Origin: Sphingopyxis panaciterrulae
GTDB taxonomy: Bacteria; Pseudomonadota; Alphaproteobacteria; Sphingomonadales; Sphingomonadaceae
Length of the DNA: 64,000 nucleotides
Assembly: GCF_014199295.1 (NCBI RefSeq)
Contig: NZ_JACIJH010000001.1
Location: 496,001 to 560,000 of the forward strand
Direction of reading: 5' to 3'
Shown: positions 1-64,000 of the stretch, in pieces
Layout of the letters: each line of letters begins with the position of its first letter
Numbering within the stretch: the first letter of the stretch is position 1
Translations under genes and position numbers: made by a program
The notes under the pieces: model-generated
Databases searched by the model: none
What the model was told of the DNA's origin: nothing
Seen by the model: the letters and a program-made list of their open reading frames with translations, nothing else

Positions 1-819
1 CGAGGCGAGGCCGTAGCCTACGAGCAACGCGCCGAGCAGCAGCACCTCGCGCAGCAGGCTAGCCCGCATCTGGACGAAGACGACGAAGGCGCCCGCCGCG
101 ATCCAGCCGAGCCCGGTGCCATAGCCGTGTGCCGCGAGCGCGCGCAGCGGCGGCGCGGGGGGCGTTGCGGCCGCGGCCTCGAACGCCGCCATTTGCGCCG
201 GATCATATTCCTCGGTCGCGATGACCGTCCATAGCACCGACAGGAACAGCGCGATGCCGCCGAACCAGAAGGCATAGCGCACCGTGTCGGGAATCTGCCC
301 CGGCGGCGCGACATTGGCGACGCCGAGCGCTTCCATGACAGCGGGGAAAAGCGAGCCGACGACCGCGCCGGCACCGATGAAGGCGGTCTGCACCGCATAG
401 CCGGCGCTGTGCTGGTCCCTGTGCAGCATGTCGCCGACGAAGGCGCGGAAGGGTTCCATCGAGATGTTGAGCGACGCGTCGAGCAGCCACAGCATCACCG
501 CCGCGAACCAGATCGCCGGGCTTTCGGGCATGACGAACAGCGCGATCGCGGCGAGGATCGCGCCGGCGAGGAAGTAAGGGCGGCGGCGGCCGAGACGGCC
601 AAGCCAGGTGCGATCGCTCATATGGCCGATGATCGGCTGGACGAGTAGCCCGGTCAGCGGCGCTGCGACCCACAGGCCCGGCAGTCGCTCGATATCCTCG
701 CCGAGCGACTGGAAGATGCGGCTCATATTGGCGTTCTGGAGCGCGAAGCCGACCTGGAGGCCGAAGAAGCCGAAGCTGATGTTCCACAGGCCGGCGAAAC
801 CCTGTCGCGGCTTCTCCAT
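1..819 (-). CDS. MFS sugar transporter, C-terminal end outside window
   Basis: The 273 codons visible on the minus strand begin MEKPRQGFAGLWNISFGFFG and contain successive hydrophobic helices separated by short loops. One loop reads GHMSDRTWLGRLGRRRP, the cytoplasmic loop signature of MFS/SLC45-GPH type sugar permeases. A purine-rich ribosome site (ggggag) sits just upstream of the ATG at 819. The stop codon lies beyond base 1, so the protein is truncated by the window and not by mutation. It faces away from the LacI-type regulator and belongs to the alpha-glucan locus, where such permeases import maltose or oligosaccharides across the inner membrane after TonB-dependent uptake. The substrate is inferred from the neighbours, not seen in the sequence. 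Confidence 0.85.
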   Translation of the reverse strand, partial: MEKPRQGFAGLWNISFGFFGLQVGFALQNANMSRIFQSLGEDIERLPGLWVAAPLTGLLVQPIIGHMSDRTWLGRLGRRRPYFLAGAILAAIALFVMPESPAIWFAAVMLWLLDASLNISMEPFRAFVGDMLHRDQHSAGYAVQTAFIGAGAVVGSLFPAVMEALGVANVAPPGQIPDTVRYAFWFGGIALFLSVLWTVIATEEYDPAQMAAFEAAAATPPAPPLRALAAHGYGTGLGWIAAGAFVVFVQMRASLLREVLLLGALLVGYGLAS

Positions 820-910
820 CGCGGCTCTCCCCCTTGTGGCCGCCGGGGCGGCTCGCGTTTCTCGCGGACTGTGCCGCGCGGTGGAGGAGGGGGCAAGCGC
901 GGCGGGATGG

Positions 911-922
911 GTATACGAATGC
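911..922. promoter_or_regulatory. Candidate LacI-family operator upstream of transporter
   Basis: GTATACGAATGC is an imperfect palindrome centred on CG, about 92 bases upstream of the transporter start. Read on the other strand it ends in CGTATACCC, the same nine bases found in the second site at 2152-2163. LacI-family operators are palindromes with a central CG, and the regulator gene lies between the two sites, so both may be bound by it. Confidence 0.45.
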
Positions 923-936
923 GTTCAGGAATTAGG

Positions 937-958
937 CCCCTCATCTGAAGATGAGGGG
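937..958 (-). terminator. Hairpin downstream of the LacI-type gene
   Basis: CCCCTCATC and GATGAGGGG form a perfect 9-bp stem around a TGAA loop, starting a few bases after the stop codon of the minus-strand regulator gene. There is no clear U tract on the minus strand, so it may be a weak terminator or a 3' stabilising hairpin. Confidence 0.5.
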
Positions 959-961
959 GGC

Positions 962-1996
962 TCAGACCGCCGTGCTCTGCCTTTTTATCAGCCGCGCGGG
1001 CAGCATCGTGCGTTCGGGATCCTTGCCGTCGATGCGGCGGAGCAGCGCGTCGACGAGCAGTTCGCCGGCGCCCTTCATGTCCTGCATCACCGTGGTCAGC
1101 GTCGGCGAGGTCTGGCTGGCGGCGGGGATGTCGTCGAAGCCGATCAGCGCGACGTCCTGCGGACAGCGCAGCTTCGCCTCGGCCAGCGCGCGCATCGCGC
1201 CGATCGCGATCAGGTCGCTGCCCGCGAAGATCGCGTCGAACGCCGTCCCGCGCGCGAGCAGCGCCTTCGCGGCGGCATAGCCCGATTCCTCCGACGAGAC
1301 GGCGTTCTGGCGGAGGGCCGGGTCCGCCGCCAGCCCCGCCGCCGCCATCGCGCGGCAAAGGCCGGTGTAGCGGTCCTGGAATTCTGGGGCATGGGCCGAG
1401 GCGTCGCCCAGAAAGGCGATGCGCCGCCGCCCGATCGCGATCAGATGCGCGCCCGCCGCCTCGCCCGCACCGATATTGTCGGACCCGACCGTCAATCCGA
1501 TACTGTCCTCGGACACCGACCCCCAGCGCACGAATTTCGTGTCCATCTCCACCAGATGCTCGAGCTTGGCGCGATAGAGCTGATAGTCGCCATAGCCGAG
1601 CAGGATGATGCCGTCCGAGCGGTGGCTGTCCTGATAGGCGACGTGCCAGTCGTTGTGCATCTGCTGGAAACTGATGAGCAGGTCGTAGCCGCGCAGCGCG
1701 CATTGTCGCGTGATCGACCCCAGCATCGACAGGAAGAAGGGGTTTATCATCGATTCGTCCGGGGTCGGGTCCTCGAAGAAGAGCAGGGCGATGGTGTGGG
1801 TGCGCTGCGAGCGCAGGCTGGAGGCGTTCTTGTCGACCGTATAGTTGAGCTCGCGCGCGATGCGCTCGATATTGGCGCGGGTCGCGGCGCTGACCGACTT
1901 GCTGCCGCGCAACGCGCGCGACACCGTGGGCTGCGACACGCCCGCCAGATAGGCGATGTCGAACGATGTCGGCTTGGACGACGGCGGCCGCCCCAT
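962..1996 (-). CDS. LacI-family transcriptional regulator
   Basis: This 344-residue protein starts MGRPPSSKPTSFDIAYLAGV and has the LacI helix-turn-helix at about residues 12-32 (DIAYLAGVSQPTVSRALRGS), followed by the hinge region and a periplasmic-binding-like sensor domain to the C-terminus. The length is normal for the family. The ATG at 1996 is preceded by GAGAGGAAC; a longer frame to 2083 exists but lacks any recognisable site and does not fit the usual short LacI N-terminus. It lies between the transporter gene (same strand, downstream) and the divergent TonB receptor, each preceded by a related GTATAC palindrome. This suggests a local repressor of alpha-glucan uptake that releases DNA on binding a sugar. 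The inducer is inferred (maltose or a maltodextrin). Confidence 0.93.
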   Translation of the reverse strand: MGRPPSSKPTSFDIAYLAGVSQPTVSRALRGSKSVSAATRANIERIARELNYTVDKNASSLRSQRTHTIALLFFEDPTPDESMINPFFLSMLGSITRQCALRGYDLLISFQQMHNDWHVAYQDSHRSDGIILLGYGDYQLYRAKLEHLVEMDTKFVRWGSVSEDSIGLTVGSDNIGAGEAAGAHLIAIGRRRIAFLGDASAHAPEFQDRYTGLCRAMAAAGLAADPALRQNAVSSEESGYAAAKALLARGTAFDAIFAGSDLIAIGAMRALAEAKLRCPQDVALIGFDDIPAASQTSPTLTTVMQDMKGAGELLVDALLRRIDGKDPERTMLPARLIKRQSTAV

Positions 1997-2304
1997 GTTC
2001 CTCTCCCATTGCCGCGCCGCCTTCCCCGGGGCGGCGCGCACCCCGAATCTAGCGGGTGCCGGGCGCCGTGCAAGGATTTGCATCCGGCGCCTGCGCGGCG
2101 TGCGGCGGGCTGTGACATTTTGGCACCAAGCGCCGCGGCTGCATAATATGCGTATACGTATACCCTATGGTCGCGCTGCCCGATTGGCTTCAATTGCGGG
2201 GCGAAGACGGGAACACCCGCGTGTCGGAGAGGAGCCTGGCGGACGCATGCCGTTCCCGGCCCGATGCGCGGCAACAACCGCCCGTCCGAGCCAGGGGAAC
2301 CAGA
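1997..2304. other. Divergent control region, lacI-type gene / TonB receptor
   Basis: About 308 bases without a gene separate the regulator and the receptor. The stretch holds the near-perfect operator candidate at 2152-2163 within an AT-rich pocket, followed by a roughly 140-base receptor leader. An in-frame extension of the receptor from 2167 exists here but encodes no signal peptide and is judged non-coding. Confidence 0.5.
2152..2163. promoter_or_regulatory. Candidate LacI-family operator upstream of TonB receptor
   Basis: GTATACGTATAC is a perfect 12-bp palindrome with a central CG. It lies about 140 bases upstream of the receptor start and 156 bases upstream of the divergent regulator start. 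It shares the CGTATACCC arm with the site at 911-922. Position and symmetry fit an operator for the neighbouring LacI-family protein. Confidence 0.6.
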
Positions 2305-5067
2305 ATGACCATGCCGACCAGCCTTCGCCCGAATGTCCGACGCGGCGTCAGCGCCATCGCGCTGGGCCTTGCCATGACCGCCATCCTGCCGGGCGCCGCT
2401 ATGGCGCAGGACGCCGATCCCGCCGGCGCCGACGATGCGGCGGTCGATGGCGCCATCGTCGTCACCGGCATCCGCGGTGCGATCAACAATTCGGTCCAGG
2501 CCAAGAAAGCCAACACCTCGATCGTCGAGGTGGTCTCGGCCGAGGATATCGGCAAGCTGCCGGACCTGTCGATCGCCGAATCGCTGTCGCGCCTTCCGGG
2601 TCTGGCGACGCAGCGCCTCGACGGCCGTGCCAATGTCGTGTCGATCCGCGGTCTCGCCCCCGATTTCACCACGACCCTGCTCAACGGCCGCGAGCAGGTT
2701 TCGGCCAGCAACAACCGCGGCGTCGAGCTCGACCAATATCCGTCCGAACTGCTCAATGGCGCGGTCGTCTACAAGACGCCCGACGCGTCGCTGATCGGTC
2801 AGGCGCTCGGCGGCACGATCGACATGCGGACGGTGCGCCCGCTCGCCTATGGCAAGCGCGCCATCGCCGTCGGCGCCCGCTTCGAAATGAACGACCTCGG
2901 CAAGCTCAACCCCGATATTTCGGACAAGGGCTATCGCGCCAACATCTCCTATATCGACCAGAATGCCGACGGCACGCTCGGCTGGGCGATCGGCTATGCG
3001 CGCATGCAGTCGCCGACCGCCGAGGAGCGGTTCAACGCCTGGGGCTATCCCGAGCTGACCGACGGCACGAACACCGCCTTCCTGATCGGCGGTGCCAAGC
3101 CCTATGTGAAATCCAACGAGTTGAAGCGCGACGGCGTGATGGCCGTCGTCGAATGGGAGCCCAGCGACACGTTCCACACGACGATCGACGGCTATTGGTC
3201 GAAGTTCAAGGACGTCCAGCGCCTGCGCGGCATCGAATTGCCCCTGGCGTGGGGCAATTCGACGCTGCTGCCCGGCTTCACCATCGAAAATGGGCTGGTG
3301 ACGAAGGGGACCTGGTCGGGGACCGAAGCGGTGATGCGCAACGATATCGTCCATCGCGACTCGACGATCATCGCCGGCGGCTGGAACACGAAGTTCAAAC
3401 CCAATGAAAGGCTGACGCTCGAACTCGATCTCGGCTATTCGCGGCTCAAGAAGACCGAGGAAAATCTGGAGATCTACCTCGGCACCGGGCGCGGCGCCGG
3501 CGTCGGCGCGCGCGAGACCGCGCTGGGTTTCGAGATGCGCCCGAATGGCGGCATCATCCTCAATCCCTCGCTCGACTATGCCGATCCCAATCTGTTCCTG
3601 ATCACCGATCCGCAGGGCTGGAATAGCTGCGGCGGCGCGGTGCCCAACTGCCAGGACGGCTTCGTCAACACGCCGAAGATCAAGGACGAGCTGAAATCGC
3701 TGCGCCTGCAGGCGACCCAGGAGTTCGACGGACCGATCAGCAGCCTGCGCGTCGGTGCCAATTATTCGGATCGCAAGAAGAGCCTCGACGACCGCGGCTT
3801 CGTGCTGACCAGCAATGATTATCCGGCCAACACGGCGGTGCCTGCCGACTATCTGTTCGACCCGATCTCGCTGGATTTCATCGGCATTCCCGGCATGGTC
3901 GCGTTCGATAGCTGGCGCTATTACAACGACGGCAACTATACGCTCACCGACGAGGCCGGCTGGACGCCGGGGCGCATCTTCAACGACTATACGATTCGGG
4001 AAAAGGTTCTGACGGGCTTCGTGCAGGCGAATTTCGACGCCGATGCGGGGGACACCCCGATCCGCGGCAATGTCGGCATCCAGATCGTGCATTCGGACCA
4101 GACCGGGTCGAGCTTCTATGCGCAGGTCGTAGGCGGCGTAACCCAGTCGACGCCGGTCACCGACGGCGCGACCTACACCGACATCCTGCCGAGCCTGAAC
4201 CTGTCGATCGAGTTCGCCGACAACAGCTTCCTGCGTTTCGGTGCGGCGCGCATGCTGGCGCGCGCGCGGATGGATCAGTTGAAGCCGGGCGGCGGCGTCA
4301 ATTTCGATTCGTCGAGGCGCAACAACACCGACATCGACGCGTCGCCCTGGTCGCTCGAGCTGGGCAATGCGAAACTGCGGCCGCTGATGGCCGACACGCT
4401 CGATGTCTCGATCGAGAAATATTTCGGTCAGGGCGCCTATGTATCGCTGGGCGGTTTCTACAAATATCTCGAAAACTATATCTATCGCCAAGACGACGCG
4501 TTCGACTTCACCGGCTTCGAGGTTCCGGACGGCGGAACGGTTGCGACCTATGAAGGCATCGCCAAACAATGGCGGAATGGCAACGGCGGCCGCGTCTATG
4601 GAGCGGAAGGGGCGCTCTCGCTGCCGTTCGCGACCTTCTCCGGCGCGCTTGACGGGTTCGGGGTGCTGGCGAGCGGCTCCTATACCAAGAGCAGCGTCCG
4701 CGAGGGCGGCGCCGCCCCGATCTCCATGCCCGGCCTGTCGCGCTGGGTCGTGAACGGAACCGCCTATTTCGAAAAGGCGGGATTCCAGGCGCGCGTGTCG
4801 GGCCGCTATCGCTCCAAGTTCCTCGCTGAGGTCTCGGGGCTCAGCCTCGTGCGCGACAAGGTGATGGCGAAGAGCGAGTTCGTGGTCGACGCGCAGATCG
4901 GCTATACCTTCCAGAGCGGCACGCTCGAAGGGCTGGGCATATTGCTCCAGGCGTCGAACCTGACCAACGAGCCGTTCGTGACCTATTACAACAACGACCC
5001 GCGCCAGATCCGCGACTATCAGAATTATGGCCGCAACTTCATGGCGGGCATCACCTACAAGTTCTGA
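2305..5067 (+). CDS. TonB-dependent receptor of alpha-glucan locus
   Basis: The 920-residue outer-membrane protein has a signal peptide ending AAMA before QDAD, then a TonB-box-like GAIVVTGI, a plug domain with ISIAESLSRLPGL-type motifs (DLSIAESLSRLPG, VSIRGLAPDF) and a long beta-barrel ending in a terminal aromatic residue (GITYKF). It resembles the large Caulobacter/Xanthomonas receptor family (TIGR01782 type) that imports oligosaccharides. The ATG at 2305 is chosen because AGGGGAA precedes it and the signal peptide begins immediately; an upstream frame has no signal. It is followed 79 bases later by the halogenase homologue and then the amylases, so maltodextrin is the likely cargo. Confidence 0.93.
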   Translation: MTMPTSLRPNVRRGVSAIALGLAMTAILPGAAMAQDADPAGADDAAVDGAIVVTGIRGAINNSVQAKKANTSIVEVVSAEDIGKLPDLSIAESLSRLPGLATQRLDGRANVVSIRGLAPDFTTTLLNGREQVSASNNRGVELDQYPSELLNGAVVYKTPDASLIGQALGGTIDMRTVRPLAYGKRAIAVGARFEMNDLGKLNPDISDKGYRANISYIDQNADGTLGWAIGYARMQSPTAEERFNAWGYPELTDGTNTAFLIGGAKPYVKSNELKRDGVMAVVEWEPSDTFHTTIDGYWSKFKDVQRLRGIELPLAWGNSTLLPGFTIENGLVTKGTWSGTEAVMRNDIVHRDSTIIAGGWNTKFKPNERLTLELDLGYSRLKKTEENLEIYLGTGRGAGVGARETALGFEMRPNGGIILNPSLDYADPNLFLITDPQGWNSCGGAVPNCQDGFVNTPKIKDELKSLRLQATQEFDGPISSLRVGANYSDRKKSLDDRGFVLTSNDYPANTAVPADYLFDPISLDFIGIPGMVAFDSWRYYNDGNYTLTDEAGWTPGRIFNDYTIREKVLTGFVQANFDADAGDTPIRGNVGIQIVHSDQTGSSFYAQVVGGVTQSTPVTDGATYTDILPSLNLSIEFADNSFLRFGAARMLARARMDQLKPGGGVNFDSSRRNNTDIDASPWSLELGNAKLRPLMADTLDVSIEKYFGQGAYVSLGGFYKYLENYIYRQDDAFDFTGFEVPDGGTVATYEGIAKQWRNGNGGRVYGAEGALSLPFATFSGALDGFGVLASGSYTKSSVREGGAAPISMPGLSRWVVNGTAYFEKAGFQARVSGRYRSKFLAEVSGLSLVRDKVMAKSEFVVDAQIGYTFQSGTLEGLGILLQASNLTNEPFVTYYNNDPRQIRDYQNYGRNFMAGITYKF

Positions 5068-5146
5068 CAGAACAGGCGGGCCGGGCGACACGTCCGGCCC
5101 GCCGGCTGTGGACTGACCGTCCTCTGGCGGCGCTGCACGAGAGGGA

Positions 5147-6664
5147 ATGGGAAGAGTGGGCGACAGTCGCATCACGAAGGTGGTGATCGTCGGGGGCGGC
5201 ACCGCGGGCTGGATGGCCGCCGCGGCGCTGTCCCGCACGATGGACGGCCTGTCGATCCGGCTGGTCGAAAGCGAGGAAATCGGCACGGTCGGGGTCGGCG
5301 AGGCGACCATTCCGTCGATCCGGCTGTTCAACGCGCTGATCGGCCTCGACGAGGATGATTTCGTCCGCGAAACGCGCGGATCGTTCAAGCTGGGCGTCCA
5401 GTTCCACGACTGGGGCCAGCTCGGCGACGTCTACATGCACGCCTTCGGGCAGGTCGGGCGCAGCCTCGGCATGCTGCCGTTCCAGCAATATTGGCTTCGG
5501 GGCCGGGCGGAGGGCGTCGCGGGCCGCTTCGGCGACTATTCGCTGAACGAGACCGTGGCGCTTCAGAACCGCTTCGCGCGGCTGCCCCATATCCCGAACA
5601 CCAGCCTCGACGGCATCGCCTATGCCTTTCATTTCGACGCTGCGCTCTACGCGGCCTATCTGCGCCGGATCGCCGAGGCAGCCGGGGTCGAACGCACTGA
5701 AGGCAAGATCGCCGAGGTCAGGCGGAACGGCGAGAGCGGCCATGTCGAGGCGGTCGTGCTGGAAAATGGCACGGCGATAGAGGGCGAGCTTTTCATCGAT
5801 TGCTCGGGCTTCCGCGCGCTGCTGATCGAAGGTGCGCTGGAAACCGGCTTCGAGGACTGGACGCACTGGCTCCCCTGCGATCGCGCGATCGCGGTGCCGA
5901 GCGAGAATGCCGGCCCGGCCCGGCCCTATACGCAGGCGTTCGCGCACCGGAGCGGCTGGCAATGGCGCATCCCGCTCCAGCACCGGACGGGCAACGGCCA
6001 TGTCTTTTGCAGCGACTTCCTCAGCGAGGACGAAGCGGCGGCGATTCTGCTCGCCAACATCGAGGGCCGGCCGCTCGCCGAGCCGCGGACGCTGCGCTTC
6101 AGGACCGGGATGCGGCAGCGGGCGTGGAGCGGCAATGTCGTCGCGCTGGGACTCGCCTCGGGCTTCCTCGAACCGATCGAATCGACCAGCATCCACCTGA
6201 TCCAGAACGGCATCGCCCGGCTGCTGGCACATTTCCCGGACCGCGATTTCGACGCCGCCAATATCGACGCCTATAACCGCCGGATTCGCTTCGATCACGA
6301 ACGCATCCGCGACTTCATCATCCTCCACTATCACGCCAACCAGCGCACCGACTCGTCCTTCTGGACGCGGTGCCGCGAGATGGCGATCCCGGAGACGCTG
6401 GCGCGCAAGATCGCGCTGTTCCGAAGTCAGGGCCAGCTTGTCCGCGAGGGCGACGAGCTGTTCGTCGAAATCGGCTGGTTCCAGGTGCTGACGGGGCAGA
6501 ATATCGTGCCGCGCGGCTATCACCCGATGGCCGATCAACTGAGCCGCGAGGAGCTGTCGGGCTTTGTCGGCGACATCGAAACGATCGTCGCGGGCGCCGC
6601 GTCGCGCCTCCCCACCCATGACGATTTCATCGCGCAGCATTGCGCGGCAGGAGTGCCCGCATGA
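5147..6664 (+). CDS. Flavin-dependent (tryptophan) halogenase homologue
   Basis: This 505-residue protein has the FAD-binding GGGTAGW at about residues 16-22, a candidate catalytic lysine in GSFKLG (residue 81) and the family WxWxIP motif as WQWRIP at 271-276. The active-site segment FLEPIESTSIH follows near 340-350. All three hallmark elements of PrnA/RebH-type halogenases are therefore kept. In this order such genes often sit beside TonB receptors in sugar loci and their real substrate is unknown; halogenation of tryptophan is not implied. The ATG at 5147 touches the GAGAGGGA ribosome site, so the GTG at 5156 is an equally good or better start. The stop overlaps the next start by four bases (ATGA). 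Confidence 0.88.
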   Translation: MGRVGDSRITKVVIVGGGTAGWMAAAALSRTMDGLSIRLVESEEIGTVGVGEATIPSIRLFNALIGLDEDDFVRETRGSFKLGVQFHDWGQLGDVYMHAFGQVGRSLGMLPFQQYWLRGRAEGVAGRFGDYSLNETVALQNRFARLPHIPNTSLDGIAYAFHFDAALYAAYLRRIAEAAGVERTEGKIAEVRRNGESGHVEAVVLENGTAIEGELFIDCSGFRALLIEGALETGFEDWTHWLPCDRAIAVPSENAGPARPYTQAFAHRSGWQWRIPLQHRTGNGHVFCSDFLSEDEAAAILLANIEGRPLAEPRTLRFRTGMRQRAWSGNVVALGLASGFLEPIESTSIHLIQNGIARLLAHFPDRDFDAANIDAYNRRIRFDHERIRDFIILHYHANQRTDSSFWTRCREMAIPETLARKIALFRSQGQLVREGDELFVEIGWFQVLTGQNIVPRGYHPMADQLSREELSGFVGDIETIVAGAASRLPTHDDFIAQHCAAGVPA

Positions 6665-8457
6665 GCCTTTTCGCATCCATCGCCGCGCTGAGCATGACGG
6701 GCGCCGCGCCCGCCGCCGTTCCCGCCGACGACTATCGCCAGCGGCGGCCCGAGGATGAAATCGTCTATTTCCTGCTGCCCGACCGGTTCGAGAATGGCGA
6801 TCCCGGAAACGACAAGGGCGGGCTCGAAGGCGACCGGCTCGCGACCGGCTACGACCCGGCCGCCAAGGGCTTTTTCCATGGCGGCGACCTCAAGGGCGTG
6901 ATCCGGCGGCTCGATTATATCCAGTCGCTCGGCGCGACGGCGATCTGGCTGTCGCCGGTGTTCAGGAACAAGGTGGTGCAGGGACCGAAGGGGCAGGAGA
7001 GCGCGGGCTATCACGGCTATTGGGTGACCGATTTCACGCAGGTCGACCCGCATCTTGGCACCAATGCGGATTTCAAGGCGCTGGTCGATGCCGCGCATGC
7101 GCGCGGGATGAAGGTCTATATGGACATTCTCATCAACCATACCGCCGACGTTATCGAGATGGCCGAATGCGACGGCTATGACTGCCCCTATCGCAGCCGC
7201 GCCGACTATCCCTATTCGCGCCGCGCCGCCGACGGGGCGCCGATCAACGACGGCTTCGCCGGCGATGCCGTCGCCTCGGCGGAAAATTACGCGCGGCTGA
7301 CCGACCCGAATTTCGCCTATACGGTCAAGGTCGCGCCGCAGGAAAAGGACATCAAGGTCCCGACGTGGCTCAACGACCCGATCTATTACCACAATCGCGG
7401 CAATTCGACCTTCACCGGGGAGAGTTCGACGATGGGCGATTTCGTCGGGCTCGACGATCTGATGACCGAAAATCCCCGCGTCGTTCAGGGGTTCATCGAC
7501 ATCTATGGCGACTGGATCGACACATATAAAGTCGACGGATTCCGCATCGACACCGCCAAGCATGTGAACCCCGAATTCTGGCGGGTCTTCGCGCCCGCGA
7601 TGCTCGACCGCGCGGCGAAGAACGGCATTCCGAACTTCCACATCTTCGGCGAATATGCGACCGGCGACATGGACCCGGTGATCACCGCGCAGGGCACGCG
7701 GGTCGCGGGGCTGCCGTCCAGTCTCGATTTCCCCTTTTTCGCGGCGGTTCGCGATGTGGTGGGCGGGACCAAGGCGCCCGACTGGCTGGAAAAGCTGTTC
7801 TCGGTCGACCCGCTCTATGGCGACGACGCGGTCGCGCTCCAGCTTCCGACTTTCACCGGCAATCATGATTTCGGCCGCTTCGCCCATTTCGCGCGCAAGG
7901 CCTTCCCGGACGCCAGCGACGACGAGATGCTGCGGCGCGTCGAATTCGCGCATGCGATGCTGCTGGGGCTGCGCGGCGTGCCCGTCCTCTATTCGGGCGA
8001 CGAACAGGGGTTCACCGGCGACGGCGACGACCAGGATGCCCGCGAGGACATGTTCGCGTCGCAGGTCGCGATCTATAACGACAACGACCTGATCGGCACC
8101 GACGCGACGACCGCCGAAAGCAATTTCGACCCGAACCACCCGCTCTACCGCGCCTTCGCGCGGCTTGCGAAGCTGCGGCAGGATCATGTCGCGCTGCGCC
8201 GCGGCCGGCAGCTCATCCGCAGCTATGCCGAAAAGCCGGGGCTGTTCGCAGTGTCGCGCATCGACGCCGCGTCGGGGGAGGAAATCGTGCTGGCGTTCAA
8301 CACCTCGAACGCGCCGCTGAGCGTCAATGTCGCCGTCGATCCCGCCAAGAACCGCTACATGTCGCTCCATGGCGACTGCCCGGCCGCGACCGCCGCGCCG
8401 GGGCAGCTCGCCATCAACCTGCCACCGCTCGGATATATGATCTGCGAAGCCCGATGA
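6661..8457 (+). CDS. GH13 alpha-amylase, exported
   Basis: The 598-residue protein begins with a short signal-like segment (MSLFASIAALSMTGAAPAAV) and has all GH13 signatures. Region I is DILINH at 155-160, the nucleophile Asp297 is in GFRID, the acid/base Glu331 in IFGEY and NHD is at 401-403. A C-terminal beta domain follows. It would hydrolyse alpha-1,4-glucans, probably in the periplasm, into fragments for the downstream glucosidases. The start overlaps the halogenase stop (ATGA) and has GGCAGGAG in front. The stop overlaps the next start in the same way, so translation of the set is probably coupled. Confidence 0.92.
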   Translation: MSLFASIAALSMTGAAPAAVPADDYRQRRPEDEIVYFLLPDRFENGDPGNDKGGLEGDRLATGYDPAAKGFFHGGDLKGVIRRLDYIQSLGATAIWLSPVFRNKVVQGPKGQESAGYHGYWVTDFTQVDPHLGTNADFKALVDAAHARGMKVYMDILINHTADVIEMAECDGYDCPYRSRADYPYSRRAADGAPINDGFAGDAVASAENYARLTDPNFAYTVKVAPQEKDIKVPTWLNDPIYYHNRGNSTFTGESSTMGDFVGLDDLMTENPRVVQGFIDIYGDWIDTYKVDGFRIDTAKHVNPEFWRVFAPAMLDRAAKNGIPNFHIFGEYATGDMDPVITAQGTRVAGLPSSLDFPFFAAVRDVVGGTKAPDWLEKLFSVDPLYGDDAVALQLPTFTGNHDFGRFAHFARKAFPDASDDEMLRRVEFAHAMLLGLRGVPVLYSGDEQGFTGDGDDQDAREDMFASQVAIYNDNDLIGTDATTAESNFDPNHPLYRAFARLAKLRQDHVALRRGRQLIRSYAEKPGLFAVSRIDAASGEEIVLAFNTSNAPLSVNVAVDPAKNRYMSLHGDCPAATAAPGQLAINLPPLGYMICEAR

Positions 8458-10085
8458 ACGAACTCTCTCCCCTGTCGCCGTCCGCCCGCCAGTCGCTGCA
8501 TCCCTGGTGGAAGGGCGCGGCGATCTACCAGATCTATCCGCGCAGCTTTGCCGATTCGAACGGCGACGGCATCGGCGACCTTGCGGGTATCACCGCGCGG
8601 CTCGACCATGTCGCGTCGCTGGGCGTCGACGCGATCTGGCTGTCGCCCTTCTACCCCTCGCCGATGGACGATTTCGGATACGACATCGCCGATTATTGCG
8701 ATGTCGACCCGATCTTCGGCACGCTGGCCGATTTCGACGCGCTCGTCGCGCGCGCGCATGCGCTGGGGCTGAAGGTCACGACCGACCTCGTCTTTTCGCA
8801 CACCTCCGACCGGCACGCCTGGTTTGCGACAAGCCGCGCGCGCAAGGATAATGACAAGGCCGACTGGTATGTCTGGGCCGATGCCAGGGCCGACGGGTCG
8901 CCGCCGACCAACTGGCAGTCGGTGTTCGGCGGCCCGGCCTGGACGTGGGACGCGCGGCGCTGCCAATATTATCTCCATAATTTCCTCGGCTCGCAGCCGC
9001 AGCTCAACGTCCACAACCGCGACGTGCAGGACGCGCTGCTGGGTGTCGTGCGCTTCTGGCTGGAGCGCGGGGTCGACGGGTTTCGCATCGACGCGATCAA
9101 CTTTTCGATGCACGACCCCGAACTGCGCGACAATCCGCCGGCGCCGCCGTCGAACAAGCCGCGCACCCGGCCGTTCGATTTCCAGCAGAAGATCTACAAC
9201 CAGTCGCATCCTGACATTCCGCTGTTCCTCGAACGCATCCGCGCGCTGACCGACGAATATGAGGGCCGCTTCACCGTCGCCGAGGTCGGCGGCGACGATG
9301 CGGCGCGCGAGATGAAGCTGTTCACCGCGGGCGAGCGGCGACTGAACAGCGCCTATGGCTTCGACTTCCTCTACGCCGATCGCCTGACCCCGCAGCTCGT
9401 GCGCGAGGCGGCCGAGGGCTGGCCCGACGCGCCGGGGGTCGGCTGGCCGAGCTGGGCGTTCGAGAATCACGACGCGCCGCGCGCGCTGTCGCGCTGGACC
9501 CCCGAGGACGTCGACCCCGCGGCCTATGCGCGGATGAAGATGGCGCTGCTCTGCGCGCTGCGCGGCAACATCATCCTCTATAATGGCGAGGAATTGGGGC
9601 TGGGGCAGGTCGAGATTCCCTTCGAGCTGGTTAAGGACCCCGAGGCGCGCAAGAACTGGCCGCTGACCCTGTCGCGCGACGGCGCACGTACGCCGCTGCC
9701 CTGGGCGGCGGAGGCGGCGCACGCTGGTTTCTCCGACACCGATCCTTGGCTGCCGCTGGGCGCGGACCATGCCGCGCTCGCGGTCGACCGGCAGGAGGCC
9801 GACCCCGCGTCGATGCTCGCGCTGACCCGCCGCCTCGTCGCGCTGCGCGCCGCGCATCCGGCGCTGCGCTGCGGCGACAATGCGCACTGGGTTGTCGAGG
9901 GCGACCTGCTCGCCTTCGACCGGATCGCGGGGGGAGAGACGATCCGCTGTCTCTTCAACCTCGGCGGCAGTACGATCGACCTGGCGGCGCGCGGCGACGG
10001 CGGCATTCCGCTTGTGGCGCTGAACGGCGCCGACCCCGCCCTGCTGCCTCCGTGCGGCGCGCTCTGGCTTCAGATGGAAGGATGA
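8454..10085 (+). CDS. GH13 alpha-glucosidase, cytoplasmic type
   Basis: This 543-residue enzyme starts without a signal peptide and keeps WWKGAAIYQIYPRSFADSNG, typical of oligo-1,6-glucosidase / alpha-glucosidase members of GH13 (the proteobacterial AglA/XagA type). Catalytic positions are DLVFSHTS near 111-118, Asp213 in GFRIDA, Glu277 in VAEVGG and ENHD at 337-340. It likely splits maltose and short maltodextrins, or transfers glucose between them, after transport into the cytoplasm. The start lies in ATGA shared with the amylase stop. The GH97 gene begins within or just after its stop. Confidence 0.92.
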   Translation: MNELSPLSPSARQSLHPWWKGAAIYQIYPRSFADSNGDGIGDLAGITARLDHVASLGVDAIWLSPFYPSPMDDFGYDIADYCDVDPIFGTLADFDALVARAHALGLKVTTDLVFSHTSDRHAWFATSRARKDNDKADWYVWADARADGSPPTNWQSVFGGPAWTWDARRCQYYLHNFLGSQPQLNVHNRDVQDALLGVVRFWLERGVDGFRIDAINFSMHDPELRDNPPAPPSNKPRTRPFDFQQKIYNQSHPDIPLFLERIRALTDEYEGRFTVAEVGGDDAAREMKLFTAGERRLNSAYGFDFLYADRLTPQLVREAAEGWPDAPGVGWPSWAFENHDAPRALSRWTPEDVDPAAYARMKMALLCALRGNIILYNGEELGLGQVEIPFELVKDPEARKNWPLTLSRDGARTPLPWAAEAAHAGFSDTDPWLPLGADHAALAVDRQEADPASMLALTRRLVALRAAHPALRCGDNAHWVVEGDLLAFDRIAGGETIRCLFNLGGSTIDLAARGDGGIPLVALNGADPALLPPCGALWLQMEG

Positions 10086-10090
10086 TTTCG

Positions 10091-12145
10091 ATGTTCCGCC
10101 CCGCTCTCCCCGCGCTTCTCACTCCCCTCGCGCTTTTCGCTGCGACGCCCGCGCTCGCGCAGGAGGCGCGCCCGCAGCAGACGCTCGCCTCGCCCGACGG
10201 CAGCATCGTGCTCACCGTGTCGACCGACAATGACGCGCGCCCGACCTGGTCGCTGTCGCGCAAGGGCAAGCTGCTGATCGCGCCGTCGAAGCTCGGCTTC
10301 CTGTTGACCGACGGCATCGGGCTCCAGCGCGGCTTCGCCATCGAAGGGGCGGAGCGCGCGAGCGGCGACGACAGGTGGGAGCAGCCGTGGGGCGAGCGCC
10401 GCTATGTCCGCGACCATTATAACGAACTGCTCGTGCGCTTCCGCCAGGACGAAAGCTGGGGCGGCCATGCGATGAACCTGCGCTTCCGTCTGTTCGATAA
10501 CGGCATCGGCTTCCGCTACGAACTGCCCGAGCAGGCGGGGTTCAAGACCGCGAAGATCGCCGACGAGGTCACCGAATTCGACATCGCGCCCGAGGGCACC
10601 GCCTGGTGGATCACCGGCGGCGAATGGAACCGCTACGAGCAAATCTATCAGAAGACGCCGATCGACGCGGTCGCGACCGCGCACACGCCGATCACCATGC
10701 GCCTCGACGACGGCACGCATCTGGCGTTCCACGAGGCGGCGCTGGTCGACTATTCGGGCATGTGGCTGAAGCGCGTCGAGGGGCGCAAGTTCCGCGCGAC
10801 GCTGGCGCCCTCGTCGCGTGGGCCGCGCGTCGTGCGCGACCTGCCCTTCCATACGCCGTGGCGCACGATCCGCATTGCCGACGACGCGGCGGGGCTGGTC
10901 GAGAACGACCTCGAACTCAACCTCAACGAACCCAACAAGCTCGGCGACGTCAGTTGGTTCAAGCCGATGAAATATATTGGCATCTGGTGGGGAATGATCC
11001 GCGGGCCGTGGAGCTGGGCCGAGGGGCCTAACCACGGCGCGACGACCGAGCGGACCAGGCAATATATCGACTTCGCGGCGAAGAACGGCTTCGGCGGCGT
11101 GCTCGTCGAGGGGTGGAACAAGGGCTGGAACGGCAATTGGTTCGGCCATGGCGACGACTTCAGCTTTACCGAGGCGACCCCCGATTTCGACCTGAAGGCG
11201 GTCACCGACTATGCGCGGAAGAAGGGCGTGACGCTGATCGGTCATCACGAGACCGGCGGCAATATCGCGCACTACGAAGCGCAGCTCGAGGATGCGATGG
11301 CTCTATACGAAAAGCTGGGCGTCAAGGCGGTGAAGACCGGCTATGTCGCCGACGCGGGCGGGATCATCGCGCCGGGCGCAACGCCGGGGACGACCGCGAT
11401 GGAATGGCACGATGGCCAGCGGCAGGTCGAGCATCATCTGAAAGTTGTCGAAGTTGCCGCGCGGCATCACATCGCGGTCAATGCCCATGAGCCGGTCAAG
11501 GACACCGGGCTCCGCCGCACATACCCCAATTGGGTCGCGCGCGAGGGCGCGCGCGGGATGGAGTATAATGCGTGGGGCGCCTTCGCGAACGGGCCGGACC
11601 ATGTTCCGACACTGGTCTACACGCGGATGTTGTCGGGTCCGATGGATTATACGCCGGGCGTGCTGAGCCTCGAGGGCGCGAACGGCGCTCCGCTCGCCTC
11701 GACGCTGGCCAAGCAGCTCGGCCTCTATCTCGCCGTCTATTCGCCGATCCAGATGGCGGCCGATTTCGTCGAGACGCTGGAAAAGCATCCGCGCGAACTG
11801 GAATTCATCAAGGCGGTGCCCGCCGACTGGGCCGAGAGCCACCTGATCGCGGGCGAAGTCGGCGACTATGCGATCTTCGCGCGCAAGGACCGCAATAGCG
11901 CCGACTGGTATGTCGGCGGGGTCAACGACGCGACCGCGCGCACGCTGACGCTGAATTTCGATTTCCTCGATCCGGGCAAGAGCTATACCGCGACGATCTG
12001 GAAGGATGGCGAGGGCGCGACCTATCTGACCGAGGCGCGGCACAAGATCGCCTATGAGACGATCCAGGTGAAGAAGGGCGACACCTACAAGCTGTGGCTC
12101 GCCCCCGGCGGCGGCGCGGCCATCCGCCTCACGCCGGGGAAGTAG
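10091..12145 (+). CDS. GH97 family alpha-glucosidase, exported (SusB-like)
   Basis: The 684-residue protein carries a clear signal peptide (MFRPALPALLTPLALFAATP, then ALAQ) and GH97 features in order. These are an N-terminal beta-sandwich (SPDGSIVLTVSTD, WEQPWGERR), IGIWWGMI, HHETGGNIAHYE, NAHEPVKDTG and REGARGMEYNAWG, followed by a C-terminal beta domain. The conserved glutamates in HHE, HEP and MEYN match the calcium-bound, inverting SusB-type enzymes, although the mechanism needs alignment. It would act in the periplasm on maltodextrins. The ATG at 10091 is preferred because GGAAG lies about ten bases upstream; an ATG at 10082 overlaps the preceding stop. It is the last gene of the coupled set and converges on the kinase gene. 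Confidence 0.9.
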   Translation: MFRPALPALLTPLALFAATPALAQEARPQQTLASPDGSIVLTVSTDNDARPTWSLSRKGKLLIAPSKLGFLLTDGIGLQRGFAIEGAERASGDDRWEQPWGERRYVRDHYNELLVRFRQDESWGGHAMNLRFRLFDNGIGFRYELPEQAGFKTAKIADEVTEFDIAPEGTAWWITGGEWNRYEQIYQKTPIDAVATAHTPITMRLDDGTHLAFHEAALVDYSGMWLKRVEGRKFRATLAPSSRGPRVVRDLPFHTPWRTIRIADDAAGLVENDLELNLNEPNKLGDVSWFKPMKYIGIWWGMIRGPWSWAEGPNHGATTERTRQYIDFAAKNGFGGVLVEGWNKGWNGNWFGHGDDFSFTEATPDFDLKAVTDYARKKGVTLIGHHETGGNIAHYEAQLEDAMALYEKLGVKAVKTGYVADAGGIIAPGATPGTTAMEWHDGQRQVEHHLKVVEVAARHHIAVNAHEPVKDTGLRRTYPNWVAREGARGMEYNAWGAFANGPDHVPTLVYTRMLSGPMDYTPGVLSLEGANGAPLASTLAKQLGLYLAVYSPIQMAADFVETLEKHPRELEFIKAVPADWAESHLIAGEVGDYAIFARKDRNSADWYVGGVNDATARTLTLNFDFLDPGKSYTATIWKDGEGATYLTEARHKIAYETIQVKKGDTYKLWLAPGGGAAIRLTPGK

Positions 12146-12154
12146 GCGGCGATG

Positions 12155-14878
12155 TCAGGACGTCAGCCGCGCTTCGAGCGCCTTGATCCGGTCCTGGACG
12201 AAGCGATCCTGCGTGTCCTTGAGGTGGGGACCGGCCTTGGCGAACAGGCGCCGCGCCTCGGCAGGGTTCCTTTCGCCCAGCGCGATCTCGGCGAACGCCA
12301 GGTCGACCAGCGCGCCATAATGGGGGTCGCCGACGAGCTGCGCGACCTTCGCGGGATCGACCGTCCGAAGCAGCGCCTTGGCCTCGGCATAATGATGCGC
12401 CTGGATCAGGCAATCGGCGAGCGCGGCGTCGATCGCCTGGGCGAGCGCTTCGCCGCGAGTCATCGCAGCGCGTGCAGCGCGGATATTCGCGATGCCCTGA
12501 TCGAGTTTCCCCGCGCGGCATTGCGATATGCCGATGTCGGTGCGCCCCGCGACCGCGGCGAAGGAGGAGGGGCCGTCCTTGGCCGCCGCGGCGCGCCAGA
12601 CGCGCTCACCATCGACCGCCGCATCGGCATAGCGGCCCACGCCGCCCAATGACTGCTGGCGCGCCGCCAGCAGCAGCAGCGTATAGCGATGGTTCGGACC
12701 CAGCCGCTTTTCCATGACCGGCAGCAGCGCGTCGAGGACCGCGATCGCCTCGGGATAGCGTTGCTGCACCATCAGCGCCTGGCCGACATTGAGGCGCAGG
12801 AACAGCGTGTCGGGATGGTCGCGGCCGACGAGCCTCGTCATCTCGGCAACGAGCGGCCGGAACGCCTTTTCGGCCGCCGCGCCGTCGCCGAGGCGGATCA
12901 GTGCGAAGGCGTGGCGCTGGCCGAAATTGACGATCTGGCGCGGCGAGAACAGCTCGGGCTGCGTCCGCGCGGCCTGCCACGCGCGGCCGAAATGATCGCG
13001 CGAGCCAGGGACATCCTCGCCCGCGAGCGCGGCCATGCCCCGCGCCGATTCGAGCCAGACGGTCGTTTCGGGGCTGTCGATGCCTTTCGCGTCGATCGTC
13101 TTCGCGGCGGCGGCGATCATGCCGCGCGCGGTGTCGAGGCTACCCGGCTGGGTCGACAGCGCGAGCGCCGACGCATGCTGCAGCCGGACGTTGACGCCAT
13201 CGGCCGCGCCCGATGCGCCGGCGCGGTCGTAGCTGCGCTCGGCCGCCTCATAATAGCGGAAGGCGTCGGCATAGTCCGAGCGCATGTCGAAGGCGCGCGC
13301 GAGCGTTGCATAGAGATAGCCCGCGATGCGCGGCTGATCCTCGAAGCGCTCCGCGATCGTGCCGCCGGCGCGATTGACCGCGGCGACCAGCGTTTCCTCG
13401 GCGGCGTCGGCGTGGGCGGGGTCGACGCTCGCGAGCACATCCTCGGCGAGGAAGCGGTAGCTCGCCTCCGAAACCTGCTGCGCGGTGCGCGCCTCGTTGC
13501 GCTGCCTGACGGCATAGGCGGCGAAGGCCGAGGTGCCGACGAGCCCGAGGATCAGGCTGGCGGCCGCCGCACGCATCCACGGGCGGCGGGCGGCGCGGCG
13601 CTCATCCTGTCGCTTCTGTTCGGCGAGGAAGGCGGCGTGCTCGGCTTCGCGCGCCGCGGCGAGACGGCGGTCCGCGAGTCGTTCGAGCCGGTCGGCGAGG
13701 TCGCCCGCGCTGTCGAGCCGTTCGCCGGGCGTGCCGGCGGCGGCGCGGCCGATGTCGCCGCGGAGCAGCGGGTCGGTGACCCGGCCCTCCCATCCGGGCG
13801 CGAGAGACGCGGAGAAATCGCCAACGACGAGCTGATAGAGGATCAGCCCGAGCGCATAAATGTCGCTCTTCACCGTCGGCACCGCGTCGCCGACCAGTTC
13901 GGGCGCGCGATAGGCGAGGGTGCCTGAGCGCGGCTCGTCCTTGCCGAGATCGGCGTCGAGCGAGCCGGGGTCGGTGATGTCGAAGCTCGCGAGCAGCGCG
14001 TCGTCGAGCAGCCGGCCGCTGCCGAAATCGACGAGACGGACGACGGCGGTGCCATCGACTTCGTCGATCAGGATATTGGCGGGCTTCAGGTCCTTGTGGA
14101 GGATGCCGACGGCGTGGATGCCCGCGACCGCGCGCGCGATCATCGCCGCGACCGCGAGCCGGTCCTCGATCGGAATCGCCGGCAGGCCGCCCGCTTCCTC
14201 TGCCCATGCAAGGAGGTCGCGCCCGCCCCACGCATATTCGAGGAAGAAGGGCGGCGCGTCGAAATTCCATTCGTGGAGCATCGGCAGCGGCGCCGCCTTG
14301 CCGAGCGCGGCGAAGACGAGCCGCGACAGCGCCGCCTCGCGTTTCAGCGCGCGCAGCCGGTCGGGCGCGTCGGCGAATTTGAAGATGCGCGCCTCGCCGG
14401 TCTTGGTCTGGCGCGCGAGCCAGACATCCTCGCTGCCGCTGTCGCCGAGCGGGCGTTCGAGCTGCCATGCCTTGCGCGCCGGAACGGCGTCCCCCGAGGC
14501 GAAGGCGAAACGCGGCGCGAGCGGCGTGTCGATGCTCGCCACCTCGACCGGCGCGACGAGGCGGTAGCCGACGCGCGAGACGGTGGCGATCACGCTCTGG
14601 CTGTCGGTCGCGGTGCCCAGCGCCTTGCGCAGTTTCGAGATGGCGGTCGCGAGCGAGCCCTCGACCACGACGACGCCGGGCCAGACCGCATCGAACAATT
14701 CCTCCTTGGTCACGACTTCGCCCGCGCGCAGCAGCAGTTCATGGAGCACTTCGAGCGGTTTGCCCTCGACCGCGGCCGGCGCGCCATCGACGCGCAGCGC
14801 CCAGCTCGCTTCATCGAACTCCGCGCTTGCAAAGCGCCACAGGCGCCGTCGCCGCCGCGACGAATGGGTACTCGACAT
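12155..14878 (-). CDS. Winged-helix / Ser-Thr kinase / TPR membrane protein
   Basis: This 907-residue protein combines three modules. Residues about 17-109 form an OmpR/PhoB-type winged helix (GEVVTKEELFDAVWPG, then SLATAISKLRKAL and SRVGYRLV). Residues about 138-397 form a Hanks-type kinase with candidate ATP-lysine 167, catalytic HKDLKPAN (Asp263), metal-binding DFG (Asp284) and APE at 325-327. A single membrane helix at about 435-457 precedes a long helical C-terminus with tetratricopeptide-like repeats. Topology would place DNA binding and kinase in the cytoplasm and the repeats in the periplasm, as in CadC-like one-component sensors. HKD replaces the usual HRD. The ATG at 14878 is chosen over the in-frame TTG at 14887. 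Its target is unknown; the divergent envelope genes at 15008 onward are candidates. Confidence 0.9.
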   Translation of the reverse strand: MSSTHSSRRRRRLWRFASAEFDEASWALRVDGAPAAVEGKPLEVLHELLLRAGEVVTKEELFDAVWPGVVVVEGSLATAISKLRKALGTATDSQSVIATVSRVGYRLVAPVEVASIDTPLAPRFAFASGDAVPARKAWQLERPLGDSGSEDVWLARQTKTGEARIFKFADAPDRLRALKREAALSRLVFAALGKAAPLPMLHEWNFDAPPFFLEYAWGGRDLLAWAEEAGGLPAIPIEDRLAVAAMIARAVAGIHAVGILHKDLKPANILIDEVDGTAVVRLVDFGSGRLLDDALLASFDITDPGSLDADLGKDEPRSGTLAYRAPELVGDAVPTVKSDIYALGLILYQLVVGDFSASLAPGWEGRVTDPLLRGDIGRAAAGTPGERLDSAGDLADRLERLADRRLAAAREAEHAAFLAEQKRQDERRAARRPWMRAAAASLILGLVGTSAFAAYAVRQRNEARTAQQVSEASYRFLAEDVLASVDPAHADAAEETLVAAVNRAGGTIAERFEDQPRIAGYLYATLARAFDMRSDYADAFRYYEAAERSYDRAGASGAADGVNVRLQHASALALSTQPGSLDTARGMIAAAAKTIDAKGIDSPETTVWLESARGMAALAGEDVPGSRDHFGRAWQAARTQPELFSPRQIVNFGQRHAFALIRLGDGAAAEKAFRPLVAEMTRLVGRDHPDTLFLRLNVGQALMVQQRYPEAIAVLDALLPVMEKRLGPNHRYTLLLLAARQQSLGGVGRYADAAVDGERVWRAAAAKDGPSSFAAVAGRTDIGISQCRAGKLDQGIANIRAARAAMTRGEALAQAIDAALADCLIQAHHYAEAKALLRTVDPAKVAQLVGDPHYGALVDLAFAEIALGERNPAEARRLFAKAGPHLKDTQDRFVQDRIKALEARLTS

Positions 14879-15007
14879 GCCCTGCAACCCCCCGGTGAAA
14901 TACGACTTTAGAAATTCTTGAGAATCCTATCAAGACTTTGAGGATGGCCTCGAATTAGCTTTCCACTGTTCAACCGGCCGGGTCCGGTTTTGGGGAGGTA
15001 TTCGACG

Positions 15008-15388
15008 ATGAAACCGCATCTCATTCTTTTGTCGCTGCTGTTCGCGGGGGGCGCCGGCGTGGCGCTGGCCGGATGCGGCCAGTCCGATTTCGCGAGGATG
15101 GTCGAGGCCGAATGCGCGCAGGATGGCGACCCGGGCAAGGATTGCTCGTGCATCGCCTCGCAGCTCGACGACGGGCTGCCCGACCGGGTCAAGGTCGCCT
15201 TTCCGGCGCTGCGCTGGCCGATGAAGCCCGCGCCGCAGGACCGCGAGGCGGTGAACAACCAGCTCTTGCGCGCGGCCGGGGTCGATCCCGCCGACCGCCA
15301 GGCGGTCGAGTCGATCCGGCAGGAATTTAAGGACAGCTATTACCCGCTGCGCAACGCGGTCCGCGCGGCGTGTGGCGGTTCGGTCTGA
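15008..15388 (+). CDS. Small putative lipoprotein
   Basis: The 126-residue product starts MKPHLILLSLLFAGGAGVAL and has a lipobox ending in Cys (ALAGC), so it is probably lipid-anchored. The mature part is short, polar and has paired cysteines (AECAQDGD, KDCSCIASQ). GGGGAGG lies nine bases before the chosen ATG. It is the first of four same-strand envelope genes divergent from the winged-helix kinase. I do not recognise a family; function unknown. Confidence 0.75.
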   Translation: MKPHLILLSLLFAGGAGVALAGCGQSDFARMVEAECAQDGDPGKDCSCIASQLDDGLPDRVKVAFPALRWPMKPAPQDREAVNNQLLRAAGVDPADRQAVESIRQEFKDSYYPLRNAVRAACGGSV

Positions 15389-15402
15389 GGGAGGGCGGAA
15401 CG

Positions 15403-16155
15403 ATGAAAGGCAAGATATTGGGATATAGCGAAGCCGACGGCAGCGGGGCGATTTCCGCCGACGACGGCTCGCGCCACCGCTTCACCCGCGCCGACTGGCG
15501 CGGCGACAAGCCGCCTGCGACCGGCATGGTCGTCGATTTCGAGAGTAGCGAGGGCGCTGCGAAGGAGATTTATCCGGTCGGCGGCGCGGCGCTCGCCGCG
15601 CTCGGCAACATCAACGTTGACCTGTCGGGCCTGTCGGGTTCGGCCGGCGGTGCGCGGGCGACCGAGCTGTTCACCAAGTCGCTCGCGGTGCCGCTCGCGC
15701 TCGTCGTGCTGCTCGCCTGTTTCCTGACCGCGCTGTCGTCGCCGATGAAGGGCGTCAGCCTGATCGGTCTCGGCGACGCGGTGGCCGAACTCGAAGGGGC
15801 GGCGCGTATGGCGAGCATGATGGGCGGCGGCGGCGATTCGGGGCTGGGGGGACTCGGCGCGCTGCTGATCCTGCGCTTTGCCGCGCCGCTCGCCGCGCTG
15901 TGGCTCGTCTGGGCGGCCTGGGCGGGCAAGGCCGAGCGGCTGCCGATGCTGGTCACGGGAGCCGCGACCATCGTCGCGGCGCTGCTCGTCGTCCTGGTCA
16001 GGCAGGCTGTGCTGTCGGCGGTGCCCGACATGGCGCGCGACATGATGGCGAGCCAGATTCACCTGGGGCTGGGCGTCTGGCTGCTGCTGCTTTCCGGCGC
16101 GGGGCTGATCGCGGGCGGGCTCGGCCTGATCCGCAACCCGCTCGCCAGGGGCTGA
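15403..16155 (+). CDS. Membrane protein with cold-shock-like N-terminus
   Basis: This 250-residue protein begins MKGKILGYSEADGSGAISAD, which resembles the start of a cold-shock/OB fold (basic strand, then a GxGxI strand), and continues HRFTRADW. About residue 90 onward it switches to at least four hydrophobic helices (for example SLAVPLALVVLLACFLTA and LGVWLLLLSGAGLIAGGLGL). Such fusions are reported in proteobacteria as cold-shock and membrane (DUF1294-like) proteins, but the membrane part here is not clearly that family. It lies 14 bases after the lipoprotein stop, with GAGGGCGGAA before the ATG. Confidence 0.7.
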   Translation: MKGKILGYSEADGSGAISADDGSRHRFTRADWRGDKPPATGMVVDFESSEGAAKEIYPVGGAALAALGNINVDLSGLSGSAGGARATELFTKSLAVPLALVVLLACFLTALSSPMKGVSLIGLGDAVAELEGAARMASMMGGGGDSGLGGLGALLILRFAAPLAALWLVWAAWAGKAERLPMLVTGAATIVAALLVVLVRQAVLSAVPDMARDMMASQIHLGLGVWLLLLSGAGLIAGGLGLIRNPLARG

Positions 16156-16183
16156 GCGCCGTCGGGCAAGGGAAGGCACGAGG

Positions 16184-16846
16184 ATGAGCGACGACACTCC
16201 ACCCATCCGCAGCATCGAAGAGGTGCATGGCTGCTATCGCACGGGCACGGTTCGCGGCGTCGGCAACTGGTCCGAAACCCGCGTCCACGCATCGAGCAGC
16301 GGCGGCGGAGGCTATCTCCACAACGGCAGCGGCCATGTCTCTGCGCCGACGGTCAGCGTCTCCTCGACGAGCACCGAGGTGCTGCGCTTCTTCATGGAAT
16401 ATGACGATGAGGACGAGGAGGAGGTGACGATCAAGGGCGGCGGTTTCGCGGTGCGCGAGGGGCAGCGGGTGTCGGTGATCCGCGTCAGCTCGCGGCCGAA
16501 CTGGGGCTATAATATCGCCTATTACAACCACAAGACGGGCACGGCCTATGCGCCCGACTATCGCCTTGCGTGGCCGCTCGACAAGAAGCCGTCGCGCAAG
16601 CCGGCGCTGTTCGCCGCGATCCTGATCGCGACGATAGGCAGCTTCGCGCTGAGCTTCCTTGGGCCGGTCATCGCCCTCGGCGTCTTCGTCTGGGGGCTCC
16701 ATGCCTATGGGCAGAAGATGCGCGGATATCGCGAACTGACCGCGGCCGTGCGCCGCAAGGCCGACGACATGCTGGCCGAGGCGAAGGCCGGGCATGCGCG
16801 CTCGCGCGGTCCGGCCGCGATCGAGGAGGTTTCCGTGGGGGGGTGA
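16184..16846 (+). CDS. Uncharacterised membrane protein
   Basis: The 220-residue product has a soluble, beta-rich N-terminal half with a glycine/serine stretch (ASSSGGGGYLHNGSGH) and an acidic run (EYDDEDEEEV). Hydrophobic segments follow near 145-180 (PALFAAILIATIGSFALSFL and PVIALGVFVWGLHAY) and a basic C-terminus. GGCACGAGG precedes the ATG. It is in line with its two upstream neighbours, likely one transcription unit. No family recognised. Confidence 0.7.
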   Translation: MSDDTPPIRSIEEVHGCYRTGTVRGVGNWSETRVHASSSGGGGYLHNGSGHVSAPTVSVSSTSTEVLRFFMEYDDEDEEEVTIKGGGFAVREGQRVSVIRVSSRPNWGYNIAYYNHKTGTAYAPDYRLAWPLDKKPSRKPALFAAILIATIGSFALSFLGPVIALGVFVWGLHAYGQKMRGYRELTAAVRRKADDMLAEAKAGHARSRGPAAIEEVSVGG

Positions 16847-17008
16847 TGGGCGCTGCCATCGCAGCGCTCGTCGCCATGATCGCGATCGGATCCGGGGCCG
16901 CGACCCCCCCGGGTCCGGTCGCGGTCAACCGATCCGCGGCGGGGTCGATACGCACCGCTCGGGTTGAGCGGATTTCTTTGCTTTCATTGCCGGTCGGGAG
17001 GTTCCGCC

Positions 17009-18352
17009 ATGCACAGTCTGTTCGCTTTCCTGTCGCTTGCCGCCTGGTCGGTTCAGGCCGCCGCCGCGCCCGCCGCGGCGCCGGCGAAGGCCTGGCCGCG
17101 CGAGGTTCAGGCGGCCTATGACGACCTGAAGACCGAATGCCGCGCTAGCGGGGGCAAGTTCATCGCCGACCGCGCGGCCTTCGCCACCGAGACCGAACTC
17201 ACCAATGACGGCAAATCCGACTGGGTGCTCGAATATGCCGCGACGCGCTGTTCGAACGCCGGCTATTCGGCGTGGTGCGGCACCGCGGGCTGCATGATCT
17301 CGATCCTCGGGTCGAGTCCCGGGGGCTTGCGCGCGATCTTCGGAGATAATGTGCGCGGATGGAGCGCGGTCGACCTCGGGCGCGGGCGCAAGGGGCTCGA
17401 AATACCCGTCCACGGAACCGTCTGCGGCGGTGCGGGCGCGGAAGCCTGTATCGAGACGCTTGCCTGGAACGGGCGCAAATGGGATCTGGTCAAGCGCCAT
17501 CGCTGGACCGACGCCGATTATGCGGCCGAGCAGCGGAGGCAGGCCGCGGCGGGCGCGGTGGAATTGCCGCCGCAGCACGAGACGCGCTGGCAGTTCGGGG
17601 GCAGCGGTGCCGGCGCGGTTGCGGCGACCACCGGCCACCCCGAATTCGTGGCGCTCGGGCTGCGATGCCAGCCCGGCGGCGGCGTCTATATGACGCTTGT
17701 GCCCAAGCCGGGCCTGTCGCTGCCACCCGCCGGCCGGCCGCTGCTCGTCAACTTCACCGGCAGCGAGGGCGGCTATGACGCGACGCAGACGCTGGTGCAG
17801 GAGCCGGGCAAGAGCGATTTCAGCGGCCCGATCGACCCCGGCGTCGAAGGGCTGCTGATCGGCGCCGACACCGGGCTTGACCCGATCGCGAGCGCCAGCG
17901 GCGGCGACGAGTGGCAGGAACTGAGCTATCTGTCGCTCGCCGGATCGACCGCGGCGATCCGTTCGCTTCGCCAGCAATGCGACGGCGCCGCAGGGGCGGC
18001 GTCGAGCGCGCAGGCGGCGGGCCGGAAGCCGGTCGCGCCGCTCGGCATCCTTCCCGGCTATTATGTGTCGGAAAGCGAGCCCTGCGCGCAGCCGAGTTTC
18101 GAGGCGCTCTTCTATGACGGCCGGCGGCTGGGGCTGGTGCGCGGCGGCGGCGCGCCGGGCAGCGACGAGGAGAATTTCGTCGGCCCGCTCGGCAAGGTGG
18201 AGCGGTCGGGCAAGGCCCTCTTCCTTCCGGAGTGGGGAATGGAGGTGCGTGTCCTGTCCCCGACGCGCATCCAGCTCACCATCCAGGACTCCGAGGCGCC
18301 GCGGCGCTGGTGCCCGGCCGAGGGGATGCCCGCGAAGTGGCGGGTGCGATAG
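17009..18352 (+). CDS. Secreted protein of unknown function
   Basis: This 447-residue protein has a signal peptide (MHSLFAFLSLAAWSVQAAAA). An N-terminal segment has spaced cysteines and a calcium-like DGKSDW turn (TECRASGG, NDGKSDWVLEYAATRCSN, SAWCGTAGC). Two further beta-rich segments follow, the last around EPCAQPSFEALFYDGRRLGL. GGGAGG precedes the ATG at 17009, which is preferred over an earlier in-frame start at 16964. The many cysteines suggest disulfide bonds in the periplasm. It may end the four-gene envelope cluster that starts at 15008. I do not recognise the family with confidence. Confidence 0.7.
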   Translation: MHSLFAFLSLAAWSVQAAAAPAAAPAKAWPREVQAAYDDLKTECRASGGKFIADRAAFATETELTNDGKSDWVLEYAATRCSNAGYSAWCGTAGCMISILGSSPGGLRAIFGDNVRGWSAVDLGRGRKGLEIPVHGTVCGGAGAEACIETLAWNGRKWDLVKRHRWTDADYAAEQRRQAAAGAVELPPQHETRWQFGGSGAGAVAATTGHPEFVALGLRCQPGGGVYMTLVPKPGLSLPPAGRPLLVNFTGSEGGYDATQTLVQEPGKSDFSGPIDPGVEGLLIGADTGLDPIASASGGDEWQELSYLSLAGSTAAIRSLRQQCDGAAGAASSAQAAGRKPVAPLGILPGYYVSESEPCAQPSFEALFYDGRRLGLVRGGGAPGSDEENFVGPLGKVERSGKALFLPEWGMEVRVLSPTRIQLTIQDSEAPRRWCPAEGMPAKWRVR

Positions 18353-18392
18353 GAAAAAGTTGGAAGCGGCGTCGGGCAGGTGGATATTCCGC

Positions 18393-18419
18393 GTCACCCT
18401 GGGCTTGACCCGGGGTGAC
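18393..18419. repeat. Intergenic palindromic repeat (REP-like)
   Basis: GTCACCCTGG and CCGGGGTGAC flank a GCTTGAC-type centre, giving an imperfect palindrome in the gap between two genes. This CACCC/GGGTG unit is a commonly scattered intergenic element in sphingomonads. It could also act as a hairpin after the upstream gene. Confidence 0.55.
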
Positions 18420-18526
18420 CAAAGGACAGGGGCTTCCACATCCGCCCCCGGGCGAAGTCCATCGTTTACGCCGCTTTTACCAGTCGCGGTGCATAGATTC
18501 GGCCCGATAGTCGTGACTGGGGACAG

Positions 18527-19813
18527 ATGATGGACAGCATGCGCGGCCTGCTTTCGGGCAGCCACGGCCAGGACGATGGCGGAATCGACGCCCCGGTCGC
18601 CGTTGGCGTCGACGAGCGGCGGATGCAGGTCCGCGCCTATAATCACTGGGCGTCGCTGCTGTCCGACCGCGCCTATCCGTCGGTCGAGGACCTCGACCTC
18701 GGGCATGTCGGCGATTTCGGACCGCATTCGGTGTTGCTCGATTTCACGGCGGGACTCGAGAATCCGGGGGTCGCCTTTCTGGGCGACCGGCTGCGCGCCG
18801 AGTCGCAGATCGACGCCGATGTCCGGCATATCAGCCAGATCCCCGGCCGGTCGCTGCTGTCGCGGCTGACCGACCATTATCTTCAGATCATCGCCAACCG
18901 CGCGCCGATCGGTTTCGAGGCCGAGTTCGTGAACGACCGCGGCACGACGATCATGTACCGCGGCATCCTGCTCCCCTTCTCGTCCGACGGCGAGGCGATC
19001 GACTTCATCCTCGGGGTCATCAACTGGAAGGAAGCGGCACCCGCCGCGCAGGAAGAGGAATTGCAGCTTTCCGTCGAGCAGGCGCTGCGCAGCGCGCCGC
19101 CGCTGACCGCGCCGGTCCCGGTGTGGGCCGACGGCCCCGTTTCGAGCCCCCTCGACGACGAAGAGGCCGCGCCCGGTTTCGCGGCGCTCGACGAAACACC
19201 CGCCGATCCGGTCGAGCTCGCCGACTGGCTGGCGGCCGCGCGCGAGACCGCGGCCCGCGCGCTCGTCGCCGACAGCCGCAGCCGCAGCGCGCTCTATCAG
19301 GCGGTCGGGCGGGCGTGGGACTTCGCGCTCGCCGCCGAAACGCAGCCCGAGGCCCTGACCGAGCTGCTGAACGACGCGGGGCTGAAGGCGCAGGCGCGCG
19401 CGCCGATGACGCCGGTGGTCAAGCTGGTGTTCGGCGCCCATTACGACAAGACGCGGCTGGCCGAATATGCCTGCGTGCTTGGCCATGCGAAGGCCGAAGG
19501 GGTCGCGCGCGGCGGCCTTGCCGCCTATCTCGACCGCTATCCGGGCGGGCTCAAGGGGCTGGTCAGGGACGCCCGCGCGCGCCGCAAGCCGGTGGACGCG
19601 GCCGTGCCGCCGGCCGGTGCGGGGCTCGCCGCGCTGCGAACGGCGCATCCCGCGGTGATCCTGGAGCATGACGCGGGCGAGGCCGAGTTCGTCGTGCTGA
19701 TCGCGCGCGCGATGCCCGGCGGGCATATCGGCATCGTCGCCAAGGCGGCCGACGACGCGGCGCTGGTCGCGAAGCTGGCGAAGGCGGCGATCGCGATCAC
19801 GCCTAGCGGATGA
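18527..19813 (+). CDS. PAS-like domain protein
   Basis: The 428-residue protein has an N-terminal PAS_5-like region (about residues 30-170: MQVRAYNHWASLLSDRAYPS, then GLENPGVAFLGDRLRAE and GTTIMYRGILLPFSSDG). A long alanine-rich C-terminal part without a recognised fold follows. No membrane helix or kinase motif is present, so it is not a classical histidine kinase. Two consecutive ATG codons (18527, 18530) are possible starts. It sits 165 bases upstream of the large glutamate dehydrogenase gene on the same strand. PAS_5 proteins are typical of Alphaproteobacteria; function unknown. Confidence 0.72.
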   Translation: MMDSMRGLLSGSHGQDDGGIDAPVAVGVDERRMQVRAYNHWASLLSDRAYPSVEDLDLGHVGDFGPHSVLLDFTAGLENPGVAFLGDRLRAESQIDADVRHISQIPGRSLLSRLTDHYLQIIANRAPIGFEAEFVNDRGTTIMYRGILLPFSSDGEAIDFILGVINWKEAAPAAQEEELQLSVEQALRSAPPLTAPVPVWADGPVSSPLDDEEAAPGFAALDETPADPVELADWLAAARETAARALVADSRSRSALYQAVGRAWDFALAAETQPEALTELLNDAGLKAQARAPMTPVVKLVFGAHYDKTRLAEYACVLGHAKAEGVARGGLAAYLDRYPGGLKGLVRDARARRKPVDAAVPPAGAGLAALRTAHPAVILEHDAGEAEFVVLIARAMPGGHIGIVAKAADDAALVAKLAKAAIAITPSG

Positions 19814-19978
19814 CGCTTGTCGCTGCAGCGCAACAGACAATCCCAGTTTTGAAATATTTTTACGCGGGGCCGTCCGCGGGCCTTGAGCCGTGCGCGCGGC
19901 AGGCGCATAGGGGAGGGACGAGCGGGCTGGCCGATCGGCGGCGAAAGCCCGTCTTTTTGGTTCGGGATATTGCACCCT

Positions 19979-22900
19979 ATGCCTGACAAGACGTCGACCG
20001 ACATTCCGGAACCCGACCCTTCGGTTTCGGCCCCCTCCATTCCCAAGAAAATCCAGTCCGCCTATCTGACCGCCCTGCGCGGCAGCGCGCTGCCCGGCGA
20101 AGGCGACGACATGGATGGCACGGCGCTCGCCGACGCGAGCGCTTTCGTCGCGGGGGTCGCGCTCGACCGCCCGCCGGGCCAGCCGGTGCTGGCGCTCGAA
20201 CCGATGGCCGCCGACGGCACCGACCGGCGGATGCGCCTCGCCATCGTCAACGACGACATGCCCTTCCTCGTCGATTCGACCTCGCAGGTCGCGGCGGCGC
20301 AGGGGCTGGTCGTCCACCGCATCCTGCACCCCGTGGTGTCGGCCAAGCGCGACGCCAAGGGACATCTGACCGACGCGGGCGCGCCCGAAAAGGGCGGCGC
20401 GGGCCGCGAATCGGTCATCTATATGGAAATCGAGCGCGGCGATGCCCGTGCCCGGCGGCGCCTGCTCGACGCGATCGAGACGGCGCTGGCCGACGTACGC
20501 GCGGCGGTGGCCGACTGGAAGCCGATGCGCGCCGCGATGCTGGCCGACGCGGCGATCCGATCCGACGACGAGGGCGCCGAACTGCTGCGCTGGTTCGAAG
20601 GCGGGGCGATGACCCAGCTCGGCCACGAATGGCGCACGCGCGCGGGCAAGGCGCAGGACCGGCTCGGCATCTGCGCGTCGAGCAGCAGCCAGCTCCTGTC
20701 GCCCGAAGCGCTCGACGCCGCCTTCGCCTGGTTCGACAAGGGCGGCCGTGCGCCGCTGCTCATCAAGTCGAACCGGCTGTCGGCGGTGCATCGCCGCGTC
20801 CTGCTCGACCTGGTCGTCGTGCCCGAGATGAAGGGGAAGACCGCCGAGCGGCTGTCGATCCACGCCGGCCTGTGGACCAGCCAGGCGCTGTCGACCCCGC
20901 CCGCCAAGGTGCCGATGCTGCGCGCCCGGCTTGCCGAGTTGATGGCGAAGTTCGGCTTCGACCCCGCGGGCCACGCCGGCAAGGCGCTCGCGCACGCGCT
21001 GACCGCGCTGCCGCACGACCTGCTGATCGCTTTCGACGGCGAATCGCTCGAACGGCTCGCGCTGACCTCCATGTCGATCACCGACCGACCGCGGCCGAAG
21101 CTGGTGACGGTGAAGAGCGCGCTCGGGCGGCATCTGTTCGTCTTCGTCTGGCTGCCGCGCGACGAGGTGTCGACCGGCCGCCGGCTGGCGATCGAGGGCA
21201 TGCTGGCGCGCGAGGCGCGCGCCGGCGTCATCGGCTGGACGATGGTGCTCGAGGACGGCGGCGCGGCGCTGCTGCGCTATGCGCTCGACCTCAGGAGCGG
21301 CGGCGTGATCCCCGAGGAGGGGCAGCTCAATACCATGCTGGAACAGATGGTGCGCGGCTGGCAGCCCGAGGTCGAGGCGGCGCTGGCGAGGCGCGGCGAT
21401 GCCGGCCGCGCGGCAGCGCTGGCGGCGCGCTTCGCGCCGCTTTTCCCGCCCAATTATCGCAACCTCTATGACCCCGAAGAGGCGGCGCGCGACATTCTGC
21501 GGTTGCGCGACCTCGACGCCGAGCATCCGCGCGGCGTGCGGCTCGCGCTCAAGAGCCTCGACGGCGACGATCGGCTGCGGCTGAAGGTCTATAGCGCGTC
21601 GGGCGCGCTCGCGCTGTCCGACGTCGTGCCGGCGCTCGAACATTTCGGTTTCGAGGTGCTGGAAGAGATTCCGACCGCGCTGAACTATGGCCGGCCGACC
21701 TCGCTCGAGGGCGAGGACCCCGCCTTCATCCACGATTTCACGCTCAAGCTGCCACCGTCGGTCGACGAGACCGCGCTGCTGCCGCACGTGCCGGTGATCG
21801 AGGCGGCGATCGCCGCGGTGCTCGAAGGCAGCGCCGAGAATGACGCGTTCAACGAACTGGTGCTCGTCACCCAGACCGACCCCAAGGCGATCGTCTGGCT
21901 GCGCGCCTGGTTCCGCTATCTGCGCCAGGGCGGTTCCTCTTATGGCATGGATACCGTCGTCGCGGCGCTGCGCCACGCGCCCGAGCTGACCGCGAAGCTG
22001 ATCGAGCGTTTCTGCGCGCTGCACGATCCCGAGACGCGCGACGCAAAGCGTGCCGAGGCGCTGGCGGACGAGATCCAGGCGGCGTTTGCGGGCATCAAGT
22101 CGATCGACGAGGACCGCATCCTGCGCCTGTTCAACGCGGTGATCGGCGCGACGCTGCGCACCAACGCCTTCGCCCCCGCGGCGGCCGAGGCGCTGGCGTT
22201 CAAGATCGATTCGAGCCGCATTCCGGGGCTGCCCAAGCCGCTGCCGTGGCGCGAGGTGTTCGTTTACAGCCCCCGCGTCGAGGGCATCCACCTGCGCGCC
22301 GGCCCGGTCGCGCGCGGCGGGCTGCGCTGGTCCGACCGGCGCGACGACTTCCGCACCGAAATCCTCGGCCTGATGAAGGCGCAGCGGGTCAAGAATGCCG
22401 TCATCGTGCCGACCGGCGCGAAGGGCGGCTTCTATCCGAAGGCGCTGCCCGATCCGACGCTCGACCGCGACGCATGGTTCGCCGAGGGGAAGGAATGCTA
22501 TCGCATCTTCATCCGCTCGCTGCTGTCGATCACCGACAATATCGTTGGCAGCAAGGTCGTGCATCCGAAGAAGGTCGCGATCCACGACGGCGAGGACCCC
22601 TATTTCGTCGTCGCCGCCGACAAGGGCACCGCGACCTTTTCCGACGTCGCCAACGCGCTGGCGATGGAGCGCGACTTCTGGCTCGGCGATGCCTTCGCGA
22701 GCGGCGGGTCGCACGGGTACGACCACAAGGCGATGGGCATCACCGCGCGCGGCGCCTGGGTTTCGGTCCAGCGCCATTTCGCCGAAATGGGCGTCGACGT
22801 GCAGACCGACACGGTCCGCGTCGTCGGCTGCGGCGACATGTCGGGCGACGTGTTCGGCAATGGCATGCTGCTGTCGAAGGCGATCAAGCTGGTCGCGGCG

Positions 22901-24691
22901 TTCGACCATCGCCACATCTTCCTCGATCCCGACCCCGATCCGGCGAAGAGCTGGAAGGAGCGCGAGCGGCTGTTCAATCTGCCGCGGTCGAGCTGGGACG
23001 ATTATGACAAGACGCTGATCTCGACGGGCGGTGGCGTCTTTCCGCGCAGCCAGAAGAGCATTCCGCTGACCCCCGAGGTGCAGGCGGCGCTCGGCCTGTC
23101 GCAGGCCGAGATCGAGCCGACCGCGCTGATCTCCGCCATCCTCAAGGCGCCGGTCGACCTACTGTGGTTCGGCGGCATCGGCACCTATGTGAAGGCAGCG
23201 AGTCAGAACAATGCCGAGGTCGGCGACCCCGCCAACGACGCGCTGCGCGTCGATGCCGAGGATCTGCGCGTCCGTGTGGTGGGCGAGGGCGCGAACCTAG
23301 GCACGACCCAGGCATCGCGCATTGCCTTTGCGCTGAAGGGCGGTCGGATCAACGCCGACTTCGTCGACAACAGCGCCGGCGTCGACTGCTCGGATAACGA
23401 GGTCAACATCAAGATCGCGCTGAACCGCGAGATGGCCGAGGGGCGGCTGGCGCAGGACGCGCGCGACGCGCTGCTCGTCCGCATGACCGACGACGTAGCG
23501 GCGCTGGTGCTCGAGGACAACCGTCTCCAGGCGCTCGCGCTGTCGATCGCCGAAAAGGGCGGGGCGGGCGCGGTGCCGTCGCTGGTGCGGATCATGGAGA
23601 CGTTCGAGGGATCGGGCCGGCTCGACCGCAAGGTCGAGGGGCTGGCGGCGAACGACGAGTTGATGCGCCGCGCGCAGGAAGGGCGCGGGCTGACCCGGCC
23701 CGAGCTGGCGATATTGCTCTCGACCGCCAAGCTGGCGTTGCAGGACGCCATCGAGGCGAGCGACCTGCCCGACGATCCGGCGCTGGCCGGCGATCTCGCC
23801 GCGGCGTTCCCGGCCGAGATGCAGCGCGATTTCGCGGCCGCGATCGCCGATCACCAACTGCGGCGCGAGATCATCGCGACCAAGCTCGCGAACCGCATCG
23901 TCAACCGCATGGGCGTCGTCCATCCCTTCGAGCTGGTCGAGGAGGAAGGCTGTTCGCTCGGCGATGTCGCGGCGGCGTTCGTGGCGGTCGAACGGTTGCT
24001 CGACATGCGCGAGATATGGGCCGAGCTCGACGTCGCCAAGATCGACGAATCGATCCGGCTGTCGCTGTTCGCGCAGGCGGCGTCGGCGATGACCTCGCAG
24101 ATGGCCGACCTGCTCCGCGTCGCGCCGACGCGGACGCAGCCGGGGGCGATCGTCGACCGGCTCGAACCCGGCGTCGACCGGCTGACCGCCGGGGTCGATG
24201 CGCTGCTCAGCGAATCGGTGCGGCGCCAGTGGGACATGCTGAGCCAGCAACTGCTCGACGCCGGCGCGCCCGAGGCGCTGACCGCGGCGGTGGTGCGGCT
24301 GTTCAAGACCGATGGTGCGATCGGCATCGTCGACCTGGCCGAACGGCGCGGCGACGACGAGATCGCGGTGACCCACGCCTTCACCCATCTGGGCGACGCG
24401 CTGGGGCTCGACTGGGCGCAGACGCTTGCGGCGCATATGAGCCCGAGCGATCCGTGGGAGCGATTGCTGGTCAACAGCCTCGCGCGCGATTTCCAGCAGA
24501 TGCGCCTCGGTTTCCTTGCCGGGCTGTCGGGCAAGAATCTCGACGCGGCGGTCGGCGCCTGGCTCGCCGAGCAGGCGCCGCGCGTCGCGCAGTTCCGCGC
24601 CACCGTCGACCGGGCGCGGCTGGTGCCGAACCCGAACGGCGCGATGCTGTCGCACCTCGCGGGGCAGGCGCGCGGACTGCTCGGGCGGTGA
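19979..24691 (+). CDS. gdhB: NAD-specific glutamate dehydrogenase, large type
   Basis: At 1,570 residues it has the size of the L_180 class of NAD-dependent glutamate dehydrogenases, which convert glutamate to 2-oxoglutarate and ammonia. N-terminal ACT-like regulatory segments (FLVDSTSQVAAAQGL) precede the catalytic core: RAGPVARGGLRWSDRRDDFR, IVPTGAKGGF and the nucleotide-binding VVGEGANLGTTQASRI. DVFGNGMLLS and the helical C-terminus follow. The ATG at 19979 begins MPDKTSTDIPEP, but has no strong ribosome site. A GC-rich hairpin follows the stop. The enzyme is cytoplasmic and usually serves amino-acid catabolism. Confidence 0.95.
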   Translation: MPDKTSTDIPEPDPSVSAPSIPKKIQSAYLTALRGSALPGEGDDMDGTALADASAFVAGVALDRPPGQPVLALEPMAADGTDRRMRLAIVNDDMPFLVDSTSQVAAAQGLVVHRILHPVVSAKRDAKGHLTDAGAPEKGGAGRESVIYMEIERGDARARRRLLDAIETALADVRAAVADWKPMRAAMLADAAIRSDDEGAELLRWFEGGAMTQLGHEWRTRAGKAQDRLGICASSSSQLLSPEALDAAFAWFDKGGRAPLLIKSNRLSAVHRRVLLDLVVVPEMKGKTAERLSIHAGLWTSQALSTPPAKVPMLRARLAELMAKFGFDPAGHAGKALAHALTALPHDLLIAFDGESLERLALTSMSITDRPRPKLVTVKSALGRHLFVFVWLPRDEVSTGRRLAIEGMLAREARAGVIGWTMVLEDGGAALLRYALDLRSGGVIPEEGQLNTMLEQMVRGWQPEVEAALARRGDAGRAAALAARFAPLFPPNYRNLYDPEEAARDILRLRDLDAEHPRGVRLALKSLDGDDRLRLKVYSASGALALSDVVPALEHFGFEVLEEIPTALNYGRPTSLEGEDPAFIHDFTLKLPPSVDETALLPHVPVIEAAIAAVLEGSAENDAFNELVLVTQTDPKAIVWLRAWFRYLRQGGSSYGMDTVVAALRHAPELTAKLIERFCALHDPETRDAKRAEALADEIQAAFAGIKSIDEDRILRLFNAVIGATLRTNAFAPAAAEALAFKIDSSRIPGLPKPLPWREVFVYSPRVEGIHLRAGPVARGGLRWSDRRDDFRTEILGLMKAQRVKNAVIVPTGAKGGFYPKALPDPTLDRDAWFAEGKECYRIFIRSLLSITDNIVGSKVVHPKKVAIHDGEDPYFVVAADKGTATFSDVANALAMERDFWLGDAFASGGSHGYDHKAMGITARGAWVSVQRHFAEMGVDVQTDTVRVVGCGDMSGDVFGNGMLLSKAIKLVAAFDHRHIFLDPDPDPAKSWKERERLFNLPRSSWDDYDKTLISTGGGVFPRSQKSIPLTPEVQAALGLSQAEIEPTALISAILKAPVDLLWFGGIGTYVKAASQNNAEVGDPANDALRVDAEDLRVRVVGEGANLGTTQASRIAFALKGGRINADFVDNSAGVDCSDNEVNIKIALNREMAEGRLAQDARDALLVRMTDDVAALVLEDNRLQALALSIAEKGGAGAVPSLVRIMETFEGSGRLDRKVEGLAANDELMRRAQEGRGLTRPELAILLSTAKLALQDAIEASDLPDDPALAGDLAAAFPAEMQRDFAAAIADHQLRREIIATKLANRIVNRMGVVHPFELVEEEGCSLGDVAAAFVAVERLLDMREIWAELDVAKIDESIRLSLFAQAASAMTSQMADLLRVAPTRTQPGAIVDRLEPGVDRLTAGVDALLSESVRRQWDMLSQQLLDAGAPEALTAAVVRLFKTDGAIGIVDLAERRGDDEIAVTHAFTHLGDALGLDWAQTLAAHMSPSDPWERLLVNSLARDFQQMRLGFLAGLSGKNLDAAVGAWLAEQAPRVAQFRATVDRARLVPNPNGAMLSHLAGQARGLLGR

Positions 24692-24698
24692 TAGGGGA

Positions 24699-24723
24699 AA
24701 GGGCCGGCGCGCGCCGGCCCTTG
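24699..24723 (+). terminator. Terminator after glutamate dehydrogenase
   Basis: AAGGGCCGGCGC and GCGCCGGCCCTT form a perfect 12-bp inverted repeat starting eight bases after the stop codon. The U tract is short, but position and stem strength fit a rho-independent terminator. Confidence 0.65.
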
Positions 24724-24781
24724 TCGCGGCGCACGGGGCAGGATAGGGGCGCCTTTCCCGTCCTCCCCGAAAGTCTCCGCC

Positions 24782-25639
24782 ATGCCCTTTCAGCCGCGCG
24801 TCGCGATCCTCATCCCGGCGGCGGATTATGGCGAGCATTGGCGGCCGGCGCTCGCGCGCAAGACGGCGGCGCTGACCGCGGCCGGACTGGCGGTCGAACC
24901 ACGCGTGTGGACCGATCCGGGCGACTTTTCGGGCTTCGACCTGATCCTGCCGCTGCTCGCCTGGGGCTATCCGCGCGCGGTGGATCGTTGGTACGCGCTG
25001 CTCGACCGACTCGAGGCCGAGGCACTGCCCGTCGCCAATCCGGTGCCGGTGCTGCGCTGGAACAGCGACAAGGCCTATCTCACTGAGCTGGGCGCCAGGG
25101 AGGTCGCGGTGGTGCCGACGATCGAGGTCGCGGCGCTCGACGAGGCCGCATTGGTGGCGGCGCGCCGGGCGTTCGATACCGAAGAGTTGATCGTGAAGCC
25201 GCCGGTGTCGGCGGGTTCGGACGGCACCCACCGGCTCGCGGCCGAGGCCGCCGTCCCCGCCGATGCGCGCGGGCAGCGGCGGCTGATCCAGCCCTTCATG
25301 CCCGGCGTGCTCGCCGAGGGGGAGTATTCGCTCTTCCTGTTCGGCGGCCGCTATAGCCACGCGATCGTCAAGCGCCCGGCGGCGGGCGATTTCCGCGTCC
25401 AGCCGCAATTCGGCGGCCGCGAAGAACTGTGGGACGCAAGCACCGCGGCGCGCGACCTCGCCGAAGCCGCGCTGGCGGCGGTGCCGGCGGCGACCGTCTA
25501 TGCCCGTGTCGACATGATCGGCGACGGACACGGCGGGCTCGCGATCATGGAGCTGGAGCTGATCGAGCCGCAGCTCTTCCTGAATTTCGCGCCCGACAAG
25601 GGGGCGGCGTTCGGGCGGGCGGTTTACGCGGCCCTTTAG
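24782..25639 (+). CDS. ATP-grasp family ligase
   Basis: The 285-residue protein has the ATP-grasp layout: a Rossmann-like N-terminus (RVAILIPAADYGEH), a central lysine strand (ELIVKPPVSAGSDGTHR), QPFMPGVLAEGEYSLFLFGG and metal-binding MELELIEPQLFL near the C-terminus. It resembles the RimK/glutathione-synthetase-like group that includes DcsG of cycloserine synthesis. Members ligate a carboxylate to an amine or thiol with ATP; the substrate here is unknown. Its stop overlaps the stop of the convergent ribbon-helix-helix gene. It follows the gdh terminator by about 60 bases. Confidence 0.85.
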   Translation: MPFQPRVAILIPAADYGEHWRPALARKTAALTAAGLAVEPRVWTDPGDFSGFDLILPLLAWGYPRAVDRWYALLDRLEAEALPVANPVPVLRWNSDKAYLTELGAREVAVVPTIEVAALDEAALVAARRAFDTEELIVKPPVSAGSDGTHRLAAEAAVPADARGQRRLIQPFMPGVLAEGEYSLFLFGGRYSHAIVKRPAAGDFRVQPQFGGREELWDASTAARDLAEAALAAVPAATVYARVDMIGDGHGGLAIMELELIEPQLFLNFAPDKGAAFGRAVYAAL

Positions 25640-25872
25640 CGGCTCGCTCGCCCCAGCCACAGCCATTGCCGGATCGCCGAGGTCAGGTTGGGCGGATCGT
25701 CCGCCTCCATCCGTTCGACGTCGATGCGCGCGACGAGGGCGTTGACCGGCAGGTTTCGTCGCTGGGCTTCCGCCTCCAGCGCGTCCCAGAAGACGGGTTC
25801 GAGGCTGATCGAGGTCGGGTGGCCGGCGATGGTCACCGAGCGTTTGACGGGGGGATGGAGGGGAATCGGCAT
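25636..25872 (-). CDS. Ribbon-helix-helix protein
   Basis: This 78-residue protein has the RHH_4 pattern: a basic strand (KRSVTIAGHPTSISLE) followed by two helices (VFWDALEAEAQRRNLPVNAL, then VARIDVERM) and a terminal SAIRQWL helix. The family is widespread in Alphaproteobacteria and is presumed to bind DNA as a dimer. It converges on and slightly overlaps the ATP-grasp gene. There is no partner toxin gene next to it, so an antitoxin role is not supported. Confidence 0.82.
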   Translation of the reverse strand: MPIPLHPPVKRSVTIAGHPTSISLEPVFWDALEAEAQRRNLPVNALVARIDVERMEADDPPNLTSAIRQWLWLGRASR

Positions 25873-26033
25873 CCAATGCTCCAGCGGTGATGGCCAAGCC
25901 GCCGCCAGCCGGCTCCCGCGAAGACGGGGGTCAGACGGGTTGGCCGGCCTTTTGGGCCGACCGCCCCGCTGCCCGTGCCGGCGCCTAATGCGTCGTTCGC
26001 CTTGCGAACGCCTTCGTTACGCGCCTGCCGCCG

Positions 26034-26756
26034 TCAATACATATGCTGTCCGCCGTTGATGCTCATCGTCGATCCGGTGACGAAGCCGGCTTCCTCGCTG
26101 CACAGGAAGGCGACGCCGCGTGCGATCTCGCTCGCCTGGCCGAGGCGGCCGACGGGGATTTTGGCGACGATCTTTTCCAGCACCGGGGCGGGGACCGCGG
26201 CGACCATGTCGGTGTCGATATAGCCGGGGGCGATCGCGTTGACCGTCACGCCCTTCTTGGCGCCTTCCTGCGCGAGCGCCTTGGTGAAGCCGTGGATGCC
26301 CGATTTGGCGGCGGCATAATTGACCTGGCCGTACTGGCCCGCCTGGCCGTTGATCGAGCCGATGTTGACGATGCGGCCCCAGCCGCGCTCGACCATGCCG
26401 GGAAAGGTCGCTTTCGCCATGTTGAAGCAGCCGCCGAGGTTGATGCGCATCACATCGTTCCAGTCGTCGAAGCTCATCCGCGCGAGGGTGCCGTCGCGGG
26501 TGATGCCGGCATTGTTCACCACGATGTCGATCGGTCCGACCTCTTCGGTCACCCGCGCGCAGCCGTCGAGGCAGGCCTGATGGTCGCCGACGTCCCATTT
26601 ATAGGCGCGGATGCCGGTGCGGTCGGTGAAGGCCTTCGCCTTTTCGTCGTTGCCGGCATAGTTGGCGACGACGGTGACGCCCTGGCCCTGGAGCGCGAGG
26701 CTGATCGCCTCCCCGATGCCGCGGCTGCCGCCGGTGACGATTGCGATGCGTGCCAT
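26034..26756 (-). CDS. phaB: Acetoacetyl-CoA reductase
   Basis: The 240-residue short-chain dehydrogenase has the NADPH site TGGSRGIG near the start, NNAGITRDGTLARM, the catalytic Ser in GSINGQAGQ and the YxxxK pair in YAAAKSG. The GQYGQVNY and MVAAVPAPVLEKIVAKIPVG segments match PhaB, the polyhydroxyalkanoate enzyme that reduces acetoacetyl-CoA to (R)-3-hydroxybutyryl-CoA. GGGAGAG precedes the ATG at 26756. phaA and phaC are not adjacent, though a thiolase lies at 37989-39170. Confidence 0.92.
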   Translation of the reverse strand: MARIAIVTGGSRGIGEAISLALQGQGVTVVANYAGNDEKAKAFTDRTGIRAYKWDVGDHQACLDGCARVTEEVGPIDIVVNNAGITRDGTLARMSFDDWNDVMRINLGGCFNMAKATFPGMVERGWGRIVNIGSINGQAGQYGQVNYAAAKSGIHGFTKALAQEGAKKGVTVNAIAPGYIDTDMVAAVPAPVLEKIVAKIPVGRLGQASEIARGVAFLCSEEAGFVTGSTMSINGGQHMY

Positions 26757-26867
26757 GAAAACTCTCCCACACAGATTGTCCGTCCTGATTAGGACGCGCC
26801 GCGGCGCCCGGCAAGTTGACCGGCACGTCAATCGCAAAGCTATTCAAATGGGTAGCGCGGCGCGCCG

Positions 26868-28304
26868 TCAGCGGGTGCGCAGCGTGCGGACTTTCGAGAA
26901 ATCGCCGGCCGCCAGATCGGCCTTGCGGATGATCAGCAGCAGCGCGCCTTCCTCCTCGCCGATGCGCCGGCTCATCAGTCCGCTCGTCGGCAGTTCGAGC
27001 AGCACCGCTTCGCGTTCGGGGTCGAAACCGGGGAGGGGAAGGGCGGGCGGTCCCATCGCCGCCATCTCGCGCGCCGCGAGATCCTGCCATAGGGGCTCGA
27101 AATAGGCGCGCGCCGGGGCCGACAGGCGCGACGGGTCGGCGCACCAGGCATGCTTGGCATGATCGAAGAGCAGCGCGCGATACTCGTGGACCCACAGCGG
27201 CGCGCGCGGATCGTGGCGGGTCAGCGGCAAAGCGGGACCGGCCGCGGCGTCGGGGACCCAGCGGATCGCGTGGAGCGCGGCCATCACCGCGGTCGCGTCG
27301 GCGGCGGTGAAGGGGTGCTGGTCGGCGCTGTCGCGGATGATCGCGACGATCTCCGCCGCGCTCGCCGCCGCGGCGCGATTCGCCTCTCCGCCGCCGACCA
27401 GCCGCGCCAGCCGCCGGTCGAGCACCGCCGCCATCAGGCGCAGGCTGTCCCAGTCGAAGGGGTGGAAGGCGGGGTCGGCGATGTCATAGTCTGCGGCGTC
27501 GGTCATGTCGCCGGGCGCCGCTTCGTCGCGCGGGTCGGAATCGCCTGGCCGCACCGCGACGACATCGACCGGCCATTCGGGGAAGGCGCGAACGGCGAGC
27601 GCCGCGAAGTCGCCGAAGCCGACGCCACCGTGCGGCGCGAAGATCGCGTCGCCGGCGCCCTGCGGAGCCTCGCGCGGCGGCCCATCCTCGGCGAGGTGGA
27701 GTATGATGGCCTCGCCGGTCATCGGATGCGCGAAGACCGCAAGCCAGCCCTCGCGTGGCCCGAGCCCGTCCCACAGGTCGGGCGGCAGGTCGGCGCAGGC
27801 GATCTGGGCAAGGAAATCGCCCTTGACCCCGTCGATGCGCGGCCAGTCGAGCGCGGCGGGCAGGCGCGGACGCCCGCCGAGGCGGCTGCGCGTCTGGATC
27901 GCGTCGCGCAGCGGAATCTGCGGCACCAGCCGCACGCGCACCACGGTGTCGTCAATGGGCCCCTCGGCGGCGCGGGCCTCGACCTCGCTGGCCATCGCAT
28001 CGAGCGTCTGTTCGAGGGCGGCCGGCGGCGGAGCCGGTTCGGGCGGGACGAAGGGGTCGGCCGCGCGTGGTTCGACGGGCGTCGCCTTGATCCGCGCGAG
28101 TCGCGACGGGGCGATCTCGACCTCGGGAATCGCCTCGCGGCGCGTGCGGGGCAGCGATGGAAGCCGGAGTTCGCGGACCTGCTTCGGCGCGCGCGGTATC
28201 GTCTGATGGCGCGGACGGCGGCGCCACCAGATCAGCCCGGCGGCGAGCAGGAACAGCACGGTGATCGCGGTCCACGCCAGCAGCGCCGATTGCAGATCGT
28301 CCAT
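26868..28304 (-). CDS. DUF1963-family membrane-anchored protein
   Basis: This 478-residue protein begins with one membrane helix (SALLAWTAITVLFLLAAGLIWW) and a basic linker. A soluble domain with YwqG/DUF1963 features follows: RLGGRPRLPAALDWPRIDG, FLAQIACADLP, GWLAVFAH, PHGGVGFGD-type strands and a closing LLLIIRKADLAAGDF. The molecular function of that family is not known. It lies between hemH and phaB on the same strand but with gaps of 79 and 111 bases. The start is at 28304 and no strong ribosome site is visible. Confidence 0.8.
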   Translation of the reverse strand: MDDLQSALLAWTAITVLFLLAAGLIWWRRRPRHQTIPRAPKQVRELRLPSLPRTRREAIPEVEIAPSRLARIKATPVEPRAADPFVPPEPAPPPAALEQTLDAMASEVEARAAEGPIDDTVVRVRLVPQIPLRDAIQTRSRLGGRPRLPAALDWPRIDGVKGDFLAQIACADLPPDLWDGLGPREGWLAVFAHPMTGEAIILHLAEDGPPREAPQGAGDAIFAPHGGVGFGDFAALAVRAFPEWPVDVVAVRPGDSDPRDEAAPGDMTDAADYDIADPAFHPFDWDSLRLMAAVLDRRLARLVGGGEANRAAAASAAEIVAIIRDSADQHPFTAADATAVMAALHAIRWVPDAAAGPALPLTRHDPRAPLWVHEYRALLFDHAKHAWCADPSRLSAPARAYFEPLWQDLAAREMAAMGPPALPLPGFDPEREAVLLELPTSGLMSRRIGEEEGALLLIIRKADLAAGDFSKVRTLRTR

Positions 28305-28383
28305 CGCGAACCTCCCGATTCGGTGCCGGTCGGCACCGTTTCGGCGCCAGTCTAGAGAAAGATGCTAAACAGGAGGTAAGCGG

Positions 28384-29355
28384 TCAGCGCCAGCCGGCAA
28401 GCTCGCGCCGGACGAGCGTTTCGAGCAATGCCATGCCGGGCGGCCCGTCATTGAGGCAGGGCAGATAGGCGAAGTGCCGTCCGCCTGCGTCGGTGAATTG
28501 CGCCTCGCCGCGGATCGCCAGCTCCTCGAGCGTCTCGAGGCAGTCGGCGGCGAAGCCGGGGGCGAAGACGGCGACGCTTTTCCCGGCGCGACCGAGCGCG
28601 TCGAGCCGCGCGGCGGTGGCGGGTTCGAGCCATTTCGCGCGTCCGAAGCGCGACTGGAAGGCGACCTCGACCAGGCGGCCGAGCGCTTCGGCGAGCAGGC
28701 GCGCCGTCGTCTGGCACTGGTCGTGATAGGGGTCGCCGAGCCGCCGCGTCCGTTCGGGCATGCCGTGGAAGCTGGCGAGCAGCACGTCGGGGACGAAGTC
28801 GAGCGCCGCCAGCCCCGCCTCGACCGACACCTTCAGCGCCGCGATATAGGCGGGATCGCCCGCATAGGGTGGCAGGAAACGCAGCGCGGGCTGGCGGCGC
28901 AGGCTGGCGAGATGCGCGGTGACCGCGTCGACGACGCTCGCGGTCGTCGCGCCGCAATATTGCGGATAGAGCGGTGCGACGAGGATGCGGTCGCACCCGG
29001 CGCCGGCGAGCCTGTCGATCGCGGGGCCGATCGCCGGCGCGCCGTAGCGCATGGCGTAGGCGATGCGGATATCGGGGCCGAGCGCGCTTTGCAGCGCATC
29101 CGCCTGCGCCTGGGTGATCGCGGCGAGCGGCGAGCCTTGATCGGTCCAGACCTGTCGATAGGCGTGCGCCGATTGGCGGGGGCGCGTCGTCAGGACAAGT
29201 CCGCGCAGGATCGGCTGCCAGAGGAGGGGCGGAATCTCGACCACGCGTCGGTCGGAGAGAAATTCGGCGAGATAGCGCCGCACCGCCTCCGGCTCGGGCG
29301 CGTCGGGGGTGCCGAGGTTGACCAGCAGCACGCCGATATCGGTCGCGGCGGTCAC
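28384..29355 (-). CDS. hemH: Ferrochelatase
   Basis: The 323-residue protein opens VLLVNLGTPDAPEPEAVRRY, the ferrochelatase signature, and holds the catalytic His in ASFHGMPERT and the Glu in FAPGFAADCLETLEE. It inserts iron into protoporphyrin IX to make heme. The usual family length is about 320-350. Its start overlaps the stop of the molybdenum hydroxylase gene by four bases (ATGA on the minus strand), implying co-translation with an otherwise unrelated enzyme. The membrane-bound heme A synthase lies elsewhere at 54930. Confidence 0.96.
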   Translation of the reverse strand: MTAATDIGVLLVNLGTPDAPEPEAVRRYLAEFLSDRRVVEIPPLLWQPILRGLVLTTRPRQSAHAYRQVWTDQGSPLAAITQAQADALQSALGPDIRIAYAMRYGAPAIGPAIDRLAGAGCDRILVAPLYPQYCGATTASVVDAVTAHLASLRRQPALRFLPPYAGDPAYIAALKVSVEAGLAALDFVPDVLLASFHGMPERTRRLGDPYHDQCQTTARLLAEALGRLVEVAFQSRFGRAKWLEPATAARLDALGRAGKSVAVFAPGFAADCLETLEELAIRGEAQFTDAGGRHFAYLPCLNDGPPGMALLETLVRRELAGWR

Positions 29356-31640
29356 AGCGGATGCGCCGAAAGGGGCAGGCGGCGGATGCGGCGGCCGGTC
29401 GCCGCGAACAGCGCGTTGGCGATCGCCGGGGCGACGACGGGCACGCCGATCTCGCCCAGCCCGCCCGGCTCGCGGTCGCTGTCGACGAACTCGATTAGCA
29501 TCTCGGGGCTCTGCGACAATTTCGGCAGGCCGAGCTGGTGGAGCTTGCGTGCGGTCGCGACGCCGCCCTCATAGTCGGTCGTCGCGCCGACCGCGGCGGC
29601 GAGGCCGAAGATCAGCCCGCCCTCGACCTGCTGGCGCGCGATTGTCGGATTGACGAGGCGCCCGGCATCGACGACCGCGACGAGCTGTTCGACCTGCAAG
29701 CCGCCGTCGCTCGGCCGCGCGGTCGCCAGCAGCGCGATATAGCTGCCGCGCATCGCGTGGCAGGCGAGCCCCTGCGCGCTGCCCGAAAGACCGCCTTCCC
29801 AGCCGCCGAGCGTCGTCGCCGTGAGCAGGCAGCGCGCGAGCAGCGGCGCGTCGCCGAGCATCGCCATGCGATAGGAGAGGGCATCGGACCCGGCGCGCGT
29901 TGCCATCTCGTCGATGAAGCATTCGGTGAAGAAGGCGGTGTAGCTGTCGGCATTGCCGCGCCAGCGCGCGGTCGGCAGGCCGATGTCGGCGGGGCAATGA
30001 TCGACCGCATGATGCGGGATCGCATAGAGCGGCGCGGCGCCCTCGACCGCCGCGGCGTCGGCCTTGCCCGCGGCGTTCCGCTGCGCGATGTCGGCGGGGA
30101 TATGGTCGAACAGGCGCGCGCGCACCTCGTGATTGGTCGCGGGCACCGCGATGCGGCTGACCAGCGCGTCGATGCCGCCGGCGCTGTTGAGCGTCGCCGT
30201 CATCTTCGCGCGCGCCGGTGCGCGCGGCGGCACGCGCATGATCTCTTCGGCGCGCGACCAGGCGAGCTGGACCGGGCGCTTGATCTGGCGCGCGATGATC
30301 GCCGCCTGCACCGCGACGCTGTGGTCGAGGCAGGCGTCGAACGAGCCGCCGGCCATCATCGGAAACAGGATGACGGCGCTTTCGGCGAGTCCCGTCGCCC
30401 GCGCGATCGCGGCGCGGCACTGGGCGGGCGCCTGCGTCGCGACCCAGACGCGCAGCCGGTCGCCATCGACGGCGGCGGTCGCGCTGCGCGTCTCGATCGG
30501 CGCATGGAGCGCCGGGGCGACGAGATATTCGGCGGCGATGCCGGTGCGGCCTTCCATCGCCCCCTCGACGTCGCCTTGCTGCGCGATGCGCCAGCCGTCG
30601 GCGGCGAGCGCGGAGGACAGCGCGGCGTCGATGCGGTCGGTCGAAATCTGCGGGCCGCGCGTCTCGAAAACGGGCGCGAAGCGGTCGAGCGCGCGGTTCG
30701 CCGCCCACCAGTTGCGGGCGACCGCCGCGACCCAGCGCTCATGCTCGACGACATAGAGGACGTCGCGCGACGCGAGGCCGGCCTTTTTGTCGATGCTCTT
30801 GAGCCGGGTCGCGCCGAACGGTCCCTGACGGATCGCGGCATAGACCATGTCGGGCAGGCGGATGTCGCCGGCATAATTGGCCGATCCGTCGACCTTGGCG
30901 GGCAGGTCGAGGCGCGTCAGCTCCTTGCCGTAGAGCGGGTCGGTGCTGCTCGCGCGATAGACGGGCGGGTCGGGCGGGGTGAGCCGAGCCGCGGCGGCGG
31001 CGAGCTCGCCGAAGCGCAGCCGCTTGCCCTGATGGAGGACGAAGCCGTCCTGCGTGTCGCATTCCTGCCAATTCGCGTCCCAGCGCCGCGCCGCCTCCAT
31101 CATCAGCAGCACGCGCGCCTGCGCCGCGGCGTCGCGGCACGGCCCCTCGAACATCCGCACCGACGAGGAATTGGCGGTCAGCATCACCGCGTGGCGCACC
31201 GCCCATTCGCGCCGCACCCAGCCGCGCACGTCGGCGACGAAATCGGGGACGCCGGCGCGCGGCATGAAGGCGGCGCTATCTTCGTCGACGACGAGCGTAT
31301 TGGCATAGAGCGGGCTGATCGGCGCGGTCTCGACCGCGACGGTGCGCCAGTCGGCGCCGAGCTCGTCGGCGATGATCTGGGGCAGCAGCGTCGTCACGCC
31401 CTGGCCCATCTCGCATTGCGGGACGATCGTGCTGACATGGCCGTCGTCGCCGATCTTGAGGAAGGCGTTGAAGATATGCTCGTCGGGGGCGGCGGTCAGG
31501 TTCGGCCGATAGTCGCGCGGCCAGACCGACCATGCCAGCGCGAGCCCTCCGGCGGCGGTCGCGCCGACGAGCAGCGAGCGGCGCGTGACCAGCGGCGCCC
31601 GCCCCGATTGCCTGCCCACCGTGTCGCGAATGCCCGCCAT
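29352..31640 (-). CDS. Molybdopterin-binding hydroxylase large subunit (IorB-like)
   Basis: The 762-residue protein starts with a twin-arginine signal (TRRSLLVGATAAGG), so it is likely exported folded. It has xanthine-dehydrogenase family molybdenum-cofactor segments including VPQCEMGQGVTTLLPQI and, near the end, the active-site Glu in GGLGEIGVPVVAPAIANAL. It matches the isoquinoline 1-oxidoreductase beta-subunit group. These enzymes normally need a small 2Fe-2S subunit encoded beside them, and none is present here. The ATG at 31640 begins MAGIRDTVGRQ; a longer frame lacks support. Stop and hemH start overlap. Confidence 0.88.
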   Translation of the reverse strand: MAGIRDTVGRQSGRAPLVTRRSLLVGATAAGGLALAWSVWPRDYRPNLTAAPDEHIFNAFLKIGDDGHVSTIVPQCEMGQGVTTLLPQIIADELGADWRTVAVETAPISPLYANTLVVDEDSAAFMPRAGVPDFVADVRGWVRREWAVRHAVMLTANSSSVRMFEGPCRDAAAQARVLLMMEAARRWDANWQECDTQDGFVLHQGKRLRFGELAAAAARLTPPDPPVYRASSTDPLYGKELTRLDLPAKVDGSANYAGDIRLPDMVYAAIRQGPFGATRLKSIDKKAGLASRDVLYVVEHERWVAAVARNWWAANRALDRFAPVFETRGPQISTDRIDAALSSALAADGWRIAQQGDVEGAMEGRTGIAAEYLVAPALHAPIETRSATAAVDGDRLRVWVATQAPAQCRAAIARATGLAESAVILFPMMAGGSFDACLDHSVAVQAAIIARQIKRPVQLAWSRAEEIMRVPPRAPARAKMTATLNSAGGIDALVSRIAVPATNHEVRARLFDHIPADIAQRNAAGKADAAAVEGAAPLYAIPHHAVDHCPADIGLPTARWRGNADSYTAFFTECFIDEMATRAGSDALSYRMAMLGDAPLLARCLLTATTLGGWEGGLSGSAQGLACHAMRGSYIALLATARPSDGGLQVEQLVAVVDAGRLVNPTIARQQVEGGLIFGLAAAVGATTDYEGGVATARKLHQLGLPKLSQSPEMLIEFVDSDREPGGLGEIGVPVVAPAIANALFAATGRRIRRLPLSAHPL

Positions 31641-31695
31641 CCCGCCGCTGATAGTCGGGGCGCGGGGGGGAGGCAAAGGCTTTCGGGGGAGTGCG

Positions 31696-31847
31696 CCCTC
31701 TCCCCTTCAGGGGAGAGGATATGGAGGCTTGGCAGCTTGCTGCCTAGCCGGAGTTGGAGAGGGGCTTTGTCCTGCCTTCCCCTCTCCAAGCTTCGCTAGC
31801 TCCTGACGGAGCAAGCTTCGCTATCCTCTCCCCTGAAGGGGAGAGGG
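31696..31847. repeat. Intergenic element with 23-bp inverted ends
   Basis: The 152-bp stretch is bounded by inverted copies built on CCTCTCCCC and GGGGAGAGG (31696-31718 and 31825-31847), each itself a hairpin with a TTCA or TGAA loop. Inside are further inverted pieces (GGAGAGGGG with CCCCTCTCC). A related element lies at 39194-39320. The right hairpin is followed by TTTTCTTT on the plus strand and could terminate transcription. It resembles REP-type intergenic mosaics of sphingomonads. Confidence 0.7.
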
Positions 31848-31853
31848 TTTTCT

Positions 31854-32276
31854 TTATCGCAGCAGCCCCAGCCGGGGAATCTCGACCTTCGGGCAGCGGT
31901 CCATGACGACGATCAGCCCGGCGTCCTCGGCCCGGCGCGCGGCGGCTTCGTCGATCACGCCGATCTGCATCCACACCGCCTTCGCGCCGTGGACGATCGC
32001 CTCGTCGACCGCGGCGCCGGCGTCGGCGCTGTTGCGGAAGATGTCGACGATCTCGGCCGGCGGCTCGACATCGGCGAGCGTCGCGACGACGGGGGCGCCG
32101 TGGATGGTCTTGCCGGCGTGGCCGGGGTTGACCGCGACCACGTCATGTCCCTGCCCGACGAGGAAGCCGAGCACCTCGTTCGAGGCGCGCGCCGGGTTGG
32201 GCGAGGCACCGACCACCGCGATGCGGCGCGGCTTGGAGAGCAGGTCGCGGATTTCGCCTTCGTCGTTGATCGCCAT
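31854..32276 (-). CDS. CoA-binding domain protein (YccU-like)
   Basis: This 140-residue protein has a Rossmann-type CoA-binding fold: RRIAVVGASPNPARASNEVL, VVAVNPGHAG, then AVWMQIGVIDEAAARRAEDA. This is the YccU/CoA_binding_2 layout, whose role is unclear. The length is usual. It begins directly after the Mrp stop with no gap, so the two are probably co-translated. Confidence 0.88.
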   Translation of the reverse strand: MAINDEGEIRDLLSKPRRIAVVGASPNPARASNEVLGFLVGQGHDVVAVNPGHAGKTIHGAPVVATLADVEPPAEIVDIFRNSADAGAAVDEAIVHGAKAVWMQIGVIDEAAARRAEDAGLIVVMDRCPKVEIPRLGLLR

Positions 32277-33254
32277 TCAGCGCGCCTTTCGTGCGTCGAG
32301 CCAGTCGGCGACCTTTGCCGCCACGGCGTGGAACGGCTCGCCCGCGGGATCGGTTCCGGCGGCCGGCGGGACGCCGCCGTCGCTCGCGAGGCGGATGCCG
32401 ATCGCCAGCGGCACGCGGCCGAGGAAGGCGATGCCCATCTCGCCCGCCGCGGCCTCGGCACCGCCACGGCCAAAGGGGTCGCTGACCCCGCCGCAGTGCG
32501 GGCAGGCATAGCCGGCCATATTCTCGACCAGACCGATGATCGGCACGTCGGCCTGCTCGAACAGGCTGATCGCGCGCGCGGCGTCGATCAGCGCCAGATC
32601 CTGCGGGGTCGAGACGATGACCGCGCCGGCGGGCTTGTGGCGCTGGATCATGGTGAGCTGGACGTCGCCGGTGCCGGGCGGCAGGTCGACGACGAGCGTG
32701 TCGACGGCGCCCCAGCGCGCGTCGACCAATTGTTCGAGCGCCTTGCCCGCCATCGGGCCGCGCCACGCGATCGCCTGGCCGGGCGCCGCGATCTGCCCGG
32801 TCGAGAGCATCGGTACGCCATAGGCGTTGGGAACAGGGACCAGCTTCGATCCCTGCGCCTCGGGCTTCGTGCCTTCGCTGTCCATCAGCCGCGGCAGCGA
32901 GGGGCCGTAGATGTCGGCGTCGACCAACCCGACCTTGACCCCGCGGCGATGCAGCGCGACGGCGAGATTGGCGGCGAGGGTCGATTTGCCGACCCCGCCC
33001 TTGCCGCTGCCCACCGCGACGATGGTCAGCGCCTTCTTTTCCGCCGTCATCGCGACGCGGACCGACGTTACCTCGTCGCGCGCGAGCAAAGCGTCGCGCA
33101 GCTTCTCCTCGAGCGGTTTCCGCTCGGGCTCGGCGAGGCCGGTGACGTCGAGGACGATCGCGAGCGTGCCCGCATCGTCGAGGAAGCGCAGGCCGGAGGT
33201 GCGGCCGCCGGTGAGGTCGGTGGCGAGGCTGGCGAGGGGAGCGGTGTCGGTCAT
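32277..33254 (-). CDS. apbC: Mrp/ApbC family iron-sulfur carrier ATPase
   Basis: The 325-residue protein has a DUF59-like N-terminus followed by the deviant Walker A GSGKGGVGKST, LVDADIYGPSLPRLM and DLPPGTGDVQLTM. A CPHC motif for cluster binding lies at about 252-255 (MAGYACPHCGG). The family loads and transfers Fe-S clusters in the cytoplasm. The ATG at 33254 is chosen; an in-frame ATG at 33296 adds 14 residues without clear support. It adjoins the CoA-binding gene. The divergent hflKC genes start about 170 bases away. Confidence 0.92.
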   Translation of the reverse strand: MTDTAPLASLATDLTGGRTSGLRFLDDAGTLAIVLDVTGLAEPERKPLEEKLRDALLARDEVTSVRVAMTAEKKALTIVAVGSGKGGVGKSTLAANLAVALHRRGVKVGLVDADIYGPSLPRLMDSEGTKPEAQGSKLVPVPNAYGVPMLSTGQIAAPGQAIAWRGPMAGKALEQLVDARWGAVDTLVVDLPPGTGDVQLTMIQRHKPAGAVIVSTPQDLALIDAARAISLFEQADVPIIGLVENMAGYACPHCGGVSDPFGRGGAEAAAGEMGIAFLGRVPLAIGIRLASDGGVPPAAGTDPAGEPFHAVAAKVADWLDARKAR

Positions 33255-33424
33255 GTCGAGGGCGAGATAGGCCTGTGACGGCCGAATGCCAGCCATTTTC
33301 TCTTGCCCCCCTGTTAATCGCGCGCGTCGCCCCTATAAATGCAGGCATGAGCAACGATAATGACGGCACGATGGCCCGCCGCAGCCCAAGGGGATTGCGG
33401 CATTTTTTCCATCAGATCAGCCTG

Positions 33425-34501
33425 ATGGCGAACAGCCCGTGGGGTAATGGCCCCAAGGACGGCCCGAAGGACGGCGACGATGGCAAGCGTCCGGGGCCGC
33501 GCAATCCCTGGGTGACGCCCGACCCCGTCGACGGCGGACGCGGACGCAAGCCGCGCGGGCCGTCGGCGCTCGACGAACTGCTGCGCCGCGGGCGCGGGCG
33601 CTTCGGCGGCGGCAGCGACGGCGGCGGCGGGATGAACCTGCCCGAATCGGCGCGGCTGTGGAAATGGGGCGTCATCCTGCTGGTGCTGCTGTGGGCGCTG
33701 TTTTCGATGCTCCACATCGTGCCGCCCGAAAAGGAAGGCGTCGTCACCCGGCTCGGCAGCTATTCGCGAACGGTCGGTCCCGGCGTCAAGCTCACCATGC
33801 CCGCGCCCTTCGAACAGATGCGGATGGAGGACGTGCGCGCGATCCGCACGATGCAGATCGGCTCACCCGACGCGAGCGACGCCAATTTCGTGCTGACCCG
33901 CGACCAGAGCATCGTCGACCTTGCCTATGAAGTGCGCTGGTCGATCCGCGATCCCGAGCTGTTCATCTTCCAGCTCGCCGATCCGGAGGGAACGATCCGC
34001 GAGGTCGCCGAAAGCGCGATGCGCGCGACGGTCGCCAATTTCGACCTCGTCCAGGCGATCGGCCCCGGCCGCGTCGATATCGAGACCGACGTGCAGCAGC
34101 GGATGCAGGCGCTGCTCGACCAGTATCGCTCCGGCGTGCTGATCCAGGGCATCGCGATCCGCCAGGCCGACCCGCCGAGCCAGGTCGACGAGGCGTTCAA
34201 GGCGGTGACCGCCGCCCGCCAGCAGCGCGAATCGGCGATCAACGAGGCGCGCGCCTATGAACGGCAGCTGCTCGAGCGGGCCCGCGGCGACACGGCGCAG
34301 TTCGACCAGATCTATGAACAATACAGGCTGGCGCCCAAGGTGACCCAGCGGCGGCTTTATTACGAAACGATGGAGAATGTCCTCTCCAACGTCGACAAGA
34401 CGATCGTCGAGCCGCGCGGCGTGACGCCCTATCTGGCGCTGCCCGAAGTCCGGCGGCGAAGCAGTCCGCCTGCCGATGCCGCGGCGAAGGGAGGCGAATG
34501 A
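33425..34501 (+). CDS. hflK: Protease modulator HflK
   Basis: The 358-residue protein starts MANSPWGNGPKDGPKDGDDG, has a glycine-rich cytosolic lead and one membrane helix (WKWGVILLVLLWALFSML) near 80-97. An SPFH/prohibitin domain follows (IVPPEKEGVVTRLG, GPGVKLTMPAP) and a coiled-coil C-terminus. HflK and HflC form a membrane complex around FtsH that limits its proteolysis. In-frame ATGs at 33347 and 33371 are alternatives; 33425 is chosen because the N-terminus then matches the family. Its stop overlaps the hflC start. Confidence 0.92.
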   Translation: MANSPWGNGPKDGPKDGDDGKRPGPRNPWVTPDPVDGGRGRKPRGPSALDELLRRGRGRFGGGSDGGGGMNLPESARLWKWGVILLVLLWALFSMLHIVPPEKEGVVTRLGSYSRTVGPGVKLTMPAPFEQMRMEDVRAIRTMQIGSPDASDANFVLTRDQSIVDLAYEVRWSIRDPELFIFQLADPEGTIREVAESAMRATVANFDLVQAIGPGRVDIETDVQQRMQALLDQYRSGVLIQGIAIRQADPPSQVDEAFKAVTAARQQRESAINEARAYERQLLERARGDTAQFDQIYEQYRLAPKVTQRRLYYETMENVLSNVDKTIVEPRGVTPYLALPEVRRRSSPPADAAAKGGE

Positions 34502-35352
34502 TGTTCGAATCGTTGATCCGCCACCCGATGCGGCTGCTGATCGGGCTTGTCGTGCTGATCGTCCTGCTGTCGCAGACGCTGGCGATCGTTCCCGAGGATA
34601 AGCAGGCGCTGATCCTGCGCTTCGGTGAGATCGAGCGCACGGTAAACCGGTACAAGCCCGGCGAGGATTTCGGCCACTCGGGTGCCGGGCTGGTCGTGCG
34701 CGTGCCCTTTACCGATTCGATCCAGAAGATCGACAAGCGTATCCTGGGCATCAACATGGAACGCCAGCAGGTGCTGTCGACCGACCAGCAGCGGTTGCAG
34801 GTCGATGCCTTCGCGCGTTTTCGCATCACCAATCCGGTGCGGATGTACACCGCGATCCGGTCCGAGGAACGGTTGCAGCAGCAGCTCGCGACGATTCTCG
34901 GCTCGTCGCTGCGCAACGAACTGGGCAAGCGGACCTTCGCGACCCTGCTGTCGCCCGAGCGCGGCGCGGTGATGGACAATATCCAGGTCGCGCTGAACCG
35001 CGAGGCGCGCAAATATGGTGCCGAGATCATCGACGTGCGGATCAAGCGTGCCGACCTGCCCGAAGGCGCGACGCTGGAGGCGGCCTATAACCGCATGCGC
35101 ACCGCGCGCCAGCAGGAGGCAACGGCGATCCGCGCCGAAGGCGACAAGGAAGCGCAGATCATCCGCGGCAACGCCGACGGCGACGCGGCGCGCATCTATG
35201 CCGCCAGCTATGGCAAGGACCCCGATTTCTATGATTTCTATCGCGCCATGCAGAGCTATCGCCAGACCTTCCTGGCCGACGGCAACCGCGGCGAGACGTC
35301 GATCGTCCTGTCGCCGGACAATGAGTATCTGAAGCGGTTCATGGGCGATTGA
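34498..35352 (+). CDS. hflC: Protease modulator HflC
   Basis: This 284-residue SPFH protein has one N-terminal membrane helix (LLIGLVVLIVLLSQTLAIVP) followed by EDKQALILRFGEIERTV and the stomatin-like domain ending YDFYRAMQSYRQTF. It pairs with HflK in the periplasmic-facing FtsH regulator complex. Start ATG overlaps the hflK stop (ATGATG leaves two start choices, 34498 or 34501). It precedes the Do-type protease gene by 133 bases, a common envelope quality-control grouping. Confidence 0.93.
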   Translation: MMFESLIRHPMRLLIGLVVLIVLLSQTLAIVPEDKQALILRFGEIERTVNRYKPGEDFGHSGAGLVVRVPFTDSIQKIDKRILGINMERQQVLSTDQQRLQVDAFARFRITNPVRMYTAIRSEERLQQQLATILGSSLRNELGKRTFATLLSPERGAVMDNIQVALNREARKYGAEIIDVRIKRADLPEGATLEAAYNRMRTARQQEATAIRAEGDKEAQIIRGNADGDAARIYAASYGKDPDFYDFYRAMQSYRQTFLADGNRGETSIVLSPDNEYLKRFMGD

Positions 35353-35485
35353 CGGGCGATCGGCGGCCGGCCGGCGGATGAACGTGGCGTCCACGCCCTG
35401 TTCATGTTCAATCGCCGTTCAGCCGCCGGTGGGCAGAGAGCCGCGCCGGGAACGCTGGATTTTTGAAACGAGAGGAATTCCTATC

Positions 35486-36982
35486 GTGCGTTACGTATAT
35501 GGCATCACGTCGGCCCTGCTTGCGGGCGGCACCGCGCTGGCGCTGGTCACGCAATCGCCGGTCGGCGCGCAGGTCGCGCAGAACGAGAAGAGCGAAATCG
35601 CCAAGGTCGTGCCGCGCTCCGGGGCGCCCGAAAGCTTCGCCGACCTCGTCGAGCAGCTTCAGCCCGCGGTGGTCAACATCTCGACCAAGCAGGAGGTGAC
35701 GCTCGGCGTCCGGCTCAACCCCTTCGCCGGGACGCGCGAGCCGATCACCCAGGAACAGCAGGGCGGCGGATCGGGCTTCCTGATCTCGGCCGACGGCTAT
35801 ATCGTCACCAACAACCATGTCATCACCGGCGGCCCGCGCGGCGAGCAGGTGAACGAGGTTACGGTGACGCTGACCAACCGCAAGGAATATCGCGCCAAGA
35901 TCGTCGGCCGCGACGCGACGTCGGACCTCGCGCTGCTCAAGATCGACGCGACCGGTCTGCCCTTCGTGAAGTTCGGCGACAGCAACAAGGCGCGGGTCGG
36001 CGACTGGGTGGTCGCGATCGGCAACCCGCTCGGGCTCGGCTCGACGGTGACCGCAGGCATCATCTCGGCGGTGCAGCGCAACCTCGGCAGCGGCCCCTAT
36101 GACCGCTATATTCAGACCGATACCGCGATCAACCGCGGCAATTCGGGCGGTCCGCTGTTCGACCTGCAGGGCAATGTCGTCGGCATCACCAACATGCTGA
36201 TCTCGCCGGTCGGCGCGAACATCGGCGTCAACTTCGCCATCCCCGCCGATGCCGCGATCCCGGTGATCGAGGCGCTCAAGTCGGGCGAGCGGCCGCAGCG
36301 CGGCTATCTGGGCGTCGGCATCGTGCCGATGACCGACGATTATGCCGCCGCGGTCGGCCTGCCCAAGGATCGCGGCGAGATCGTCCAGCGCCTCGAGGAC
36401 GGCGGGCCGGCGGCCAAGGCCGGCCTGAAGCGCGGCGATATCGTGACCAAGGTCGGCGGCAAGGATGTGACGCCGCAGCAGTCGCTGTCCTATCTGATCG
36501 CCAACGAGAAGCCGGGCACGCGCGTCCCGCTCGAGATCATCCGCGACGGCAAGACGACGACCCTCACCGTGACGGTCGGCACGCGACCGCCCGAAGAGGA
36601 ACTCAACGGATCGAGCTTCGATCCCGAGGCGGAGCAGACGCTGCCTGACGAGCCCAGCGAGGGCGCCGACCAGGCGATCCAGGAGCAGCTCGGCATGGCG
36701 GTGCAGCCGCTCACGGCCGACATCGCGCGCGATATCGGCATCGACCGGAACAGCAAGGGGCTGGTGATCGCGGCGGTCGCCAGCCGCAGCGACGCGGGCG
36801 CCAAGGGCCTGCGCCGGGGCGACGTGATCCTCAGCATCAACCGCAGTCCGGTGACGACCGCCGAGGCGCTCGCCAAGGGCGTCGCCGACGCCAAGAAGGC
36901 GGGGCGTAGCGCGGTGCTGCTCGAAATCCTGCGCCGCGGCCAGCAGCCGGCGTTCGTCGCGATCCGCGTCGACGGGAAATAG
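35486..36982 (+). CDS. degP: Do-type periplasmic serine endopeptidase
   Basis: The 498-residue protease has a signal peptide (VRYVYGITSALLAGGTALAL), a trypsin-like domain with His in IVTNNHVI, Asp in SDLALLKID and Ser in GNSGGPLF. Two PDZ domains follow (RGYLGVGIVPM and AKGLRRGDVILSINRSP). It degrades or holds misfolded periplasmic proteins, as DegP/MucD. The start is a GTG at 35486, chosen because AGAGGA lies about nine bases upstream and the signal peptide then begins at once. A strong terminator follows. It sits after hflKC. Confidence 0.94.
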   Translation: MRYVYGITSALLAGGTALALVTQSPVGAQVAQNEKSEIAKVVPRSGAPESFADLVEQLQPAVVNISTKQEVTLGVRLNPFAGTREPITQEQQGGGSGFLISADGYIVTNNHVITGGPRGEQVNEVTVTLTNRKEYRAKIVGRDATSDLALLKIDATGLPFVKFGDSNKARVGDWVVAIGNPLGLGSTVTAGIISAVQRNLGSGPYDRYIQTDTAINRGNSGGPLFDLQGNVVGITNMLISPVGANIGVNFAIPADAAIPVIEALKSGERPQRGYLGVGIVPMTDDYAAAVGLPKDRGEIVQRLEDGGPAAKAGLKRGDIVTKVGGKDVTPQQSLSYLIANEKPGTRVPLEIIRDGKTTTLTVTVGTRPPEEELNGSSFDPEAEQTLPDEPSEGADQAIQEQLGMAVQPLTADIARDIGIDRNSKGLVIAAVASRSDAGAKGLRRGDVILSINRSPVTTAEALAKGVADAKKAGRSAVLLEILRRGQQPAFVAIRVDGK

Positions 36983-37002
36983 GCGTTCGCCTCGCGATCG
37001 CG

Positions 37003-37043
37003 AAGGGGCGCCGCGGCCATCGATCGCGGCGCCCTTTTTCTTT
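37003..37043 (+). terminator. Rho-independent terminator after degP
   Basis: GGGCGCCGCG (37006-37015) pairs with CGCGGCGCCC (37025-37034) and is followed by TTTTTCTTT. It lies about 20 bases after the protease stop codon. Confidence 0.85.
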
Positions 37044-37099
37044 GCCCGATGCCCAATATGTTCCTATTATGTTCTATCCTTCGAGTCGGGAGAGAGACG

Positions 37100-37465
37100 A
37101 TGATCGGATATGTGACGCTGGGAACCCGCGATCTGGGCCGTGCCGCGGTCTTTTATGACGCGATCGCCGCCGAGATGGGAACGGGACGGACGATGGAATT
37201 CGACGGCTTCATCGCCTGGGGCAAGCCGGAGGGCACGGGCATCTGCCTGACCAGGCCCTTCGACGGCCAGTCGGCGAGCGTCGGCAATGGCGTGATGGTC
37301 GCGCTCGCCGCCACGGATCAGGCGCAGGTGCAGCGGCTCCACGATATCGCGCTGGCCAACGGCGGCAGCGACGAGGGCGCGCCGGGGTTTCGCGGCGAAG
37401 GCTTTTACGCCGCCTATTTCCGCGACCCGGACGGGAACAAGCTCAACGCCTTCGTGATGGGGTAG
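37100..37465 (+). CDS. VOC (glyoxalase-like) family protein
   Basis: The 121-residue protein starts MIGYVTLGTRDLGRAAVFYD and ends FRDPDGNKLNAFVMG, the two half-motifs of a vicinal-oxygen-chelate fold. Such proteins are metal-dependent lyases, isomerases or dioxygenases, and many small ones have no known substrate. GGGAGAGA precedes the ATG. It stands alone between the degP terminator and a repeat element. Confidence 0.88.
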   Translation: MIGYVTLGTRDLGRAAVFYDAIAAEMGTGRTMEFDGFIAWGKPEGTGICLTRPFDGQSASVGNGVMVALAATDQAQVQRLHDIALANGGSDEGAPGFRGEGFYAAYFRDPDGNKLNAFVMG

Positions 37466-37514
37466 GTATTGGAACGGTGGTCATGGGGGTGGAAAGCGGC
37501 CATACCCCAGCTTC

Positions 37515-37591
37515 GTCATTCCCGCGAAGGCGGGAATCCAGTGTGGGGTCAGCCGGCGCACGCTCTGGATTCCCGCTTTCGCGGGAATGAC
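37515..37591. repeat. Intergenic inverted repeat (REP pair)
   Basis: Two 27-bp arms at 37515-37541 and 37565-37591, each built on a TTCCCGCG(A)/GCGGGAA hairpin, face each other across a 23-bp spacer. The arm motif ATTCCCGCGAAGGCGGGAAT is a familiar scattered intergenic repeat of alphaproteobacteria. It lies between two convergent genes and could also terminate both. Confidence 0.75.
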
Positions 37592-37639
37592 AACGTTATA
37601 AAGCGCTGATCGTCGTATAACGGTCGCTCTTCGCTGCGG

Positions 37640-37930
37640 TCAAACCGCCGTCAGCCGTTCGATCTCGGGCGCGCCGGCAAGGCAGGGGCCGAGCTTTGCG
37701 CCCAGCGTGCGGAAATGGTCCGAGGCGCGGTGCGCTTCGACCGCCGCCGCGTCGTCATAGCATTCCATGACCTTGTAGACGCCCGCTTCGTCGGTGCGGA
37801 ACAGGCGGTAGAGGCTGTTGCCGGGCTCGTTCGCGCGGACGGCGGCCGCGAGCTCGACGAAGACGCCTTCGAAGGCTTCGGTCTTGTCGGGCTGCACGCG
37901 CAGCGTTGCGATGATGCCGATCGCGCTCAT
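37640..37930 (-). CDS. ABM-domain (antibiotic biosynthesis monooxygenase-like) protein
   Basis: This 96-residue protein (MSAIGIIATLRVQPDKTEAF, then NSLYRLFRTDEAGVYKVMECYDDAAAVEAHRASDHF) has the dimeric ferredoxin-like fold of the ABM/YgiN family, which includes small quinol monooxygenases. AAAGGAG precedes the ATG. It follows the thiolase on the same strand with a 58-base gap. The substrate is unknown and the family name does not imply an antibiotic pathway. Confidence 0.85.
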   Translation of the reverse strand: MSAIGIIATLRVQPDKTEAFEGVFVELAAAVRANEPGNSLYRLFRTDEAGVYKVMECYDDAAAVEAHRASDHFRTLGAKLGPCLAGAPEIERLTAV

Positions 37931-37988
37931 GGCGAAACTCCTTTCCCTGGATCGGGCCGGCCGCGACCGGCCGGTCCGATCCGATTCC

Positions 37989-39170
37989 TCAGAAGACCTC
38001 GAGCAGGCCCGCCGCGCCCTGACCGCCGCCGATGCACATGGTGACGACGGCATATTTGACGCCGCGGCGCTTGCCCTCGATCAGCGCGTGGCCGACGCAG
38101 CGCGCGCCGGTCATGCCGAACGGGTGGCCGATCGAGATCGAGCCGCCGTTGACGTTGAGCGTTTCATTGGGGATGCCGAGCGTGTCGCGGCAATAGAGCA
38201 CCTGCACCGCGAACGCCTCGTTGAGCTCCCACAGCCCGATGTCGTCCATCTTGAGTTCGAAGCGTTCGAGCAGCTTCGGGATCGCGAAGACGGGGCCGAT
38301 GCCCATTTCGTCGGGCTCGGTGCCCGCGACCGCCATGCCGACATAGCGCCCGAGCGGCTGGAGCCCGCGCTTCTCGGCGACCCTGGCCTCCATCACGACG
38401 CAGGCCGACGAGCCGTCCGAAAGCTGGCTGGCGTTGCCCGCGGTGATCGTGTGGCCTTCGCCCATCACCGGCTTCAGGCTGGCGAGTCCTTCGAGCGTGG
38501 TGTCGGGGCGGTTGCATTCGTCGCGGTCGGCGACGACGTCCTTGTAGCTGACCTCCTTGGTCTCCTTGTCGACGACCGCCATCGTCGCCTTGCAGGGGAC
38601 GATCTCGTCGGCGAACTTGCCCGCGGCTTGTGCCGCGGCGGTGCGCTGCTGCGACTGGAGCGAATATTCGTCCTGATATTCGCGGGCGATGTTGTAACGC
38701 TTGGCGACGACCTCGGCGGTGCCGATCATCGGCATATAGGTGTCCTTGTGCATCGCGAGCAGCTCGGCGTCGGGCTCGATGAACACCTTGCCGCTGCCGC
38801 TGACCTTCGAGATGCTCTCGACGCCGCCGGCGACGCAGATGTCCTGGCGGTCGACGATGATCTGCTTCGCGGCGGTCGCGATGGTCATCAGGCCCGACGA
38901 GCATTGGCGGTCGATCGACATGCCGGGGACGGTGACGGGCAGGCCGGCGCGCAGCGCGATCAGGCGCGCGACGTTCGGCGACTGCGACCCCTGCTGCATC
39001 GCGGCACCGAAGAGGACGTCGTCGACCTCGCCGCCTTCGAGCCCGGCGCGCTCGACCGCGGCCTTGACCGAAAAGGCGCCGAGCGTCGGCGAGGGGGTAT
39101 TGTTGAACGAGCCGCGCGCCGCCTTGGTCAGCGGGGTGCGGGCGGTGGAAACGATGACGGCGTCACGCAT
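37989..39170 (-). CDS. Acetyl-CoA C-acyltransferase (thiolase)
   Basis: The 393-residue enzyme has the acyl-accepting Cys in DRQCSSGLM, NEAFA with its active-site residue, the His in GHPFGMTGAR and the proton-donor Cys in CIGGGQG. It cleaves 3-ketoacyl-CoA or condenses acetyl-CoA. The QCSSG and GMTGAR variants suit degradative thiolases (FadA/PcaF-like) more than PhaA, although a biosynthetic role with phaB cannot be excluded. The MaoC hydratase is upstream on the same strand across a repeat. Confidence 0.93.
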   Translation of the reverse strand: MRDAVIVSTARTPLTKAARGSFNNTPSPTLGAFSVKAAVERAGLEGGEVDDVLFGAAMQQGSQSPNVARLIALRAGLPVTVPGMSIDRQCSSGLMTIATAAKQIIVDRQDICVAGGVESISKVSGSGKVFIEPDAELLAMHKDTYMPMIGTAEVVAKRYNIAREYQDEYSLQSQQRTAAAQAAGKFADEIVPCKATMAVVDKETKEVSYKDVVADRDECNRPDTTLEGLASLKPVMGEGHTITAGNASQLSDGSSACVVMEARVAEKRGLQPLGRYVGMAVAGTEPDEMGIGPVFAIPKLLERFELKMDDIGLWELNEAFAVQVLYCRDTLGIPNETLNVNGGSISIGHPFGMTGARCVGHALIEGKRRGVKYAVVTMCIGGGQGAAGLLEVF

Positions 39171-39193
39171 GATGATGTTCCTTCTGTCTAAAG

Positions 39194-39320
39194 CCCCTCC
39201 CCTTCAGGGGAGGGGTTGGGGTGGGGGGGCATCCACCTTGCGCAAGACTCGCGAGCCCACCCCGTTGCGACTATCGAGCAAGCTCGCAAGTCTCACTGCC
39301 CCTCCCCTGAAGGGGAGGGG
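39194..39320. repeat. Intergenic element with inverted ends, second copy
   Basis: Hairpins at 39194-39215 and 39299-39320, based on CCCCTCCCC and GGGGAGGGG with TTCA or TGAA loops, bracket a 127-bp stretch between the MaoC and thiolase genes. Architecture and end sequence match the element at 31696-31847. Confidence 0.7.
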
Positions 39321-39329
39321 AGAATATTG

Positions 39330-39788
39330 TCAGACGAAGAACTGGCTGATCCATTCGGCGATCAGCGCAGGCTTGTCCTCGCCCTCGATCTCGACCGAGA
39401 ATTCGAGCGTCTGCTGCCACTGGCCCGGGCGTTTCTCGTCCAGTTCGAGCAATTTGAAATGGCCGCGCACGCGCTTGCCCGAGCGGACGGGAGACAGGAA
39501 CCGGACCTTGTTGCCGCCGTAGTTGACGCCCATCTTGACGTCCGCGGGGCGCGGGCAGTCCGATTTCGCCATCAGCATCGGAAACAGCGACAGGGTCAGG
39601 AAACCGTGCGCGATGGTGCCGCCGAAGGGCGTCAGCTTCGCCTTTTCAGGATCGACGTGGATGAACTGATGGTCGCCGGTGGCGTCGGCGAACTTGTCGA
39701 TCATGGCCTGGTCGACGAGCACCCATTCGGACGTGCCGAGCGGCTTGCCCACCAGATCCTTCATCTCCTGCGGCGGAATGGCGGCCAT
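39330..39788 (-). CDS. MaoC family (R)-hydratase
   Basis: The 152-residue hot-dog-fold protein has the hydratase-2 motif DATGDHQFIHVDPEKA with its Asp/His pair, followed by GGTIAHGFLTLSLFP. It adds water to enoyl-CoA to give (R)-3-hydroxyacyl-CoA or acts in a similar dehydration. The family length is about 150. It lies upstream of the thiolase on the same strand, which suggests fatty-acid or polyester metabolism. Confidence 0.9.
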   Translation of the reverse strand: MAAIPPQEMKDLVGKPLGTSEWVLVDQAMIDKFADATGDHQFIHVDPEKAKLTPFGGTIAHGFLTLSLFPMLMAKSDCPRPADVKMGVNYGGNKVRFLSPVRSGKRVRGHFKLLELDEKRPGQWQQTLEFSVEIEGEDKPALIAEWISQFFV

Positions 39789-39883
39789 ATCTGATCCCCT
39801 CAATATCTGTTCGAAGGGGGCGTTCTAGGCCGGTCTTGCCGCATTGCACAAGAGCCAAGCCCCGCGCCCGCGGCGCCGTAGCG

Positions 39884-41074
39884 TCACCCCCTCGCCGGCT
39901 TCGGGGCCTTCGCCGCGCCGTCCTCGGCATAGGGCAGAATCATCGTGCCGTCGGGCGCCGCGGTGAAGCTGGTCTGAGTCGGGTAGGCGAAATCATATCC
40001 GGCCGCGGTCATCGCCTCGAACAGGCGGATCGCGATGTCGGTGCGTGCCGCGGCGACCTTGTCGTAATCCTCGTCATGGACGTCGAAGATCAGCTCGAAA
40101 TCGAGGCTCGACGGGCCGAAGCCGGTGAAGCTCGAGCGGATGAACTCATGCCCGGTCGCCTTCACCTGCTCCTCGAGCAGCGCGGGCAGCGCGCGCAGCA
40201 TCGCGGGCGTGGTCTGATAGATGACGCCGATCGGGAAGGTCACGCGGCGGCGGTGGAGATGCGCGTAATTGGTGATCTCCTTGGACAGGAGATTGGTGTT
40301 GGAGATCACCAGCAGCTCGCCGTTCGCCGAGCGGATATGCGTGCTCTTGAGACCGATGCGCTCGACCGTCCCCGACGAATTGTCGTATTTGATCGCCTGT
40401 CCGACGCGGAACGGCCGGTCGAAGATGATCGAGAGCGAGGCGAAAAGGTCGGAAAAAATGCCCTGCGCGGCGAGACCGATCGCGATGCCGCCGATGCCGA
40501 GCCCGGCGACGAGGCCGGTGACATTGACCCCCATATTGTCGAGGATGACGATCGCCGCGATCGCGAACAGCGCGACGCTGATCAGCAGACGGATGATCCC
40601 CATCGCGTTGATGAGCGTTTCATTGTGCCGGTCGGCGGCGCGGCGCTGGATCAGCCCGATGACGATCTCGCGCGCCCAGATCGCGACCTGCAGCACGACC
40701 GCGACGGTGAAGACGAACTGGATCGTCTGCATGACCAGGGCGGGCGGGTTCGCATAGCTTGCGACGAGCCGGATCGAGATGATCGCCAGCACGCTCGACC
40801 GTGTCTTGTGGACGACGCGGCCGACGATATCGGTCAGGGTGAAATGCCCCGGCGCGGCCTGCGCCCGCTTGAGGGCGAGGGTGCGCAGCAGCGAGAGCAG
40901 AAAATAGATGAGGAGGCCCGCCGCGACCGCGATGCCGATCTGAAGCCAGTGGCTGTTGACCCAGGCGACGCTGCCGTCCCACCAGTCGTGCAGGTCGGCG
41001 ATGGGGGTCGGCGCGGAAGCGTTTTTGGGAGCGGCAGGGGCGGCGGTCAGAAGCGAAAGGGTCACGGCGATCAT
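39884..41074 (-). CDS. Mechanosensitive channel, MscS family
   Basis: This 396-residue protein has a leader-like N-terminus, several membrane helices (IGIAVAAGLLIYFLLSLLRT, LLISVALFAIAAIVILDNMG) and the pore helix GIGGIAIGLAAQGIFSDLFA. The conserved beta domain with DRPFRVGQAIKYD and GTVERIGLKSTHIRSANGEL follows. It releases solutes when membrane tension rises. It starts five bases after the topoisomerase stop on the same strand, so the two may be co-transcribed. Confidence 0.92.
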   Translation of the reverse strand: MIAVTLSLLTAAPAAPKNASAPTPIADLHDWWDGSVAWVNSHWLQIGIAVAAGLLIYFLLSLLRTLALKRAQAAPGHFTLTDIVGRVVHKTRSSVLAIISIRLVASYANPPALVMQTIQFVFTVAVVLQVAIWAREIVIGLIQRRAADRHNETLINAMGIIRLLISVALFAIAAIVILDNMGVNVTGLVAGLGIGGIAIGLAAQGIFSDLFASLSIIFDRPFRVGQAIKYDNSSGTVERIGLKSTHIRSANGELLVISNTNLLSKEITNYAHLHRRRVTFPIGVIYQTTPAMLRALPALLEEQVKATGHEFIRSSFTGFGPSSLDFELIFDVHDEDYDKVAAARTDIAIRLFEAMTAAGYDFAYPTQTSFTAAPDGTMILPYAEDGAAKAPKPARG

Positions 41075-41079
41075 CCGGG

Positions 41080-42087
41080 TCAGGCGGAACGGAGCAGTTT
41101 CGCCGCATCGGGCGCCTGCTCCAGATAGGTCAAAAATCCGCGTTCGTAACGCGAAAGATAGCGGGTCGCGCGCGGTAGCGCGCCGACGGTCGCGGCAAAG
41201 GTGCCGCGCTCCTGCGCCGCGGCGATCATCGCGGGGTGGACATAGGCGCGGCGCGCGACCGCGGGCGTATTGCCGAGCCGTTCCGCGACATGGGCGAGCA
41301 GCGCCTTCAGCGTCGGCGGCTCGTTGGCGTCGTAAAGGAAGGTGAACGCCTCGACGCTCGCCGACCAGGTGCGGAAATGCTTGGCGCTGAATGCCTCGCC
41401 CATCGCGTCGCGGATATAGGTGTTGACGTCGTCGGAGCCGACCGTGCGGACTTCGCCCGCATCCTCATATTGGAAGAGATTCTGGCCGGGCAGGTCCTGT
41501 AGCCGGCGCACCAGCGTCGCGATGCTGCGGTCGCTGATCGTTACTTCGCGCCGCGCGCCGCCCTTGGCGCGATAGGCAAGGCGCAGCGTGCGGCCGGTCG
41601 CGCTGGCATGGCGCTGGCGCAGGGTCGTCGCACCGAAACTCTTGTTGGCGAGCGCATATTCCTCGTTGCCGACGCGCAGCGCGGCGAGGTCGAGCAGGCG
41701 GACGACCGCGGCGACGACGCGCTCGGGGCAGAGGGTGCGGCGGGCGAGATCGTCTTCCAGACGCGCGCGGAGCAGCGGCAGCGCGTGGCCGAAGGCGGCG
41801 CAGCGGTCATATTTGTCGGCGTCCTGCGCGAGGCGGAAATCGGGGTGATAGCGATATTGCTTGCGCCCGCGCGCGTCATAGCCCGTCGCGAGGATATGGC
41901 CGTTCGCCGCCGGGCAGAACCAGGCGTCCTGATAGGCCGGGGGCAATGCGATCGCGTCGAGCCGGGTGATTTCGTCGCGGTCGCGAATGATACGGCCCTT
42001 CGCGTCGCGATAGCGCCAGCCGTCCTGCGCGCGCTCGCGGCTGATGCCGGGGAAGCTGTCGTCGACATGGATGAGACGCGCGGGCAT
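41080..42087 (-). CDS. DNA topoisomerase IB
   Basis: The 335-residue protein belongs to the poxvirus-like bacterial topoisomerase IB group. It shows PPAYQDAWFCPAANGHILAT and RGRKQYRYHP at the N-terminal clamp, LDLAALRVGNEEYALANKSFG and TLRLAYRAKGG. FRTWSAS follows and the nucleophilic Tyr is in AVARRAYVHP. It relaxes supercoils through a 3'-phosphotyrosine link. The length is typical. Confidence 0.93.
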   Translation of the reverse strand: MPARLIHVDDSFPGISRERAQDGWRYRDAKGRIIRDRDEITRLDAIALPPAYQDAWFCPAANGHILATGYDARGRKQYRYHPDFRLAQDADKYDRCAAFGHALPLLRARLEDDLARRTLCPERVVAAVVRLLDLAALRVGNEEYALANKSFGATTLRQRHASATGRTLRLAYRAKGGARREVTISDRSIATLVRRLQDLPGQNLFQYEDAGEVRTVGSDDVNTYIRDAMGEAFSAKHFRTWSASVEAFTFLYDANEPPTLKALLAHVAERLGNTPAVARRAYVHPAMIAAAQERGTFAATVGALPRATRYLSRYERGFLTYLEQAPDAAKLLRSA

Positions 42088-42165
42088 GGCGTATCAGCGT
42101 TCGGGCGCCGACGATGGTTCCGCGACTCTATCGTCCCCCTATTGGAAAGAAGTGCCAAGGAGGGG

Positions 42166-43551
42166 TCAGGGGATGGCCGGCACCGTCGGATGGCGCGGCG
42201 GGACTTGCGCCGGGCGAGCGATCAGCGGCCGCCACCCCGCCTCCTGCTCGCGGCGGCGGCAATAGGTGGTGAGGCCGATTTCGAGCGCCAGCATCATGTA
42301 GATGAAGGGCTGGAAGGCGATGCCGACGAACAGCGATCCGACCAGATAGACGATATGTCCCTGCTGGAGCGCGACCGCGAGCGGGGCGATCCATTGCTCC
42401 TCTGCGCGGCGCGTCTTGAGGTAGCGGCGGCGCAACTGTTCGAGCCGGACGAGACCGAGGACCTGCAACGCCAGCCACATTGCGAGCCCCGGGTAGCCTT
42501 GTTCTCCCAGCATTTCGAAATAGCTCGAATGATAGGCGCGCGACTTTTCCTCATAGACCGAGGGTTCGGCTTCCTGCGGATTGTCGGGGTCATAGGCGGT
42601 CGCCGCCTTCACGACGCGCACGTGATTCTGGATATAGGCGTCGAAGCCGCCGCCGAACGGATTCTCCTTTGCAAAATCCCAGGTCCATTTCCACACCGCG
42701 ACCCGGGTCGAGGCCGACTGGTCGGCCTTGTAGCCCTCGATCGTTTCCATCCGTTCGGTGAAGCTCTGCGGCAGGAAGGGGATCGACGCGACCGCGAGCA
42801 GCCCGGCGCCGATCATGTAGAGAAGCCGATGCTTGACCGAGCGCAGCGACAGGATGGCGAGCACGACAAGGCAGACGAGCCCGGTGCGCGCCTCGGTCCC
42901 CACCGGCAGCAATATGCAGGCGAAGCAGAGCGCGAAGCAGAAGAGCGAGACGCGCCAGTCGGGCGGAAAGATGGTGCCGTGGCGGCGATACCAGAGGATC
43001 AGCGGGATGATCGCGATTCCCACCGTCGACATGATCGAGCCTTCGTAGAGGCCAAAATTTTCGTTGAGCAGCAATTGCAGCGAGCCATAGCCGCTGCCGC
43101 CTGCCGCGGTCTTGAGACCGCCGGCGATGGCTATCGAGCCCGCCGAGAGCAGCATGATCAGGATCAGCGATTCGATCCTGAGCTTGGTCCGCAACGTCAG
43201 CGGCAGAAAGATCGCCCACACCAGCGCCTTCCACACCCAGTCCCATTTGACCTGCGCCTCGACCGGAAAATCGGCCTGCATCGTCGTGATGCCGCAATAG
43301 ACGAGCAGCATCACCATCAGGGTCTGACGCCCCGACCAGCGCGTGTCGCGCTTGTCATCGACCGTCAGCCAGCCGAGGATCGCGAGCGCGAAGACGATCA
43401 GCGAGATGGGGATCGAATTGATCAGGAAATAGCTGAGCCGCTGCGGCGCGACGATATCGATGTAGCAATAGGCGAGAATGAACAGGAACGGCTTTCGAAA
43501 GCCGACCCCGATGAAGGCGAAGAGAAAGGCGACGAAGGCGATGTCACGCAT
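42166..43551 (-). CDS. Exosortase-A-associated O-glycosylation ligase
   Basis: The 461-residue polytopic protein has about ten membrane helices and the WzyC-like loop LPVGTEARTGLVCLV. FAKENPFGGGFDAYIQNH and RAYHSSYFEMLGEQGYPGLAMW follow, matching the putative O-glycosylation ligase group linked to exosortase-A systems (TIGR03097 type, DUF5935 N-terminus). It would transfer a lipid-linked glycan in the periplasm. The ATG at 43551 (MRDIAFVAFLFAF) fits the family; it overlaps the 53-residue gene immediately upstream. The exosortase and epsH-type genes themselves are not in this window. Confidence 0.85.
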   Translation of the reverse strand: MRDIAFVAFLFAFIGVGFRKPFLFILAYCYIDIVAPQRLSYFLINSIPISLIVFALAILGWLTVDDKRDTRWSGRQTLMVMLLVYCGITTMQADFPVEAQVKWDWVWKALVWAIFLPLTLRTKLRIESLILIMLLSAGSIAIAGGLKTAAGGSGYGSLQLLLNENFGLYEGSIMSTVGIAIIPLILWYRRHGTIFPPDWRVSLFCFALCFACILLPVGTEARTGLVCLVVLAILSLRSVKHRLLYMIGAGLLAVASIPFLPQSFTERMETIEGYKADQSASTRVAVWKWTWDFAKENPFGGGFDAYIQNHVRVVKAATAYDPDNPQEAEPSVYEEKSRAYHSSYFEMLGEQGYPGLAMWLALQVLGLVRLEQLRRRYLKTRRAEEQWIAPLAVALQQGHIVYLVGSLFVGIAFQPFIYMMLALEIGLTTYCRRREQEAGWRPLIARPAQVPPRHPTVPAIP

Positions 43552-43705
43552 CGCCGGCAGCCTGCTTCGCGGCCTCGGCATCGCGGCGTTGCTGCCATAG
43601 CTTGCGCGGGCTGACCTCATGGTCGAGGTCGTCGCGATAGAGCAGGCGCCACAGCGCGATCCCCATCAGCACATGGGTCAGGGCAATCGAGAAATTGTCG
43701 ACCAT
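43544..43705 (-). CDS. Small membrane-associated protein upstream of the ligase
   Basis: A 53-residue reading frame begins MVDNFSIALTHVLMGIALWR and continues LLYRDDLDHEVSPRKLWQQR, ending in GDA at a TGA that overlaps the ligase start by eight bases. One hydrophobic N-terminal helix precedes a charged helix. GC-rich third codon positions and the overlap suggest a real, co-translated small gene. No family is recognised. It lies between divergent exosortase-associated genes. Confidence 0.6.
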   Translation of the reverse strand: MVDNFSIALTHVLMGIALWRLLYRDDLDHEVSPRKLWQQRRDAEAAKQAAGDA

Positions 43706-43813
43706 GGTGCGGCGGTGCCTGTTCCTCGGCGGCCCCCTTTTGGGCCGATGCGGGGACCTTACGCGCGGGGGGTTGACGCGGCGTTAAGGCTTGTCTGGCA
43801 GTTTTCCCGGGTC

Positions 43814-45049
43814 ATGACCCGAATCCTCCACGTGCTCGACCACAGCCTGCCCGCGCATAGCGGCTACACCTTTCGCACCCGCGCGCTGATGAAGGCGCAG
43901 GCGGCGAAGGGGTGGGCGGTCGCGGGAGTGACGGGGGTGCGTCAGCCCGATTCGGGCGGGAAAACGGGAGCGGACGGCGAGACGGTCGACGGGCTGACCT
44001 TCTATCGCACGCCGTCGATCGCGCCGGTGCGTTCGCCGATCCGCGAATGGCGCGAGATCGGCGCGCTCGCGTCGCGGATCGAGGCGCTCGTGCGCGCCTG
44101 GCAGCCCGACCTGCTCCACGCCCATTCGCCGGTGCTCGACGCGATGGCGGCGCTGCGCGTCGGCAAGCGCCTCGGCATCCCAGTGCTGTACGAGATTCGC
44201 GCCTTCTGGGAAGATGCGGCGGTCGGCAACGGTACGGGGCGCGAGCACAGTGCGCGCTATTATCTGACCCGCACCCTCGAGACCCGCGCGGTGAAGGCGG
44301 CCGATGCGGTCGCGGTGATCTGCGACGGGCTGCGCGGCGATCTGATCGCGCGCGGGGTCGATCCCGCCAAGATCATCGTCTCGCCCAATGGGGTCGACCT
44401 CGACCTGTTCGGCGATCCGCCGCCGCGCGATGCGGCGCTGGCCGCGCGGCTGGGGCTGGGCGATGGGGACGCGGTGATCGGTTTCATCGGCAGCTTCTAT
44501 GATTATGAGGGGATCGGCGATCTGATCGCGGCGATGCCCGCGCTCGCCGCGGCCCAGCCGCGTGCGCGGCTGCTGCTCGTCGGCGGCGGGCCGATGGAGG
44601 ATGCGCTGAAGGCGCAGGCGGCCGCGTCTCCGGTCGCGGACCGCATCCGCTTCGTCGGCCGCGTGCCGCACAGCGAGGTGGATCATTATTATTCGCTGAT
44701 CGATATCCTTGCCTATCCGCGCAAGAAGATGCGGCTCACCGACCTCGTCACCCCGCTCAAGCCGCTCGAGGCGATGGCGCAGGGCAAGCTGGTCGCCGCC
44801 TCGGACGTCGGAGGACACCGCGAACTGATCGAGGACGGGGCGACGGGGACGCTGTTCGCGCCCGACGACCCGGCCGCGATCGCCGCCGCGCTTGCCGGTC
44901 TGCTCGGCCGCCGCGACCTGTGGGACGATCGGCGGCGCACGGCGCGGCTGTTCGTCGAAACCCATCGTAACTGGTCGTCAAACATTCTACGTTACGAACC
45001 GGTTTACCAGCGGCTGCTCGCGCACCGCGCGCCGTCGCTCGCGGCATAG
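43814..45049 (+). CDS. Glycosyltransferase, exosortase-A-associated type
   Basis: This 411-residue GT4-type enzyme starts MTRILHVLDHSLPAHSGYTF, keeps the donor-site segment SPNGVDLDLF, GFIGSFYDYEGIGDLI and YPRKKMRLTDLVTPLKPLEA (the E of the EX7E-like motif) and ends with a short helix. The LDHSLPxHSGYTFR opening is a signature of the PEP-CTERM/exosortase-A glycosyltransferase group (TIGR04063 type). It would add a sugar to a lipid-linked or polymer acceptor. It is divergent from the 53-residue gene and ligase, with a shared 108-base gap. Confidence 0.88.
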   Translation: MTRILHVLDHSLPAHSGYTFRTRALMKAQAAKGWAVAGVTGVRQPDSGGKTGADGETVDGLTFYRTPSIAPVRSPIREWREIGALASRIEALVRAWQPDLLHAHSPVLDAMAALRVGKRLGIPVLYEIRAFWEDAAVGNGTGREHSARYYLTRTLETRAVKAADAVAVICDGLRGDLIARGVDPAKIIVSPNGVDLDLFGDPPPRDAALAARLGLGDGDAVIGFIGSFYDYEGIGDLIAAMPALAAAQPRARLLLVGGGPMEDALKAQAAASPVADRIRFVGRVPHSEVDHYYSLIDILAYPRKKMRLTDLVTPLKPLEAMAQGKLVAASDVGGHRELIEDGATGTLFAPDDPAAIAAALAGLLGRRDLWDDRRRTARLFVETHRNWSSNILRYEPVYQRLLAHRAPSLAA

Positions 45050-45072
45050 GCGCTTCAGGGGAACGGGACGAG

Positions 45073-45885
45073 ATGGACGACAGCGTCGAAACGAGGCGGA
45101 CCGGAAAGGCGGGCGCGCTGCTGCGCGCGCTGCGTCCGGCGGTGCCCGCGGTCATCAGCGCTGCGGCGATGATCTTTCTCTTCGCCGCGGTGATGCCGCT
45201 GTCCTGGGTCGCCGGGATAAGCTGGAACCTCTATCTCGACCGCCTGTCGGATCTGTTCGTGCCGCCGGTCGGGAACGGCGGGCGGCTGGTGCTGGCGCTC
45301 GGCATGGCGGTCGTCGCCGCGCTGATCGCGGGGCTCGTCGCGCTGGCGCTCGCCAAGCCCCAGGCCGTCCGGCGCGCCCGCCGCCGGAACCTGGACGAGG
45401 CGGCCGACGATCCGCTGCCGCGCCGCCGTGCCGATTTTCACCCCGACGACCCGCCGCGCCCGCCGATCCGCGCCGGCCGCGATCTGCCCGCCGAAGGGCT
45501 GGGGCCGGTCGCATGGGTGGCGGACGAGCCGGCGGTCGAAGAGCGGGGCGAGGAAGAAGAGGAGGCGCTGGTCCTCGCCGATGTGGCGCCGGCCGTGTCC
45601 GAAGAGGACGCGGAGGAAAACCCGGCGGAAGAAAGCGAGCCGTGGCTCCAGCCCGCCGAGATCGCCGCGTCGCCGCTGCCCGACCCGGCGGACCGGTCGC
45701 TCGGCGCGATGGTCGCGCGCTTCGAGGCAGGACTGGCGCAGCGCCGCCAGACGCAGGCGGCGACGCCATCCACCGCTCCGGCGCTCGCCGACGCCGCCAA
45801 TGAGGATGGATCGGAGGATATCGATTTCGCGCTCGAAGCCGCGCTGTCGACGCTCCAGCGCCTCAACCGCAACGCCGCGGGTTAA
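45073..45885 (+). CDS. Uncharacterised membrane protein with acidic tail
   Basis: The 270-residue product has two membrane segments (VPAVISAAAMIFLFAAVMPL and RLVLALGMAVVAALIAGLVA) and a basic turn (RRARRRN). A proline-rich and then strongly acidic region follows (EERGEEEEEAL, EEDAEENPAEESEP). It lies 23 bases after the glycosyltransferase, likely the same transcript. The stop overlaps that of the convergent gene by four bases. No family recognised. Confidence 0.7.
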   Translation: MDDSVETRRTGKAGALLRALRPAVPAVISAAAMIFLFAAVMPLSWVAGISWNLYLDRLSDLFVPPVGNGGRLVLALGMAVVAALIAGLVALALAKPQAVRRARRRNLDEAADDPLPRRRADFHPDDPPRPPIRAGRDLPAEGLGPVAWVADEPAVEERGEEEEEALVLADVAPAVSEEDAEENPAEESEPWLQPAEIAASPLPDPADRSLGAMVARFEAGLAQRRQTQAATPSTAPALADAANEDGSEDIDFALEAALSTLQRLNRNAAG

Positions 45886-46208
45886 TCCTCCACCGTCAAT
45901 ATTTCGATCCTGAGGTCTCCCGGCGCCTCGCGTTCGACCGCGACGTCGGCGACGATATGGCCGAGCAGCCGAAATTCGACCGCGCCGAGATGCGCGTGCA
46001 GCGAGCGGGCCAGGTTTTCGCCCTCGTCGGCCGCGACGCTGCATGGGAACAGGTGGCGGGCGCCGACGAAATTGGCGCTGGCCCATGGCCGCAGCGTCGA
46101 GGCGTCGAGCAGCGCGACGCCGTGCGGCAGTTCGCGCGCCAGCAGGCGGCGCAGGCGGCGGTGCGGGCAGCCGGGACGCGCCGGCCGGACGGGCGACCAG
46201 CCGATCAT
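45882..46208 (-). CDS. Uncharacterised small protein
   Basis: The 108-residue product is basic at the N-terminus (RRLRRLLARELPHGVALLDA) and ends in an acidic beta-like segment (GDLRIEILTVED). It starts in ATGA overlap with the stop of the 83-residue gene upstream. These two form a pair divergent from the S24 regulator. No family recognised; cytoplasmic by absence of a signal or membrane helix. Confidence 0.65.
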   Translation of the reverse strand: MIGWSPVRPARPGCPHRRLRRLLARELPHGVALLDASTLRPWASANFVGARHLFPCSVAADEGENLARSLHAHLGAVEFRLLGHIVADVAVEREAPGDLRIEILTVED

Positions 46209-46456
46209 GACCGGCCTCCTCCGCGGCGTGCGCGCATCGCGCGGGTACGCCCGTCACCGCTGGGCCGATGCTGCTCGGCGCGCCATTTGTTCATGAAATG
46301 TTCTACGCGCGAGATGATCCGGTGCCCCGGCTCGCGTCCGCAGCGCAAGTCGGAGACGAGCCGCGGATCGCGCACCGCAGCCCGGCCGAAGACGCTCGGC
46401 GGCATCGCCGATTCGCGTAAAAAGGCCTCGATCCGTTGCAGCAATCTGCGCTCCAT
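46205..46456 (-). CDS. Small basic protein, divergent from S24 regulator
   Basis: This 83-residue protein (MERRLLQRIEAFLRESAMPP, then DPRLVSDLRCGREPGHRIIS and MRARRGGGRS) resembles a helix-turn-helix fragment. The segment SVFGRAAVRDPRLVSDLRCG fits an HTH rhythm and the C-terminus is arginine rich. The start lies 43 bases from the nearer TAGGA palindrome, so it is a candidate target of the neighbouring repressor. Its stop overlaps the next start (ATGA). Confidence 0.7.
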   Translation of the reverse strand: MERRLLQRIEAFLRESAMPPSVFGRAAVRDPRLVSDLRCGREPGHRIISRVEHFMNKWRAEQHRPSGDGRTRAMRARRGGGRS

Positions 46457-46498
46457 CTTTCGTCTCCCCGTCCATCGCGTTCCGGGCGAGTCGCCCGA

Positions 46499-46512
46499 TA
46501 GGATATTTCCTA
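46499..46512. promoter_or_regulatory. Candidate operator 1 of the S24 regulator
   Basis: TAGGATATTTCCTA is TAGGA-N4-TCCTA, a near-perfect palindrome in the divergent control region. A second copy with the same arms lies at 46538-46551 and a lone ATTTCCTA half-site at 46524-46531 between them. Centre spacing is 39 bp. Confidence 0.65.
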
Positions 46513-46537
46513 TCTGAAGCTCGATTTCCTACTTGTC

Positions 46538-46551
46538 TAGGAAAAATCCTA
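46538..46551. promoter_or_regulatory. Candidate operator 2 of the S24 regulator
   Basis: TAGGAAAAATCCTA repeats the TAGGA-N4-TCCTA pattern, ending 31 bases before the S24 gene start. Position fits negative autoregulation, with the sister site serving the divergent small genes. Confidence 0.65.
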
Positions 46552-46581
46552 TTGCTAGACGCAAAGCAGGAAGGACAGGTC

Positions 46582-47265
46582 ATGCCAGACTTTGCCGAGA
46601 TGGATTTCGCTGACGATCCGCGCGCCGCGCTCGACCGCCTGCTGCGGGACAGGCGCGTCGACTATGCCGAACTGTCGGCGCGCATCGGCCGCAACCCCGC
46701 CTATATCCAGCAATATATCAAGCGCGGATCGCCGCGCCGCCTGGCCGAGGAGGACCGCGCGCGCATTGCCGCCTATCTCGGCGTGCCGGAAGCGATGCTC
46801 GGCGGGCCGCTCCGGCGGGTCGCGGCGTCCGCCGCATCGCGCGGGCGCGACATGGTGCTGGTGCCCAAGCTCGCGATCGGCGCCTCGGCGGGCGCGGGGG
46901 CGAGCATCGATGGCGAGCCGGTCGAGGGGGCGGTCGCCTTTGACCCCAAATGGCTGCGCGACCTCGGCGCCGATCCGCGCGCGCTCAGCATCATCCGCGT
47001 CGCGGGCGATTCGATGGCGCCGACGCTCAGCGATGGCGACGACATATTGGTCGATGGGGGTGATGCCGCAGGGCGGCTACGCGACGGCATCTATGTGCTG
47101 CGGATGGACGATGGGCTGATGGTGAAGCGTATCGCCCGCGCGCCGGGGCCGGGGCGCATCGCGGTGATCAGCGACAATCCGCAATATCGAAGCTGGGACG
47201 ATCTGCCGATGGCAGCGGTGCAACTCGTCGGGCGCGTGGTCTGGACCGGGCGGCGGGTGCGGTGA
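46582..47265 (+). CDS. S24/LexA-type HTH repressor
   Basis: The 227-residue protein has an N-terminal helix-turn-helix (VDYAELSARIGRNPAYIQQY) and a C-terminal S24 peptidase fold with Ser in VAGDSMAPTL and Lys in LMVKRI, the LexA/CI catalytic dyad. Prophage-like repressors of this shape self-cleave or act as stress-sensing autoregulators; a clean Ala-Gly cleavage site is not obvious, though AGAGAS near residue 110 is possible. The ATG at 46582 has AGGACAGG in front. Two palindromes precede it, divergent small basic genes follow the other way. No phage structural genes are present. Confidence 0.88.
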   Translation: MPDFAEMDFADDPRAALDRLLRDRRVDYAELSARIGRNPAYIQQYIKRGSPRRLAEEDRARIAAYLGVPEAMLGGPLRRVAASAASRGRDMVLVPKLAIGASAGAGASIDGEPVEGAVAFDPKWLRDLGADPRALSIIRVAGDSMAPTLSDGDDILVDGGDAAGRLRDGIYVLRMDDGLMVKRIARAPGPGRIAVISDNPQYRSWDDLPMAAVQLVGRVVWTGRRVR

Positions 47266-47274
47266 CGCGGGACC

Positions 47275-47583
47275 CTAATAGGGGGCGGCCGTCATCGCTT
47301 CGATCTCATGGTCGAGCACTTCGGCGCGGCTGCATTGCTCTTCGTCGCCGCCGCGGCATTTCTCGGCCGCCTTGTCGCGCTGGCGGGTCAGCTTGCCCAG
47401 CTTCGCCTCGCGCTCGCGCACCGAGCGGCCGAGGTTGCGGTCGGCCTCCTCCTGGCTCGTCGTCGACCAGTCGGCGACCTTTCCCACCGCCTTCACCGGC
47501 GCGGTGACGACGGTTTTGACTGCGCTGACACAGCCGCCGAGAAGCAGCGGCAGGATCGACAGTGCGGCGATTGTGGTGCGCAT
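47275..47583 (-). CDS. Small putative lipoprotein
   Basis: This 102-residue protein has a signal with lipobox Cys at about 18 (MRTTIAALSILPLLLGGC), then a helical, highly charged segment (RQRDKAAEKCRGGDEEQCSRAEV) that may be a coiled coil. It is convergent with the S24 gene and divergent from the CBS-chemoreceptor. Such short lipoproteins are often outer-membrane located. No family recognised. Confidence 0.75.
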   Translation of the reverse strand: MRTTIAALSILPLLLGGCVSAVKTVVTAPVKAVGKVADWSTTSQEEADRNLGRSVREREAKLGKLTRQRDKAAEKCRGGDEEQCSRAEVLDHEIEAMTAAPY

Positions 47584-47774
47584 CTTGGCTTGTCCTCCAG
47601 ACGATGGCCGTCCTTCGCATATCGCAGCCGACCTGAACAGAATGTTGCGATGGACGGAAGGGAGCGGCCGCTCTTTCTGTCATATAGCTGAAACAATTGG
47701 TTAAATTGACATTTACCCTCCTTTTGTAGGGCGGCTGCGATCCATCCGCTGCCCACCAAAGGAATCGCAACCCC

Positions 47775-49052
47775 GTGGATATCGTCCTGCCCTCATCCTA
47801 TGGCCACTCCGTCGTGGTTCGCCGCGACGCGCATCTTTCGGAGGTTATCGACATTTTCCGGAGTCATCCCGATCTGCGGATACTCGCGGTCGTCGACGCC
47901 GGACACCGCCCGATCGGGCTCATTCGGGAGCAGCGGGTACGCGAGCTTCTTTTCTGTCCCTATTGGTTTTCGCTGATGCAGAATCCGACGGTCGGCGGCT
48001 CGATCGATTCGATGGTCGAGCCCTGTCTGTCGCTCGATGCCGATCAGCCGGTGGCCGCGTTGCTGAAGCGGGTTTCGCAGGCGCCGGAGCAGAAAGGGGT
48101 GGTGCTGATCCGGGATGGACGGTTCGTCGCGACGCTCGACCCGGCGCAGCTCGCGCAGCTCGCCATGCACCGGGAGGTCGAACGGGCGAGCGAAGGATCG
48201 GCGCGCGCAGGCAAGGTCGACGAAGCCGCGCGCCGCTTCGAGGCCGACATCGCGGCGCTGACCGCCACCCTCTCCGACATCGCGCGCGGGGCCGAGACGA
48301 TGGCGGTCCGCCTGTCGGACCGTGCGCGCGGGACGGGGCAGGACGCCGCGATGGTCGCCGGCGCGACGGTGCAGTCGCTCGCCGGGCTGCAGGAACTGGG
48401 TGATCGCGGCCGCGCGCTTGCCGATACGATGGCGCAGATCGTCGGCGATGGCGCCCGCGCCCGCGGGATTCGCCATCAGGCCTATCTGAAAATACGCCAG
48501 GCGGGCGAGCAGGCGACCGCACTCCGCGCCGCGAGCCAGTCGATCGAGCAAATGCTCGCACTGATCGTCGATATGGCGCGGCGGACCAACATGCTTGCCC
48601 TGAACGCAGGGATAGAAGCCGCGCACGCCGGCGACGCGGGACGGGGCTTCGCCGTGGTCGCGGCGGAGGTCAAGGCGCTCGCCGCGCAGACGCGGACGGC
48701 GGCGGGCGACATCGCCGGCCATGTCGCGGACATACGCGGCATCGTCGCACTGGTCGCCGACGGCTTTGCCGAAGTGGAGCGGGCGATCGACGCGAACAAC
48801 GGCTTTTCGGACGCGGTCGACCGGGCGGTCGATGGGCAGAGCGCGACAACCTTGCTGATCGCCGGTTATGTCGAGCAGGCGGTCGCGGCGGGGCGCGAGA
48901 TCGACACGCGCGTTCGCGATATCGGCCGCGGCGCGTCGGCGGTCGGCGAGGGCGCCGAATCGCTCGGCCGGATGTCGGCGGGGCTGACCGACGCCGCCCT
49001 CTCGCTCCAGCAGCGGGCGCGCCATTTCGTCGAGGCCGTCGCAGCCGCCTGA
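47775..49052 (+). CDS. Soluble CBS-domain chemoreceptor-like protein
   Basis: The 425-residue protein lacks membrane helices. Residues about 8-125 resemble a CBS pair ([40 protein letters not shown]). A long helical region follows with the hairpin tip of methyl-accepting proteins, [20 protein letters not shown], then [19 protein letters not shown]. It could sense a nucleotide through the CBS part and signal to CheA. No che genes are adjacent. The start is a GTG at 47775. Confidence 0.85.
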
Positions 49053-49148
49053 GGCAGTGTGCGACGAAGGGTTGTCGTACGCGCTCCTGCTGATAACGTC
49101 GCTTCGCGCCGGCGGTGCCCATGATCGCCGGCGGGAGGAGAGGGTCAT

Positions 49149-49871
49149 ATGAGCAATATGCAAAAGGGACTGGCCGAGTTCATCGGCACCTTCTGGCTGG
49201 TTTTCGGCGGCTGCGGCAGCGCGGTGATCGCGGCGGGCTTTCCCGACCTCGGGATCGGCTTCCTCGGCGTCGCTTTGGCGTTCGGTCTGACCGTCGTGAC
49301 CATGGTCTATGCGATCGGCCATATCTCGGGGGGCCATCTCAATCCGGCGGTCACCGTCGGCCTGTGGGCGGGCGGGCGCTTCGATGCGCGCGACATCCCG
49401 CTCTATGTGATCGCGCAGGTGCTGGGCGCGATCGTCGCCGCCTGGCTGCTCTACTATATCGCGCAGGGCAGCCCGGGGTTCGACATCGCCAACGGGCTGG
49501 CGGCGAACGGCTTCGACGCGGGGTCGCCCGGCGGTTACGACATCTGGTCGGCGCTCATCATCGAAATCGTGCTGACCGCGGGCTTCGTGTGGGTGATCAT
49601 GGGTTCGACCGACGGCCGCGCGCCGGCGGGTTTCGCGCCGCTCGCAATCGGGCTCGCGCTGACCCTGATCCACCTGATCTCGATTCCGGTGACGAACACG
49701 TCGGTCAATCCGGCGCGCAGCACCGGGCCGGCGCTCGTCGTCGGCGGCCTTGCGTTCCAGCAATTGTGGCTCTTCTGGGTCGCGCCGCTGATCGGCGGAT
49801 CGGTCGGTGGCTGGCTCTATCGCACGGTCGGCGCCGACGCCTTTCCCAAGCCCAATATCGAGGGCGACTGA
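49149..49871 (+). CDS. aqpZ: Aquaporin Z
   Basis: The 240-residue channel has six membrane helices and both pore motifs, HLNPAVT near 64 and SVNPARS near 186, plus AqpZ-type spacing ([28 protein letters not shown]). It moves water across the inner membrane. GGGAGGAG precedes the ATG. A strong inverted repeat follows, shared with the convergent galU. Confidence 0.95.
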
Positions 49872-49879
49872 ACGGAACG

Positions 49880-49909
49880 CGCCGGCCGGTCGCCGCCCGG
49901 CCGGCGTTT
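49880..49909. terminator. Bidirectional terminator between aqpZ and galU
   Basis: CGCCGGCCGG and CCGGCCGGCG form a 10-bp stem around TCGCCGC between the two convergent stop codons, followed by TTTCC on the plus strand. Confidence 0.7.
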
Positions 49910-49910
49910 C

Positions 49911-50774
49911 CTATTTGAGCAGGTCGATCGCGAAGGCGCGCACTTCGTCGGCCATGTCGGGTCGTTCGAGCGCGAGCGCGAGATTGGCCTGAATATAGCC
50001 GGCCTTCGATCCGCAGTCATAGCGCACGCCGTCGAAGGTCACGGCATGAAACGCCTGCCGGCCGATCATGGCCGCCATCGCGTCGGTGAGCTGAATCTCG
50101 CCGCCGGCCCCCTTCCCCTGCGTTTCGAGCACGCGCATCACCTCGGGCTGGAGGATGTAGCGGCCCGAGATGATCAGGTTCGAGGGCGCGTCGGCGACCG
50201 GGGGCTTTTCGACCAGCCCGGTGACTTCGGTGAGCGCACCATCGGCTCTGCCGGGCGCGATGACGCCGTAGCTGGACACCTGTTCGCGCGGGATTTCGAG
50301 GACAGAGATCAGATTGCCGCCGACCTTGTGATAGGCGTCGACCATCTGCTTCATGCAGCCGGGCGAGCCGTGCATGAATTCGTCGGGGAGGAAGATGGCG
50401 AAGGGTTCGTCGCCGACGATGTCGCGCGCGCACCAGATGGCATGGCCGAGTCCGAGCGGCTCCTGCTGGCGAACATAGGCGCAATTGCCGGGGCCGAGGC
50501 GGGTGGGTTCGAGCACCGACAGATTCTTGCCGCGCTCCGACATCGTCTTTTCGAGCTCGAAGGCGATGTCGAAATGATCCTCGATCGCGCTCTTGCCGCG
50601 CCCGGTGACGAAGATCATCTGCTCGATCCCCGCTTCGCGCGCCTCGTCGACGGCATATTGGATCAGCGGCCGGTCGACGACGGGCAGCATTTCCTTGGGG
50701 ATCGCCTTGGTGGCCGGAAGGAACCGGGTGCCGAGACCGGCGACGGGAAAGACGGCTTTGCGGATCGGCTTCAT
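49911..50774 (-). CDS. galU: UTP-glucose-1-phosphate uridylyltransferase
   Basis: This 287-residue nucleotidyltransferase starts MKPIRKAVFPVAGLGTRFLP and carries the GLGTRFLPATKAIPKEMLPV motif. Others are VDRPLIQYAVDEAREAGIEQ, the Asp/Glu sugar site (DEFMH) and EIQLTDAM. It makes UDP-glucose for exopolysaccharide, lipopolysaccharide and trehalose synthesis. Only 46 bases separate it from the OmpA-like gene at the end of the cyclic-di-GMP set, so they may be transcribed together. Confidence 0.95.
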   Translation of the reverse strand: MKPIRKAVFPVAGLGTRFLPATKAIPKEMLPVVDRPLIQYAVDEAREAGIEQMIFVTGRGKSAIEDHFDIAFELEKTMSERGKNLSVLEPTRLGPGNCAYVRQQEPLGLGHAIWCARDIVGDEPFAIFLPDEFMHGSPGCMKQMVDAYHKVGGNLISVLEIPREQVSSYGVIAPGRADGALTEVTGLVEKPPVADAPSNLIISGRYILQPEVMRVLETQGKGAGGEIQLTDAMAAMIGRQAFHAVTFDGVRYDCGSKAGYIQANLALALERPDMADEVRAFAIDLLK

Positions 50775-50820
50775 GGCGGTCCACTAGCCGTGTTCGATGA
50801 ACAAGAAAAGACAGGGGGCG

Positions 50821-51319
50821 TCAGGGCGTGACGATTATCACGACGCGACGATTGTCGCGGCGTCCCTCTGCGGTTTCGTTGCTCGACAGCGGCAGCGCCT
50901 CGCCGCGGCCGATGACCTGATCGGGCGTCAGGCGCATCCCGCCCGCGCGCAGCGGCGCCGCCACCGCCTCTGCGCGCGCCTGCGACAGCGCCAGATTATA
51001 GGATTCGGCGCCGATCGAATCGGTATGTCCCTCGACCCGCGCGGTATCGATGCCGACCGAAAGCAGGCGGTGAGCCAGCGTTTCGATCCGCGTCTGCTGG
51101 TCGGGCGGCACCTGACTCTCGTCGAACGGGAAGAGCAGCCGCTCGCTGAGCGACAGCGACCAGTCGGGGTCGCCCGCGGTGAACCCTTCCGAGGTCAGTA
51201 CCGCGATCTGCTCGGCGGTGAAGCCCGACGGACGCGGCAGGCTCTGGCACGCGGCGAGCAGCGCGGCGCAGACGAGCAGGATGAGGCTGCGGAGCGGGCG
51301 GGGGAGCGGTCAGGGGCAT
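50821..51319 (-). CDS. YfiB-like OmpA lipoprotein, apparent frameshift near start
   Basis: The conserved C-terminal OmpA domain (GHTDSIGAESYNLALSQARA and GRGEALPLSSNETAEGRRDNRRV) is intact and reads to the stop at 50821. Upstream the same frame encodes RPLRSLILLVCAALLAACQS, a lipoprotein signal with LLAAC lipobox, but has no ATG, GTG or TTG before a TGA. Removing one base from the run of five identical bases at 51300-51304 joins it to the ATG at 51319, giving MPLTAPRPLRSLIL as start. The gene follows the diguanylate cyclase and would encode the outer-membrane partner that sequesters YfiR. Either a sequencing slip or a real inactivating frameshift is possible. Confidence 0.7.
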
Positions 51320-51338
51320 GGCATCTTCATCCGTCAGA

Positions 51339-52538
51339 TCAGTTGCGATTCTTGAACTTGTCGACATACATGCCGGCGTCGGCGGCGGTGAGCAGCGCGG
51401 TGCCGTCGTCGCCGTCCTCGGGATAGAGGGCGACGCCGATGCTCACGCCGATGCGATAGGTATCGCCGCCGGGCAGGCCGATCGGCTCGGCCATGCTGTG
51501 CCGGATACGGTCGGCAAGCTCGTCGGCCTCGCGCCGCGCCTCGACTGGGTCGACGATCACGACGAACTCGTCGCCGCCCACCCGCGCCGCAAAATCCTGT
51601 TTGCGCAGCGTCGCCTTGATCCGTTCCGACATCGCGACCAGCACCGCATCGCCCGCGGCATGGCCGAAATTGTCGTTGGCCGTCTTGAACTGGTCGGCGT
51701 CGATGAACAGCAGCGCAAGTCCCGCGCCGCGCTGTGCCGCGGCCTCGATCCGCCGCGCGAGCTGCTCGTCGAAGGCAGCGCGGTTCGGCATCGCCGTCAG
51801 CGTGTCATGGCTGGCGCGATGGGCAAGCATCGCCCGCTCGCTTTCCATATGGCCCTGCCACCCTTCCAGTTCGTCGAGCAGCGCGTTGATGTCGCCGCCG
51901 AGCCGGTCGAGCTCGGCGATGCCGAGCGGCTCGACACGCTTGTCGAAGCGGCGGTGGAGCCGAACGTCGTGGGCGACGGTCGCGATCTCGTTCAGCGGCT
52001 TCACCAGCTCATATTCGAAGCGGCGCGCGAGCATGATGGTGCCGATCGCGGTGATGAGCAGGCAGACGAGGCCGGCGAACAGCCCGAGGCGTATATAGTC
52101 GGTCAGTGCGGTCGAATTGCCCCAGACCTCGATCGTCCCGATCGCCGAGCCGTTGCGGCGCACGGTCAGCCCGAACGAGCGCGGGAAGAAGATTCCGGTC
52201 AGTATCGGCGCCGGGTCCGCCGCTGGGGACCGCCATTCGGTCAGCGTCCGTCCGCGATCGTCGAGCACGCGGAGCCTCTGGATGCCGGGGGTGCGGGTCA
52301 GCGGCGCAAGACCCTCGCGCGCCGCCTGCGGGTCGTTGAACACCAGCGCCGGCTCGACGCCATAGGCGCCGAGCTGCGCGGCAAGCTCCAGATTGCCGTC
52401 GGCATAGCCGCGCAGCGCCGAAATGCCGGCGAACAATATGGTGATGCCCGACAGCGCCACCGCGAACAGGGTGATGCCGAAATGAAAGCGCGACAGCAGC
52501 CGCTGCAGCGTGGTGTGGCGGACGGCTCGATCGGTCAT
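51339..52538 (-). CDS. Diguanylate cyclase, YfiN-like
   Basis: The 399-residue protein has a membrane helix near 20-42 (FGITLFAVALSGITILFAGI), a periplasmic CHASE8-like sensor and a second helix (LGLFAGLVCLLITAIGTIML). A HAMP linker and a GGDEF domain with an intact VGGDEF signature follow. This is the architecture of YfiN/TpbB, which makes cyclic di-GMP unless YfiR binds its periplasmic part. Its start overlaps the YfiR-like stop (ATGA). The OmpA-lipoprotein gene follows. Confidence 0.9.
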   Translation of the reverse strand: MTDRAVRHTTLQRLLSRFHFGITLFAVALSGITILFAGISALRGYADGNLELAAQLGAYGVEPALVFNDPQAAREGLAPLTRTPGIQRLRVLDDRGRTLTEWRSPAADPAPILTGIFFPRSFGLTVRRNGSAIGTIEVWGNSTALTDYIRLGLFAGLVCLLITAIGTIMLARRFEYELVKPLNEIATVAHDVRLHRRFDKRVEPLGIAELDRLGGDINALLDELEGWQGHMESERAMLAHRASHDTLTAMPNRAAFDEQLARRIEAAAQRGAGLALLFIDADQFKTANDNFGHAAGDAVLVAMSERIKATLRKQDFAARVGGDEFVVIVDPVEARREADELADRIRHSMAEPIGLPGGDTYRIGVSIGVALYPEDGDDGTALLTAADAGMYVDKFKNRN

Positions 52539-53083
52539 GACGCGCCTCCGTCATCGCGCCCGATCTGCAGCACCCGGGGGTCGACGCGTAGCGGGCCTCG
52601 GCCGATGGCGTCGAGATTGGCCGAGAAGCCGAGCCCTGCGGGCTTCCGTACGAGGCAGAACATGGCACCATAGAGGCAGGCCGGATCGTCGTCGGTTATC
52701 GTCAGCACGGCGCGGCCGCGCACCCAGCCGATCAGCCGCTGGCGGTCGCCCGCCGGCATCCGGCCGAGGAACAGGATATCGCAGTCGCCACCCGCCATTA
52801 CTGCGGCAGCGGTGACCCGCCGCACGATCAGGTGCCGGCCGCTGGGCAATTGGGGGGCGACAGGATTGCTCGCGAGCCGCGGAGTGCCGACCTGGCACAG
52901 GCTGCGTCCAGCGGCGCCCCGCCCGTTCGGCCAGCCCACATAGCTGACGATCCCGCCGACCATGCGATTCGCCGCGCCGGCCATCCCGCCCCCATCGTCC
53001 TCGATGATGGTCTGGCTGGCCAATTGCAGGGCCGGCTGCGATCCCGCAAAAGCGGTCGCGATCAGGAGAATGGACTTCAGCAC
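52535..53083 (-). CDS. YfiR-like periplasmic protein (DUF4154)
   Basis: This 182-residue protein has a signal (VLKSILLIATAFAGSQPALQ) and the DUF4154 pattern: RMVGGIVSYVGWP near the start, matching the YfiR helix ending in WP. Paired cysteines follow (CQVGTP, GDCDILFLG, DPACLYGAMFCLVRKPAG) and a C-terminal LDAIGRGPLRVDPRVLQIGR. YfiR represses the partner cyclase in the periplasm and responds to redox or envelope state. The start is a GTG at 53083 behind AGGA; a TTG three bases earlier is possible. Confidence 0.82.
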   Translation of the reverse strand: MLKSILLIATAFAGSQPALQLASQTIIEDDGGGMAGAANRMVGGIVSYVGWPNGRGAAGRSLCQVGTPRLASNPVAPQLPSGRHLIVRRVTAAAVMAGGDCDILFLGRMPAGDRQRLIGWVRGRAVLTITDDDPACLYGAMFCLVRKPAGLGFSANLDAIGRGPLRVDPRVLQIGRDDGGAS

Positions 53084-53188
53084 CAAAGGCGATCCTGCCT
53101 CGTTTAGGGGATCAGCCTGCCCCGCCGAGGTCGCGTCCGCTAGTCCAAACCATCTGAAAGTCAAGCGAAAGTGGCGTCATGCGACCAT

Positions 53189-53210
53189 TTTGCAACAGCT
53201 TTGCAACAGC
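53189..53210 (+). repeat. Tandem 11-bp repeat
   Basis: TTTGCAACAGC occurs twice head to tail in the gap between yfiR-like and msrA genes. The core CAACAG recurs in the repeats before the integrase at 57953-58067, though no link is established. Confidence 0.5.
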
Positions 53211-53234
53211 CGCCGCGCCGCAAGGACGACCGCT

Positions 53235-53771
53235 TTACTCCGTGCGCAGCCGGTCGGCGAAGCCCTTGCGAAGCTTGGCGAGCTTGGGCGGCACAACCGC
53301 GAGGCAATAGGGGCTGCGCTGGCCTTCGCCGTTCCAATAGGCCTGATGATAATCCTCGGCCGGATACCAGTCCGAAAGGGGTTCGATCGCGGTGACGATC
53401 GGTGCCGGCCAGTTCGGCTGGTTGCGCGCGATCGCCGCGCGTGCGGCCTCTTCCTGTGCGGTGTTCAGCGGAAAGACGGCGCTGCGATACTGGGTGCCGA
53501 TGTCGTTCCCCTGCCGGTTGAGCTGGGTCGGATCGTGCGTCGCGAACAGCACGTCGAGCAGGTCGTCATAGGAAATGACGGCGGGGTCATAGGTAATGCG
53601 GATCGCCTCGGCATGGCCGGTATCGCCGCCGCACACCTGCTTGTAGGTCGGATTGGCGAGGGTGCCGCCCGTATAGCCGCTCTCGATGTGTTCGACCCCC
53701 GCCAGCGACTGGAACACAGCCTCGGTGCACCAGAAGCAGCCTCCGGCGAAAATGGCGGTGTCTCGGGTCAT
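53235..53771 (-). CDS. msrA: Peptide methionine-S-sulfoxide reductase
   Basis: The 178-residue enzyme has GCFWCTE with the catalytic Cys near residue 12, and then SGYTGG, YKQVCGGDTGHAEAI and YWNGEGQRSPYC. It reduces methionine-S-sulfoxide in proteins using thioredoxin-type donors. AAAGGA lies seven bases before the ATG at 53771; a GTG immediately upstream is an alternative. It stands alone between the c-di-GMP set and the M48 protease. Confidence 0.95.
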   Translation of the reverse strand: MTRDTAIFAGGCFWCTEAVFQSLAGVEHIESGYTGGTLANPTYKQVCGGDTGHAEAIRITYDPAVISYDDLLDVLFATHDPTQLNRQGNDIGTQYRSAVFPLNTAQEEAARAAIARNQPNWPAPIVTAIEPLSDWYPAEDYHQAYWNGEGQRSPYCLAVVPPKLAKLRKGFADRLRTE

Positions 53772-53827
53772 CACGGCATCCTTTGCGGTCGAGGGGGCAG
53801 GGATGCCGAAATAGGGATGCGGCGCCC

Positions 53828-54829
53828 CTATTCCAAGGGCGGCGGGGCCGCGATCAGCGGTGGTTCGAGCGGCCGGCCGGCGGCATCGGCGGCGCGGATC
53901 GCCGCGATCTCCTCCTCGATCGAGCGCACCCGGTCGCGCCAGCGGGGGTGGGTGCCGGGCTGGATCAGCACCGGGCCGCCGCGGGTTCCGAAGCGTCCCC
54001 AGAAGCGCACAGCCGCCTGCGGATCATAGCCGGCGCCGCGCATCAGCCACACCGACAGCCGGTCGGCCTCGACCTCGGTCTGGCGGAACAGCCGGGCGCT
54101 GCGGCCGAAACCCTTGAACAGCCCGCGGTCGACGTCGGCGGCGTCGAGCCGCTCGCGGTGGCGGAGGATATTGTGCGCCAGTTCGTGCGCCACCGCGGCG
54201 GCCAGCTCGTCGTCATCGGCGGCGAAGCGGGCGAGGCCGGCGCTGATCAGCACGAGGCGTCCATCGGCTGCGCCGGTCGCGCGGTCGCGCGCCTCGACGC
54301 GGAAATCGCTGACGCAGCCGGCGACGGGCGTGATGGCGGTGTCTTGACCGTCGTCTTTCGCCAGCGTCGTCGGCGCGGCGTCGGGCAGCGCCGAGGCGGC
54401 GGTTTCGAACGCGGCGATGCGTGCGAAAGGATCGTCCCTGTCCGGGGCCGCGGCAGCCGTGTCGCCGAGCGCGGCGACGGCGTCGCCGACATGCAAACCG
54501 GCGCGGTCGGCGGGCGATCCGGGCACGACGGCGGCAAGGAAGGGGAGGTCGGCGGTGCCGGCGCCATAGGCGGCGAGCGCGGCGCTGCGATGCCTGTCGT
54601 CATAGAGGCGCGGATCGCCCCAGATCCAGCCGAACTGCGCTTGACGGACCGGGCACCAGCCGGCGTTGGCCGTGGTCAGGCGAAAGCCGATCGCCGCGAC
54701 CCGCGCCTCGAGCGCCGCAAGCTCAGCATAGACGCCGTCTTCGGCATCCTCTGCCGGAGCTGCGGCAATCGCCGGCGCGGCGACGGTGACGATTGCGAGG
54801 AGCAGCAGCGGGCGGGAAAGCGACGACAT
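53828..54829 (-). CDS. M48-family zinc metalloprotease with PDZ-like segment
   Basis: This 333-residue protein has a signal (MSSLSRPLLLLAIVTVAAPA), an internal PDZ-like stretch (VVPGSPADRAGLHVGDAVAA) and the HExxH zinc site in AVAHELAHNILRH. A downstream EVEADRLSVWLM supplies the third ligand. A periplasmic peptidase is likely; its target is unknown. The ATG at 54829 is chosen over 54847 since the signal peptide starts there. It is divergent from ctaA. Confidence 0.87.
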   Translation of the reverse strand: MSSLSRPLLLLAIVTVAAPAIAAAPAEDAEDGVYAELAALEARVAAIGFRLTTANAGWCPVRQAQFGWIWGDPRLYDDRHRSAALAAYGAGTADLPFLAAVVPGSPADRAGLHVGDAVAALGDTAAAAPDRDDPFARIAAFETAASALPDAAPTTLAKDDGQDTAITPVAGCVSDFRVEARDRATGAADGRLVLISAGLARFAADDDELAAAVAHELAHNILRHRERLDAADVDRGLFKGFGRSARLFRQTEVEADRLSVWLMRGAGYDPQAAVRFWGRFGTRGGPVLIQPGTHPRWRDRVRSIEEEIAAIRAADAAGRPLEPPLIAAPPPLE

Positions 54830-54929
54830 CGGCGCGCGGCTTAGCAATCGCCGCCTGTCGGCGCCATGAATTTGCGCGAAAGGCGCGCGGCCTCTTGCCT
54901 ATCGCCGGGCGAGCGACGATAGGGCGCGC

Positions 54930-55961
54930 ATGACCCAGGCTGTGTTCGCCAAATCCCGCCCCGCCGCGCTGTCGCGCTGGTTGTGGGCCGTCGCGCTGCT
55001 GGTGATCGCGGTCGTCGCGGTCGGCGGCATCACCCGCCTCACCGAATCGGGCCTGTCGATCACCGAATGGGACCCTGTGACCGGCGTGCTCCCCCCGCTC
55101 AGCGAGGCGGCATGGCTGGCCGAGTTCGAGAAATACAAGCAGATTCCCGAATATAGGGAGATCAACCTCGGCATGTCGCTCGCGGCGTTCAAGGCGATCT
55201 TCTTCTGGGAATGGCTCCACCGCATCCTCGGCCGGCTGGTCGGGTTGGCGCTGCTCGTGCCGCTCGTTTTCTATGCGTGGCGGCGCGTGGTTCCGGCGGG
55301 CTATGGCTGGCGGCTGTTCGCGCTGGCGGCGCTTGTCGGATTGCAGGGGGCGATCGGCTGGTGGATGGTCGCATCGGGGCTCACGCAGCGCACCGACGTC
55401 AGCCATTTCCGCCTCGCGACCCATTTGCTGACCGCGCTCTTCCTGCTTGCGGGACTGGTCTGGACGGCGCGCGATCTCGCGATGCTGGCGCAGAATCCCG
55501 CCGCGCGGCCGGCGCGGCTGACCGGCGGAGCCGTCGCCGTGATCGTTATCCTCACGGTCCAGCTCCTGCTCGGCGCGTGGACGGCGGGGCTCAACGCGGG
55601 CTATGTGGCGAGTACATGGCCGTCGATGAACGACCATTTCGTGCCCAAGGGGATCGACTGGTCGGGCGGCGCGTGGATGGCGATCACCAAAGATCCCTTC
55701 CTGATCCATTTCCTGCATCGCTGGTGGGCGTGGGTCGCGGCGCTTGCGCTGCTGCTGCTCGCGCGCGCTCTGTGGCGGCGTGGCGGCCAGCGCGAGGCGG
55801 CGGTGCTGCTTCTCGTCGTCGCGGCGCAGGTGGCGCTCGGCATCGCGACCGTCGTTACGGGCGTGTCGATGTGGATCGCAGTGCTGCATCAGGTGGTCGG
55901 CGCGGTTCTCGTCGCGGCGACGGCGGCGGCGCTGCACCGGCTGGGACGCCGCGACGCATGA
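54930..55961 (+). CDS. ctaA: Heme A synthase (COX15/CtaA)
   Basis: The 343-residue protein has eight membrane helices with conserved heme-ligand histidines in EWLHRILGR, SHFRLATHL, FLHRWWAW and VLHQVVGA. It oxidises heme O to heme A for cytochrome c oxidase. TRLTESGLSITEWDPVTG is a family signature. The stop overlaps the next start (ATGA). A ctaA-rplM-rpsI order is common in sphingomonads. Confidence 0.95.
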   Translation: MTQAVFAKSRPAALSRWLWAVALLVIAVVAVGGITRLTESGLSITEWDPVTGVLPPLSEAAWLAEFEKYKQIPEYREINLGMSLAAFKAIFFWEWLHRILGRLVGLALLVPLVFYAWRRVVPAGYGWRLFALAALVGLQGAIGWWMVASGLTQRTDVSHFRLATHLLTALFLLAGLVWTARDLAMLAQNPAARPARLTGGAVAVIVILTVQLLLGAWTAGLNAGYVASTWPSMNDHFVPKGIDWSGGAWMAITKDPFLIHFLHRWWAWVAALALLLLARALWRRGGQREAAVLLLVVAAQVALGIATVVTGVSMWIAVLHQVVGAVLVAATAAALHRLGRRDA

Positions 55962-56722
55962 GGCGGGCGGGCCGCCTCGCGGCCGCACTCCTGCCGCTTG
56001 CCCAGCCTTTCGCGGCGGCCGCCGAACCCGCGGCCCCGGCCAAGGCGGCCGCTATGCGCTTCGCGCCGCCGCTCGGCGAGCCGCTGAGCTGGCAGGTGAC
56101 GATGCGGCGGCTCGGGCGCGACGGCTCGCTGATCGGCTTTTCGTCCGTCTATCGCCTGCAATGGAGCCGGCTCGGGCGCGGCTATCGGCTCGATGCCACC
56201 TTGCTGCGGATCGAATCCGATGCGCGGCCCGAACTGGTGCAGGCGCTGACCGCGGTGCTCCAGCCGCTGATCGGGCAGAGCGTCGCCTATCTGGTCGCCG
56301 CCGACGGACGCCGCGTCGAACTGGCCGATCCCAATGCGCTCGGCGCGCGGATCACGGGCCGGACCGAGGCGCTGGCCGCCGACGCATCGCGGCCCGAAGC
56401 GAGGGCGATTGCCGCCCTGCTCCAGGGGCTTTCGCCCGCGCAGCGCGCCGAACTGGCTACGGCCGATATTCGCGCGCTGGTCGCGCCGGCCAATCGGGAT
56501 CTGGCGGCGCCCTCTGCCGCGGACGGACGGCTGCGGACGGTGACGAAGGTCGAAAGGGACGATATCGCCGGCGGGCAGGCGGTCGAGATCGACTGGCTCT
56601 GGCAGATCGATACCGCCTCGGGCCTTGTGGTGCGCGAACAGCAGCAGAGCTGGGCGACCGAAGCCGGAAGCGGCGCGCGGACGCTGGTCGAAGAGCGGGT
56701 CCGGGCGCTGCTCGAACGCTGA
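55958..56722 (+). CDS. Exported protein of unknown function after ctaA
   Basis: The 254-residue product starts at an ATGA overlap with ctaA and opens with a basic signal peptide (MRRAGRLAAALLPLAQPFAA). The mature part is mixed alpha/beta, with VAYLVAADGRRVELADPNAL and GLSPAQRAELATADIRALVA. It has no catalytic motif that I recognise. The overlap suggests it is made with heme A synthase, perhaps in cytochrome oxidase maturation, but that is inference. Confidence 0.75.
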   Translation: MRRAGRLAAALLPLAQPFAAAAEPAAPAKAAAMRFAPPLGEPLSWQVTMRRLGRDGSLIGFSSVYRLQWSRLGRGYRLDATLLRIESDARPELVQALTAVLQPLIGQSVAYLVAADGRRVELADPNALGARITGRTEALAADASRPEARAIAALLQGLSPAQRAELATADIRALVAPANRDLAAPSAADGRLRTVTKVERDDIAGGQAVEIDWLWQIDTASGLVVREQQQSWATEAGSGARTLVEERVRALLER

Positions 56723-56899
56723 AGGTATCATATTACCCGTCAGCAAAGCCGCGCAGCGCTTGACTTTCCGCGTGCCGAAGGCCATTGGCCCGCTCCGAAG
56801 CGCCGCCGAGTCCCTGTCGGGCCGGGCGGCGCGGCTCGTTTCGGGGCGGCGGACCTTTCCGGCCCTTCGCCCAAGTCCATCTCTGTCAAGGAGCGTGCC

Positions 56900-57379
56900 A
56901 TGAAGGCGCTGACCAAGACGACCCAGTCGGCGAACGCCGCGACGGTCGAAAAGAAATGGGTGCTGATCGACGCCGACGGCCTGGTCGTGGGCCGCGTCGC
57001 GACGATCATCGCCAACATCCTGCGCGGCAAGCACAAGCCGAGCTTCACCCCGCACGCCGATTGCGGTGACAATGTCATCGTCATCAATGCGGAAAAGGTG
57101 CAGTTCACCGGCAAGAAAATGGCCGACAAGCGCTATTACAAGCACACCGGCTATGCAGGCGGCATCAAGGAAACCAGCCCCGAGAAGATTCTCGAAGGCC
57201 GCTTTCCCGAGCGCGTGCTCGAAAAGGCCGTCGAACGCATGATCCCGCGCGGCCCGCTCGGCCGTCAGCAGATGCGCAACCTGCGCATCTTCGCCGGCAC
57301 CGATCATCCGCATGAGGCGCAGAACCCCGAAGTGCTCGACGTCGCTTCGATGAACCGCAAGAACAAGGTGGGTGCATAA
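56900..57379 (+). CDS. rplM: Ribosomal protein L13
   Basis: The 159-residue protein matches L13: [53 protein letters not shown] and [20 protein letters not shown]. It binds 23S rRNA early in 50S assembly. The stop and rpsI start share TAATG. A TTGACT at 56760-56765 upstream could be a -35 element, but the -10 match is poor. Confidence 0.97.
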
Positions 57380-57876
57380 TGGCTGACGAACAGACCATGA
57401 CCGATCTCAAGGATCTCGCCGACGTCGCCGTTGGCGTCGAGGCTCCCGAAACCCCGGCCGCGCCGCTGCGCGAAAAGCAGGTCGACAAGCAGGGCCGCGC
57501 CTATGCGACCGGCCGCCGCAAGGACGCCGTCGCCCGCGTGTGGCTGAAGCCCGGGTCGGGCAAGATCACGATCAACGGCCGCGACCAGGAAGTCTATTTC
57601 GCGCGTCCGACGCTGCGTCTCGTCATCAACCAGCCGTTCGGCCTGACCGACCGGGTCGGCAGCTACGACATCGTCGCGACCGTCAAGGGCGGCGGCCTGT
57701 CGGGCCAGGCGGGTGCGGTGCTGCACGGCATCGCGCAGGCGCTGACCCGCTTCGAGCCCGCGCTGCGCAGCTCGGTCAAGTCGGCCGGCTTCCTGACCCG
57801 CGACAGCCGCGCGGTCGAGCGCAAGAAATACGGCAAGGCGAAGGCCCGCCGCAGCTTCCAGTTCTCGAAGCGCTAA
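57379..57876 (+). CDS. rpsI: Ribosomal protein S9
   Basis: This 165-residue protein has a sphingomonad-style acidic N-terminal extension followed by the S9 core ([39 protein letters not shown]) and the basic tail ending SFQFSKR, which reaches the P-site tRNA. It overlaps rplM by one base. The hairpins behind it and the integrase next door suggest this is the chromosomal edge of an inserted element. Confidence 0.97.
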
Positions 57877-57892
57877 GGCGAGCCTTACTGCT

Positions 57893-57908
57893 GGGCTTGA
57901 AAAAGCCC
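57893..57908 (+). terminator. Short hairpin after rpsI
   Basis: GGGCTTGAAAAAGCCC folds with a 6-bp stem and GAAA loop 17 bases after the rpsI stop. It lacks a T run and may add to the stronger hairpin just behind it. Confidence 0.5.
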
Positions 57909-57921
57909 AACTATATCAAGG

Positions 57922-57949
57922 AAAAAGCGGGGCTTGTCTCCGCTTTTTT
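57922..57949 (+). terminator. Rho-independent terminator after rpsI
   Basis: AAAAAGCGG and CCGCTTTTTT flank GGCTTGTCT, giving a stem with an A tract and a T tract, so it should work in both directions. Confidence 0.85.
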
Positions 57950-57952
57950 CAT

Positions 57953-58067
57953 GTGCAACAGATTTGCAGCAAGCCGTTTGAAAGCGCGGTTTTCTGCCAT
58001 TCTTTAACTCGACTTCAATCCCTGCGTGCAACAGGTCGTGCAACAGATCGCGCCCCATGTGCAACAG
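57953..58067 (+). repeat. Four direct GTGCAACAG repeats before integrase
   Basis: GTGCAACAG occurs at 57953-57961, 58026-58034, 58038-58046 and 58059-58067, all in the same orientation, within 115 bp between the rpsI terminator and the integrase. Spacing is 73, 12 and 21 bases. Arm-type integrase sites are often direct 9-11-bp repeats of this kind. One copy overlaps an alternative integrase start at 58057. Confidence 0.6.
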
Positions 58068-58083
58068 GTTTGGAACAAGAAAA

Positions 58084-59355
58084 GTGAAGAGAATCAATGC
58101 TTTCAAGATAGAGAGCGGCAAAGTCACCGTGTTCCAGCGCGATGACGTGATAAGCGGCCTCTGGTATGCGAATTTCCAGTTCGGTCATCGCCAGCGCGCA
58201 ATGCGGTCATTGGAAACGCAAGACCGCGCAGTGGCAGAGCACAAGGCGAAGGAGATTTATCGCAAGCTGCTCGTCCGCGTTGACCAAGACCTTCCGTTGA
58301 AGACACTGAAGTTCTCGGATTTCTGGGATAATAAATGGCTGCCCTACGCGAAGCGGCGATTATCGCCGGAACGCTATCGCCTGCATGAAGGCACGGGACG
58401 CCTGTATCTCAAGTCCTATGTCGGCAATCGCAATCTCGACCAGATTACGGCGCAGATCGCGGAAGGCTATGTGGAATGGCGGCGGGACTACTGGGTCGAG
58501 CGGGATAATCGCCCCAAAAATTGCGCGGTGCGGCCGTCGAAGAAGACCTTGCAGATTGAATTTGGCCTGTTCAAGCAAGCCCTGAATTGGGCGGAACGTG
58601 AAAAGCTCATCCGGCCGCTGGGGGTGATGAAAGCCCATGTCATCAAAAGTGATCCAGATCGACAGCGGCGATACGGCTTCACCTCAGATGAATGGTATGA
58701 GCTAGGCAGTTACATGGAGAGTTGGCAGCATGGCGGACGCCACCGTCTGCATAACACCCAGCGCGCTTTGCTGCGCCGTTTGATCTGGTGCTATTATCTG
58801 ACGGGTCTTCGTCGCCGCGAGATGGAAACGCTGACATGGAAAGGCGTCAAGCGGTTGAAGGACGGGAAGGCGGAAATAACCGTCCCTGCCGACACCAAGA
58901 CCGGCACACGCACAGCGATCAGCCAGCCCGATATATTCATCTATCTGCCGGAGCGCGGAGCCGACGAGGATTTGGTCTGGCCGGAAGGCTGGGAGCCGCA
59001 CGTCAGTTTGAAAAAGCTGCTGAGCGACGTGGGACTGCTAAAAGGGCCGGACGGTCACAATCGCACGATATACAGCTTCCGCCATACCTACGCGACGGAA
59101 CGGCTGAAGGCTGGTGTCAGCTACGAGGATTTGGCCCTGAATATGGGCACGTCCTATGAGCAAATCCGCAAGCATTACAGCCACGTTATCCCGCAGCAGC
59201 GCGCAGATGCGATCACGAAGCTGGATGGACATTCCGCAGCCGAACTTGTGCGGGCAATGACCTTTCTGCGTCAGGAAGCTCAAGGTGGGGGACTGGATTG
59301 GGATACGCTTGTCCAGCAGGTGCTTGATGCTCAAACTACCAAGGACGCTGCCTGA
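58084..59355 (+). CDS. Tyrosine-type site-specific integrase
   Basis: The 423-residue recombinase (432 if it starts at ATG 58057) has an N-terminal arm domain, SAM-like core and catalytic domain with Arg in LTGLRRREME, HxxR in YSFRHTYATE and the nucleophile Tyr in IRKHYSHVI. It would integrate or excise an element by strand exchange. GTG at 58084 is preferred because the ATG at 58057 lies in the last repeat and lacks a ribosome site; both are possible. The codon mix is less GC-rich than the housekeeping genes upstream. Confidence 0.88.
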   Translation: MKRINAFKIESGKVTVFQRDDVISGLWYANFQFGHRQRAMRSLETQDRAVAEHKAKEIYRKLLVRVDQDLPLKTLKFSDFWDNKWLPYAKRRLSPERYRLHEGTGRLYLKSYVGNRNLDQITAQIAEGYVEWRRDYWVERDNRPKNCAVRPSKKTLQIEFGLFKQALNWAEREKLIRPLGVMKAHVIKSDPDRQRRYGFTSDEWYELGSYMESWQHGGRHRLHNTQRALLRRLIWCYYLTGLRRREMETLTWKGVKRLKDGKAEITVPADTKTGTRTAISQPDIFIYLPERGADEDLVWPEGWEPHVSLKKLLSDVGLLKGPDGHNRTIYSFRHTYATERLKAGVSYEDLALNMGTSYEQIRKHYSHVIPQQRADAITKLDGHSAAELVRAMTFLRQEAQGGGLDWDTLVQQVLDAQTTKDAA

Positions 59356-59520
59356 ATTGCGCTCTCCTGCCCGACGAAGGCAATTTGCCCCTGCGTAGCT
59401 GTCTGACAGCAGTCCCCACGCTCCTGCGCTCAGAAGCTCTGATCGCGCGCCCCACTACTAGTGGGAATAATCCATCTCGGGCAGTCGCATTATCGCGGGT
59501 GGTTGGCTGGAACAGTCAGA

Positions 59521-59549
59521 AAAAAGAGCGGGCAAAACCCGCTCTTTCT
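59521..59549. terminator. Bidirectional terminator behind integrase
   Basis: AAAGAGCGGG and CCCGCTCTTT form a perfect 10-bp stem around CAAAA, with A and T tracts on the flanks. It lies between the convergent integrase and DUF3768-like gene. Confidence 0.85.
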
Positions 59550-59585
59550 GGCTCGTTTATCGGTGGGTTCAGGTGAAGCGCCGTA

Positions 59586-59927
59586 TCAAAGTGGTTCCAC
59601 GAACATGACGGTCATCACCCGCAGCGTGGTGGCTGGGTCAGCGTGATCAACTTTGACGCCCTGCTGCTGGCCGCGCGTATAATAGTCAATCTTCCAAGCG
59701 ATCCGATATTCGCCGACCGTCAGTGTCGCGCCGTCATGCTCGCCGTGCGGGTCGTTGTCCGGCGTGAAATCACAGAACAGGCGGATCGCGCGGATCACAT
59801 CCTCCCGGATCGCGGTTGGCAGCTTGGACACGCCGCGCGACAAATAAGTCCAGCCATCTTCGCCGGTAGAACGAAGCTGGTCATTGAGGCGGGCGATGGT
59901 CGCCCGCCTCTCTTCCTGCGCGGTCAT
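59586..59927 (-). CDS. DUF3768-like protein
   Basis: This 113-residue protein ends in the DUF3768 pattern: NDPHGEHDGATLTVGEYRIA, WKIDYYTRG and ADPATTLRVMTVMFVEPL. DUF3768 genes are common on alphaproteobacterial plasmids and conjugative islands; the function is unknown. It overlaps the preceding minus-strand gene by four bases. Confidence 0.8.
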   Translation of the reverse strand: MTAQEERRATIARLNDQLRSTGEDGWTYLSRGVSKLPTAIREDVIRAIRLFCDFTPDNDPHGEHDGATLTVGEYRIAWKIDYYTRGQQQGVKVDHADPATTLRVMTVMFVEPL

Positions 59928-60382
59928 GCCGCAGCCTTCTTCGTCTTGGACTTGAAGTTGGCGCGGCGGGCTTCGCGCACGGCGTTGAGCTGGGGGTCCA
60001 ACTCGCCCGCGTTGATCGCCTCGATGATCGAGCCGATGATGACCGGCACGTCAGCGAGATTTTCGACCTCGACCGCGTTCATGCCCTTGGCAAATTCCAG
60101 CGGCTTGCTGCCGTAGCGGATCTGGAAGAACATCTTGCCGCTGGCATCGGTGAACCAGCCCTTGCGGACGTTGCGAGGAACATCGACGCGAATGTCTTCG
60201 CCCCCCGCGTTCTTGCGCGTGACCTTCTTGGTCGCGGTGAAGCGCGTTCCGGCAATCTCGGCCTCCGCGAGCGCCTTCTGCTCCGCGAGATAGGCGAGCA
60301 CCTTGGCGCGAAAGCCGAACTCCGACGAAGCGGGATTGCCGCGCGCGGCGGTGGCGAGTTTCAGGTTCTTGAGGATCGACAT
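59924..60382 (-). CDS. DUF6641-like protein
   Basis: The 152-residue product (MSILKNLKLATAARGNPASS, LAYLAEQKALAEAEIAGTRF, GWFTDASGKMFFQIRYGSKP) looks like the DUF6641 family, found on mobile elements with DUF3768. CAAGGAGATGCC precedes the ATG at 60382, so a longer in-frame start at 60544 is not needed. It ends KSKTKKAAA. Its function is unknown. Confidence 0.75.
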   Translation of the reverse strand: MSILKNLKLATAARGNPASSEFGFRAKVLAYLAEQKALAEAEIAGTRFTATKKVTRKNAGGEDIRVDVPRNVRKGWFTDASGKMFFQIRYGSKPLEFAKGMNAVEVENLADVPVIIGSIIEAINAGELDPQLNAVREARRANFKSKTKKAAA

Positions 60383-60805
60383 AGTGGCATCTCCTTGGCC
60401 GTTGTTGAGAGCCATGTCGGTAATGCCGACGACCAGACGGTCGATCGAAGAAGGCCGGTATCGTTCTGGTTTTTGGACTGTCCATGCTGCGATCAATTGA
60501 GCAGCGGTTGCGGAGAGGAATTGGAGGATGAGTTCGGTTGTCATAGAGGAATTCTAGGTTTCCTCGCTTCTGCCGTCTCGTGCTGTCCGAGTAGTCGCTA
60601 TGCGACTAAGGGAGAAAATGCGCGGTCAGAACGTCTGAGCGCGTTGCGATTGTCGCACCATCGGTCCGACGGCGATGCCAAGCCGCCTAAGGCTCTTCTC
60701 CGCCTCCACATTCACCATCGACATTGCCGTTAGGGCAGCGCTGATTTTTCAGGGCGCTAAGTCGCGCACCGTGCGTCATATAGACAGGGGAGGAAGGTTT
60801 TGCGG
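60383..60805. other. Gene-poor stretch between divergent genes
   Basis: About 420 bases separate the DUF6641-like gene and the sigma factor. Open frames exist on both strands (an in-frame minus extension to 60544, a plus frame at 60395-60733) but neither has a ribosome site or a recognisable product. It likely carries divergent promoters; I cannot assign them. Confidence 0.4.
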
Positions 60806-61312
60806 ATGGCTGCGGAAGCTGCCGACGATCTGGAACGCTTGAGCCGGAAATTCCGGCCAGCCCTTGTTGCGTTTTTCTCGCGGAGAGTATCGAGCCATGC
60901 AGAGGCCGAAGACATGACGCAGGAAGTGTTCATCCGCCTCGCCCAGACGGAAACCGAGAACTTCGATTCCACCGAGGCCTTCATCTTCCGCATCGCGACG
61001 AACCTGCTGCGTGATCGTTCGCGCCGCGACCGGGTGCGCGATGCCTATCGCCAGTCGGTCGAACAGGAAGATACGGAGGTCGATCCCCTCGACCCGCACC
61101 GTGTCGCCGCCGCCCGCGAAACGATCGGCAAGCTATGGGCCGCCATTCAGGCGCTCCCCGAGCCGACCCAACAGATTTTCATTCTCTATCGCGTCGAGAA
61201 TATGGACAAGCAGACTATCGCCGATAATTTCGGCTATAATGTGCGGACAGTCGAAAAGCATATCTCTCGCGCGCTGGTTTTCCTCGCCCGCCGGGTAGGA
61301 GGAAGGCCATGA
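60806..61312 (+). CDS. ECF sigma factor, FecI-type
   Basis: This 168-residue protein has sigma region 2 (RKFRPALVAFFSRRVSSHAE, DMTQEVFIRLA, ATNLLRDRSRRD) and region 4 (LPEPTQQIFILYRVENMDKQ, DNFGYNVRTVEKHISRAL). AGGAAGG lies eight bases before the ATG. The FecR gene follows with overlapping ATGA and the TonB receptor after that, the standard cell-surface signalling order. Confidence 0.93.
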   Translation: MAAEAADDLERLSRKFRPALVAFFSRRVSSHAEAEDMTQEVFIRLAQTETENFDSTEAFIFRIATNLLRDRSRRDRVRDAYRQSVEQEDTEVDPLDPHRVAAARETIGKLWAAIQALPEPTQQIFILYRVENMDKQTIADNFGYNVRTVEKHISRALVFLARRVGGRP

Positions 61313-62367
61313 CCCATCTGGCGGATGAAGACATGCCGCTCGCCTATGAAGAGCAGGCCGCCGAATGGTGCTGGCGCATCGCCGATCGCATTCTCACTGA
61401 AAGTGAGCGCGAGGAGTTCGACGCATGGCTTCGCGCCGACCCGCGCCACCGCGAGGCGTTCGAGGAAATGGTGACGGTCTGGAAAGGCACCGACGCCATC
61501 GCCGAAATGCCGGGCTTCCTGTCGCTACGCGCGAAGGCGCTGACCACGATGGAAACCGCCCGCGACGCTAGCGAGCCGCAATCCGGCTGGCGCAAAGGCT
61601 GGCAGCGTATGTTTGCCCTCGCGGCGGTGGTCGTGCTGATGGTCGTCAGCGGCGCATGGTATCTGACCAGCGGCCCGGATGTTTATGCGACCGGCGTTGG
61701 CGAAAGGCGCGTGGTCCGGCTCGATGACGGATCGCGCGTATCGCTCGATGCGTCGAGCCGCGTGACGGTGGCCTATTCGGGCGATAAGCGCACGCTCGTC
61801 CTCGAACGCGGGCGCGCGAAGTTCGACGTGGCGAAAGACCCGCTGCGTCCCTTTACCGTCACCGCCGGTCAAAAGACCGTGGTGGCGATCGGCACGGCGT
61901 TCAGCGTCGAGCTGCTGCGCGATCAGATGCGCGTTCTTCTATACGAGGGCCATGTCGCGGTGCTGGCGCAGCCGCCCGGCAAAACGCCAACCCCCGTTCG
62001 CATCGGCGGACTCACCGACGCGGGATCGCAGCTCAAGCCAGGTCAGGAACTCGTCGCCAGCCTGTCATCCAGCACCGCAACCATCGTGCCTGCTGATGCC
62101 GTGCGGTCGCTGTCATGGGAAGGCGGGCGGCTGACCTTCATCGACGAACCGCTGTCGCGCGCGGTCGAGCGGGTGAACCGCTATGCCGATACACCGATCG
62201 TCGTCGGCGATGCGAAGGCGGGCGGCTATCTGGTAAACGGGGTTTTCGACGCGGGCGATACGCGCGGATTCATCAGCGGCGTGACCGCGATTTTCCCTGT
62301 GTCGGTTCAGAACGAGGGCAGGCAAATCCGGCTCGACAGCAAGGCAAAAACTCTCCCGGAAAAATAG
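61309..62367 (+). CDS. FecR-type anti-sigma factor
   Basis: The 352-residue protein starts with a DUF4880-like cytoplasmic segment (AAEWCWRIADRILTESEREE, WLRADPRHREAFEEM) that holds the sigma factor. A membrane helix (RMFALAAVVVLMVVSGAWYL) near 100-118 and the periplasmic FecR domain (DGSRVSLDASSRVTVAYSGD) follow. A C-terminal STN-like segment (LSRAVERVNRYADTPIVVGD) closes the protein. It relays occupancy of the outer-membrane receptor. Start overlaps the sigma stop. Confidence 0.93.
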   Translation: MTHLADEDMPLAYEEQAAEWCWRIADRILTESEREEFDAWLRADPRHREAFEEMVTVWKGTDAIAEMPGFLSLRAKALTTMETARDASEPQSGWRKGWQRMFALAAVVVLMVVSGAWYLTSGPDVYATGVGERRVVRLDDGSRVSLDASSRVTVAYSGDKRTLVLERGRAKFDVAKDPLRPFTVTAGQKTVVAIGTAFSVELLRDQMRVLLYEGHVAVLAQPPGKTPTPVRIGGLTDAGSQLKPGQELVASLSSSTATIVPADAVRSLSWEGGRLTFIDEPLSRAVERVNRYADTPIVVGDAKAGGYLVNGVFDAGDTRGFISGVTAIFPVSVQNEGRQIRLDSKAKTLPEK

Positions 62368-62447
62368 AGGGGCGCAAATCCGGCGGTGGCGCGTCTCATT
62401 TTATAGGGGGGCATGGATCGACCCCTCATAATTTGGGGGAGTATCTT

Positions 62448-64000
62448 ATGTCTTTCAGACCGCACCTGCTGTCGGGCCTCGCCACCGTTGCTATCGTCGC
62501 TTCCGCCCTTCCGGCGCCTGCTTATGCTCAGCAAGCCGTCAACTTTGACATTCCGGCGCAAGACCTCGGCTCGGCGCTTCGTGCCTTTGCTCAGGCCAGC
62601 GGCGTGCAGGTCATCTTCGACGGTGATGCGTTGCGCGGCAAGCGCAGTCCGGCGTTGCGGGGCAGCTATTCGGCCGATGCCGCGCTGACGGCGCTCCTGC
62701 GGGGCAGCGGTATGAGCGCCCAGCGCAATGCCGAGGGTGTGTTCGTTGTCACGCGCGCCGTGGCGGATAACGCCACCACCGACGACGGCGGCTACCGCGC
62801 CGACGAGATCATCGTCACCGCGCAGAAGCGCGTGGAATCGGCGCAGGACGTGCCGATCGCCATCACTGCGCTGTCTCAGAAGAATCTCGAAGAGCAGAAG
62901 ATCGAGGGCGGCCCGGACATCATGCGCGCGGTGCCGAACCTGACCTTCTCTAAATCGAACTTCACCAGCTATAACGTTTCGATCCGCGGCATCGGCACCA
63001 AAGCAGTGTCGGCATCGACCGATCCGGGCGTGGCCGTCAGCTTCAACAACTCCGGCCTTATAACCAACCGTTTTTTCGAGCAGGAGTTCTTCGACCTTGA
63101 GCGACTTGAAGTGCTACGCGGGCCGCAGGGAACGCTCTATGGCCGGAACGCCACCGGCGGCGTTATCAACCTCATTTCGGCGAAGCCGAAACTGAACAAA
63201 TTTGAGGGCAGCCTCAAAGGCGAAGTCGGCAACTACAACAGCCGCCGCTTGGTTGGGATGCTCAACGTTCCGATCGTTCCCGATGAACTTGGCCTTCGTG
63301 TCGCCGGCTCAATGACCCAGCGCGACGGCTATGACTATAACTCGGTGACAGACAACCAGATCAACGGGCGCGACCTCTGGTCGCTCCGCACGACGCTAGG
63401 CTTCGATAAGCCGGGGATTCGAGGCAACGTAATTTGGGAACGCTTCCGCGAGAACGACAATCGCTCGCGTACCGGCAAGCAGCTCTGCCACCGCGACGAC
63501 AGCCCCGAAGTAATCGGCTCAACAACTATCCGTGTGCCGAATCCCGGACCTTTGGACGCTGGTTTGCAGGAACAGCGCGCGGCCATGTTCAGTACAGGAT
63601 GTAAGGCTGGCAGCCTCTATGATGACAATGCATTTGGGACACCAAACGGCTTGGCCTTGGCATATATTGCTGGCCTTAACACTGCACAGTCCATCTTCGG
63701 TTATAACAGAGTGCCAGGCAGTTCACCTGACGCTGGCTATTTGCTTGCTCGCGTTGATCCATATGGTGGCATGATGCAATCGCGCGATCTTCGCGAAATC
63801 GCCTCGGTCCGCGATCCGAGATATCGTGCAAGTTCGGACATCCTCGAATTCAACCTCGACCTTGATGTATTAGACGGTCTCACGCTTTCTTCACAGTCCG
63901 TGTTAGCATGGGATTCAGTTTATAGCTTTCAGGACTTCAATCGTTTCAATACAGTTCCAATATTTAATGACACATCGAAGTGGATTTACTTTGATGGAAA
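62448..64000 (+). CDS. FecA-like TonB receptor with STN domain, 3' end outside
   Basis: 517 codons are visible and no stop occurs before the window edge. A signal peptide (MSFRPHLLSGLATVAIVASA) ending AYAQ is followed by an STN domain (FDIPAQDLGSALRAFAQASG, VQVIFDGDAL), a TonB-box-like DEIIVTAQKR, the plug (NVSIRGIGTK, LRGPQGTLYGRNATGGVINL) and the start of the barrel. GGGGGAG lies before the ATG. The STN domain contacts FecR. Composition drops in GC toward the window end. Confidence 0.93.
   Translation, partial: MSFRPHLLSGLATVAIVASALPAPAYAQQAVNFDIPAQDLGSALRAFAQASGVQVIFDGDALRGKRSPALRGSYSADAALTALLRGSGMSAQRNAEGVFVVTRAVADNATTDDGGYRADEIIVTAQKRVESAQDVPIAITALSQKNLEEQKIEGGPDIMRAVPNLTFSKSNFTSYNVSIRGIGTKAVSASTDPGVAVSFNNSGLITNRFFEQEFFDLERLEVLRGPQGTLYGRNATGGVINLISAKPKLNKFEGSLKGEVGNYNSRRLVGMLNVPIVPDELGLRVAGSMTQRDGYDYNSVTDNQINGRDLWSLRTTLGFDKPGIRGNVIWERFRENDNRSRTGKQLCHRDDSPEVIGSTTIRVPNPGPLDAGLQEQRAAMFSTGCKAGSLYDDNAFGTPNGLALAYIAGLNTAQSIFGYNRVPGSSPDAGYLLARVDPYGGMMQSRDLREIASVRDPRYRASSDILEFNLDLDVLDGLTLSSQSVLAWDSVYSFQDFNRFNTVPIFNDTSKWIYFDG

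Follow-up and report, generated by a model that had tools for sequence, protein, structure and literature searches.

The question raised by this locus is whether a membrane-bound kinase can act as its own transcription factor and, if so, on which DNA and on which genes. Bacterial Ser/Thr kinases usually reach DNA indirectly, through distinct substrate proteins whose identification is difficult. In the 64,000-nucleotide stretch of the Sphingopyxis panaciterrulae genome that was analysed (referred to as the window), a likely output domain is present on the same chain as the kinase, and an operator, a promoter geometry and part of a regulon are predicted to the base (Table 1). Sensing, phosphorylation and DNA binding therefore become testable in one protein and one short DNA fragment.

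A total of 57 loci of this family were compared. Three of them (L097, L120 and L123) have no usable frame and were left out of the analysis of upstream regions, which covers 54 regions, 52 of them distinct (L095 repeats L057, and L096 repeats L058). The residue-conservation rows, also 54, leave out L019, L020 and L120, and the tree is likewise without L020.

Table 1. Positions of the kinase/winged-helix gene, its domains, the upstream element and the divergent genes in the window
Feature	Position	Strand	Remarks
Kinase/winged-helix gene, 907 aa (winged helix, Hanks kinase, membrane helix, TPR-type solenoid)	12155..14878	-	
OmpR/CadC-type winged-helix DNA-binding domain, residues 10-112	14543..14851	-	Pfam Trans_reg_C, E 1.7e-13
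Hanks-type kinase domain, residues 123-405	13664..14512	-	Catalytic residues present
Single membrane helix, about residues 437-457	13508..13570	-	Hydropathy; Arg-rich stretch before it
C-terminal TPR-type helical solenoid, residues 497-906	12161..13390	-	Predicted periplasmic
Predicted operator, CTTTAGA aatt CTTGAGA atcc TATCAAG	14906..14934	+	Three 7-bp half-sites, 11-bp period; faces divergent operon
-10-like TAGCTT of divergent promoter	14956..14961	+	21 bases past last half-site
First divergent gene, small lipoprotein, predicted target	15008..15388	+	Lipobox; ATG 15008
Predicted target, family c2	15403..16155	+	Cold-shock-fold domain (residues 1-59), then hydrophobic helices
Predicted target, family c3	16184..16846	+	No Pfam match; in 7 loci
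Predicted target, secreted family c1	17006..18352	+	Start uncertain; in 13 loci (single-linkage cluster)

Domain architecture and catalytic residues

The first-pass annotation had read the gene as a membrane protein with a winged helix, a kinase, a membrane helix and a TPR-like tail, and had likened it to one-component regulators of the CadC kind with the kinase on the cytoplasmic side. This domain order was confirmed by domain search and structure prediction, and the CadC-like layout is supported. For the N-terminus, the domain search agrees with the PDB match to CadC (5ju7, E 8.6e-9 by sequence search), which is the nearest solved relative of the winged helix by sequence, and with the structure model, which shows the strands, helices and hairpin of this fold. 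The membrane helix is present by hydropathy in the 907-aa protein, in 121 relatives and in 54 locus rows; the structure model has low confidence at this helix. No receiver domain is found among the Pfam matches of the protein, and its best PDB match by sequence is 9EED, the structure of PknS.

Mean pairwise identity among the relatives is 80% in the winged helix, 71% in the kinase and 52% in the tail, which is thus the most variable part, as expected of a sensor. Exactly two cysteines lie C-terminal of the membrane helix in 120 of 121 relatives, and C787 and C823 are present in all 121. Among 52 distinct locus sequences of the wider family, both cysteines occur in 23, neither in 28 and C823 alone in one. 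This co-occurrence suggests a disulfide and hence a periplasmic tail.

The kinase residues K167, E181, H261, D263, K265, N268, D284-F-G, P326, E327 and D339 are found in 54/54 locus rows, the HRD motif reading HKD. Conservation of this set (K, E, HxD, N, DFG, PE and Asp 339) would be unexpected for a pseudokinase and makes it very unlikely that the protein is a CadC/ToxR-like regulator whose kinase domain serves as a non-catalytic coupling or dimerisation module, a reading favoured by the degenerate glycine loop (GxGxxG; G145 in 42/54 and G148 in 21/54 rows) and by the CadC/ToxR layout, which works without any enzyme. We infer instead that the kinase is active and that the protein is controlled by phosphorylation. 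In the activation segment, T302 is conserved in 51/54 and T320 in 53/54 rows. Winged-helix Ser/Thr residues conserved in close relatives were followed into the 54 rows of the wider family, and none of those followed is invariant there (T57 in 46, S75 in 23, T99 in 47). This singles out no phosphosite in cis, and the switching of DNA binding by self-phosphorylation that the first-pass annotation raised stays a putative mechanism.

The upstream element and the divergent promoter

The half-sites of the predicted operator occupy positions 14906-14912, 14917-14923 and 14928-14934 of the window. The available upstream regions of close relatives contain CTTnAnR nnnn TCTnAAG nnTT TCTAAAG or a variant of it. 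Without any motif being assumed, 7-mer triples with a period of 11 score at least 11 of 14 in 31 of the 54 upstream regions, whereas the same test at periods 8-10 and 12-16 returns 0-9 regions, and 60 dinucleotide shuffles give a mean of 3.0 and a maximum of 6 at period 11. No element is found in five of the 54 regions (L108, L121, L024, L018 and L019) and it is weak in four (L103, L107, L111 and L122); L018 is cut by a contig end, and L024 and L019 contain visible variant elements that the rule missed. With up to two mismatches, TCTNAAGNNNNTCTNAAG has one match in the window (0 mismatches), with 0.98 expected by chance. This single match is at chance level, so the case for the element rests on its recurrence.

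The sequence of the half-site follows that of the recognition helix. EGSLxTA is mostly paired with TCTnAAG, DASLSVA with TCCAAAG, NVLANA with TCTAACG, and KVLPNA mostly with GGTAACG or GATAACG. This match is consistent, but it comprises few independent events, since two changes of half-site class suffice to explain the tree.

The distance from the element to a -10-like TAG is also recurrent. Among 23 class-A loci, 10 have a TAG 20-21 bases past the last half-site; among 13 distinct class-D loci, 9 have it at 31 bases (11 when all 15 rows are counted). The background is about 0.3 per position, and the seven class-C loci show no TAG pattern after the last half-site. In many class-D loci the extra 11 bases are filled by a fourth repeat, CGTGCC. 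OmpR/PhoB-type activators usually bind half-sites arranged head to tail at 11 bp, the last of which ends about 20 bases upstream of the -10. On this spacing, it is judged unlikely that the same wiring serves to repress the divergent operon, with release on phosphorylation, even though the -35 region, which repressors also occupy, would be overlapped by the last half-site. Activation of the divergent operon is therefore the reading that we infer.

In the window, 27 bp separate the element from the start codon of the kinase gene. This would fit autoregulation, with the winged helix mainly holding the protein at its own locus while the kinase acts on other proteins in trans, and Hanks kinases usually have several substrates. 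In the KVLPNA group, however, the gap between the element and the kinase gene is wider (117-221 bases to the winged-helix codons), and it is the spacing to the divergent -10-like TAG that is set. These positions, together with the extra copies of the element before unlinked exported-protein genes described below, render a mainly autoregulatory role improbable, and control of the divergent genes remains the preferred reading.

The idea that the divergent gene is always exported was rejected. Among 45 loci (the five without an element and the four with a weak one being left out), the divergent gene passes a crude export rule (lipobox, signal hydropathy or c2 start) in 28, and in 17 it fails or is lacking. 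Twelve further loci (L104, L110, L062, L056, L027, L055, L053, L063, L117, L113, L114 and L115) look exported or membrane-bound by eye, L114 and L115 by the likeness of their starts to L113, and the resulting total of about 40/45 is a judgement rather than a test. In L101, L112 and L116 the export reading is unfitting or unclear, and L102 and L017 have no divergent open reading frame of 90 aa. The divergent envelope cluster had been named as a natural target in the first-pass annotation, a proposal that gains support from the recurrence of the divergent arrangement, from the set distance to the TAG and from the extra element copies before similar genes.

Family c2 appears to be a membrane-anchored cold-shock-like protein, for which 49 relatives were found. 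The divergent gene of L117 (450-1277), a locus from family f217, has a c2-like layout, with a short soluble start and four hydrophobic segments, and a different sequence.

Distribution of the gene and copies of the element

The search for related proteins gave 1170 matches at E ≤ 0.001, among which kinase-only relatives may occur beyond the 120 listed. The survey of the architecture that had been suggested at the outset found kinase and Trans_reg_C domains in 120/120 of these best relatives, at 50-93% identity. Sphingopyxis, Sphingomonas, Caulobacter, Sphingosinicella and Erythrobacter are the named sources among the relatives listed, and the closest of the matches listed is from Sphingopyxis sp. 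GW247-27LB (93% identical). At E ≤ 1e-60, with few candidates scored per genome and all counts therefore being lower bounds (the own genome counted wherever drawn), the winged-helix kinase was detected in at least 9/298 genomes of the same family, at least 1/385 of the same class (this one being the own genome), at least 6/398 of the phylum and at least 3/149 of f63, another family of the same class. It was also detected in at least 33/197 genomes of f217, with up to four matches per genome; this family is presumably gammaproteobacterial, from its place in another class of the phylum. In the tree, a Brevundimonas copy adjoins that of the window, an f63 copy sits among Sphingopyxis copies, and an f217 copy (L094) falls inside the group that holds the protein of the window. 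On these positions, the patchy gene has probably been transferred horizontally. Two metagenome-assembled genomes (L019 and L025) contain an interrupted kinase frame, perhaps a sequencing error.

Two patterns of the element were searched in whole genomes; a genome counts as lacking the kinase if none of its few scored candidates matches at E 1e-60. As each pattern derives from kinase promoters in these or related genomes, only sites away from such promoters are new. The close-group pattern, with up to three mismatches, has 14 sites in 20 genomes, all of them in kinase-bearing genomes (9/12, versus 0/8 without the kinase). It was not found in the kinase-bearing genomes G175, G240 and G250, and the reversed pattern gave one match (G1057). 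Eight of the 14 sites are at kinase promoters. Five of the six others face, respectively, the lipoprotein of the own genome, c1, a secreted protein, a lipoprotein and an ATG opening MQGRILGLEP (c2-like), and the sixth (G293 C1:2665929) has no clear target. A c1 relative in G293 has its own copy of the element. A TAG at 21 bases is present in two of the six (L134 and L137). The lipoprotein site of the own genome lies at C2:545778, and the unlinked lipoprotein gene of this genome (L135 421-1440) has a full copy of the element upstream. The first pattern was written with the second site of the own genome already in view, and that site is not an independent match.

The f217 pattern, with up to two mismatches, was found in 8/8 kinase-bearing versus 0/8 other genomes, and its reversed form gave one match (G1169). 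Seven distinct sites lie away from kinase promoters, one of them directly downstream of a kinase gene. CGTGCC is located exactly 4 bases past the searched triple in 7/7 of these sites, a TAG at 31-32 in six and at 36 in one, and by eye each is followed by a gene with a signal-like or membrane segment. Since neither CGTGCC nor the TAG was part of the search pattern, this is the strongest independent evidence for a real regulon promoter element. The predicted DNA target and regulon are well supported by these sequence comparisons.

Proposed mechanism and related systems

It is considered fairly probable that the protein is a transmembrane signalling pathway in one polypeptide, a receptor kinase and transcription factor that controls the divergent envelope genes. 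The TPR-type solenoid, predicted to be periplasmic, would sense the state of the envelope or a partner, and the signal would pass the membrane via one long helix (401-482) into the Ser/Thr kinase domain. The kinase would control the CadC/OmpR-type winged helix at its own N-terminus, with phosphorylation as the putative switch. Tandem winged helices would bind the three half-sites (four in one distant group) 11 bp apart, occupy the -35 region of the divergent promoter or its immediate flank, and recruit RNA polymerase. The envelope-protein operon, and probably unlinked copies of such genes, would thereby be activated, and in the close group the promoter of the kinase gene itself would probably be affected too. 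A broader claim is made more tentatively, with somewhat less than even confidence: that transmembrane Ser/Thr receptor kinases serving as their own transcription factors form a distinct signalling class, in which DNA occupancy of the winged helix would be set by phosphorylation within the molecule or dimer, and which would have moved between classes of Pseudomonadota with its operator and envelope targets, and would control a dispersed regulon of exported proteins in one distant family.

The own genome contains three Pkinase matches. The other two kinases, of 819 aa (L059 3178-6200) and 802 aa (L060 6028-9042), have tails with weak TPR-type matches, and each is followed by a convergent gene for a Sig-70_X6 ECF sigma factor (TIGR02999 at 173.7 and 161.8 bits, cut-off 126). 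Genome-wide, only these two sigma genes are above the cut-off, and the weak match nearest to the winged-helix kinase is 46 kb away. The names Sig-70_X6 (TIGR02999) and ECF43 presumably overlap. QTTA, seen in one sigma protein and not in the printed stretch of the other, is the ECF43 consensus motif given in the PknS report (PMC13147305). Apparently the same 573-aa surface-protein-like gene is located near a sigma-linked kinase of the own genome (L059 6437-8158) and near the winged-helix kinase in L022 (2317-4038) and L049 (14638-16359).

These two kinase-sigma pairs resemble PknS and EcfK of Xanthomonas citri, an ECF43-linked system. PknS shares the layout of the 907-aa protein: its Hanks kinase is cytoplasmic and joined by a single membrane helix to a TPR region at the C-terminus, with an extra segment N-terminal to the kinase and transcription as its output. 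Its periplasmic TPR region is reported to modulate autophosphorylation, and the full-length protein without a cue gave no phosphothreonine signal, whereas versions without the periplasmic part gave one (PMC13147305). By analogy with PknS, the tail of the 907-aa protein may restrain its kinase. PknS acts via the separate sigma factor EcfK, whereas the 907-aa protein has a fused winged helix and no nearby Sig-70_X6 gene above the cut-off.

The N-terminal OmpR-type winged helix, single membrane helix and C-terminal domain, here predicted to be periplasmic, are shared with CadC/ToxR, and the cysteine pair recalls the CadC disulfide (PMC3096576). Unlike CadC/ToxR, the 907-aa protein has a complete kinase (123-405) between the winged helix and the membrane helix. 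The winged-helix fold is also that of OmpR/PhoB response regulators, which use 11-bp head-to-tail half-sites, but the receiver domain has no Pfam match here. A winged helix and a kinase are likewise combined in RIO2 kinases, which differ in being soluble proteins of the RIO family that act in ribosome maturation, without a membrane helix or TPR. No account of a winged-helix/kinase fusion was found in the literature covered, with subscription papers mostly outside its scope; the fusion is already visible in annotation, one member (P0118) being named "DNA-binding winged helix-turn-helix (wHTH) protein/serine/threonine protein kinase".

With a kinase between its winged helix and membrane helix, the 907-aa protein is not a plain member of CadC/ToxR; lacking a sigma partner, it is not a plain ECF43-linked kinase either. 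By analogy, it may work like a PknS-type receptor kinase that has a fused DNA-binding domain in place of the separate ECF sigma factor. Such an evolutionary swap is suggested within one genome, in which two receptor kinases have sigma-factor neighbours and the third has an attached DNA-binding domain.
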